DNA of 35,903 nucleotides, taken from the NCBI GenBank assembly GCA_011525665.1, contig WYAU01000099.1:1-35903 (forward strand). Direction: 5' to 3'. The notes beneath the pieces were generated by a model. It was not told the DNA's origin, searched no databases, and saw nothing but the letters and a program-made list of their open reading frames with translations. Below are positions 1 to 35,903 of the stretch, one piece after another (within the stretch, counting starts at the first letter, position 1; every line of letters starts with the position of its first letter). The translations under genes were made by a program, and so were the position numbers. The stretch comes from Candidatus Brocadia sp. GTDB lineage: Bacteria > Planctomycetota > Brocadiia > Brocadiales > Brocadiaceae.

Positions 1-122
1 CCTGATAAAGTTTATAATCTTGGCAAATTGCGTTTAATACACGACAATGATATCACATAACTTATTGATAATCAAGATGATATACTGTATTTTGGTGTAC
101 TTTTCTTAACTTAATGACATTG

Positions 123-453
123 GTTTGCAACTTGAACCCAGAGGTTTGATTCGACCGCCGGTTTGAATTCCTGATGTTATTAGCTGACAAACTACGGGGT
201 TCAGGTTTGAATGAGTGAGTGAACCCGCCTGAACCTGTGAATTTTACTGAACAATAGTGTTATGCCGTCTATAAGAATTTCAAAAGAATTTACGTCAGGA
301 ATTTATTACCTTACTTTCACCGTCAAGAACTAGTACTATCTTTTTGACAGGCACAACCGCTTTGAAATTCTTGCGGACTCATTACAATACTGTCAAAAAC
401 ACAAAGGACTTAAGCTATATGCGTATAAAATATTCAGGTTCAAGTTGCAAACT
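123..453. repeat. Inverted repeat flanking a dead Y1 transposase, with REP-like hairpin
   Basis: GTTTGCAACTTGAACC at 123-138 is the exact reverse complement of 438-453, so the transposase remnant at 262-432 sits between 16-bp inverted arms. Inside, GGTTCAGG (198-205) pairs with CCTGAACC (228-235) to make an 8-bp stem of REP type. Such flanking palindromes are typical of REP-associated tyrosine transposases. The pairing is read directly; the link to transposition is inferred. Confidence 0.6.
262..432 (+). pseudogene. REP-associated (Y1/HUH) transposase, N-terminal remnant
   Basis: Reading from ATG 262 gives MPSIRISKEFTSGIYYLTF, then a TAG at 331-333, then YYLFDRHNRFEILADSLQY and KGLKLYAY before similarity ends near 432. 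The family usually has 'T..vk.w..lFdr..r..il.dsL.yc.......l.aYviMpNHiH' here, so the TAG most likely replaces a Trp codon. The HUH histidines and the catalytic tyrosine are missing: only the first ~57 residues of a ~170-residue protein remain. It lies between the two arms of an inverted repeat and is clearly dead. Recognition rests on the family pattern and was not checked by a search. Confidence 0.65.
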
Positions 454-482
454 TGTACCCGCCGTGGAGTTCAGGCTGGAAT

Positions 483-1256
483 ATGAAAGAAGAAATAATA
501 ACCAGATTAAACAATGTTGAAAAAGAAGAATGTGTAAAAATACTGTACGCTTGTGAGTCGGGAAGCCGGGGCTGGGGTTTTCCTTCAGCCAATAGTGATT
601 TTGATGTACGTTTTTTATACCTTCATCCCCAAAATTGGTACTTGTCCATTGACCTGGAACAGAAACGAGATGTTATTGAACGTCCGATCAATGATCAGAT
701 AGATTTGAGCGGTTGGGATTTACGAAAGGCTTTGAGGCTGTTTCATAAATCCAATCCACCACTTTTGGAATGGTTGGGTTCGCCAATCGTTTACTGGGAA
801 AAGTATTCAATTGCCACACAGATGAGACAATTGGCTGAGACTTATTATTCACCCAAAGCCTGTAAGTATCATTATTTGCATATGGCGCACGGCAACTATC
901 GTGAATATCTGAAAGGGGAACAAGTTTGGATAAAAAAGTATTTTTACGTTCTTCGCCCCATATTGGCTATCAACTGGCTTGAAAGTGGGTGGGGTGTTGT
1001 GCCAACGAATTTTAGGGTAATGGTCAATCAACTCTTTAATTCGGGGGAATTGAAACAGGAGATCGAAAAACTGATAAAATCCAAAGAGCAAGGTGAAGAA
1101 TTAGATTACGGACCCCGTATTCCGGTAATAAGTAATTTTATAGACAGAGAAATTGAACGGTTTGAAGGCAAACAATTTACAGATGACACAGACCAATGCT
1201 CAGCAGAGCAGTTGAACGGTTTATTTAGATCTGCTTTGGATGAGGTATGGTCGTAA
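483..1256 (+). CDS. RlaP-like DNA polymerase beta-type nucleotidyltransferase
   Basis: Predicted 257-residue soluble protein of the nucleotidyltransferase superfamily, closest in pattern to the RlaP/YcgL group (PF10127), linked in some genomes to RNA repair. The active-site signature is near the N-terminus: ACESGSRGWGFPSANSDFDV, that is G-S-R followed by S-D-F-D, with the two acidic metal ligands in the last part. The family's ID-(L/V)-W-D-Rk-A-l.L..KsNP segment follows (DLSGWDLRKALRLFHKSNPP). ATG 483 is preferred over an upstream TTG at 453 because the ten residues that start would add are encoded by the adjoining inverted repeat. It has no operon partner. The substrate cannot be told from sequence. 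Confidence 0.75.
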   Translation: MKEEIITRLNNVEKEECVKILYACESGSRGWGFPSANSDFDVRFLYLHPQNWYLSIDLEQKRDVIERPINDQIDLSGWDLRKALRLFHKSNPPLLEWLGSPIVYWEKYSIATQMRQLAETYYSPKACKYHYLHMAHGNYREYLKGEQVWIKKYFYVLRPILAINWLESGWGVVPTNFRVMVNQLFNSGELKQEIEKLIKSKEQGEELDYGPRIPVISNFIDREIERFEGKQFTDDTDQCSAEQLNGLFRSALDEVWS

Positions 1257-1708
1257 AAAGTAGGCAGAAAGTTGGGTTGCGTTCCTCTTTCTTAAACGGG
1301 CTCAAGTTTGCCTGCATAAAATATAGAAACATAAAGTGCTGTAAATACGCCAATACCGCTTTAGTGAAAAGGGTTGTACTAAACACGGGTAAATGCTTCT
1401 TCCTCCTGCCTTAAAACAGCAGTAATTGAAGGTGGGTTGTTTCACAATTCTTCGTTAACGGAATACCCGCTCATGGAGAAAAATCCTTACAGGTATATCT
1501 CATATCCCCAAGATATAAAGGTTGATATTTCAACAATTTTGGCTCAAAATAAAAATTCATGAGGATTGAAATCTTGGTATTTGGAAAAGCGACAGTGTAT
1601 GGACAAACAAGTTTGCCCGTGCCTCCCGATTATAAATCGGGAGTTTATCATTTGATAATAGGGGTATAGAAACAAGGAGGCAACAATGACAGAAAGAGAT
1701 ATTCACAG
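1257..1708. other. Intergenic region upstream of tdh
   Basis: About 450 bp with no supported gene until the leader ORF at 1686. It contains a strong 9-bp stem-loop (1623-1643), an arm pair TTATCA/TGATAA just after it (about 1645-1660), and a good Shine-Dalgarno AAGGAGG just before 1686. I cannot place a confident promoter. Confidence 0.5.
1623..1643. terminator. Stem-loop, terminator or repeat
   Basis: CTCCCGATT pairs perfectly with AATCGGGAG across a 3-base loop. Only a short, impure T stretch follows (GTTTATCATTT), so it may be a weak terminator for upstream transcription, a processed 5' leader structure of tdh, or a small dispersed repeat. Confidence 0.4.
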
Positions 1709-1712
1709 ATGA
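1686..1712 (+). CDS. Nine-codon leader ORF translationally coupled to tdh
   Basis: The only strong ribosome-binding site in front of tdh (AAGGAGG, five bases upstream) serves this ATG, not the tdh ATG. It encodes MTERDIHR and ends in TGA at 1710-1712, overlapping the tdh start as ATGA. tdh itself has no Shine-Dalgarno at the right distance, so ribosomes probably reach it by termination-reinitiation on this mini-ORF. Whether the peptide matters is unknown. The arrangement is read directly; the coupling is inferred. Confidence 0.5.
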   Translation: MTERDIHR

Positions 1713-2737
1713 AGGCTGTTGTTAAAAGAAAGCGAGCAAGGGGTATGGAATTTATCGAAGTACCCACCCCCAAAGCAGGACCAAGGGATGTGCTTATCCG
1801 GGTCAGGATCGCCTCGATCTGCGGTACGGACGTGCATATCCATGACTGGACGCGCTGGGCACAACACCGCTTTACCCCGCCACGCATTATCGGTCACGAG
1901 TTTGTGGGGGATGTTGAAAAAATTGGGGAGGAAGTAACGCAGGTAAAAGTCGGAGACCGGGTTTCAGCCGAAAGCCACCTTACCTGTGGAAGTTGTTATC
2001 AATGTAAAAACGGATATTCAGAGGTCTGCAGGAATTTCAAATTATTAGGGGTCGATCATGACGGCACCTTTGGCGAATACCTCGTCTTGCCCGAACACGT
2101 CTTATGGAAAAACGACGAAAAAATTCCGGACGAATGGGCAACTATTCAGGAGCCCTTTGGGAACGCCGTTGATACTGTCCTTGCGGAGGATATTTCGGCA
2201 AAGACGGTCTTAATCCTGGGTGCAGGGCCGATAGGTCTTTTCGCCACCGGCATTGCCAGGGCATGCGGCGCCTCGTTGATCGTCGTTTCTGACCCAAACA
2301 ACTACCGGCTGGCTATCAGTAAAAAGATGGGAGCGCACATAACCGTTAATCCCAGAAGGCAGGATATTATCCAGCTCGTCCTGGGTGCAACACACAATAA
2401 TGGGGTGGACGTTGTCCTTGAATTTTCCGGCAATAACCAGGCGCTCGGCCAAGGTCTGAAGGCCGTCACCCCCGGAGGAAGGGTCTCAATTTTAGGTATT
2501 TATGAAAGACGCGTCAGCATCGACCTGAACAAGGAAGTCATCTTCAAAAAAATCCGCATTTACGGAATAACGGGGCGAAAGGTATTTTCTACCTGGCATA
2601 AGACCTCGCAATTCTTGTCCTCGGGCCTCGTTGATCCGGGCCCGATTGTTACCCACCAATTCCCCTTGAAGGACTATGGAAAGGGTATGAAGCTTATGAA
2701 GGACGGAAAGTGCGGGAAGGTTGTTTTGTATGTATAG
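1709..2737 (+). CDS. tdh: L-threonine 3-dehydrogenase
   Basis: Zinc-dependent medium-chain dehydrogenase that oxidises L-threonine to 2-amino-3-ketobutyrate with NAD+, the first step of threonine-to-glycine conversion in the cytoplasm. At 342 residues it matches the E. coli enzyme (341). Catalytic zinc residues C38, H63 and E64 (ICGTDVHIHDW, IIGHEFVG) and the four structural-zinc cysteines C93, C96, C99 and C107 are all present. The Rossmann motif VLILGAGPIGLFA follows near residue 167. The next gene, kbl, encodes the enzyme for the second step and starts about 30 bp downstream, which separates TDH from sorbitol- and other polyol-type relatives. The start overlaps a leader ORF and lacks its own ribosome-binding site; no in-frame alternative start lies upstream. 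Confidence 0.92.
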   Translation: MKAVVKRKRARGMEFIEVPTPKAGPRDVLIRVRIASICGTDVHIHDWTRWAQHRFTPPRIIGHEFVGDVEKIGEEVTQVKVGDRVSAESHLTCGSCYQCKNGYSEVCRNFKLLGVDHDGTFGEYLVLPEHVLWKNDEKIPDEWATIQEPFGNAVDTVLAEDISAKTVLILGAGPIGLFATGIARACGASLIVVSDPNNYRLAISKKMGAHITVNPRRQDIIQLVLGATHNNGVDVVLEFSGNNQALGQGLKAVTPGGRVSILGIYERRVSIDLNKEVIFKKIRIYGITGRKVFSTWHKTSQFLSSGLVDPGPIVTHQFPLKDYGKGMKLMKDGKCGKVVLYV

Positions 2738-2767
2738 GCGCTTAATAAAATTAAAAAGGTGAGTGTC

Positions 2768-4060
2768 ATGGATATAACGGACAAACTTAATTTTATTACT
2801 GAAGAACTCGGCAGGCTAAAAGAAACAGGATTATTGGTTCGCATCCGCACGATAGAGGGACCTCAGGGGGCGTGGATTACGGTAGACGGGAAGAAGGTAT
2901 TCAATCTCTGTTCAAATAATTACCTGGGTTTTGCCAATAATCCTCAGTTAAAATCAGCCGCACAAAAGGCCATTGAATCTTATGGTGTTGGACCTGCAGC
3001 GGTGAGGACGATTGCCGGGACAACGAGCCTCCATAAAGAACTCGAAAGAAAACTCGCCCTCTTTAAGGGCGTCGAAAGCACCCTGACATTTCAATCCGGA
3101 TTCTGTGCAAACCTGGCAGTTATTCCCGCAATCGTTGGGGAAGGCGACATTGTCTTTTCTGATGAACTCAACCATGCGAGTATCATTGACGGATGCCGTC
3201 TTTCCCGGGCAAAGATTGTCCGGTATGAACACTGTAATCCCAAAGACCTTCAGGAGAAAATAGCTTATGAAACACGCACAACTCATAGATTCATCAAAAG
3301 GAATGGGGATACCTCCCCACTATCCACACCTTCGCAAGGTGGAGAAGGGAAGGCTGAGGATCTACCTCCGGGCGAGCAGAGAACCAGGCGGCTGCTTATT
3401 ATTACCGACGGTGTCTTCAGCATGGAGGGAGATATTGCACCATTGCCAGAAATTGTAGAGATCGCTGAAAATTTTGGGTCTATTACTATGGTGGACGATG
3501 CGCACGGCGAAGGGGTACTGGGAAGAGGTGGCCGGGGTATTGTCGACCACTTTAACCTGCACGGCAGGGTTGATATTGAGGTGGGCACCATGTCGAAGGC
3601 GTTCGGTGTGGTGGGGGGATACATTGCCGGAAGCAAAAGAGTGACAGATTATCTGGCGCAGAAAGGCCGTCCTTTCCTTTTTTCAAGCGCCGTTACTGCA
3701 GCCGACGCGGCTGCCTGCATTGCGGCGGTGGATACCCTGACCGCTTCAGACTCACTGGTCGGGCAACTCTGGGACAACACTGCATTTTTTCAGGAAAAGA
3801 TAAGGCAGGCGGGGTTTAACCTTGGGAATACGAAAACACCTATCACCCCTGTTATGATCGGGGACGCTAAGACAGCAAAAGATTTTAGCCAAAGGTTATT
3901 TGAAGAGGGCATCTTCGCCCAGTCCATCGGGTATCCTACGGTGCCAACAGGCAAGGCGCGCATCCGGGTAATGATTTCTGCCGCACACAGCAGGGAAGAT
4001 CTCACCTGGGCGGCAAAATGTTTTGAAAAAACCGGGAAGCTACTGAAAATCCGGCCATGA
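2768..4060 (+). CDS. kbl: Glycine C-acetyltransferase (2-amino-3-ketobutyrate CoA ligase) with internal repeat insertion
   Basis: PLP enzyme of the alpha-oxoamine synthase family that splits 2-amino-3-ketobutyrate with CoA into glycine and acetyl-CoA, the partner of TDH upstream. Family landmarks: [12 protein letters not shown] (residues ~48-59), the HASIIDG loop (~136-142), [10 protein letters not shown] (~213-222), [12 protein letters not shown] (~241-252) and the PLP lysine K277 in [11 protein letters not shown] 2768 is chosen over an in-frame GTG at 2759 because AAGGTGAG sits at proper spacing before the ATG. The protein is 430 residues against ~398 usual. The excess lies at residues ~169-206, a low-complexity Ser/Pro/Gly/Lys stretch encoded by a dispersed-repeat sequence inserted in frame, in a surface-loop position before the TDGVFSM strand. 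Function is probably kept, since all catalytic blocks are intact. Confidence 0.92.
3307..3362. repeat. Dispersed palindromic repeat inside kbl
   Basis: ATACCTCCCCACTATCCACA is followed by a small CACCTT/AAGGTG hairpin (centred near 3331) and then GGAGAAGGGAAGGCTGAGGA. This has the same build (pyrimidine-rich CCTCCCC..TATCC arm, hairpin, GGAG..GGGGAGG-like arm) as the intergenic element at 4709-4760 and the element within truD at 27541-27615. It maps exactly to the extra residues of the protein. Confidence 0.6.
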
Positions 4061-4171
4061 TGATATTCTTTCTGTTGATTTTTAGAAGAAAAGTATTTAG
4101 TATCAGATATACTTCTGTTTCATGACATTGCTAATTTTTATTCTTTTTTATAAGGCTTCGGGTATTTTTCT

Positions 4172-4666
4172 ATGAAAAAATTTATTATTGTGACAATTTC
4201 AATCGTTTGTATGGGAGTGTTTGGTTGTGGTAAGGAAGAAATGAAAGTATTGGAGAAAGACCTTGACTTTTCCGAAGAGAAACAAACCGAATCCAGGCCG
4301 CAGGGAGAGCTTGGCTTTATCAAGAATGAGCGAGGTTTTATCGTGCATATGAAAGACATCAAGGTGTTGTTAAAACATTTGTCAACATCAATCAACAAAC
4401 AGGATTGGGATGCCATTAAAAAGGATACGAAAAAACTCAAAAATGCAAGCCCCGTGGTCTTCACGGGAGCCAACAAAAAAGACCTGCCGGTGGAGTTTAT
4501 CAACCTTGACGTCAAGTTCCATATGAGCGCCCTCGAGTTAATCAGCGCATGTCAGGAGAAGAACAAAGACAAGGTTACGTCTGCCTTTTTCAAGGTGGTA
4601 AACAGTTGCGACGAATGCCATGCAAAATTCAATCCCAAAGAGGAATCTGCATCGTGGTTTCAATAA
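4172..4666 (+). CDS. Lipid-anchored c-type cytochrome, cytochrome c'-like
   Basis: 164-residue exported lipoprotein: a hydrophobic signal segment (residues 4-17) ends in the lipobox VFGC with the modified cysteine at 19. A single heme-c site CDECH lies close to the C-terminus, after a mostly helical domain (HMKDIKVLLKHL..., FHMSALELISACQEKN...). C-terminal CxxCH behind a four-helix region is the layout of the cytochrome c' / c-556 family. A probable role is electron transfer or NO/gas binding at the outer face of the membrane where it is anchored. The distal ligand cannot be deduced. It is a single gene following the kbl unit, separated by 111 bp. Confidence 0.72.
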   Translation: MKKFIIVTISIVCMGVFGCGKEEMKVLEKDLDFSEEKQTESRPQGELGFIKNERGFIVHMKDIKVLLKHLSTSINKQDWDAIKKDTKKLKNASPVVFTGANKKDLPVEFINLDVKFHMSALELISACQEKNKDKVTSAFFKVVNSCDECHAKFNPKEESASWFQ

Positions 4667-4708
4667 ACAACAGGTAAAATTTCATAGTGCAGCATAGCCG
4701 CAACCAAA

Positions 4709-4786
4709 TAGACCACCCCTCTTTGCCTCCTTTGCACGGAGGGGATAAAGGGGAGGTAAAAACTTGCTGAAAAAAGAAGTTTTTAC
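4709..4786. repeat. Composite dispersed repeat
   Basis: CCACCCCTCTTTGCCTCC is mirrored by GGAGGGGATAAAGGGGAGG, and the adjoining GTAAAAACTT (4756-4765) pairs with AAGTTTTTAC (4777-4786) across an 11-base loop. The GATAAAGGGGAGGTAAAAAC core recurs, diverged, at 17858-17908 and within truD near 26785-26812. It may also act as a transcription barrier after the cytochrome gene. Confidence 0.6.
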
Positions 4787-4856
4787 ATAAGTAATAGCAT
4801 AAAAAAACAGTGAGGCATTATAAAACCATTTTTAAGAGAGGGGGGTGAGGTCTGTG

Positions 4857-5903
4857 GTGTGGGGGAAAAAACGATTGATCGATTATGCAACCTGCGGCGG
4901 GTGAGCAGGAAAGATCCCCGTCGAGGACATGGCGTACGTGGTCAATCATTTACCCGAATATCCCAATGAACGGGTACTGGTGGGCCCAAAAACCTTCGCC
5001 GATGCCGGCATTTATAAGATTAGCGACGAGATGGCGCTGGTGGAGACGCTGGATTTTTTTACTCCGGTGGTGAACAACCCGTATGATTACGGTCAGATAG
5101 CTGCTGCCAATGCCATGAGTGACGTCTATGCCATGGGTGGTAAACCCCTCACGGCCATGAATATCCTCTGTTACCCCTTAAAATTTCTGGATAGAGATAT
5201 TTTGGTGGAAATACTCAGGGGCGGCGCAGACAAGGTTAATGAGGCAGGTGCGGTCGTAATCGGAGGCCATACCCTCCAGGACAATGAGATCAAATATGGA
5301 TTATCGGTTACCGGTGTTATTCACCCCGGAAAGATTGTGACCAATGCAGGTGCCCGGCCAGGTGATATGCTGGTGCTGACAAAGCCGCTCGGCACCGGCC
5401 TGATCATCTCGGCGATAAAGGCCAACAAGGTTTGTGCGGAAGATATAAAACGTGTTACCGCGAGCATGTGTCAGTTGAACAAAACAGCATCAGAAACAAT
5501 GCTGGAGGTTGGGGTCAACGCCTGTACGGATATTACGGGATTCGGTCTTATGGGTCACGCGTATGAGATGGCAGAGGCCAGCAAGGCAACGCTATCCTTC
5601 TCCGCCGGACGCATACCGGTATTTGAAGGTTGCGAACGCTATGTCAGGATGGGATTGATACCGGGGGTATCAAAGCTCAGTAAAAAATATCTGAAGGACG
5701 CCATTACCGTAGATTCCAGGGTAGAGGAAGAGTTCCTCGATGTTCTGTTCGATGCACAGACTTCTGGCGGTCTGCTTATCTCGCTTCCAAAAGGAAAGGT
5801 GGAGATACTCTGCACAAAACTCAAGGAGAGAGGCGTTATGGTGGCTAGTGTCATTGGTGAGGTATGTGAAAGGAGGGGTGTTTCCATTGTCGTTACACCA
5901 TGA
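4857..5903 (+). CDS. selD: Selenophosphate synthase, selenoprotein form (in-frame UGA = Sec)
   Basis: SelD makes selenophosphate from selenide and ATP, the selenium donor for selenocysteine and selenouridine. Reading on from TGA 4902-4904 upstream in the same frame gives KKRLIDYATCGG-(TGA)-AGKIPVEDMAYVV, the conserved SelD N-terminus. The TGA lies at the catalytic Cys/Sec position (E. coli Cys17), three residues before the catalytic Lys (U16 and K19 here). A start at ATG 4929 would remove both catalytic residues. GTG 4857 is preferred: it follows GGGGGTGAGG at good spacing and gives 348 residues against 347 in E. coli; GTG 4854 or TTG 4875 are alternatives. Later blocks fit the family: TTD-like LDFFTPVVNNPYDYG, AMSDVYAMGGKPLTAMNI and GGHTLQDNEIKYGL. 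A possible bSECIS hairpin follows the TGA. Confidence 0.88.
4902..4945 (+). promoter_or_regulatory. Sec UGA codon and candidate bacterial SECIS
   Basis: The UGA (4902-4904) is followed, about 15 bases later, by GUC-GAG-GAC, a short stem with a G-containing apical loop. The loop sits about 18-20 bases past the UGA, which fits the usual 16-37 base window for bacterial SECIS loops. The stem is short by eye, so the structure is tentative although the recoding itself is well supported by protein alignment. Confidence 0.45.
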
Positions 5904-6020
5904 GTGTTCCCTGAAGACGGAAATCCGGTTAAGTGGGGTGAAGAGGCAAATCCACCATTTAGAAAAATGTGGAAGCTGGGATTCGGCGCAAAAAGTTAAA
6001 CTATGTTTGCGGAAACTCAA

Positions 6021-6049
6021 TGTAGAGCGACGAGTCTCGTCGCTCTACA
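6021..6049. repeat. 29-bp palindrome
   Basis: The arm TGTAGAGCGACGAG is followed by one T and its exact reverse complement, giving a perfect 14-bp stem. It stands alone between selD and the methyltransferase gene. The form is that of a dispersed REP-like element rather than a terminator, since no T tract follows. Confidence 0.65.
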
Positions 6050-6119
6050 ACCCCAACTTTGAAATTCATTATTAATCATCAAGATATCAGGTAAATTTTT
6101 TTCAGAAGTAAAGAAATCT

Positions 6120-6878
6120 GTGAAGATAATTTATATCGTGTTTATTACTCTATTTACGGTTGTTGTAATATCCTGTACCGCCCTACCGACGTGCAATAAA
6201 AATCAAGTTTTGGCCATGGGCGGTATGAACTCCGTAGTGGATGAAGATGCCTTTGCACAGCAGCGGAAGCGTATGGTAAAGGAACAAATCGCTTATCGCG
6301 GCGTAAAGGATAAAAGGGTATTGGAAGCCATGGAGTCGGTACCCCGCCATTTGTTTATCCCCGAAGAGATTCGTTCGTATAGTTACTATGACCAACCGGT
6401 GCCCATTGGTTTTGGACAAACCATATCTCAACCATATATCGTGGCCTTTATGACGGAACTGTTACAGGTTGGAAGCAATGATATTGTATTGGAGGTGGGA
6501 ACTGGTTCGGGATATCAGGCGGCGATCCTTGCCAGGCTGGTGAAACAAGTCTGCTCCATTGAAATTATAAAAGATTTGGGAGAAGAAGCCAGGCAACGGT
6601 TAAAACAATTGGGATATGCAAATATAGAAGTCATGATTGGCGATGGTTATAAAGGGTGTCCGGAGCGTGCACCTTTTGATGCGATCATCGTGACCGCGGC
6701 TGCAGAACATATACCCCAGCCCCTTATTGATCAACTGAAACCCGGTGGACGCATGGTTATTCCCGTGGGAGGCGTTTATGCGGTGCAAGACCTGATGTTG
6801 ATAACTAAGGATGAATCCTCAGAGATTGTCAAAACATCCATTATCCCTGTCCGGTTTGTTCCCCTTCTCCGAAAATAA
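6120..6878 (+). CDS. pcm: Exported protein-L-isoaspartate O-methyltransferase
   Basis: SAM-dependent enzyme that methylates L-isoaspartyl residues in aged proteins and so starts their repair. SAM motif I is LEVGTGSGYQAAILA; the Pcm signature segments PRHLFIPEE, YYDQPVPIGFGQTISQP and LKPGGRMVIPVG are present. It is 252 residues, about 40 longer than cytoplasmic E. coli Pcm, because of an N-terminal hydrophobic segment ending in VISC (Cys19), which looks like a lipoprotein signal. The enzyme may therefore act outside the cytoplasmic membrane. The start is GTG 6120, with a weak ribosome-binding site. The stop lies two bases from the convergent pseudopilin gene. Protein family is certain; lipidation is inferred. 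Confidence 0.88.
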   Translation: MKIIYIVFITLFTVVVISCTALPTCNKNQVLAMGGMNSVVDEDAFAQQRKRMVKEQIAYRGVKDKRVLEAMESVPRHLFIPEEIRSYSYYDQPVPIGFGQTISQPYIVAFMTELLQVGSNDIVLEVGTGSGYQAAILARLVKQVCSIEIIKDLGEEARQRLKQLGYANIEVMIGDGYKGCPERAPFDAIIVTAAAEHIPQPLIDQLKPGGRMVIPVGGVYAVQDLMLITKDESSEIVKTSIIPVRFVPLLRK

Positions 6879-6880
6879 GA

Positions 6881-7558
6881 TTATTGCAATATTGCGGTGT
6901 CAGTTCCAGCCTGACTGACTGTTGGATTTGCAGCAGTTCCGGTTATTCCTGTCCAAATATCATCAAAGGTTGCGCCATTGTAATAACCGCAGGTCGACGT
7001 GCCCTTCCATTCAACGTGGCCGTCACAATACAATACGTTTTGCCCCTTTTGATTATGGTTGGTTGAGAGTGTCAGTGTTGCAGTTCTTGTCCCCAGCCTG
7101 TCGGCGGCTAAAGCCACTCCCGGGTCATCTATTGCTGTATGGTTATCATCATAACCATAACTGCATGTGGATGCCGTAAAAGAAGTGTTTGATGCTGTTA
7201 ACGTTAAAACGTTTGCTTCGGAAACTGTTCTGTCACTCGGACACCGGAAAATTCTCCTATCGGTAATGTACCCATCAAAAAGTTTCCCCAGCGATTGTAA
7301 TTCTCCTGCTGCATCGTTGGTTGCGGCAGAGTCAGAACCGGAGGCGCCGCCCGTGGGAAATTTGTCGTTGTTATCATTGGCATACAGGGTAAGAGCCAAA
7401 CCAATTTGTTTCAAGTTGGAGGCGCACTGAGTTCTGCGCGCCGATTCCCGCGCCCGGTTTAATGAAGGTAATAATAGACCGGCAAGGACACCAATAATGG
7501 CAATTACGACTAATAATTCAATTAATGTAAAACCTGTATTTTTGACCTTCTCTTCCAT
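6881..7558 (-). CDS. Type II secretion/type IV pilin-like pseudopilin with H-X9-DG tail
   Basis: 225-residue prepilin-like protein. The leader MEEKVKNTG is followed by the cleavage and membrane motif [20 protein letters not shown], with Glu5 of the mature protein present. Then comes [27 protein letters not shown], the segment typical of planctomycete DUF1559-type proteins, and near the C-terminus [11 protein letters not shown], the H-X9-DG-type motif. ATG 7558 is chosen over an upstream ATG at 7588 because GGAG lies six bases before it and the leader then has normal length. Many such genes occur in planctomycetes. The pilus or secretion system it serves is not in this window. Confidence 0.88.
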
Positions 7559-7622
7559 AGAATACTCCGTTGTCATTTTGTGAGGCAAAACACCTGATTA
7601 CCAACAGTGATATTATAAGGTA

Positions 7623-10286
7623 CTACGCACTGAATTGAAACCCATTTTCCGTAAAGGTCTTGCAGCAGGCATTTACCACATCCGGATCGTAATGGATACC
7701 CTTTTTCTGTTCTATTTCCAATAAGGCTTTATTTATGCCAAGGGCTGGCCGGTATGGCCGATGATTACTCATAGCTTCAACCACATCAGCCACAGCTAAA
7801 ATCCTCGCCTCAAGGATGATCTCTTCTTCCTTAAGACTGCCTGGGTAGCCTGAACCATCTAACCTCTCTTGATGCTGAAGCACCGTCTGAGCAACCGGGG
7901 ACGGAAAATGTAAACCCTTTAATATGTCATAGCCAACCTTGGCGTGTGTTCTAATGATGGCAAATTCATAATCGTTCAGCCGGCCTGGTTTACTGAGAAT
8001 TTCTGCTGGTACAACTATTTTACCAATATCGTGGAGTAATCCGCTTATGCGAATGCCTTCAATCCGGTCCTCCGTAAAACCTATTTCTTTTGCTATGGCA
8101 CAGGCAAGTTGGGCCACACGTTTTTGATGTCCAGAGGTATAAGGGTCTCTCATTTCACTCATCAGAGATATTGCCTCAATTGTTCCATTTAATGTTTTTT
8201 TCAAATCTTCAAGACTCTGTTCCAATCTTTTCTCGAGCCTTAATGTTTTGACGCCAATGGCGATATCCCCTGCAATTTCCTTTAGAAATTCAATTTCTTC
8301 CTCTTGAAAGGCTTCTTTTTCCCCTGAATAAACCGTAAGGGTGCCTATAACATCCTGATTAAATATAAGTGGCAAAGAAGCAATAGAGTTATAACCCCTT
8401 TTCAAGATTTCATTTTTCCACGTATCAAGTTTGGAGTCATCTTCTGTATCCGTTATCACAACGGGTTGACTTGTTTTAATTGTGGTGCCTATCGGCCCTT
8501 TGCCGTACTCAGAATCGTCCCATCTGACTTTTATGGAAGAGAGATATCCCTCATTCACCCCAGCATGTGCGACGGGTTTTACATCAAAATTCCCTTTTTC
8601 GATCACCCCTATCCAGGCAAACTTTATACATTTCAGATCTAACAGGGAACTACAAACATTCTTGAAAAGATCTGCCTCGTTTTGAGATACCAACAGGGTC
8701 TGATTTATATTCCTGATTGACATCAGAAAGGAGTTTACTTTTCTAAGCTTTTCTTCTGCATACTTGCGCTCTGTAATATCATGCATTGCTACAACAGCTC
8801 CCATCTTTTTACCATCAGAACTAAAGAGCGCCTGTCCGCTGACTAATAACAGGCGTATAGCACCGTGCCTTGGAGCAATAACCATTTTGACGTGATGGAC
8901 TGTTTCTCCCTGTAGTGCCCGGAAAAGAGGGATTTCTTCCTTTTTCATACGCGTCTTTCCGTCGGGAAGATAAAGATCGTAGTATTCAGCCCACTGGTCG
9001 GCAGGAATTGATTCTACAGGAAGGCCATGAAACTCCTGCGTGGCCCGATTAAAAAGGGTAAGAACACCTTCAGCGTTGCATGCAACAATGCCATCTTTTA
9101 AATTCCAGAGCAAGGTTTTCAAAAACTCACTCTCGTGTTGTATTTTTTCCTCGGCTTTCTTTCGTTCGGTGATGTCAATGGCAAAACCAATTATACCAGT
9201 GATATTTCCTCTTTCATCCTTATAAGGGATCTTATCTGTTTGAACCCACCGTGTTCCTCTCTTGGTTTCTAACATCTCGATTATGTTTGTTTTGGGACGA
9301 CCAGATGCCATTACTTCTTTGTCGTCTTCCCAGTAATTCTTTGCCTGGTGAGGAAAAATATCAAAACATGATTTTCCCTCTATTTCTCCTTTGGGTAATC
9401 CCGTTGTTTCAGCAAATGTCATATTGACTTGAATAAATCGGTTCTCTTTATCCTTGTAAAATATCATTGCAGGTGAAGAATCAATTATAATCTGTAATTC
9501 TTCGCGTTGTTTACGAAGCACCTTTTCCGCATGCTTGTGTTCAGTGATATCTTTAATAACAGCAGCAAGGCCAATGGGCTTCCCTTTACGACTTTTTACC
9601 GCAAAAGCTGTAATTAATATAGGAACTCTTGAACCGTTTTTCCGGATATATTCCTTTTCATATTCAAAGGACTGTCCGGTCGTGATGATATTTTTCATGA
9701 TATCAGCTTCGGCTTGATGGTACTCAGGAGGGGTAAGTTCCTGGTATGTTTTGGCCAAAAGTTCCTCGCGGGAGTAACCAGTCAATGCGACAAAAGACGC
9801 ATTCACATCAACCAGGCGGCCTTCGAGATTTGCGTATCCGATGGCGTCTTTGGATGACTCGTATATGCCACGGAAACGTTCGTGCACTTCTTGCAATACT
9901 TCTTCAGCGCGCCTGAGATCGGCATTATCACGTCCCATGATATAAACAAGCATTTCACCGGATAAGGGAGCAAAACAAGTCCAGGAGAACCACCGATATG
10001 AACCATTCTTACCAATATACCGGTTTTCAAAACAGATGGTATCGATGCCGTTGGCCATTTTCTGCATTTGTGCAAGCGTGGCCACCCGATCATCCGGATG
10101 TACAAACGCAATAAAGGTTTGTGATAACAATTCATCTTCTGTGAAGCCGAGGATTTTCTCAAATGCTGGATTTGCACGCTTAAAGTACCCGTCTAGCCCA
10201 ACAATGGACAATAGATCCTGAGAGAAGGTAAAAAAGCGGTCAAGTTTCTCTTCCAAAAGCCCGTGTTCAGTCATATCGGTGATCAT
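7623..10286 (-). CDS. Multi-PAS/GAF/HD-GYP cyclic-di-GMP phosphodiesterase
   Basis: 887-residue predicted cytoplasmic sensor-effector. Four PAS/PAC units are visible at about 15-130, 137-255, 262-380 and 385-510, each ending in a DITE-like PAC segment (IKDITEHKHAE, FAIDITERKKAE, MHDITERKYAE). A GAF domain follows at about 530-680, then an HD-GYP output domain at about 690-880 with GLLHDIGKIVVP, QHQERLDGSGYPG and ILAVADVVEAMSNHRPYR. HD-GYP domains hydrolyse c-di-GMP, so the protein probably lowers c-di-GMP in response to small ligands or redox cues. The HD, HDIGK and GYP residues are intact. The start ATG 10286 has GAGGAG eight bases upstream. It is not obviously operonic with the pseudopilin 65 bp downstream. 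Confidence 0.9.
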   Translation of the reverse strand: MITDMTEHGLLEEKLDRFFTFSQDLLSIVGLDGYFKRANPAFEKILGFTEDELLSQTFIAFVHPDDRVATLAQMQKMANGIDTICFENRYIGKNGSYRWFSWTCFAPLSGEMLVYIMGRDNADLRRAEEVLQEVHERFRGIYESSKDAIGYANLEGRLVDVNASFVALTGYSREELLAKTYQELTPPEYHQAEADIMKNIITTGQSFEYEKEYIRKNGSRVPILITAFAVKSRKGKPIGLAAVIKDITEHKHAEKVLRKQREELQIIIDSSPAMIFYKDKENRFIQVNMTFAETTGLPKGEIEGKSCFDIFPHQAKNYWEDDKEVMASGRPKTNIIEMLETKRGTRWVQTDKIPYKDERGNITGIIGFAIDITERKKAEEKIQHESEFLKTLLWNLKDGIVACNAEGVLTLFNRATQEFHGLPVESIPADQWAEYYDLYLPDGKTRMKKEEIPLFRALQGETVHHVKMVIAPRHGAIRLLLVSGQALFSSDGKKMGAVVAMHDITERKYAEEKLRKVNSFLMSIRNINQTLLVSQNEADLFKNVCSSLLDLKCIKFAWIGVIEKGNFDVKPVAHAGVNEGYLSSIKVRWDDSEYGKGPIGTTIKTSQPVVITDTEDDSKLDTWKNEILKRGYNSIASLPLIFNQDVIGTLTVYSGEKEAFQEEEIEFLKEIAGDIAIGVKTLRLEKRLEQSLEDLKKTLNGTIEAISLMSEMRDPYTSGHQKRVAQLACAIAKEIGFTEDRIEGIRISGLLHDIGKIVVPAEILSKPGRLNDYEFAIIRTHAKVGYDILKGLHFPSPVAQTVLQHQERLDGSGYPGSLKEEEIILEARILAVADVVEAMSNHRPYRPALGINKALLEIEQKKGIHYDPDVVNACCKTFTENGFQFSA

Positions 10287-10984
10287 TGCTATAACTCCTC
10301 AAAAGTTATCCAGGATACCCGCGCCACCTTGATAAAACACGGCACGGGACGATATCCCTTCTTCACACGGTTCTTCGTATTATGCCCTTTGCTACCACTT
10401 TTGCCTGTTTTTTTTGTTTCTAAGTTTATTTCAAATTTTCAATAGAAAATTCCGCAATCATTTAAAAGCAATCTTGATACCAAATATTTAAGTTGATTTG
10501 TTTCAAAGGAATAAAAACGCAGGGGGTTAATAATGGCGGATGGGAAAGGTATGTACTCTAGTGGTCAAAAGGCAGAAGATAAAAGATTACCATATAAGTA
10601 TTGCAAATTGGTTAATCTGAAGTTGGTGAGTTTTGTTTATTTAACAGGGATGGGCAGTATAGATTGGATAAATCTCGTGCTTCATATAAATAATAAAACG
10701 TTAACGGATGCCTAATTGCAACACATGTGGTCTAATCAAAACTACTGCGTGAGGAAATGTTTAAAAAATACACATGGCGTTTAAAAATTGGTATTTAAAT
10801 GTGATTTATACCCTGAATTCGCATCAAATAGACCGCTCCCCTGTCCGAAGAGATAAGAAACCCAAGAGCAAAGTTAGCATGGTTCATAAGATAAGAAAGT
10901 AACATTGCATAGATTTACAATGAATAAACCTCCCGCATGGTTTAGCCCGTACGGGAGGTTTTACTGTGTCCTATATAAATTCAA
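10287..10984. other. Long intergenic region between convergent/divergent units
   Basis: About 700 bp. A possible 60-codon reading frame at 10533-10715 has no recognisable features and is not annotated. The only clear element is the terminator hairpin at 10926-10961. The stretch around 10820-10870 (AAATAGACCGCTCCCC) vaguely resembles the repeat upstream of selD. Confidence 0.5.
10926..10961 (-). terminator. Rho-independent terminator of the multicopper oxidase gene
   Basis: AAACCTCCCG pairs perfectly with CGGGAGGTTT over a 16-base loop, about 24 bases past the multicopper oxidase stop on the minus strand, followed on that strand by a T-rich run (TTTATTC). Confidence 0.75.
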
Positions 10985-12262
10985 TCAATGTTCTAATGGA
11001 TTATACGGTTTGCTTTCTTTGACGAGCGGTTCATCAGGCTTCGCCACCTTTGTTTTTGATCTTACATCAAAAATCGTCAATGCACCCATAGGATATTTAC
11101 CTGTTGAGACCATACCCCGAAGGTTATGGTCATGCATAATCGTTATGCCAGCACCCAGATTGCAGGATAAGCACTTCCTCTGGCTTGCAAAGTGGGGAAT
11201 TTTCACCAGGACATCAATTCGTTCACCACTTGCAATACACAGCGTGTCTTTCTCATAAGTACTCTTTAATTTCCTTCCATCCTGCGCGATTACTTCCATG
11301 TGGTATCCATGCGGATGAGGAGCAAACACGTGGTCTGAACCAATAGCCATAAAACGTATCAGGACTGTTTCATCTTCATATGCCACAATCCTCGAACGGG
11401 GGTCGTTTATTATCGAACGGGGATGATAGAGATTATCGGTAAACGTCCTGCCATTAATCAGGAAATAATCGGCCTTCCAATCCTGAAGTCCATGTACAAC
11501 ACCCGTCTCCTGCAACTGCTCATTCGCCGTTGAGGATATCTCGCTGAAGAATATGGTATAGTCCCTGTCGTACTTATACCCATAAGCGGTCTTTGTCCTA
11601 TCCTGATGAATAATGATGGGGAAGTACATTCCTGCCAAGATATGATTGAAACTGTCCACGTGACAGTGTCCCATGAATGAACCTTCATATTGTGGAGTTA
11701 ATTCGTAAGTAAAAGATTTATGTTCCAATACGGGGTCTACCGGCAGAGAAGGAACACCATCAACCGCAGGGGTTAAATCCAGGCCATGAAAATGAATGGT
11801 ATGCGCAACGTGATTTATCCCAGAATGTTCACCTGCGCAATGGATACCCGTATTGTGTAACGTGATCCGCGCCTTTTCCCCAACGAAGAGATGCAGCGGG
11901 TCGCTGGGTACCTTAACAGGCTCTAATAATCGTTCCACTTCCTCTTTTGTTTTTACTTCTCCCACATCCTTAAAGCTGCCTTTGGCATGTGTATAACCCA
12001 TAACCCATACCAATTCGCCATTGGTCATCTCTATATATCCGTCTGTTGTGTACAGGTGAAATTCCCAGACGCCGTCTTTCGTGCGCTCGCCCAGGATATC
12101 ACCATTGGTTATATTGATTAAATCTTGTTCTTCCTCACTCAAACTCCACACCTCTGCCTTTTTTACCTCTTCAGCAAAGACATTTGGTACTGTCGTGTAT
12201 ATCATAAAGCCTAAAATCAATGCTGTAGTTATCCATCCCACCAGTTTCGGTAACGCCTTCAT
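10985..12262 (-). CDS. Periplasmic two-domain multicopper oxidase
   Basis: 425 residues with a signal peptide (hydrophobic 9-28, cleavage near VFA-EE at 30). All four HxH pairs of a trinuclear copper centre are present: HFH (157-159), HCH (199-201), HPH (316-318) and HDH (377-379). A type-1 copper set is seen only in the first domain: C200, H207 and M212 in HCHVDSFNHILAGM, with two extra residues between Cys and His compared with laccases. The second domain has Asp instead of the type-1 Cys. This matches two-domain multicopper oxidases with T1 in domain 1 (type C), relatives of both small laccases and NirK. The substrate (metal ion, phenol, nitrogen compound) is unknown. It is preceded by a five-codon leader ORF and has its own terminator. 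Confidence 0.85.
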   Translation of the reverse strand: MKALPKLVGWITTALILGFMIYTTVPNVFAEEVKKAEVWSLSEEEQDLINITNGDILGERTKDGVWEFHLYTTDGYIEMTNGELVWVMGYTHAKGSFKDVGEVKTKEEVERLLEPVKVPSDPLHLFVGEKARITLHNTGIHCAGEHSGINHVAHTIHFHGLDLTPAVDGVPSLPVDPVLEHKSFTYELTPQYEGSFMGHCHVDSFNHILAGMYFPIIIHQDRTKTAYGYKYDRDYTIFFSEISSTANEQLQETGVVHGLQDWKADYFLINGRTFTDNLYHPRSIINDPRSRIVAYEDETVLIRFMAIGSDHVFAPHPHGYHMEVIAQDGRKLKSTYEKDTLCIASGERIDVLVKIPHFASQRKCLSCNLGAGITIMHDHNLRGMVSTGKYPMGALTIFDVRSKTKVAKPDEPLVKESKPYNPLEH

Positions 12263-12321
12263 TTCAGTTTCCTTTCCTTTAAAATTAAAGAGACACAGAG
12301 TAATGCATAAGCGGATAACAC

Positions 12322-12339
12322 TTAATTGAACTGACGCAT
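12322..12339 (-). CDS. Five-codon leader ORF upstream of the multicopper oxidase
   Basis: AAAGGAGGTACT (12343-12354 on the minus strand) is the best Shine-Dalgarno in this region, four to five bases before an ATG that encodes only MRQFN and stops, 60 bases ahead of the oxidase start. It could be a regulatory uORF, a standby site or the stub of a broken gene. No function is claimed. Confidence 0.35.
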   Translation of the reverse strand: MRQFN

Positions 12340-12410
12340 AGAGTACCTCCTTTCATTGTCCTGCCGGCTGATCTCCTCTTTCTTTGTGATTGTTATTTAT
12401 AGCGGATAGA

Positions 12411-12830
12411 TTAAATTCCTCCGCAATTTTTTCTTTTGAAAAGGGTATTTTGAATAATCAACTGTTGCTTATCCCATAATTTTTCTAGTATCGACTCTAA
12501 CTCCCCTATATTTACCGGCTTTGTCAAATAATAGTCTGCGCCGCATCCCGTTGCATCGGTCGCTGTTTTTCCGGAACTATAGGCTGTGGTAACCACTATT
12601 GCTATTGGTTCTGGTATTTTTTTTACTTCCTGTATCAGGGACAATCCGCCCATACCGGGTAATTTCATATCTGTTATGACGATGTCAAACTTTTCCCCGG
12701 AGAGAAGACGTAAAGCTTCATAAACCGATACAACACCACATACGGAGAATCCATCGCGCGTCAATATCTTTACCATGCCATCAAGGGTATTTTTATCGTC
12801 ATCTATCAGGAGCAACTTAGGCTTGGCCAT
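12411..12830 (-). CDS. Stand-alone response-regulator receiver, truncated paralogue of the nearby NtrC-type regulator
   Basis: 139-residue REC domain with the acidic pocket LLLIDDDK, phosphoacceptor D54 in VITDMKLPGMGG, and the K of LTKP. It closely parallels the receiver of the sigma-54 activator at 14314-15669, sharing LLLIDDDKN, ITDMKLPGMGGLSLI and even the linker QQLI.QN. It then stops where the AAA+ domain would begin, ending in a Lys/Cys tail. It therefore looks like a partial duplicate that lost its output domain. It may act as a phosphate sink for the kinase at 15825 or be decaying; the conserved Thr/Ser and Lys are intact. The start ATG 12830 is chosen by alignment with the paralogue; no clear ribosome-binding site is seen. 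Confidence 0.8.
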   Translation of the reverse strand: MAKPKLLLIDDDKNTLDGMVKILTRDGFSVCGVVSVYEALRLLSGEKFDIVITDMKLPGMGGLSLIQEVKKIPEPIAIVVTTAYSSGKTATDATGCGADYYLTKPVNIGELESILEKLWDKQQLIIQNTLFKRKNCGGI

Positions 12831-12908
12831 AACGATTAACAAAAAGAAAACTTTAATAAATATGCAATAAGTCAGATTCTTGCACCGGTAATATTTTTCA
12901 CAGGATAA

Positions 12909-13106
12909 TTACAGGCGGTGCTTTATGCTGTCTTTCGGGCAAAACTGAGCAGCCCGCTTTATCTTTTCACTGTGAGGGGCAATATCAACACCTTCCTTTA
13001 CTTGTGGTCCGACCGTTTCAATAAAATCGATAACCTCAGAAGCTTCCTCGGCGCACATTGCGCACTTAATACAACTTTCCTCAAACCAAACAGCGGGTTT
13101 CTTCAT
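12909..13106 (-). CDS. Single-cluster 4Fe-4S ferredoxin
   Basis: 65-residue electron carrier. CIKCAMC (C12, C15, C18) plus the distant C56 in QFCPKDSI form the one-cluster pattern CxxCxxC...CP of the Fer4_13/Thermotoga-type ferredoxins. The start ATG 13106 follows GGAGGG at normal spacing. It lies 107 bp downstream of the protoglobin gene on the same strand and probably in the same transcript, so it may supply electrons to the globin heme or to the neighbouring oxidase. This is an inference from position only. Confidence 0.85.
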   Translation of the reverse strand: MKKPAVWFEESCIKCAMCAEEASEVIDFIETVGPQVKEGVDIAPHSEKIKRAAQFCPKDSIKHRL

Positions 13107-13213
13107 TTATTATTCCCTCCTCAGGACGTCTTCCCCCCGCGTAACCAAGCTGCACGCGGGGGAAAAATATCCGTTTGCTTAAAATATCTTCCTTTCCGTA
13201 CTATTTCAGCGCA

Positions 13214-13867
13214 TTACATCCAGGGACCAAAATAATCGATGTGGTAAATATCGATAATTATCCAGAAAAGTTTCGTCCACGCGGTCGTTATCCTGCGGAG
13301 TTTTTCCGGATCATTTTTTAGTTCCTGGGCAAAGAGATTAAATAAATACTGATGTATGTATCCCCAGAGAGCAAGATTCAGCCTTACCGGTATATAAAGG
13401 TCTTCAAAACCAAAGATGGGCACGTGTACAGCTCCCACCCAGCGTACAAAATTCCAGAACTCTTCATCCCATTTACATTCCAGTATTTTCAGCAAAAATC
13501 TTTGCTGCCTTGCCCTGCGGATATCGACATATTCTTTGGCTATCTTCCCCGTTTCATCCCTGAACCACCTGGACAGCCACGGATCATTTATAAGTTTTTC
13601 ATAATAAATGTGGTCAAGAATCGCCTTCAGGTTTGCAGCAATAACATCCTTTGATTCCTTAATAGCCGCAGTGTCCTTGTCGGTAAAGTTGACACACTGT
13701 GCCATGTATTCGTAACGTTTCATTATATCCAGACTCGTATCACGATAAAGATTCCATGCCCTGTTGAATTCAGGAACATCCAGAACGGGATTGCGCTTAC
13801 CTGCCGAGATCTTCTTCTCTGCCTCCATCGGAAACATTTTCATATAAGCATCTGACATGATTGACAT
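13214..13867 (-). CDS. Protoglobin-like heme protein
   Basis: 217-residue single-domain helical protein matching the protoglobin / globin-sensor pattern. RWVGAVHVPIFGFEDLYIP (~142-160) gives the proximal His at H148; the upstream helix ILDHIYYEKLINDPWLSRWF and the C-terminal ITTAWTKLFWIIIDIYHIDY fit the family. Protoglobins bind O2, CO and NO. No output domain is attached, so it would be a gas-binding or NO-handling protein rather than a self-contained sensor. ATG 13867 is chosen because GGAGGAG lies nine bases upstream; a further ATG at 13888 would place that Shine-Dalgarno inside the gene. It heads a minus-strand run with the ferredoxin, REC protein and multicopper oxidase. Confidence 0.72.
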   Translation of the reverse strand: MSIMSDAYMKMFPMEAEKKISAGKRNPVLDVPEFNRAWNLYRDTSLDIMKRYEYMAQCVNFTDKDTAAIKESKDVIAANLKAILDHIYYEKLINDPWLSRWFRDETGKIAKEYVDIRRARQQRFLLKILECKWDEEFWNFVRWVGAVHVPIFGFEDLYIPVRLNLALWGYIHQYLFNLFAQELKNDPEKLRRITTAWTKLFWIIIDIYHIDYFGPWM

Positions 13868-14313
13868 AACTATTCTCTCCTCCTTCAAAAACCGAAAAAT
13901 GTGAATTTAATATTATCGCGTTTGTCCGCACGTATAATCTAATCTGACAACGCTGTGTTGGCTGACATGGCCCCCCGATATACACAGATATGTTGAACTA
14001 CATACACACCCCCCTCCCATGAAAACAGTTGACATTATCCTTTCTGAAGAACACCCAGGACAAAGAGCGCCATTGCACGCATCCTTACCCGAGGATATTC
14101 ATGTTGCTTATACATGAATAACAAAAGAGATGCCAGTCAAAATGCCAAACCGGACAAAAGTCGTATGTGGTTTGCTAATTAGTGTTTGTGCTGTATGCGC
14201 GGGTGGTTTGCGTGGTAGACCGAAAGAAATGATTTGATAAAAAAAAAGGGTTATATGAAAATTTTGCGAAAATCCTGGCATGCAGGGAAAAGATGTTTGA
14301 AAAAATTTCGCCT
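13868..14313. other. Regulatory gap between protoglobin and sigma-54 activator genes
   Basis: About 445 bp without a supported gene. It should hold the promoter of the protoglobin unit on the minus strand. I looked for a -24/-12 sigma-54 site (TGGCAC-N5-TTGC) there and found no good match. An inverted repeat TATTCATG (14096-14103) / CATGAATA (14113-14120), with nine bases between, is a possible operator. Confidence 0.5.
14096..14120. promoter_or_regulatory. 8-bp inverted repeat, possible operator
   Basis: TATTCATG and CATGAATA form perfect arms around nine bases, about 230 bp ahead of the protoglobin start. The arm symmetry would suit a dimeric activator such as the sigma-54 regulator encoded next door. 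Purely positional. Confidence 0.3.
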
Positions 14314-15669
14314 CTAACCCCACTCCTTTACCTTGTATTCTATTTTTCTGCTTGAAATGCCCAGTATTTTTGCGGCTTCTTTCTTGCTTCCCTGCGTCAT
14401 CCGGAGTGTCTTCTGGATAATTTCCTTTTCAGCTTCTTTTAGCGAGGTTCCGAGCGGAATTTTGATTGTTGAAACATCTTCCTTGCTTGGCAAAATATTT
14501 TTCGGTAAGTGGTCTGCGGAGATCATATTTTTTTTACACAGGACAATAGCCCTTTCCACGACATTTTCCAGTTCCCTCACATTTCCTGGCCAGTGGTAGG
14601 CGCAAAGCGCATCCATTGCATCGGGAGCAAAACCCTCGATTTCTTTTTTATATTTTTTGGTATATTTAATAACAAAAAAATTAGAAAGGATGGGAATATC
14701 GTCCCGCCTTTCCCGCAGTGGCGGGAGGTGGATAGTGATGACATTCAGGCGGTAAAACAGGTCTTCCCGGAATCTTTCCTCCGAGACCTCTTTTTCGAGG
14801 TCCCGGTTCGTCGCCGCAATCAACCGCACATCAACCTTTAGGGTTTTTTCGCCTCCGACGCGCTCAAATTCGCCCTTTTCCAGGACGCGGAGGAGTTTCA
14901 CCTGTACCTTTAAGCTCATCTCACCCACCTCGTCCAGGAAAAGTGTGCCCTTGTCTGCCATCTCAAACCGGCCTTTTCTGGACTGAACGGCACCGGTAAA
15001 TGCGCCTTTTTCGTGGCCGAAAAGCTCGCTTTCCAGCACTCCTTCTGACAATGCGGCACAATGCAATGCGACAAAAGGATTGCTTGCCCTTTCGCTTCGG
15101 CAATGAATGGCGTTTGCAATGAGTTCTTTGCCCGTCCCCGTTTCACCTAAAATCAGTATCGAAGCCGTACTGGGGGCAACGTCCTCTATCATATGAAATA
15201 TTTGCTGCATCTGAGGCGCGCTTCCCACGAGTTCGGTAGATTTATTCTTGTCCCTGAGTTTCTCCTTTAATATCCGGTTTTGAGTGATCAACTGCTGTCG
15301 TTCCCATAATTTTTCCAGAACCAAATTTAATTCTTCCACATTGATCGGCTTGGTCAGGTAGTCATCGGCCCCGCATTTTATGGCTTCCACGGCCGTTTTT
15401 ACAGAACTGTAAGCGGTAATAACCACAATTGCGGCCGATGCCTCTTTCTTTCGTATTTCATGGATCAGCGATAGTCCCCCCATCCCTGGCAGCTTCATGT
15501 CCGTGATTATGATATCAAAATCTTTCCGGGAGAGGAGATGTAAGGCTTCATAGCCCGATGCAACACCGGAAACAGGATATCCGTCATGCGCTAATAACTT
15601 TACCAATCCGTTCAGTGCATTTTTGTCATCGTCTATGAGTAACAACCGCGGTTTTGACATAGGATTCAT
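14314..15669 (-). CDS. NtrC-family sigma-54-dependent response regulator
   Basis: 451 residues in three parts. The receiver (~6-125) has the IDDD pocket and phosphoacceptor D57. The AAA+ domain (~150-385) has Walker A GETGTGKE, the sigma-54 contact loop GAFTGA, Walker B GTLFLDEVGEM and FYRLNVI. A C-terminal Fis-type HTH ends at the C-terminus (GSKKEAAKILGISSRKIEYK). It would activate sigma-54 promoters when phosphorylated by the kinase encoded just upstream. ATG 15669 is chosen over 15717 and 15660 because AAGG sits five bases ahead. The protoglobin, ferredoxin and oxidase genes downstream are natural candidate targets, but no -24/-12 site was recognised. Confidence 0.93.
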   Translation of the reverse strand: MNPMSKPRLLLIDDDKNALNGLVKLLAHDGYPVSGVASGYEALHLLSRKDFDIIITDMKLPGMGGLSLIHEIRKKEASAAIVVITAYSSVKTAVEAIKCGADDYLTKPINVEELNLVLEKLWERQQLITQNRILKEKLRDKNKSTELVGSAPQMQQIFHMIEDVAPSTASILILGETGTGKELIANAIHCRSERASNPFVALHCAALSEGVLESELFGHEKGAFTGAVQSRKGRFEMADKGTLFLDEVGEMSLKVQVKLLRVLEKGEFERVGGEKTLKVDVRLIAATNRDLEKEVSEERFREDLFYRLNVITIHLPPLRERRDDIPILSNFFVIKYTKKYKKEIEGFAPDAMDALCAYHWPGNVRELENVVERAIVLCKKNMISADHLPKNILPSKEDVSTIKIPLGTSLKEAEKEIIQKTLRMTQGSKKEAAKILGISSRKIEYKVKEWG

Positions 15670-15824
15670 AAATACCTTGATGCAGGGAATTTTACCCTGT
15701 TGTCGGGGGACAGGCATCCTGCCTCTCGCTATTGCAAAGGAAACCTTACGATGTTAAAAACCCCGCACATGCGTTCAAAATAATACGATGGCCCTTGGAT
15801 TTTGCCTTTTAAAGCCAGACGGTG

Positions 15825-16946
15825 TTAAATCGGAATCGTAACCACAAAGGTACTGCCTTTTTTCGATGGTTCCAGCCATATGGTTCCCCCATGTGCATGG
15901 ACAACGTTTTGAGTGACTGAAAGTCCTATACCGGTGCCCCCATCCTTGGTGGTATAAAACAGGTCGAATATTTTGTCTTTCATTTCGTCCGGGATGCCCG
16001 GTCCGGTATCATGGCAGGAAATCCGTATTTCATGATCCACGCGTTTTGCACTCACCCGCAGCCTTCCGCCGTCGGGCATCGCCTCGACGCCGTTAATCAT
16101 AATATTCAGGAACGCCTGCTTGATTTTGTCCCTATCCGCCTTTATTTTTGGCAGTTCGGGATCGACGTCTAATTCTATCTGAACGCCGCTCAATTTCGCC
16201 TGTGGCAAAAGCAGAGACATAATTTCAGCGAGTATCCCATGAATGTCGATGGGGCGTTTATTGAGTTCCCCCGTCTTTGAAAAATGCAGACATTCCTCAA
16301 CAAATCCACTCAAACGGATAAGTTCCTTTTGTACTACGGAGACCGTTTCCAGTAATTCCGTTTTTGATTTTTCATGCATCTTTGGAATATCCCGTATTTC
16401 GCGTTCCAGCACCATCATCTGAATGTGCATGGCATTTAAAGGATTTTTGATTTCATGGGCAAGCTCCGCGGTAAATGCGCCCAGCGTGGATAAGGTTTTT
16501 GACCTGAGGACTTCGTCCAGGAACCTTTTTCTTTCGCTAATATCCTCCAGAACAGTAACAATATGTGTCACCTTCCCTTTGCCATCTCTGATGGCGGCCG
16601 CGCTCGTTTCCACCCAGCATTCACTGCCATCGCCGCGCCGGATCAAGAGTTCCCTGGAAGCCCGGGAAAGCTTGCCGTGAAAGATGTCCGTGCCGGGGCA
16701 ATGTTTTTCCGTGAGGCACATGCCTGTCGAGGTATGACAGTGAAAAATATCTCCGCAATCCTTGCCAACAATTTCCTCCTTCGGCCACTTTGTGATTTCC
16801 TCACAGGCGCGGTTAAAAAACACCACCTTCCTGTTCGTGTCCTGTATCATGATCCCTTTGCTGGCACAGTCCAGTGCGTAATTCAATATCTGAGTAATCG
16901 CGTCAACGCTGTCGTCCGTATCTTTACCTGTTATTTTTTGCGTCAT
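15825..16946 (-). CDS. PAS-domain sensor histidine kinase with a cysteine cluster
   Basis: 373-residue cytoplasmic kinase with no membrane segment. The PAS domain (~20-140) carries four regularly spaced cysteines, C64, C70, C77 and C83 (CGDIFHC, MCLTEKHC). HisKA follows with phosphoacceptor H164 in ELAHEIKNPLNAM, then HATPase_c with INGVEAMPDGG, DTGPGIP and TKDGGTGIGLSV. The Cys set within the PAS domain suggests a metal or Fe-S cofactor or a redox switch. It is the evident partner of the NtrC-type regulator 155 bp downstream. The soluble, Cys-bearing sensor and the neighbouring globin and ferredoxin point to internal redox or gas sensing (inference). Confidence 0.9.
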   Translation of the reverse strand: MTQKITGKDTDDSVDAITQILNYALDCASKGIMIQDTNRKVVFFNRACEEITKWPKEEIVGKDCGDIFHCHTSTGMCLTEKHCPGTDIFHGKLSRASRELLIRRGDGSECWVETSAAAIRDGKGKVTHIVTVLEDISERKRFLDEVLRSKTLSTLGAFTAELAHEIKNPLNAMHIQMMVLEREIRDIPKMHEKSKTELLETVSVVQKELIRLSGFVEECLHFSKTGELNKRPIDIHGILAEIMSLLLPQAKLSGVQIELDVDPELPKIKADRDKIKQAFLNIMINGVEAMPDGGRLRVSAKRVDHEIRISCHDTGPGIPDEMKDKIFDLFYTTKDGGTGIGLSVTQNVVHAHGGTIWLEPSKKGSTFVVTIPI

Positions 16947-17137
16947 ATCCTGATCCGCACGGGTCTGAACTGAAGGGTCCTGTGTTTTAAGGATTAAAAA
17001 ATATAGTATAGCATAAAATTAAAATTATACGCAATTATTTGTATCTGTCTCTGTGAAAATGAAGCGGATTTATTGCCGATTTCTTTAATTTTTATGGGTC
17101 GTTTGCTACAGGCTGACTGGGTTCTTGCAAGATCATC

Positions 17138-17689
17138 TCAAGATTTGAAAGGACGCCGGGAATCCATGTGCAGTCTCGACTTAATTACAATCCTGGCGCA
17201 AGCTTCGGCATCAGACAAAGCATCATGGTGCTTCAGGGGAATACCAAGAAACGTGCAAACACTGGGCAAATTTGCATGACGGAGATTCCATGTCTTGCGG
17301 GCAAGCCGTACCGTGCAGTGAAACGGCAGTACCGGTGGCGGCAGGGCAGCGGTTTGGCAGCATGCCATAAAGACTGAATGGTCGAAGGCTGCATTATGTG
17401 CCGCAATAAATTCGGCACCTGCAAGTTTCTCAGTTATATGCGGCCACAGTTCACTGAATGTAGGCTCATTGGCAACGTGTTTCCATGAAATTCCGTGGAG
17501 ATACGTAAACATAAACGTACGGCGTGGCGGGCGGATGAGGAAGTGCGCCTTATCAACGATCCGGTTGTTCAACACCCTGACCAATGCAACCGAACAGGCG
17601 CTGTCACGGCCATAATCTGCAGTCTCGAAATCGATGGCAACAAAGCAGTCATTGGTGTCCGGACTATTTACTGCTTTTTTAATACTCAT
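17138..17689 (-). CDS. DnaQ-like 3'-5' exonuclease
   Basis: 183-residue single-domain DEDDh exonuclease resembling the epsilon subunit of DNA polymerase III. Exo I is FVAIDFETADYG (Asp and Glu), Exo II is FIAAHNAAFDHSVF (Asp), and Exo III is HHDALSDAEACARI (His and Asp). No BRCT or polymerase domain is attached. Such stand-alone proteins are common in bacteria and may trim DNA or RNA ends in repair. The start at ATG 17689 gives a short lead of about 15 residues before Exo I. It is isolated on the minus strand, with no obvious partner. Confidence 0.85.
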   Translation of the reverse strand: MSIKKAVNSPDTNDCFVAIDFETADYGRDSACSVALVRVLNNRIVDKAHFLIRPPRRTFMFTYLHGISWKHVANEPTFSELWPHITEKLAGAEFIAAHNAAFDHSVFMACCQTAALPPPVLPFHCTVRLARKTWNLRHANLPSVCTFLGIPLKHHDALSDAEACARIVIKSRLHMDSRRPFKS

Positions 17690-18150
17690 AGTTCGTTATG
17701 TTAAACAATTTTCACTATCCGCCTAACAATCATACCCGGCATTAACCTCGCATACCAGGAAAGGCACAACGCCAATAATATGAATTATTACTACTATTAT
17801 TGAATACTTTGTTCAGGAGAGTCAAGAATTATATAAAATGCGGAATCGAGAAATCAGTCGAACGATGAAGGGGAGATAAAAAACTTCCTAATAAAAGAGG
17901 TTTTTACGGGTCAATACTCTCAATATCGTTTCATGAAAAGCCATACACCCTTTTGTCATTGCGAGCAATAGCGAAGCAATCTCAAGCCTTTTTATACAAC
18001 TGCTCCTTGCAATGATATTTTTTTCTGTGTTTACCTTTTTATGGAACGCTATACTATATTGTTGTAATGTGGCAATTATGCCAATAGATTTTCTGCGATT
18101 CACGCAGTTAAAAGATGTTTTTCAAAAAGCTAAATTGTTACGAATTATTT
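17690..18150. other. Repeat-bearing intergenic region before dinB
   Basis: Contains two dispersed elements. At 17858-17908 there is GAACGATGAAGGGGAGATAA followed by an AAAAAC...GTTTTT hairpin, like the composite repeat near 4756. At 17955-18016 there is an inverted element beginning GTCATTGCGAGCAATAGCG and ending TGCTCCTTGCAATGAT, like the widespread 'TCATTGCGAGGAGC...GAAGCAATCTC' family. No gene is seen. Confidence 0.55.
17955..18016. repeat. Dispersed 'TCATTGCGAG...GAAGCAATCTC' palindromic repeat
   Basis: The left end TCATTGCGAGCAATAGCGAA is imperfectly mirrored by the right end TGCTCCTTGCAATGA. The sequence resembles an interspersed palindrome seen in many unrelated bacterial genomes. Single copy in this window. 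Confidence 0.55.
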
Positions 18151-18734
18151 ATGAGACGGATTCTTCATGCAGATATGGATGCGTTTTTTGCAGCGATTGA
18201 GCAGCAGAGACACCCGGAGCTGAAGGGCAAGCCCCTGGTAATCGGTGACAGCGGAGACCCCAGAAAGATGGATTTGGTATCAACTGCATCCTATGAGGCC
18301 AGAAAATTTGGGATCTATTTTAAGATGCCATTAAAGACAGCACGTGAGTTATGTCCCCATGCCGTCTTTCTCCCCGCAGATCATAAGGAATACGAAAAGG
18401 TCTCGAAAAGGATAAAAGATATTCTGGGAAAATTCTGTCCCATTATGGAAGATGCTGGCATCGATGAGGCCTTTCTTGATATATCGCGCATAGACAAACC
18501 GGTGGAGGAGATTGCAAGAGAGATCAAGAAGATGATTCTGAATGAAACAGGCATTTCCTGTTCTATTGGCATAGCCCCCAACAAACTCCTTGCAAAGATG
18601 GCCTGGATAAACTTTCTGAAAAATTTGGGAAGTCTCAGGGTAGATATCTCTACGAGGCGTCGAGGGGAGTAGATGAGAGTCCTCTTATTACTACCCACCG
18701 TAAAACAAAATCTATCAGAAAAGAAAATACGTAG
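18151..18734 (+). pseudogene. dinB: DNA polymerase IV, internally deleted and frameshifted
   Basis: The Y-family N-terminus is good: RILHADMDAFFAAIEQ, then DEAFLDIS with catalytic acids, then SCSIGIAPNKLLAKMA. At about 18600 the frame switches. The continuation that makes sense lies in another frame from about 18603: KLSEKFGKSQGRYLYEASRG, then DESPLITTHRKTKSIRKENT, ending at TAG 18732-18734. That is the beginning of the little-finger domain (the family has 'G..LY..A.GiDdSPv.p.r..KSi..E.TF'). The rest of the palm and the thumb, roughly 70-90 residues, and the C-terminal half of the little finger are missing. The result is a dead gene with an out-of-frame internal deletion plus a 3' truncation. 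Confidence 0.82.
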
Positions 18735-18855
18735 CAGCCGGTAGCACCTATTTATCACACGGACATCATTATAAAAAGATGGATTAAGCCTGTCCTGAGC
18801 TTGCGAAGGGCGAACGCGAATCCACCAAATTGAATATCTTTTCTTTTATCTTCAC

Positions 18856-18883
18856 GTAGGGGCGTATTGCAATACGCCCCTAC
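18856..18883. repeat. Perfect 28-bp palindrome
   Basis: GTAGGGGCGTATTG is followed directly by its reverse complement CAATACGCCCCTAC, with no loop. It belongs to the 'GTAGGGGCGTATTGCAATACGCCC' class of dispersed palindromes seen in several phyla. Confidence 0.7.
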
Positions 18884-19084
18884 TGAAAAAACCTTGGCAA
18901 AGAAAAGAAATTTAAGCTATAAATTGACCAGCTTAAACTCATTATCTTATGAAGAACAAAATAATACCTACCTTCCTTAATATAATCCTCTGTTGATGGT
19001 AAAGATGAAAAACCGTTCTGAGTTACAGTTGTCATTTCAAGAAGAATTATTGAAATCTGACAGATTAAAACAAACTTACAAATT

Positions 19085-19097
19085 TAACCTTAAAGGT
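19085..19097. promoter_or_regulatory. Possible operator of the HigBA-like unit
   Basis: TTAACCTTAAAGGTTAA is a near-perfect inverted repeat with half-site AACCTT, about 60-70 bp before the toxin start. HigA-type antitoxins bind such repeats to repress their own operon. Only position and symmetry support this. Confidence 0.4.
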
Positions 19098-19158
19098 TAA
19101 ATTTATCTTGCTAATATTTATACATCCATATAAAATTAAAAAAGGATGCGTTAGCAAT

Positions 19159-19470
19159 TTGCAGATAGAATTTAAAAACAGGCATATTGCCCAACTGTAT
19201 CAAGAAGGTAAAAGTAGAAAATATCCACTTCCCCACGAAATCCTTTCAAAATTTTTTATGAGAATACAACAGTTGGAAGCCGCAGTTGATATACACGATT
19301 TATGGAAGACGCCCTCACTGAATTTTGAGAAATTAAGAGGTTTTGAAAATAGGTATTCTTTACGGTTGGATAGGAAATGGAGATTGGAATTAGAAGTCAA
19401 TTGGGAAGACAAAGAAAAGACGAAGGGGATAGTTTATATTATAGAGCTTTCCAAGCATTATGAGGCGTAG
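19159..19470 (+). CDS. higB: HigB-like RelE-superfamily toxin
   Basis: About 103 residues, the size of plasmid-maintenance killer proteins. It begins with the family pattern FKNRHIAQLYQEG, carries LEAAVDIHDLWKTPSLNFEKL and the central RYSLRLDRKWRLEL block, and ends IIELSKHYEA ('v.i.dysKHY' in HigB). These toxins cut mRNA at the ribosome. The start is uncertain: TTG 19159 gives a normal N-terminus (MQIEFKN) and has AAAGGATG upstream; the frame stays open to TTG 19108. It overlaps nothing, but the antitoxin starts only two bases after its stop, in the usual HigB-then-HigA order. Confidence 0.82.
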   Translation: MQIEFKNRHIAQLYQEGKSRKYPLPHEILSKFFMRIQQLEAAVDIHDLWKTPSLNFEKLRGFENRYSLRLDRKWRLELEVNWEDKEKTKGIVYIIELSKHYEA

Positions 19471-19472
19471 TT

Positions 19473-20621
19473 ATGGTAATGAAATATAAACCATTTTTAA
19501 ATATAGGCCCGGGAGAATTCATTAAAGAGGAATTAGAGGCACGGAACTGGAGACAGGAAGACCTGGCAGAGATATTAGGCATATCGTTGAAATCAGTTAA
19601 TAAACTCATCATGAATAAACAGTCCATAACGATCGAAACAGCCCGTCTCCTCAGTAAGGCGTTTGGTCAATCGCCTCAATACTGGATGAATCTCGATACC
19701 AATTATAGATTGAGTTTACAAACCGAGAGCTCAAAAGAAAAAGAGGTAGAAATCAAATCTGATATATACAAACACATGCCTGTTAAAGAAATGATAAAAA
19801 AGGGATGGATAAAACTGCCTAAAACCATTGACGATTTAATACACGAAATAAAACTATTTTGGGGGATTTCAAATTTGGATTTTTCTTTCCTGGAGAAAAA
19901 ACCAGCCCTAAACTTCAGGAAATCAGAGGCATTTGACCACTATTTTGACCACTATAATGCATATTATGCCATTACCTGGTTCAGGATGGCTCAAAGATGT
20001 GCTAAAAAATATCAGTTAAATCAATATGCAAAAGACGAATTGGAAAAACTCGCTAAAGGTCTTTCTAGCTATACAACCCTAGAAAATGGTATTGAAATAT
20101 TCTTGAGAAAGTTAAATAAAATTGGCGTGAAATTTTTTGTCTTAAGCCATCTCCAGAAAACCTATATTGATGGGGCATCATTTTTCGATGATTCAAATCC
20201 GGTCATCGTTTATACAGCAAGGCACAACAGGACGGACAATTTCTGGTTTACCATCGCCCATGAAATAGCCCACGTTATATTGCATCTAAAGACGAAAGAA
20301 GACTATTTTATCGACTGTCTGGACGATCTTTCGACACGGCAGGAAGATGCCGCAAACAAATTTGCAGAAAAGACATTAAAGATCCATGAAATCCTGGAAT
20401 ATTTCAGCCCATACAAAAAATATATATCAAGAGACAGAGTTATAAAATGCGCCCAGGAAATAAAGGTGAGCCCTGCCATCGTAGTTGGCGTATTACAGCA
20501 TCACGACATCCTTTTACGAAGAAATCTCAATGAGTTCAAACATACCGTTCCAGAACTTATACCACAGGAATATTTAGCAGAGAAAAATATTAATAAAATA
20601 CAGATAATTTCATATGGCTAA
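19473..20621 (+). CDS. higA: HigA-type antitoxin fused to an ImmA/IrrE-like metallopeptidase
   Basis: 382 residues. N-terminal XRE/HigA helix-turn-helix (~12-75: GPGEFIKEELEARNWRQEDL, SVNKLIMNKQSITIETARLL, FGQSPQYWMNLD), an approximately 100-residue helical middle, then a ZincIn metallopeptidase with IAHEIAHVILH (HEIAH at 263-267) and a downstream acidic stretch EDAANKFAEK typical of ImmA/IrrE (third ligand). The HTH should repress the operon and neutralise HigB. The peptidase may cleave this or another regulator in response to damage, as ImmA does for ImmR. It follows higB after two bases (GAGG upstream as ribosome-binding site) and overlaps the NTPase gene by eight bases, so the three are probably co-transcribed and coupled. 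Confidence 0.88.
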   Translation: MVMKYKPFLNIGPGEFIKEELEARNWRQEDLAEILGISLKSVNKLIMNKQSITIETARLLSKAFGQSPQYWMNLDTNYRLSLQTESSKEKEVEIKSDIYKHMPVKEMIKKGWIKLPKTIDDLIHEIKLFWGISNLDFSFLEKKPALNFRKSEAFDHYFDHYNAYYAITWFRMAQRCAKKYQLNQYAKDELEKLAKGLSSYTTLENGIEIFLRKLNKIGVKFFVLSHLQKTYIDGASFFDDSNPVIVYTARHNRTDNFWFTIAHEIAHVILHLKTKEDYFIDCLDDLSTRQEDAANKFAEKTLKIHEILEYFSPYKKYISRDRVIKCAQEIKVSPAIVVGVLQHHDILLRRNLNEFKHTVPELIPQEYLAEKNINKIQIISYG

Positions 20622-23600
20622 AGATGTTAAACCAATTTACAATTGGAAACGGTTCTGGTGCCCCAGGACAGGTAGCTTCGATCTGTCTGATGGTGGATAT
20701 CTTACTAACCCAGATTCAGAGTGGGGTCACCTGTATAATCCCGATGTCAAATCGTTTGAGTCTATAACCACAATTCCATGCTTAATACTGCTTGGTGAGC
20801 CGGGAATTGGTAAATCTCAGGCCATGCAAACAGCACAAAATGCAATCTATGACAAGATAAAGGAAGTGGGTGATCAGATACTATGTTTAGATCTTCGTTC
20901 ATATGGAAGTGAGGATAGATTGATTCGTAATCTATTTGAAAACCCAACCTTCCTTTCCTGGGCAAGAGAAAAACATCGTCTCCACGTTTTTCTCGATAGT
21001 TTGGATGAGTGCCTGTTACGGATAGATACCCTTGCAGCACTTTTAGTTGACGAATTTAAGAAATATTCCGTTGATCACCTGTATCTTCGTATTGCTTGCC
21101 GAACGGCAGACTGGCCAACCAGCCTTGAAAACGGATTAAAACAACTATGGGGTGAAGACGCAGTGGGAGTATATGAATTGACTCCGTTACGTCGAGTAGA
21201 TGTAATTGAAGCAGCAACGACAAACAATTTAGACCACAACGTTTTCCTACAAGAAATTGACCAAAAAGAAGTTGTTCCATTAGCTATTAAACCAGTCACC
21301 CTTAGCTTTCTTATAAAAACTTATATTAAGAATGGCCGATTCCCTTCAACCCAAGCAGAATTATATTTGCAAGGTTGTCATAAACTTTGTGAAGAAACAA
21401 ATAAGCACCGACGTGATGCACGACTTATCGGCTCTTTTACTCCTGAGCAACGCTTAGCTATGGCATCACGTATCGCCGCTGTAACAATCTTTTCTAATAA
21501 GTATGCTGTCTGGACTGACATTGATCGTGGAAGTGTTCCTGATGAAGATACAACAATTCAAGAGGTATGTGGTGGAAGTGAGGATGCCGATGGTATGCAA
21601 TTCCAAGTAACTGAGATTGCCGTCAGAGAAACACTTGGTACTGGACTATTTTCATTGCGTGGACCAAACCGTATGGGATGGGCGCATCAGACCTATGCTG
21701 AGTTTCTTGCAGCCAGGTATTTAGCAAAGCACCAAATGACACTTACACAAATCATGGGTCTATTAATTCATCAAGGAGATGGTGAGGCAAAGCTTGTTCC
21801 TCAACTCCATGAAACTGCAGCCTGGTTAGCTGGTATGATGCCAGAAGTTTTTAGAAAAATCACGAGTGTAAATCCTGAAGTATTACTCCGAAGTGATATA
21901 GCAACAGCCGAGTTAAAGGACCGGGCTGCCTTAGTAGAGAGTTTACTTAAGACATACGATGAAGGAGGATTAATGGATCGTGATTGGAATAATCAAAAAC
22001 GGTATAAAAGACTTTATCATCCTGGCTTGGCTGACCAGCTTCGACCATACATTTGTGATGGTACCAAAGGTATTATTGTACGACGAGTGGCAATCAAAAT
22101 TGCTGAGGCCTGTGAATTGCAAACACTTCAAGATGCTCTCGCAAATATAGCCCTCAATCAAAAAGAGCCATTGCCAATCAGGAATGCAGCTGCTTATGCT
22201 GTAGGACGTATTGCTGATGACAACACAAAAGTAAAACTGAAACCATTAGCTACTGGTGAAGCAGGGGAAGATCCCAATGACGAATTGAAGGGTTGCAGCC
22301 TTAGGGCGCTATGGCCTGATCATATGAAGGTTGAAGAATTGTTTACTGCAATAACTAATATTAAACAGGAAAATTACATAGGTGTATATTGGATGTTCCT
22401 ATCACATGAACTTGTACCAAAACTCAAACCATCCGATCTTCCAGTAGCATTAAAATGGGTAGAACAACAGGAATCTCTAAAGGATTCAACGTACTGTTTT
22501 GAAAAACTGATGGATGCTATTATATTGAAGGCATGGGAACACCTTGACTCTCCAGCAATACTGGAAGCTTTTTCAAAAATAGCTCTAGCTCGTTTAAAGC
22601 ATCATGGTGGGATCGTGGGACATGATACCGAAAATGAATTCAGAAATATTTTGAGTAATGAGGACAACAAACGTCATAAGATATTGGAAGTAATACTTCT
22701 CTTAATTTCTGATATTAAAAAAGATACAGGATGCTTAATTAACTCTTCAACACCACTAGTATTAAGTAAAGATGTGATATGGATGCTTGAACGCCTTCAG
22801 GAAGAAAAATCAAAAGAGATGCAGTTAATATGGGCAAAATTAATAAATCGAGCCTTTGACTGGCGTGAGTCTGATCAGCTTGATGCCATTATTGATACAA
22901 GCAAAAGCAATCCCATCCTTGCCGAAACATTTTCATGGCTTTTGAAACCAGTTGAACTAAATTCACCTGAAGCAGAAAAAATGAGAGCTGATTATTTAGA
23001 AATACAAAAATGGCAAAAACGTGATAAAGAACGACCTCTTTTAAACCCACCCCCTGCAGAAAGAATTGCTGGACTTTTAGATGAATGTGAATCTGGTAAT
23101 TCTTTTGCATGGTGGTGTTTAAACATGGACATGACACTTGAACCAGACAGCAGATTTTACGGAAGTGACTATGAGTCAGACCTAACAGCCCTTCCCGGAT
23201 GGAAAAATGCTGATGTTGTAACCAGACATCGGATTGTTGATGCTGCTAAAAGGTATGTATTGGAACAAAACCCGAAGACGCATGATTGGTTAGGCAAGGA
23301 TATCATACATCGCCCGGCGTTTGCGGGATATGGGGCACTGCAATTGTTATTGCAAGAAATTCCTGATTTTATTTCCTCTCTCCCTGCTGATGTATGGAAA
23401 AAGTGGGCGCCAATCATTCTTGCTTATCCTGTATCAAATAGTGGCAATAATAACAAAAATATCGAAATTCATAATAAACTAATAAAATTATCATATCAGC
23501 ATGCTCCCGGTGAGATTATACAAACTATGACAGTCATGATTGATAATGAGAATAAGGCTCATAGCCGTATTTATATTACTCACAAGGTTAAGGATTGTTG

Positions 23601-24855
23601 GGACAGCCGTTTGGCAAATGCCTTATTAATTAAAGTAAAAGACGAGAATCTGAAACCAGAGTGTATGGGTTGTTTGCTCGGTGATCTTCTTGATCATGGC
23701 GTTACAGAAGCTAGAACATTCGCAGAATCACTTGTTTCTTTAGCATCCACTTCCAGCGAAATTGACCGATCTAGGGCAATTGTTGCAGCACGTGAACTGA
23801 TGACTCATACAGAAGATGGTGGTTGGTTGGTTGTATGGCCTGCTATTCAACAGGATACTGAATTTGGTCGTAAAGTAATCGAATTATTAGCATATGACAG
23901 TGACGCATTTGCAGCAAATGCTGGAAAACTACTTGCCGAGAATCAATTAGCCGACCTGTATATCTGGATCGTTCACCAGTATCCGCACGCTGAAGACCCT
24001 AATTATAATGATGAAGATTGCTGGGTAGGATACATGTTGAAGATTGCCAGTTTTAGAGATTCGCTTTTAAATCTTATCAAACAACGAGGTACTCCTAAAG
24101 CATGCGAGGCAATCCAGCAAATTCTAAACGAATTTCCTGAATCAAACTGGCTGAAATGGGTATTGCATGAAGCTCAAGATAATACACGTCGTCTAACATG
24201 GGTACAACCCAAGCCGGTTGAAATTCTCAAAATGGCTGGCAATCAATTGATACGTTTGGTTCAAAATGGTGATCAGCTACTCGAAGTATTAATTGAATCT
24301 CTGAAACAGTTGGAGGGAAAGCTTCAGGGTGAAACTCCAGCGGCAATTGATTTATGGAATGAGATTGAGACGAATGTATTTAGGCCAAAAGATGAAAATA
24401 GATTTTCTGACTATGTAAAGAGACACTTAGATGAGGATCTCAAAAAAAGAGGGGTTGTTGTTAATCGTGAAGTTGAAATTCGTCGCGGTGAAGGAGCAGG
24501 ACAAGGTGAAAGGACAGATATACTCGTTGATGCTATTATGCGAAAACAAAACAAAGAAGTTTATGATTCTGTAACTGTAATTGTCGAGGTAAAAGGGTGT
24601 TGGAATCCAGAGTTGAATCACGCAATGAAAATACAGTTGATGGATCGCTATCTTAAAGATAATCACTGCCAACATGGTTTATACCTGGTTGGCTGGTTTA
24701 ATTGTAACCAATGGGATAATAAAGATTCCAGGAAACAACGATCTCCAAAAATCAACATTGATGAAGCAAGAAAGCAATTCGATAAACGAGCAACTGAATT
24801 ATCCCAACAAAGTACCAGGATTAAGGCGTTTGTCATAAACACTGCACTTCGTTAA
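20614..24855 (+). CDS. NACHT/STAND-type NTPase with HEAT-like repeats and C-terminal nuclease-like domain
   Basis: 1413 residues, recognised by architecture rather than as a named family. The P-loop is LLGEPGIGKS (Walker A ~61-68), Walker B VFLDSLDEC (~125-133), and sensor region RIACRTADWP (~159-168), all of NACHT form. A long helical region (~370-1200) contains HEAT-like segments (IVRRVAIKIAEACEL, PIRNAAAYAVGRIADD). The C-terminus has RTDILVDA (D1302), then VIVEVKG (E1325, K1327) and Q1341, a D-x(n)-ExK...Q pattern of PD-(D/E)XK nucleases. Such proteins are typical phage sensors whose effector acts after NTP-driven assembly. It overlaps the antitoxin gene by eight bases with no ribosome-binding site of its own, so translation is probably coupled to the antitoxin. 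Function is inferred from domains. Confidence 0.72.
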   Translation: MAKDVKPIYNWKRFWCPRTGSFDLSDGGYLTNPDSEWGHLYNPDVKSFESITTIPCLILLGEPGIGKSQAMQTAQNAIYDKIKEVGDQILCLDLRSYGSEDRLIRNLFENPTFLSWAREKHRLHVFLDSLDECLLRIDTLAALLVDEFKKYSVDHLYLRIACRTADWPTSLENGLKQLWGEDAVGVYELTPLRRVDVIEAATTNNLDHNVFLQEIDQKEVVPLAIKPVTLSFLIKTYIKNGRFPSTQAELYLQGCHKLCEETNKHRRDARLIGSFTPEQRLAMASRIAAVTIFSNKYAVWTDIDRGSVPDEDTTIQEVCGGSEDADGMQFQVTEIAVRETLGTGLFSLRGPNRMGWAHQTYAEFLAARYLAKHQMTLTQIMGLLIHQGDGEAKLVPQLHETAAWLAGMMPEVFRKITSVNPEVLLRSDIATAELKDRAALVESLLKTYDEGGLMDRDWNNQKRYKRLYHPGLADQLRPYICDGTKGIIVRRVAIKIAEACELQTLQDALANIALNQKEPLPIRNAAAYAVGRIADDNTKVKLKPLATGEAGEDPNDELKGCSLRALWPDHMKVEELFTAITNIKQENYIGVYWMFLSHELVPKLKPSDLPVALKWVEQQESLKDSTYCFEKLMDAIILKAWEHLDSPAILEAFSKIALARLKHHGGIVGHDTENEFRNILSNEDNKRHKILEVILLLISDIKKDTGCLINSSTPLVLSKDVIWMLERLQEEKSKEMQLIWAKLINRAFDWRESDQLDAIIDTSKSNPILAETFSWLLKPVELNSPEAEKMRADYLEIQKWQKRDKERPLLNPPPAERIAGLLDECESGNSFAWWCLNMDMTLEPDSRFYGSDYESDLTALPGWKNADVVTRHRIVDAAKRYVLEQNPKTHDWLGKDIIHRPAFAGYGALQLLLQEIPDFISSLPADVWKKWAPIILAYPVSNSGNNNKNIEIHNKLIKLSYQHAPGEIIQTMTVMIDNENKAHSRIYITHKVKDCWDSRLANALLIKVKDENLKPECMGCLLGDLLDHGVTEARTFAESLVSLASTSSEIDRSRAIVAARELMTHTEDGGWLVVWPAIQQDTEFGRKVIELLAYDSDAFAANAGKLLAENQLADLYIWIVHQYPHAEDPNYNDEDCWVGYMLKIASFRDSLLNLIKQRGTPKACEAIQQILNEFPESNWLKWVLHEAQDNTRRLTWVQPKPVEILKMAGNQLIRLVQNGDQLLEVLIESLKQLEGKLQGETPAAIDLWNEIETNVFRPKDENRFSDYVKRHLDEDLKKRGVVVNREVEIRRGEGAGQGERTDILVDAIMRKQNKEVYDSVTVIVEVKGCWNPELNHAMKIQLMDRYLKDNHCQHGLYLVGWFNCNQWDNKDSRKQRSPKINIDEARKQFDKRATELSQQSTRIKAFVINTALR

Positions 24856-25134
24856 CGTTATTCCTTAATTTATTGTTTGGATGCGATTTTAATGATCTTT
24901 ACCAAAACTTGTCTATATTTTAAAGCAGAAACCAAAAAAGAAAAAAACATATGAGCAAAAAGTCCTTAAGAACAGCTAAAATAGGCTGGTTAAGATATGA
25001 AAAACAGCAGAAATATGTTTAACAACAAATCGTATTTTTGCACAGTCTTTATGTATCATTTATCCATACCGTAGGGACACGGTGCTCCGTGTCCCTACAT
25101 CGGCATATCGGCATAACGGTATAATCGGGAAAAA
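24856..25134. other. Intergenic region with REP palindrome
   Basis: About 280 AT-rich bases with no gene. The palindrome at 25071-25098 lies 36 bp before a HUH transposase pseudogene that carries the same palindrome inside its coding sequence. Confidence 0.5.
25071..25098. repeat. REP palindrome upstream of the transposase
   Basis: GTAGGGACACGG is joined by TGCT to CCGTGTCCCTAC, a perfect 12-bp stem. The same arms, with a TGCA centre, occur at 25410-25435 inside the transposase gene. Confidence 0.75.
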
Positions 25135-25709
25135 ATGACATACGACCCAGACAAACACCACCGACGGTCAATCCGATTAAAGGAATATGATTATTCCCGG
25201 GCGGGCGCATATTTCATAACAATATGTACGTACAACAAAGAATGTATTTTTGAAAATGTGACAAACAGCGAGATGCAACTAAATGAATACGGGGTAATTG
25301 TTGAAAACGAATGGGTAAAAACGGCGGAAATACGCCCAAATGTTATAATAGATAAATACATTGTGATACCGAATCACTTACATGGCGTAATCATAATTTT
25401 GGATGATGATAGGGACACGGTGCACCGTGTCCCTACATTTGAACAATTTGGCAGACCGACATCCAATTCCATCCCAACGTAATAAGGTCGTTCAAGGCAG
25501 TAACAAAAAAACGGATTAATGAAACCCGGAAATCCTATGGCAAAACAGTATGGCAACCCCGATTTTATGAACATATTATCCGAAATAAAGATGAACTAGA
25601 CAAAATCAGGCAATATATTATCGACAATCCCTTACAATGGGAATTTGGTAAGGAAAATCCCGATAACACAAAATGGGAAGAAGGAAAATGGATAAAAACG
25701 CAGTTTTAG
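25135..25709 (+). pseudogene. REP-associated HUH/Y1 transposase, frameshifted
   Basis: Single-strand transposase of the REP-associated tyrosine transposase family (about 190 residues if repaired). The first part (25135-25482) has the family start SIRLKEYDYSRAGAYFITIC and the HUH pair in IPNHLHGVIII. It stops at TAA 25480-25482. The second part in the -1 frame (from about 25482) continues IRSFKAVTKKRINETR, then WQPRFYEHIIRNKDEL with the presumed catalytic Tyr, and ends at TAG 25707-25709. Adding one base between 25479 and 25480 restores PTIIRSF, as in relatives, so one deleted base explains the break. HUH and Tyr are now in separate frames, so it is inactive. Confidence 0.85.
25410..25435. repeat. 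REP palindrome embedded in transposase coding sequence
   Basis: TAGGGACACGGTG and its exact complement CACCGTGTCCCTA form a 26-bp perfect palindrome. It encodes the RDTVHRVP segment, which corresponds to the 'RGTaRRAPT' segment common in this transposase family. The same arms form the intergenic palindrome at 25071-25098. Confidence 0.75.
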
Positions 25710-26005
25710 AGATTTTGTCCCGCTTTAGAAAAGCCTTAGAATCGAAAGGCACAAAGATAGATAAGCTGATACTGTTTGGCTCTTACGCCACCGGTACATA
25801 AAAGGAAGGAAGCGATATCGATGTGGTTGTTATATCCGAGGACTTTTCAGGCAAGGATTATTGGGAAAGAATAGACATCCTCTCTGATGCCATTTATGAG
25901 GTCTTTGAGCCGATAGAAGCTGTCGCTATGACCCCGGAAGAATGGGAAAAAAAAGAATCATCGGTTGTGGATTATGTCAAAGATGGCGAAGTAATATATG
26001 GCTGA
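25689..26005 (+). pseudogene. MNT-type minimal nucleotidyltransferase, stop-interrupted
   Basis: ATG 25689 starts MDKNAVLEILSRFRKALESK, then KIDKLILFGSYATGT, then TAA (25799-25801), then KEGSDIDVVVISEDFSGKDY and on to GDGEVIYG-like C-terminus, stop 26003-26005. GSYATGT-x-KEGSDIDVVV is the nucleotidyltransferase active-site pattern (G-S, D-x-D), so the stop lies inside the catalytic loop. Relatives (MNT/HEPN-type antitoxins and kanamycin-type transferases) have about 105 residues, as here. No HEPN partner gene follows; instead a fragment of a urea transporter overlaps its end. The TAA could arise from a single change in a Tyr codon. Confidence 0.78.
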
Positions 26006-26435
26006 TACCGTATTTTTACTCAATAATGTAACAACGGGCATCTTATTTTTGGCAGGGATTTTTTGTAACTCCTGGACCATGGATATTGGTGCTATCATAG
26101 GTGTTTTCGTTGGTACGTTCACGGCACTATTCCGTAAATATGACAAAAGTGATATTGAACAAGGTCTCTACGGGTATAACGGCGCCCTGGTGGGTTTGGC
26201 GATTGTTTGTTTCTTCGGACGCCACATCTCATCTGCTATTGCCTTAGTTTTCGGTTCTATCCTATCATCAATCATCAGAAAGGTAATGATCACGTGGAAA
26301 TTGCTTCCTTATACCGCACCGTCCATAGTCTCAACCTGGATCGTAATGTTCTTTCTCGTAACATTCAGGATTGTTCGTTTCCCCATCCAGTATTGTTTCT
26401 GTTTTCATCCTGTAACCCCTGCCGAATATGGCTAA
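25998..26435 (+). pseudogene. Urea transporter, truncated fragment
   Basis: 145 residues matching the first half of the bacterial urea transporter family (PF03253): VFLLNNVTTGILFLAGIF, then IGVFVGTFTALFRKYDKSDI, then GLYGYNGALVGLAIVCFFG and TAPSIVSTWIVMFFL. The family has two homologous halves and about 300 residues; only the first is here. A stop lies immediately upstream in frame (25992-25994), so the usual N-terminal ~20-30 residues are also missing. The C-terminal 25 residues look unrelated. It is therefore broken at both ends, and the junction with the nucleotidyltransferase pseudogene probably marks an old deletion. Confidence 0.72.
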
Positions 26436-26456
26436 ACAAAATAATCAAAAGTGCCC

Positions 26457-27998
26457 ATGCTAAAGATAAAAGTTAAACCAGAAGATTTTATTGTGGAAGA
26501 GGTAGCAGACCTTCCATTACAAAAAGACGGAAATTTTCGCGTCTATCTCCTCAGAAAAAGGGGATGGAATACCGTTGACATCTTAAAGATGCTTTCCAGG
26601 AAGTTCAGCATACCGTACTCGTATTTTTCCTATGGCGGCAAAAAGGATAAATATGCCTTAACATCTCAGTACATAACCATCGCACGGCAGATTATCCCCG
26701 CTTCGCAAGGAAGGGACTTCGTCGCGATGGTTCGCCAGTCTCACCATGAACGTCGCCACATCCTGAGCTTGCCGAAGGATCAGTCGAACGATAAAGGGGG
26801 AGTAAAAAAACCCTGGATCAAGCCTCCGAATCCACGGTTCCTAACAAAAGATAAAGCAGTAACATCAAATTCACTGCATGAATATCCTGTCCCGACAAAG
26901 GTAGACGGGGAAAACTATTCCCTGAGCTTTGTGGGTTATATGGACAGGCCCATGGGACCCGACCTCATAACGGGGAACAAATTTCAAATTGTTGTCAGGA
27001 ATCTTGCAGAAAATGATTTAACGTCAGCATTACATGAGATTGACCGTGTAAAACAGGACGGTTACCCTAACTATTTCGATGATCAGCGATTTGGCAGTTT
27101 TGATGCCCGTCAGGGATTTATCGCCGAAAAGATTCTGAAGAAACACTATAACGGGGCATTAAAGATATATTTTTCCAGCATCCATCCGGAGGACAGTAAA
27201 GAAGAAAAGGATCACAGAAAATTCTTTTATGAAAACTGGGGTAACTGGCAAGAGTGTCTAAAAGGAGCCACGAGCAAGTTTGAAAAAGAAACGTTCAGAT
27301 ACCTGGAGAAGCATCCGAAGGGATTTATTCCCATTCTTCAAAGGATATCCCATGAAAAAATGGTACTCTTTTTTTCTGCATATCAATCACACATTTGGAA
27401 TGAAGTTTTACGGAAAATTATTCGATCAGTCAGCAACGATGGTTTCATGTCAGGGACTTCCAAAACGATCAATTCCTCCCACTTGCCTGTCCTCAGTAAA
27501 ACCGAAGGGATGGGGGAGGTTGAGTGGAGAGAAAAAAAGAATCACCCTCCCCTATCCCCTCGTTCGACTGAGCGCTCACGACGAAGTCCCATCAAGGAAG
27601 GGGAGATTAGCTGCCGAAGGCATGATTTAAAAATTTCTAAGGGGATTGCTGGCGATTATGTATTTTATACGCAGTTAGATGACAGGAGTAAAGCGTATTT
27701 AAACACGTTAGTCATTCCCATGCCCGCATCCAATATCAGGATGCCCGACGATTTTACAAAAAACCTTTATGCAGAGGTGTTAAAGGAAAACAACTTAAAG
27801 TCCCCCATGTTCAATATACGAAAATTGCGACAGGCATTTTTCAAGGGTATTGAAAGGAAGGCAATAATCACTCCTGAAGACCTTTCGGTTGATTATGCTG
27901 AAGATGAAATTTATCAGGGCAAGAAAAAGTTGATCTTCAAATTCTTCCTGCCGAGGGGATGTTACGGCACCATGTTTATCAAGAGATTGTTCTGCTGA
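26457..27998 (+). CDS. truD: tRNA pseudouridine(13) synthase TruD with two internal insertions
   Basis: Isomerises U13 of tRNA-Glu to pseudouridine. Family blocks: KVKPEDFIVEE near the N-terminus, GGKKDKYALTSQY with the catalytic Asp at ~64, ENYSLSFVGYMDRPMGPDL, GNKFQIVVRNL, GYPNYFDDQRFGSF, FFSAYQSHIWNEVLRKI and the C-terminal TLVIPMPASN. It is 513 residues; E. coli TruD has 349. Much of the surplus lies in two low-complexity stretches, about residues 79-150 and 320-390, whose DNA matches dispersed repeats. The frame is kept through both, and all catalytic blocks are intact, so the enzyme may still work. ATG 26457 is preferred; GTG 26451 in frame is possible. Confidence 0.88.
   Translation: MLKIKVKPEDFIVEEVADLPLQKDGNFRVYLLRKRGWNTVDILKMLSRKFSIPYSYFSYGGKKDKYALTSQYITIARQIIPASQGRDFVAMVRQSHHERRHILSLPKDQSNDKGGVKKPWIKPPNPRFLTKDKAVTSNSLHEYPVPTKVDGENYSLSFVGYMDRPMGPDLITGNKFQIVVRNLAENDLTSALHEIDRVKQDGYPNYFDDQRFGSFDARQGFIAEKILKKHYNGALKIYFSSIHPEDSKEEKDHRKFFYENWGNWQECLKGATSKFEKETFRYLEKHPKGFIPILQRISHEKMVLFFSAYQSHIWNEVLRKIIRSVSNDGFMSGTSKTINSSHLPVLSKTEGMGEVEWREKKNHPPLSPRSTERSRRSPIKEGEISCRRHDLKISKGIAGDYVFYTQLDDRSKAYLNTLVIPMPASNIRMPDDFTKNLYAEVLKENNLKSPMFNIRKLRQAFFKGIERKAIITPEDLSVDYAEDEIYQGKKKLIFKFFLPRGCYGTMFIKRLFC
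26698..26910. repeat. In-frame repeat insertion 1 in truD
   Basis: Contains TCCTGAGCTTGCCGAAGGAT (26760-26779), CAGTCGAACGATAAAGGGGG and AGTAAAAAAACC, which match repeat pieces in the intergenic DNA at 18789-18810, 17858-17890 and 4745-4762. It sits between YITIARQI and ENYSLSFVG, which are adjacent or nearly so in typical TruD proteins. Confidence 0.6.
27415..27630. repeat. In-frame repeat insertion 2 in truD
   Basis: Contains CTGTCCTCAGTAAAACCGAA, ATCACCCTCCCCTATCCCCT, CGTTCGACTGAGCGCTCACG and AAGGAAGGGGAGATTA. The CCTCCCC-TATCCCC...GGAAGGGGAG build is that of the kbl and 4709-4760 elements; the TTCGACTGAGC part is a second common palindromic unit. It lies between WNEVLRKII and HDLKISKG. 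Confidence 0.6.
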
Positions 27999-28321
27999 TC
28001 TAGTTTCACCATTCTGCCCTTGTTTATCTTCGTTGGTCCGCGCCTTACATGGATATCGATCAAAACCCTTTGCCTTTTGGTGAGCATCCAATAATTTTAA
28101 ATCCAGAACCGCTTTTGGCGACAGGATGATTTTCGAATTTTTATGCTGATTATATTTTAGCCAACAGGTTACGTGTTTTCATGTTAATGTTTGGCTTATT
28201 CTTTTGTTATTGTGCATAACGGCTTCGATATCCACTGCGTGCCACCGACAAAAACGCCAAAGATTGGAAATTATGCCAACTTACATACTTGGATACTTCG
28301 TTTGCACACTGTTGTTAGGCA
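27999..28321. other. Intergenic region containing an attC-like site
   Basis: The first ~200 bp show nothing recognisable. The last ~107 bp form the attC-like element described separately, which touches the stop codon of the minus-strand gene at 28322. Confidence 0.5.
28214..28320 (-). repeat. attC-like integron recombination site
   Basis: Read on the minus strand, the gene's stop TAA is followed at once by T-GCCTAAC, and 107 bases later by GTTATGC. These outer cores pair at six of seven positions (RYYYAAC / GTTRRRY form). Inside, GTATCCA pairs with TGGATAT, giving the imperfect, extended hairpin that attC sites have. Length and position right behind an ORF fit a gene cassette. No second site or integrase is seen in the window. 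Confidence 0.45.
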
Positions 28322-28876
28322 TTATCTCAGTTTAGCAAACAACACGCACATAGGCATGGTTTTCGATATTTTATATTGCTGGCGGGAGAAGTTTCCCCAT
28401 TCTCCATTTGCTCTCTTTATCTTAGCCTGACAGAGTATCCCACGTCTATAGTTACTGATTTTGAGTGTATTACCAGAATCTTCGATTTGGGGACGAATTA
28501 TCATGAACCCCAGATCTCCGCCGGTTACTGTCTCTGTATTGCGTTTATGTAGAGTAACGTTGGCAATTAGCCCATGCGCTATTTTGCTCAATTCGCGACC
28601 ACTTCGTAAGTCTGGAAAACTGTTAACCAAATCGTCCAAAAATGCTCGTTCAATAAGATGGCTACTACTTGCCGTTTTTAGTGCTTTAGCAAATTTCCCA
28701 TGAAACATCTGTGTAATGAACTCTTCGTTGACCCCTGGGTAGTCTTCTCTGATGTCGGCTTGCAAACTCTTTTCTGCATTGTGCCAACAATCAGATACAA
28801 CTTTTAGTGTACGGGGTATTTTCAAAATGCTTCTCAAGCCAAAGCCCCATGGTTGTTGTCGAGGTGTGTGTAACAT
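28322..28876 (-). CDS. Hypothetical protein, possible integron cassette gene
   Basis: 184 residues, no family recognised. It has no signal peptide or membrane segment. The middle part (SSHLIERAFLDDLVNSFPDL, GLIANVTLHKRNTETVTGGD, LGFMIIRPQI) has the look of a real, folded protein with alternating hydrophobic strands. The end (TMPMCVLFAKLR) may be altered, so a C-terminal truncation is possible. Its stop adjoins an attC-like element, the usual place for a cassette gene. The start is unsure: the ATG at 28876 is the first, and MFHGKFAKALK provides another far inside. Confidence 0.5.
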   Translation of the reverse strand: MLHTPRQQPWGFGLRSILKIPRTLKVVSDCWHNAEKSLQADIREDYPGVNEEFITQMFHGKFAKALKTASSSHLIERAFLDDLVNSFPDLRSGRELSKIAHGLIANVTLHKRNTETVTGGDLGFMIIRPQIEDSGNTLKISNYRRGILCQAKIKRANGEWGNFSRQQYKISKTMPMCVLFAKLR

Positions 28877-29033
28877 ATGCTTGTGAGCAGTTTACCGAAT
28901 ACTATAAGACAATTGCATGATTTTTGTTTTCCAAAGCTAGATTCCAATCCTTTTCAATCACTGGAATATGCATGATCCTCACGACAAAACTCAACGGCAG
29001 ATGAAGGTCATCCACTGAATGATTTACCGGTCA

Positions 29034-29240
29034 TTATTTTGACATTACTTTTTTAACAATTGATATATCTTTATTTATCCAATCCTTAACTATATCTTCA
29101 ACCTCCACACCTTTATCTATTGAAAATTTTAACAAGGTGTCCATGGTATCCTGGTCTAAATAAATCGGCAAGTACAACTCTGAATCTGGTTTGTAAAATT
29201 TCCCTCTTTCACCTTTTGAAAAATCATATTCTTTTTTCAT
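29034..29240 (-). CDS. brnA: BrnA-like antitoxin
   Basis: 68 residues encoded five bases downstream of the BrnT toxin gene, in the standard toxin-then-antitoxin order of BrnT/BrnA pairs. The sequence is short and polar, with ELYLPIYLDQDTMDTLLKFS and VEDIVKDWINKDI resembling a ribbon-helix-helix DNA-binding unit ('v.ir.d.d.ve.lk..g..vn.ll..wl'). It should bind BrnT and repress the shared promoter. Assignment rests more on position than on sequence. Confidence 0.72.
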   Translation of the reverse strand: MKKEYDFSKGERGKFYKPDSELYLPIYLDQDTMDTLLKFSIDKGVEVEDIVKDWINKDISIVKKVMSK

Positions 29241-29245
29241 CTGTT

Positions 29246-29536
29246 TTACTCCTGATATTGTTTTACTTCTTTTCTTGTTGCTTTACGTGCAGAAATTATA
29301 CGAATTTTATATTCCTCTTTATTCTTTTTTTGAAAAGTATGTATCACTACTAATAAAGCCCCTGTTTTATCTATTCCCAATGTAACCCATCTATCTTCAC
29401 TTTCGCTATGTTCTTCATCAAATATGGTGACAGCACGAGGATCGAGAAAAATGCTGGCAGCACGCTCAAAACCTACCTTATGTTTCTTAATGTTTTCTCT
29501 TGCTTTTTTAGGATTCCATTCAAAGTAATATCGCAT
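29246..29536 (-). CDS. brnT: BrnT-family ribonuclease toxin
   Basis: 96 residues matching BrnT (PF04365), a RelE-fold ribonuclease toxin. The family opening 'f.WdpkKa..N..KHgvsFe.A..vF.d' is clear here: YFEWNPKKARENIKKHKVGF followed by ERAASIFLDP. Next come RWVTLGIDKTGALLVVIHTF and the end motif IRIISARKATRKEVKQY, which carries the conserved arginines. It forms a bicistron with the antitoxin five bases downstream. A good promoter lies about 70 bp upstream of its start. Confidence 0.9.
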   Translation of the reverse strand: MRYYFEWNPKKARENIKKHKVGFERAASIFLDPRAVTIFDEEHSESEDRWVTLGIDKTGALLVVIHTFQKKNKEEYKIRIISARKATRKEVKQYQE

Positions 29537-29603
29537 TCTCTATACTTTTCTAATTATTTATCTACACATAATATTTGCTTTTGTTCTATCGTGATACTTT
29601 GTC

Positions 29604-29632
29604 ACAATATTAGAATCAATGACCTTTGTCAA
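29604..29632 (-). promoter_or_regulatory. Sigma-70-type promoter of brnTA
   Basis: On the minus strand, TTGACA (29627-29632) and TATTGT (29604-29609) are separated by 17 bases. Directly downstream, GTGACAAAGTATCAC (about 29594-29608) is a partly symmetric element overlapping the -10, as expected for an autoregulated toxin-antitoxin unit. Confidence 0.6.
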
Positions 29633-29638
29633 GCCAAA

Positions 29639-29678
29639 TAACCTGCAAAATACGGTGGTATTGAGATTTTGCAGGTTA
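29639..29678. terminator. 13-bp stem-loop in divergent region
   Basis: TAACCTGCAAAAT (29639-29651) pairs perfectly with ATTTTGCAGGTTA (29666-29678) around 14 bases. The neighbouring genes point away from it, so it does not terminate either; it may be a dispersed repeat or a binding site. Confidence 0.4.
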
Positions 29679-29849
29679 AAATTTGTTATCAGTAGGAAAA
29701 AACTGTTATGATCAAAAGGAATTTGCTAATTGTCATGAGTTGCATTGTTCGATCATAAGGAAATTGAAGAAATGACTATCTTCAATAGTACGATTAAAGA
29801 CTAAACTTTTTCCAATTCAGTATATTATGGTATTCTCTAAAAAATACAC

Positions 29850-30971
29850 ATGAAACTACTGACATACATACTTCTTTTCTTAGCTATCCTTCTTTTAAAC
29901 GGCTGTGCTTTCACATTTTTTGGCGAGAAACTTGAAGACCGTTCCACACAGCCTCTTTTTCCCGTCGAAAAAGACCTGGAAATCTATGCTGAACTGGATT
30001 ACCCACCCGGGAATATAGCAGTCTCTCCGGAGGGAAGGGTTTTTTTTAGTTTTCACCCTGCCGGTAAGCCGTCTATTGATATCGCCGAACTGGTATTAAA
30101 TCAGGTAGTACCCTATCCTGATAAGGACGCTCAGGAGGAAAAGTTTACTTCGCCTCTTTCTCTGCGGATTGATAGGCAGAACCGTTTGTGGGTATTGGAT
30201 TATGGTGCTCATGGGTTTCGCAAGATCAAGCTTTATGCCTTTGATTTACATTCGAATCAATTGGTACACGAATTTCAATTTCCCAGAAATATTGCTGGTT
30301 TTGGCTCAATGCTTAATGATTTCCAGGTTGATGCCAAGGGGAAGAAGATATACATTGCCGATACCAGCGCCCTGGCACAAAACCAAGCCATTATTGTGTA
30401 TGATGTTGAGAAGAAAGAAGCCCGGCGTTTATTGAAAAAAGATACTTCGGTAAGAAACGGGCCTTATGCAGTTCACATTCAAGGCAAACCCCTAAATATT
30501 TTGGGCATTTTTAAACCGAAATTCGGTGTAGATTCCATTGCCTTAAGCAGGGATGGCCGATGGCTCTATTATGCACCTTTGAATGGTGGCATTCTTTATC
30601 GTATTGAGGTATCAGCATTGAACAATGAAACATTAAAGGAAAAAGAATTAGGAGAACGGGTGGAGAAGTTTGCAGAAATCACAATGAGTGACGGCATTAC
30701 CACCGATGATGCCGGAAACATCTATATTACCGACATGGAGAATGCTGCTATCCATCGGGTTGATCAGGCAGGCAAACTCCAGACATTATTTAAGGATCCC
30801 ATAAAACTTCGCTGGCCCGATGGTTTCAGTTTCGGGCCTGATGGAGTTCTTTATCTAACCGACAGTGCCCTTCAAGATGTTATGATGAAATCTTCAAGGC
30901 AGATCAAAAAGTGCCGACCCTATTATATCTATCGATTCCATCCCGGCTTTTCAGCAGCTCCCGGTCATTAG
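29850..30971 (+). CDS. Lipoprotein with SMP-30/royal-jelly-like beta-propeller
   Basis: 373-residue exported lipoprotein: hydrophobic leader with lipobox LLNGC (Cys19). The rest has repeated propeller blades with segments such as NIAVSPEGRVFFSFHP, SPLSLRIDRQNRLWVLDYG, IYIADTSA, SIALSRDGRWLYYAPL, DGITTDDAGNIYITDMENA and WPDGFSFGPDGVLYLTDS. This is the pattern of the major-royal-jelly / L-dopachrome-tautomerase-related family (PF03022), bacterial members of which are mostly of unknown role. Lactone hydrolysis has been shown for the related SMP-30 group, but is not implied here. No operon partner. Confidence 0.82.
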   Translation: MKLLTYILLFLAILLLNGCAFTFFGEKLEDRSTQPLFPVEKDLEIYAELDYPPGNIAVSPEGRVFFSFHPAGKPSIDIAELVLNQVVPYPDKDAQEEKFTSPLSLRIDRQNRLWVLDYGAHGFRKIKLYAFDLHSNQLVHEFQFPRNIAGFGSMLNDFQVDAKGKKIYIADTSALAQNQAIIVYDVEKKEARRLLKKDTSVRNGPYAVHIQGKPLNILGIFKPKFGVDSIALSRDGRWLYYAPLNGGILYRIEVSALNNETLKEKELGERVEKFAEITMSDGITTDDAGNIYITDMENAAIHRVDQAGKLQTLFKDPIKLRWPDGFSFGPDGVLYLTDSALQDVMMKSSRQIKKCRPYYIYRFHPGFSAAPGH

Positions 30972-31102
30972 TCAGAAGGCCGGAGTCCGAAGGAAAAACG
31001 CAATTATTTCTCTGAACGAAGTTTTGCAGTGTGAACACATCCCTTAATCCCCTAGTTTGGAGGGGAAATACGTGTGTCTTTTTCTGTACAGGAAAATTTT
31101 TC

Positions 31103-31132
31103 TTGACAGCGTTATATCATATAAGGCATAAT
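31103..31132 (+). promoter_or_regulatory. Promoter of the ModE-like gene with built-in ModE-like box
   Basis: TTGACA (31103-31108) and CATAAT (31127-31132) are 18 bases apart, about 12 bases before the gene. The spacer carries CGTTATAT-C-ATATAAGG (31110-31126), an inverted repeat close to the CGTTATAT half-site known for ModE operators. A regulator bound there would block its own transcription. Confidence 0.6.
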
Positions 31133-31143
31133 GAATTGCAAAT

Positions 31144-31485
31144 ATGAACGTGAAATTTAAGATATGGTTTGAAGAAAACGGGGGTGTGGCCTTTGCTGAA
31201 GGGCGCAGGATGTTGCTGGAAGCTGTAGACCGTCTGGGTTCTTTGAATGCTGCGGCAAAGGAACTGGGCATGTCGTATCGCGCTGCATGGGGGAAGGTCA
31301 GGGCTACAGAAAAGGCATTAGGGATAAAATTACTGGAGGTTACCACCGGGGGAAAGGGCGGTGGTGGGGCAACCCTGACGCCGGATGCAAGGGAACTGAT
31401 CTTGAAATACCAAAAGTACACAGACAGTATGACCTCATTGATGGAAAAGGAATTCAAACGTATTTTTGGAAGCAAGAAATCGTAA
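31144..31485 (+). CDS. ModE-like molybdate-responsive HTH regulator (HTH only)
   Basis: 113 residues with the winged HTH of the ModE family: RRMLLEAVDRLGSLNAAAKE, then LGMSYRAAWGKVRATEKALG, then the glycine-rich wing TTGGKGGGGATLTPDARELI. E. coli ModE has a further two TOBE domains that bind molybdate; these are absent, so this is the short form. Molybdate sensing could be provided by the separate di-TOBE protein encoded next (31876-32283). The gene has its own promoter with an embedded ModE-like box. Targets likely include the porin and modA genes downstream (inference). Confidence 0.87.
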   Translation: MNVKFKIWFEENGGVAFAEGRRMLLEAVDRLGSLNAAAKELGMSYRAAWGKVRATEKALGIKLLEVTTGGKGGGGATLTPDARELILKYQKYTDSMTSLMEKEFKRIFGSKKS

Positions 31486-31875
31486 TATGCGCTTAACAAA
31501 AATATTTTGACATTGTTAGCAAAAATTATGTAAGAAAGGAGACAGGGGGAGAGTGGAGAAACGGAGAGTATAAAGAATAAAAATAGTAACAATTTGGCTT
31601 TTTGAAAATTACCTTTCTACCGGGAAATCAATAAAATCCTTTTCTCTTCCACCCCTGCGGGGTTAATTCTTTTTGTATTTCTTCGTCCAGGGGCTTTACC
31701 CCTGGCTATGTGCTTTCTGCCCTTCGGGCATAGATTATGTATAAGAATTTTAGCCTCAGGGTAAAGTATACACTGAGTATTTTCTTTGTGCCATGGTGTC
31801 TTTGCGGTCAAAAGTCGTCAAAGGCCTTATTAATCACTGTTTTTGTTCTATCTTAAAATTCTCCGATAACGGGAA
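31486..31875. repeat. Intergenic stretch with three GC-rich hairpins
   Basis: No gene. Three short hairpins follow one another: ACCCC-TGC-GGGGT (31651-31663), CCAGGGG-CTTTA-CCCCTGG (31687-31705) and TGCCC-TTC-GGGCA (31718-31730). The same kind of hairpin string recurs at 35486-35678. A possible ribosome-binding AAAGGAG at about 31534 is not followed by an ORF. Confidence 0.6.
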
Positions 31876-32283
31876 ATGGCGAACAGACTTTGCGGAACAA
31901 TTGTCAGCATCACGCAGGGGCAAATCCATGCCCACGTGCAAATCCTCTGGAAGGAGATGCCGCTCAGCGTCATCATTACCCGGGCGTCGTGCGATGATAT
32001 GCATCTAGCGGTGGGTGACGCAATCTCTGTACTCATCAAGGGTACGGATATAATGCTTGCAAAATCCTTTTCGGGGATGCTGAGTGCACGAAACAGGGTC
32101 AAGGGGGTCGTAAAAGAGATTATTCAGGGAGACGTATTGTCAAAGGTTTTTGTGGAATCCCGGGGTGACATGGTCCATGCTATTGTTACAAATACATCTT
32201 TAAAGGATATGGACATTTGCAACGGTGATGAGGTTACGGCCATTGTAAAATCAACGGAACTGATATTATCGAAGGAAATTTAG
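31876..32283 (+). CDS. Di-TOBE molybdate-binding (Mop/MopI-type) protein
   Basis: 135 residues made of two TOBE domains in tandem (about 1-65 and 70-135). Each has the pattern 'N.l.G.v..i..g.v.a.V.v...g..i.a.it..s...l.l..Gd.v.a.iKatdv.la': GDAISVLIKGTDIMLAKSF in the first, GDEVTAIVKSTELILSKEI in the second. Such proteins store or buffer molybdate or tungstate in the cytoplasm. It supplies the domains missing from the HTH-only regulator at 31144. The start ATG 31876 has only a weak upstream GGGAA. Confidence 0.87.
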   Translation: MANRLCGTIVSITQGQIHAHVQILWKEMPLSVIITRASCDDMHLAVGDAISVLIKGTDIMLAKSFSGMLSARNRVKGVVKEIIQGDVLSKVFVESRGDMVHAIVTNTSLKDMDICNGDEVTAIVKSTELILSKEI

Positions 32284-32400
32284 CATAAAGAGATTGAAGG
32301 GAGATGTGCGGTCGAAAATAAGTTGTTTTCTGATAAATCGTTTGAAAATACCTTATAGGGCGGGCTACGTTAAAATCTGATGCCCATTTTTATGTATATG

Positions 32401-32423
32401 CGTTATGTCGCAAATGGCATAAC
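32401..32423 (+). promoter_or_regulatory. Inverted repeat upstream of the porin gene
   Basis: GTTATG (32402-32407) and CATAAC (32418-32423), ten bases apart, form perfect 6-bp arms 20 bp before the porin start and just ahead of its AGAGGAGGG ribosome-binding site. It shares GTTAT half-site character with the ModE-like box at 31110-31126 and could be a weak ModE site. Confidence 0.35.
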
Positions 32424-32443
32424 AATGCCGAAGAGGAGGGTAC

Positions 32444-33919
32444 ATGCGAAACAGATGGTTTCGATATGGTTTATCGTTGGTTACGGTATTTTGTGCTATA
32501 TGTTCTGCCGGAAAAGCACAGAATGCAATTGCCCAGGATGTTGTTCAGAACAAAAAAGCATCTGAAAGTGAGATAGAGGATTTAAAAGAACAATTAAATC
32601 AAATGGAAGAGGCGTTTCTCGTACAGCAGAAAATGATGAAACAGATGGAGACCTTAGCGTTAAGCCAGCAGGAGCAAATCAAGGAATTGAAAACCCGTGT
32701 CGAGTCTATGAGTGAAAAACCTGTGGCAGTTGCAAGAGAAGAAATCAAAGAAGAAGTAAAGCAAGAGGTGGGAAACTACCTCGCATCTGATGAGGCACGA
32801 GAAAAATTGGGATTAGGCTTACCCGGCAAAAACGAACCGGTTAACGCCTACTATCTGCCCGATAAGGAAAAAGCCTCCATAGGTTTTCAAACAAGGGACG
32901 GGAAATATTCTTTAAATGTGGGTTTTAGATTTCAGACACGCTTTACCTACAAGGACAAGGATGATGATTTTGATGAAGCAGATACAACCGATATCGATGT
33001 GCGTAGGGCAAGGCTGTGCTTTGGCGGCAATATCTATAGCAAAGATCTGTTTTATAACGTGGAAATTGACGCAGACAGCTTTGAGGTAAATCTGAGGGAT
33101 TATTATATCTGGTGGACGCCTGCAGCAGCCGGGGAAGCGATCAGTATAAAGGGAGGGTATTTTAAGGTGCCGGCCAACCGGCAATGGAATTCATCGGGTT
33201 TTAAATTGCTGCTCCAGGACAGGTCCATCGCCAGCGATGCATTTAAACAGGACCGCGATTACGGCCTGGATATCTTTGGAAAACCATTTGATGGCCATAT
33301 GGAATACCATGCGGCCGTTTTCCGCGGCGCCGGCCAGAATCCCTCAAAGGCGTTTGGTAGGGATGAAAACATCGACAACGAACTCATGTATGTGCTTACT
33401 GCACGGTATTATCCCTTTGGATGGTATAATTCTTACAACTTAGCAACGGGCTGGGATGAAACTGACCTGAAATGCGAAGAAAATTTAAAGGCCGTCATTG
33501 GCGCATCATTCGTTTATAATGCAAAGGAGAGGGATAAAAAGCTGGAAGACACCGATTCTGCAATCGGCAACGTTGACCTGGGTGTGAGGTACCGGGGGTT
33601 CACCTGGGATAGTGAATATTATATACGGGAGAATGACCCGGAAGGTGACGGCGATTCAATAACTTCTGACGGCTTCTATACCCAGGCGGGGTATTTTGTG
33701 CTGCCCAAAAAACTGGAAGTTGCCGCCCGTTACTCCATGCTTGATCCCAATGAGGATGTGCGGGATGACGTTCAGACGGAGTATACGGTCGGTATCAATT
33801 ATTACCTGCGTGGGCATCGCCAACGGGTACAGGCTGATGTGGGCCACTTCATCACGGAGACCACAGAGACAGATAAGGACGAAAACAGGATCAGATTACA
33901 ATATCAAATGATATTTTAG
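32444..33919 (+). CDS. OprO/OprP-type porin
   Basis: 491-residue outer-membrane beta-barrel porin (PF07396-like, phosphate-selective family). A signal peptide (cleavage near AIAQ-DVV, residue 31) is followed by a coiled coil (about 37-85; DLKEQLNQMEEAFLVQQKMM, EQIKELKTRVESM), then alternating barrel strands such as FQTRDGKYSLNVGFRFQTRF, DVRRARLCFGGNIYSKDLFY, ISIKGGYFKVPANRQW and LQYQMIF with a terminal Phe. The N-terminal coiled coil is usual for porins that trimerise. It lies in the molybdenum cluster, 11 bp before modA with an AGGAGG at the modA start, so it is likely co-transcribed and may pass molybdate or other oxyanions. Selectivity is inferred from context. Confidence 0.87.
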   Translation: MRNRWFRYGLSLVTVFCAICSAGKAQNAIAQDVVQNKKASESEIEDLKEQLNQMEEAFLVQQKMMKQMETLALSQQEQIKELKTRVESMSEKPVAVAREEIKEEVKQEVGNYLASDEAREKLGLGLPGKNEPVNAYYLPDKEKASIGFQTRDGKYSLNVGFRFQTRFTYKDKDDDFDEADTTDIDVRRARLCFGGNIYSKDLFYNVEIDADSFEVNLRDYYIWWTPAAAGEAISIKGGYFKVPANRQWNSSGFKLLLQDRSIASDAFKQDRDYGLDIFGKPFDGHMEYHAAVFRGAGQNPSKAFGRDENIDNELMYVLTARYYPFGWYNSYNLATGWDETDLKCEENLKAVIGASFVYNAKERDKKLEDTDSAIGNVDLGVRYRGFTWDSEYYIRENDPEGDGDSITSDGFYTQAGYFVLPKKLEVAARYSMLDPNEDVRDDVQTEYTVGINYYLRGHRQRVQADVGHFITETTETDKDENRIRLQYQMIF

Positions 33920-33930
33920 AGGAGGACACG

Positions 33931-34740
33931 ATGTATTTGAAAATACCGAAAAGACGGGTTGAGAGATTTCTCTTGATAGCAGGTGCAACCTGGTTTCTAT
34001 TTTTATTCATAGCTTTCCACCATACTGCCCGCGCAGATGAAAAAATCCTTATTGCAGCGGCCGCTAACCTGAACCCGGCCATGGATGAGATCTGCAAAGG
34101 CTTCGAGAAGGCAAACCCAACCATAGACGTAGAGGTATCATACGGTTCTTCCGGCAATTTTTTTGCCCAGATTAAACAGGGGGCGCCTTTCGACGTATTT
34201 TTCTCAGCTGATACAACCTATCCCGCACGTCTCGAAGAGGAAGGTCTGGCGGTAAAAGGGGGGAGTACGATTTACGCCTTTGGAAGTATTGTGGTCTGGA
34301 TACCGAAAAAATCTGCACTCAATCCCCGAAAGGGATTGCATGTCGTTTTGGACCCAAAAGTAAAAAAGCTGGCCATCGCAAACCAAAAAATCGCCCCCTA
34401 TGGCATGGCAGCAGAAGAGGCGCTTCGTTACTATGGATTGTGGGACAAGGTGCAGGACAAACTGGTCTTTGGGGAAAACATCTCGCAAACGGCACAATTT
34501 GTCCAGTCAGGCGCAGCCGACGTGGGAATTCTTGCCCTGTCCCAGGCAATTTCACCAAAAATGGAAAGTGAAGGAGATTATTGGGTCATCCCTGCCGAAG
34601 CATATAACAAGCTGGGACAAGCCTATGTTGTCCTGCAACGGGGTAAGGATAAGCCTGGCGTCAGAAAATTCCTGGAATTTGTGCAAGGGAAAAAGGGGAA
34701 AGAAGTATTTTCTCAATACGGCTATTCACTTCCAAAATAG
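33931..34740 (+). CDS. modA: Periplasmic molybdate-binding protein ModA
   Basis: 269 residues: hydrophobic leader (about 18-32) with cleavage near ARA-DEK, then the ModA core. EKILIAAAANLNPAMDEICK, VSYGSSGNFFAQIKQGAPFD, VFFSADTTYPARLEEEGL, IANQKIAPYGMAAEEALRY, GENISQTAQFVQSGAADVGI and KFLEFVQGKKGKEVFSQYGY all fit the family. ModA captures molybdate or tungstate for the ModBC transporter. modB and modC do not follow, neither here nor within 1.1 kb downstream, so the permease and ATPase are either elsewhere or beyond the window. AGGAGG eight bases upstream supports ATG 33931. Confidence 0.93.
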   Translation: MYLKIPKRRVERFLLIAGATWFLFLFIAFHHTARADEKILIAAAANLNPAMDEICKGFEKANPTIDVEVSYGSSGNFFAQIKQGAPFDVFFSADTTYPARLEEEGLAVKGGSTIYAFGSIVVWIPKKSALNPRKGLHVVLDPKVKKLAIANQKIAPYGMAAEEALRYYGLWDKVQDKLVFGENISQTAQFVQSGAADVGILALSQAISPKMESEGDYWVIPAEAYNKLGQAYVVLQRGKDKPGVRKFLEFVQGKKGKEVFSQYGYSLPK

Positions 34741-34765
34741 ATCAATACTATTTGAAAGGAAAGGC

Positions 34766-34879
34766 ATGGTCTATTTACGTATGCATGGGGAATGGCTTCC
34801 CCTTAGGCACGGACATCCTGATTTTATCATGGAGATTGGTGTTCTGGAACCGTCTGCGCAAGAAAGGAGCAAGTCATGA
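34766..34879 (+). CDS. Small ORF between modA and mop
   Basis: 37 codons (MVYLRMHGEWLPLRHGHPDF...), with GAAAGGAAAGG just upstream and a stop TGA that overlaps the next gene's start as ATGA. There is no recognised homologue. It could be a real small protein, a leader for translational coupling, or chance; the mop gene has its own AAAGGAG, so coupling is not required. Confidence 0.35.
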   Translation: MVYLRMHGEWLPLRHGHPDFIMEIGVLEPSAQERSKS

Positions 34880-35085
34880 AGATCAGCGCTCGGAATATTT
34901 TGAAAGGCAAGGTCGAAGAGGTGAAGCATGGTACGGTGGACACGGAAGTGGATGGAGAATTACCGGGAGGGGCTGAAATTTGTTCAGTAATTACCAAACG
35001 CTCCGCAGAAACGCTGGGGCTGGCAAAAGGCAAAGATGTTTATGCAGTTATCAAGGCCACCAATGTAATGATCATGGTAGACTAA
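34876..35085 (+). CDS. Single-TOBE molybdate-binding protein (Mop)
   Basis: 69 residues, one TOBE domain: MKISARNILKGKVEEVKHGT, then VDTEVDGELPGGAEICSVIT, and GLAKGKDVYAVIKATNVMIM. This is the classic molbindin pattern of Clostridium Mop: six such subunits form a cage for several molybdate ions. AAAGGAG lies seven bases before ATG 34876. It closes the molybdenum cluster and is followed by a strong hairpin (35132-35174). Confidence 0.93.
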   Translation: MKISARNILKGKVEEVKHGTVDTEVDGELPGGAEICSVITKRSAETLGLAKGKDVYAVIKATNVMIMVD

Positions 35086-35131
35086 CCAGGAAAAGGCAAG
35101 ATGTTATATTGAACAGAGGCAAGGGTAACAA

Positions 35132-35174
35132 TTCAAATACAGCCACCGTGCCCTGTATGGCGGCTGTATTTGAA
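35132..35174 (+). terminator. Strong hairpin after mop
   Basis: TTCAAATACAGCC (35132-35144) pairs perfectly with GGCTGTATTTGAA (35162-35174) over 17 bases, 47 bases after the mop stop. The stem is strong but no clear T run follows, so it may work as a terminator or as a 3' mRNA stabiliser. Confidence 0.5.
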
Positions 35175-35903
35175 AACAGTTCAGCTTCCTTCCTAACTTT
35201 CTCCCAAATTCCTTTGAAATTCCTCCTTCAAGAGGCTGAGAAACATTTCCTCCCTAATGTTAAGGTTTAGGGTTGGAGGCTGAACTATTGCAGCCCATAA
35301 AATTTCAGGGAAAATAATGCATAATACCTTTATAATACTGGGAAAACGGAAATCCTAAGATAAGTTCAGAACATCTGGATGCCGCTTATTGGTCAGCATG
35401 AAGGAGTTTGTATTTAAGAAGGTAAGCGCGTCTACAGTATTGCCGTGTAAAATCCGTAACTATTCAGCGTATTTTTACTATAAGGCCTGAAAGGCCGAGA
35501 GAATAGAGCAGGGGGCGTAAGCCCCCTGTCATAAATAACAATAACAACAAGCCCCGGAGGGGCGAAAGGACTCTTTGGGAAAAGAATTCCTTTCGCCCTT
35601 TCAGGGCTCATAACGGCATTCTTCATTTTCAGGGGGCTTCACTTCACCCCCTGCTATAAGCTTTCGCCCCTTTGGGGGCTATGTTCGGCAATATTCTCCA
35701 TCAGCTACGTTGCATAGTTACGTAAAATCTTTCTTTTTTCGGAAGGTTTTTACACCACCCACTCACCCCCCTTGATAGCTTACAGTTGGACAAATTTTTT
35801 GCTGGACAAAATGAAGTACCAAAGGCATACTAAGGTACATGGAATCAAAAGTAAGCCAAAGCGAGGAAATGGGAGATGGGGGATATAGGGGCGCAAGGAG
35901 AAA
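35175..35903. other. Gene-free end of the window, rich in hairpins
   Basis: No supported gene in this ~730 bp. Short frames here run through the hairpin cluster (35486-35678) and have no protein character. A ~60-base AT-rich stretch with CACCCACTCACCCCCC follows near 35756-35772. Confidence 0.55.
35486..35678. repeat. Cluster of GC-rich hairpins
   Basis: Six hairpins lie within about 200 bp: GGCC-TGAAA-GGCC (35484-35495), CAGGGGGC-GTAA-GCCCCCTG (35509-35528), GCCCC-GGA-GGGGC (35551-35563), GCCCT-TTC-AGGGC (35596-35608), CAGGGGG...CCCCCTG (about 35629-35653) and GCCCC-TTTG-GGGGC (about 35665-35678). The same sort of unit occurs at 31651-31730. This is a REP-cluster-like array rather than a terminator. 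Confidence 0.65.

Follow-up and report, generated by a model that had tools for sequence, protein, structure and literature searches.

A HigB/HigA-M78 toxin-antitoxin pair ahead of an EruA-like NACHT NTPase gene at a RAYT/REP-bounded defence hotspot in Candidatus Brocadia

Introduction

Three genes follow one another on the same strand of contig C99 from a 3.6-Mb, 99.9% complete genome of Candidatus Brocadia, encoding a HigB-like toxin, a HigA-type HTH protein fused to an M78 (ImmA/IrrE-like) peptidase (hereafter HigA-M78) and an NTPase of the NACHT type. The question that they raise is whether such tight packing reflects one dedicated immune system or the meeting of modules that are inherited separately. 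The initial annotation of the 35,903-nucleotide stretch analysed here (the window) proposed the former, describing a three-part set not known among the named systems in which toxin and nuclease would act as successive effectors. As a combination the trio is indeed new, while its first two genes resemble PD-lambda-2 A/B (Vassallo et al. 2022, PMC9519451). PD-lambda-2 shares the gene order found here, with a HigB-like gene, a HigA-HTH/M78-peptidase fusion and then a third gene; that third gene is Beta-type (Beta/P4-antitoxin-related), whereas here it encodes a predicted NACHT nuclease. Assignment of the three genes to PD-lambda-2 was consequently rejected, the third gene product being no Beta protein. 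Elsewhere in the host genome, contig C30 (L129:3146-5721) carries a HigA-M78-like gene beside a Beta protein, with PADLOC matches to PD-Lambda-2 B (E 7e-93) and C (E 2e-59).

Results

Table 1. Coordinates of the features discussed, as positions in the window unless stated otherwise.
Feature	Coordinates	Strand	Evidence or remarks
HigB-like toxin gene	19159..19470	+	PF05015 HigB-like_toxin, E 2.1e-7, above gathering score
HigA-type HTH fused to M78 (ImmA/IrrE-like) peptidase	19473..20621	+	HTH_3, Peptidase_M78, TIGR02607, PADLOC PD-Lambda-2_B
EruA-like NACHT protein, 1413 aa	20614..24855	+	NF058535 EruA, E 1e-86; models, fold searches, conservation
NACHT region (predicted)	NTPase residues ~40-370		Walker A GEPGIGKS, residues 61-68, 20794-20817
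C-terminal PD-(D/E)XK nuclease (predicted)			D1302, 24517-24519; E1325, 24586-24588; K1327, 24592-24594
Candidate HigA operator	19080..19104		palindrome AAATTTAACCTT-A-AAGGTTAAATTT; arms 12 bp; family core motif
Accessory insert relative to Brocadia G004	18949..24934		blastn of window against L241: homology ends 18948, returns 24935
RNase T-type exonuclease gene, left flank	17138..17689	-	PF00929, E 2e-16; flank common to relatives
Truncated dinB, left flank	18115..18672	+	IMS domain, E 1e-47; flank common to G009 and G004
Degraded RAYT transposase (ORF 25135-25482) with REP-like repeats, right boundary	25066..25691	+	DNA identity
truD, right flank	26451..27998	+	PF01142, E 3e-64; flank common to G009 and G004

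Re-examination of the sequence reproduced the three open reading frames, the 2-base gap between the HigB-like stop (19470) and the fusion start (19473), the 8-base overlap of the NTPase ATG (20614) with the end of the fusion (20621), and the HEIAH, Walker A and ExK motifs, all as annotated initially. The longest higB frame opens at TTG 19108; TTG 19159 is preferred, with AAGGA ~12 nt upstream. No Shine-Dalgarno-like sequence was found upstream of the NTPase ATG. Given this and the overlap, translation of the NTPase is probably coupled to the upstream HigA-M78 gene and thereby tied to its transcript, in line with the translation-coupled unit first suggested. The overlap itself is not conserved, since in Brocadia G002 the NTPase begins 2 nt past the HigA stop. 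Promoter and terminator scans at the locus returned scores no better than those of shuffles, and the NTPase gene may yet have a promoter of its own. GC3 is 0.38 in the toxin-antitoxin (TA) pair against 0.30 in the NTPase gene, a difference that hints faintly at a separate origin, with which it would be compatible.

The fusion protein matches HTH_3 (E 5e-12) and Peptidase_M78 (E 1e-10) and exceeds the TIGR02607 antidote_HigA cut-off (52.8 bits against 47.7). Its PADLOC match is PD-Lambda-2_B (PDLC03982, E 1.8e-48), with weaker matches to capP and capH. The peptidase motif HEIAH occupies residues 263-267 (20259-20273), and HExxH is kept in 88 of 88 non-redundant relatives. Together with the match of the first gene, these results bear out the annotated TA pair, which shares with type II HigBA systems both a HigA-family antitoxin and a candidate operator palindrome before the toxin gene. 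In PD-lambda-2, it is the HigA-peptidase protein that is the toxic partner and the HigB-like protein that rescues (PMC9519451). Because of this precedent, the roles of HigB-like protein and HigA-M78 may here be swapped relative to their naming; of the proposal that the HTH-peptidase holds the toxin in check, the pairing itself stands and the direction may be the reverse.

The candidate operator lies 54 bp before the higB start. Its arms were matched in 0 of 500 dinucleotide shuffles, and it contains a perfect copy of the core motif TWACCT-N3-AGGTWA. Of 82 non-redundant family loci, 26 have the exact motif close to the start of higB, often as two copies ~57 bp apart, compared with 3 occurrences in the remaining 814 kb; with up to two mismatches allowed it is found in 50 of the 82 loci versus 8 of 782 random segments. 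As the motif was derived from the same loci in which it was later counted, these figures are descriptive and do not constitute an independent test, although the excess over background is very large. Of eleven plasmid relatives examined subsequently, most carry other palindromes, for example TTACAC-N3-GTGTAA, and only two come within two mismatches of the core motif; the exact motif is not universal in the HigB-HigA-M78 family. The one other site in the host genome, located within a coding ORF, was not considered further. The presence of the motif before higB supports autorepression by HigA-M78, and hence speaks in favour of the HTH protein repressing the operon, as had been proposed.

In the NTPase, G61, G64, G66 and K67 of Walker A and D128 and D131 of Walker B are invariant among 63 full-length homologues. 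The residues D1302, E1325, K1327 and Q1341 are kept in 46-49 of the 63, the others having different or truncated C-termini. A PDB sequence search with profiles of both domains yielded nothing useful, so that fold comparison was required. AlphaFold models were built from family alignments for residues 1-430 and for the last 214 residues. The first (pLDDT 91.7) best matches NOD2 (E 4e-11), NLRP3, NLRC4 and Avs4 (E 4e-8). For the second (pLDDT 87.3), Foldseek by itself returned nothing below E 0.001; PD-(D/E)XK restriction enzymes dominate the matches obtained (BamHI Z 9.5, McrC ~8), and the modelled C-terminus has the fold and the D...ExK residues of this class. Models and conserved residues thus support a NACHT fold combined with a C-terminal PD-(D/E)XK nuclease fold, in line with the NACHT-type NTPase-nuclease of the initial annotation. 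The middle ~800 residues we take, by analogy with other STAND proteins, to have a sensor role.

According to NCBIfam the NTPase is an EruA/HyoA-like NACHT antiphage protein (NF058535, NF058534), homologous to EruA over nearly its full length. With 292 bits against a curated equivalog cut-off of 1000, it is a homologue of EruA and not an equivalog. PADLOC returned no match for the NTPase, and no relatives of it were found in viral contigs and phage records. None of the papers searched describes the antiphage EruA or HyoA, and the EruA named in them is a regulator from E. coli with no relation to it.

Just three genes, those for HigB, HigA-M78 and the NTPase, make up the insert relative to G004. 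To its left, the truncated dinB lacks, at 18604, a stretch of 165 bp that is present there in G004 and G009; a perfect 14-bp inverted repeat (GTAGGGGCGTATTG/CAATACGCCCCTAC, 18856-18883) is also located just left of the operon. To its right, the degraded RAYT region shares 83-91% DNA identity with RAYT regions of G001, G006, G008 and G009, and the intact copy in L130 matches Y1_Tnp. REP-like repeats at 25071-25100 and 25410-25439, one of them inside the RAYT frame, are multicopy in several Brocadia genomes, and REP copies abound along the right edge. The accessory island with pseudogenes and repeats that was originally described is supported by these features.

Comparison of Brocadia genomes revealed different cargo between related flanks. 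At the window's own site, with exonuclease/dinB on the left and RAYT/urea transporter/truD on the right, G009 has a single PifA-like KAP NTPase (E 5e-100). Between the same flanks in G004 are a 387-aa ORF, presumably transposase-like, CARF-like and ORC-CDC6-like fragments, and a Thy1 gene. A second site, flanked to the left by genes for a K+ channel and/or HD-domain proteins and to the right by RAYT, keeps a HigA tail followed by differing cargo: an EruA-like NACHT gene in G002, a gene for a 1263-aa PD-Lambda-4_A-like protein (E 8e-28) in G001 and, in a row in G008, genes for a DNA methyltransferase, an ORC-CDC6-like ATPase and a CARF-like protein (L235:4083-8476). The ORC-CDC6-like and CARF-like fragments of the G004 slot are of the same types as the last two of this row. 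On host contig C64, a PifA-like NTPase likewise occurs together with an HD gene and two copies of RAYT. The locus in the window, bounded by RAYT and REP elements, is a defence hotspot with cargo exchange among Brocadia genomes. We infer that this exchange is RAYT-driven or REP-mediated; no excision product was seen at the hotspot.

A genome-wide scan collected 80 loci with NTPase relatives, distributed over Cyanobacteriota, Bacillota, Bacteroidota, Planctomycetota, Pseudomonadota, Actinomycetota, archaea and others. Searching with the HigA-M78 protein placed it directly upstream in one of the 80, that of G002. At this locus residues 290-382 are all that is left of HigA-M78 (78% identity), neither HigB nor the HTH has survived, and the NTPase is divided between two contigs at ~residue 370. 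No conserved upstream partner of the NTPase was found among these loci. In seven cyanobacterial loci (L050, L055, L061, L070, L071, L072, L091) the NTPase relative is directly followed by a gene of 80-85 aa and one of 121-135 aa, which resemble a VapB/VapC (PIN) pair.

Conversely, a set of ~90 HigB-HigA-M78 modules found in viral contigs and in Planctomycetota was examined together with 14 plasmid loci. Nearly all have a HigB-like gene upstream, whereas the genes downstream vary and in no case encode an EruA-like NTPase. The closest relative (L133, 44% identity) has no same-strand gene within 400 bp downstream. Some modules adjoin defence genes: genes for type III methyltransferases lie 9 and 20 bp away, one for a type I specificity subunit overlaps by 7 bp, and one for a TPR-PIN protein is at a distance of 207 bp, while a further module lies next to a Fic gene within a type I restriction-modification neighbourhood. 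A recurrent three-gene set is formed in 13 loci by a conserved ~160-aa gene after HigB-HigA-M78 (L134:2853-3338; also L135, L136, L161, L201, L219, L220, L221, L222, L247, L249, L253 and L258); two members tested had no Pfam or PADLOC match, and several of these modules have the palindrome TTACAC-N3-GTGTAA instead.

Discussion

The NTPase normally occurs without the TA pair and the pair normally without the NTPase, and the single adjacency elsewhere is the decayed G002 locus. This co-occurrence pattern largely contradicts the conserved three-part system of the initial annotation. We consider it reasonably probable that a single operon within a mobile-element-bounded hotspot combines two defence modules, each inherited separately, and that the HigA-M78 repressor sets the level of a self-sufficient NACHT nuclease. 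The modules are regarded as separate because relatives of the NTPase occur in many phyla without the TA pair, and TA modules have varied neighbours.

The first module would be an autoregulated HigB/HigA-M78 TA pair similar in type to PD-lambda-2 A/B, and its HigA part would bind the palindrome and repress the operon. A suggestive parallel is CapH+CapP, in which the repressor of a neighbouring immune operon is cut by a protease that responds to ssDNA (PMC13373217). There, as here, an HTH repressor and an M78-type peptidase are encoded upstream of an immune gene; HTH and peptidase are separate genes in that system, whereas here they form one ORF with a HigB toxin gene ahead. By this analogy the fused M78 peptidase would be a likely off-switch under stress, akin to a single-chain CapH+CapP. 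The second module would be an EruA-like NACHT sensor that acts alone and is inactive at rest. On phage activation it would recognise an invader component through its middle region and oligomerise, which would in turn activate the C-terminal PD-(D/E)XK nuclease to cleave DNA. The predicted NACHT fold is common to Avs and other STAND/NLR-like immune NTPases, with Avs4, NOD2 and NLRP3 as structural matches, and what sets the present protein apart from these is the predicted nuclease at its C-terminus. As translation of the NTPase appears to depend on the HigA-M78 transcript, the repressor probably also sets the NTPase level through coupled translation. Any such control over cargo would be lost in G001, G002 and G008, where only a remnant of the HigA tail is left.

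It is tempting to speculate further that HigB/HigA-M78 is a portable, toxin-armed, protease-gated controller with a conserved operator, serving any immune gene behind it (NACHT or other STAND, restriction-modification, Fic, TPR-PIN), and that this immune gene is swapped at the Brocadia RAYT/REP slot; derepression in the window would then release toxin and NACHT nuclease together. We put this forward tentatively, as a rather unlikely generalization.

Might the two modules be mere neighbours, side by side in a hotspot with no regulatory or functional link? They are usually found apart, the overlap is not kept in G002 and the hotspot swaps its cargo; nevertheless, the NTPase gene overlaps HigA-M78, lacks its own ribosome-binding site and is not set off from it by a terminator-like site, and we judge simple juxtaposition unlikely. 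The same tight packing, with the 8-bp overlap and the missing ribosome-binding site, could be read in the opposite direction, as one dedicated system of three components, with the HTH-peptidase keeping the toxin in check until a phage or damage trigger releases toxin and NACHT nuclease as successive effectors. It would fit that the insert relative to G004 comprises precisely these genes, and that a PD-lambda-2 TA pair can need a third gene for defence (PMC9519451). Against this, the intact trio occurs in no other genome among the surveyed loci, the sole sister adjacency lacks HigB and most of HigA, and other cargo occupies the position behind the HigA tail; a dedicated system is therefore improbable.

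An addiction guard, whereby the TA pair would kill cells that lose the locus and so retain the NACHT gene and its island, draws on the annotation of plasmid relatives as plasmid-maintenance or addiction modules and on the recurrence of HigB-HigA-M78 directly beside large defence genes. Yet the pair has decayed in three sister genomes while the cargo stayed or changed, and we find this the least probable of the explanations.

Taken together, named relatives exist for every part of this locus, and its novelty lies in the combination, in the family operator and in the exchange of cargo behind the HigA tail. Should the NACHT gene indeed be under the control of the HigA-M78 operator, as the preferred reading of two stacked modules supposes, a PD-lambda-2-type TA pair would be linked to NLR-like immunity, and the locus would offer a concrete example of a CapH/CapP-like controller in fused form that can be put to the test. 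Furthermore, the operator motif opens much of the HigB-HigA-M78 family to testing at once, and the hotspot illustrates how defence genes are exchanged in anammox bacteria.
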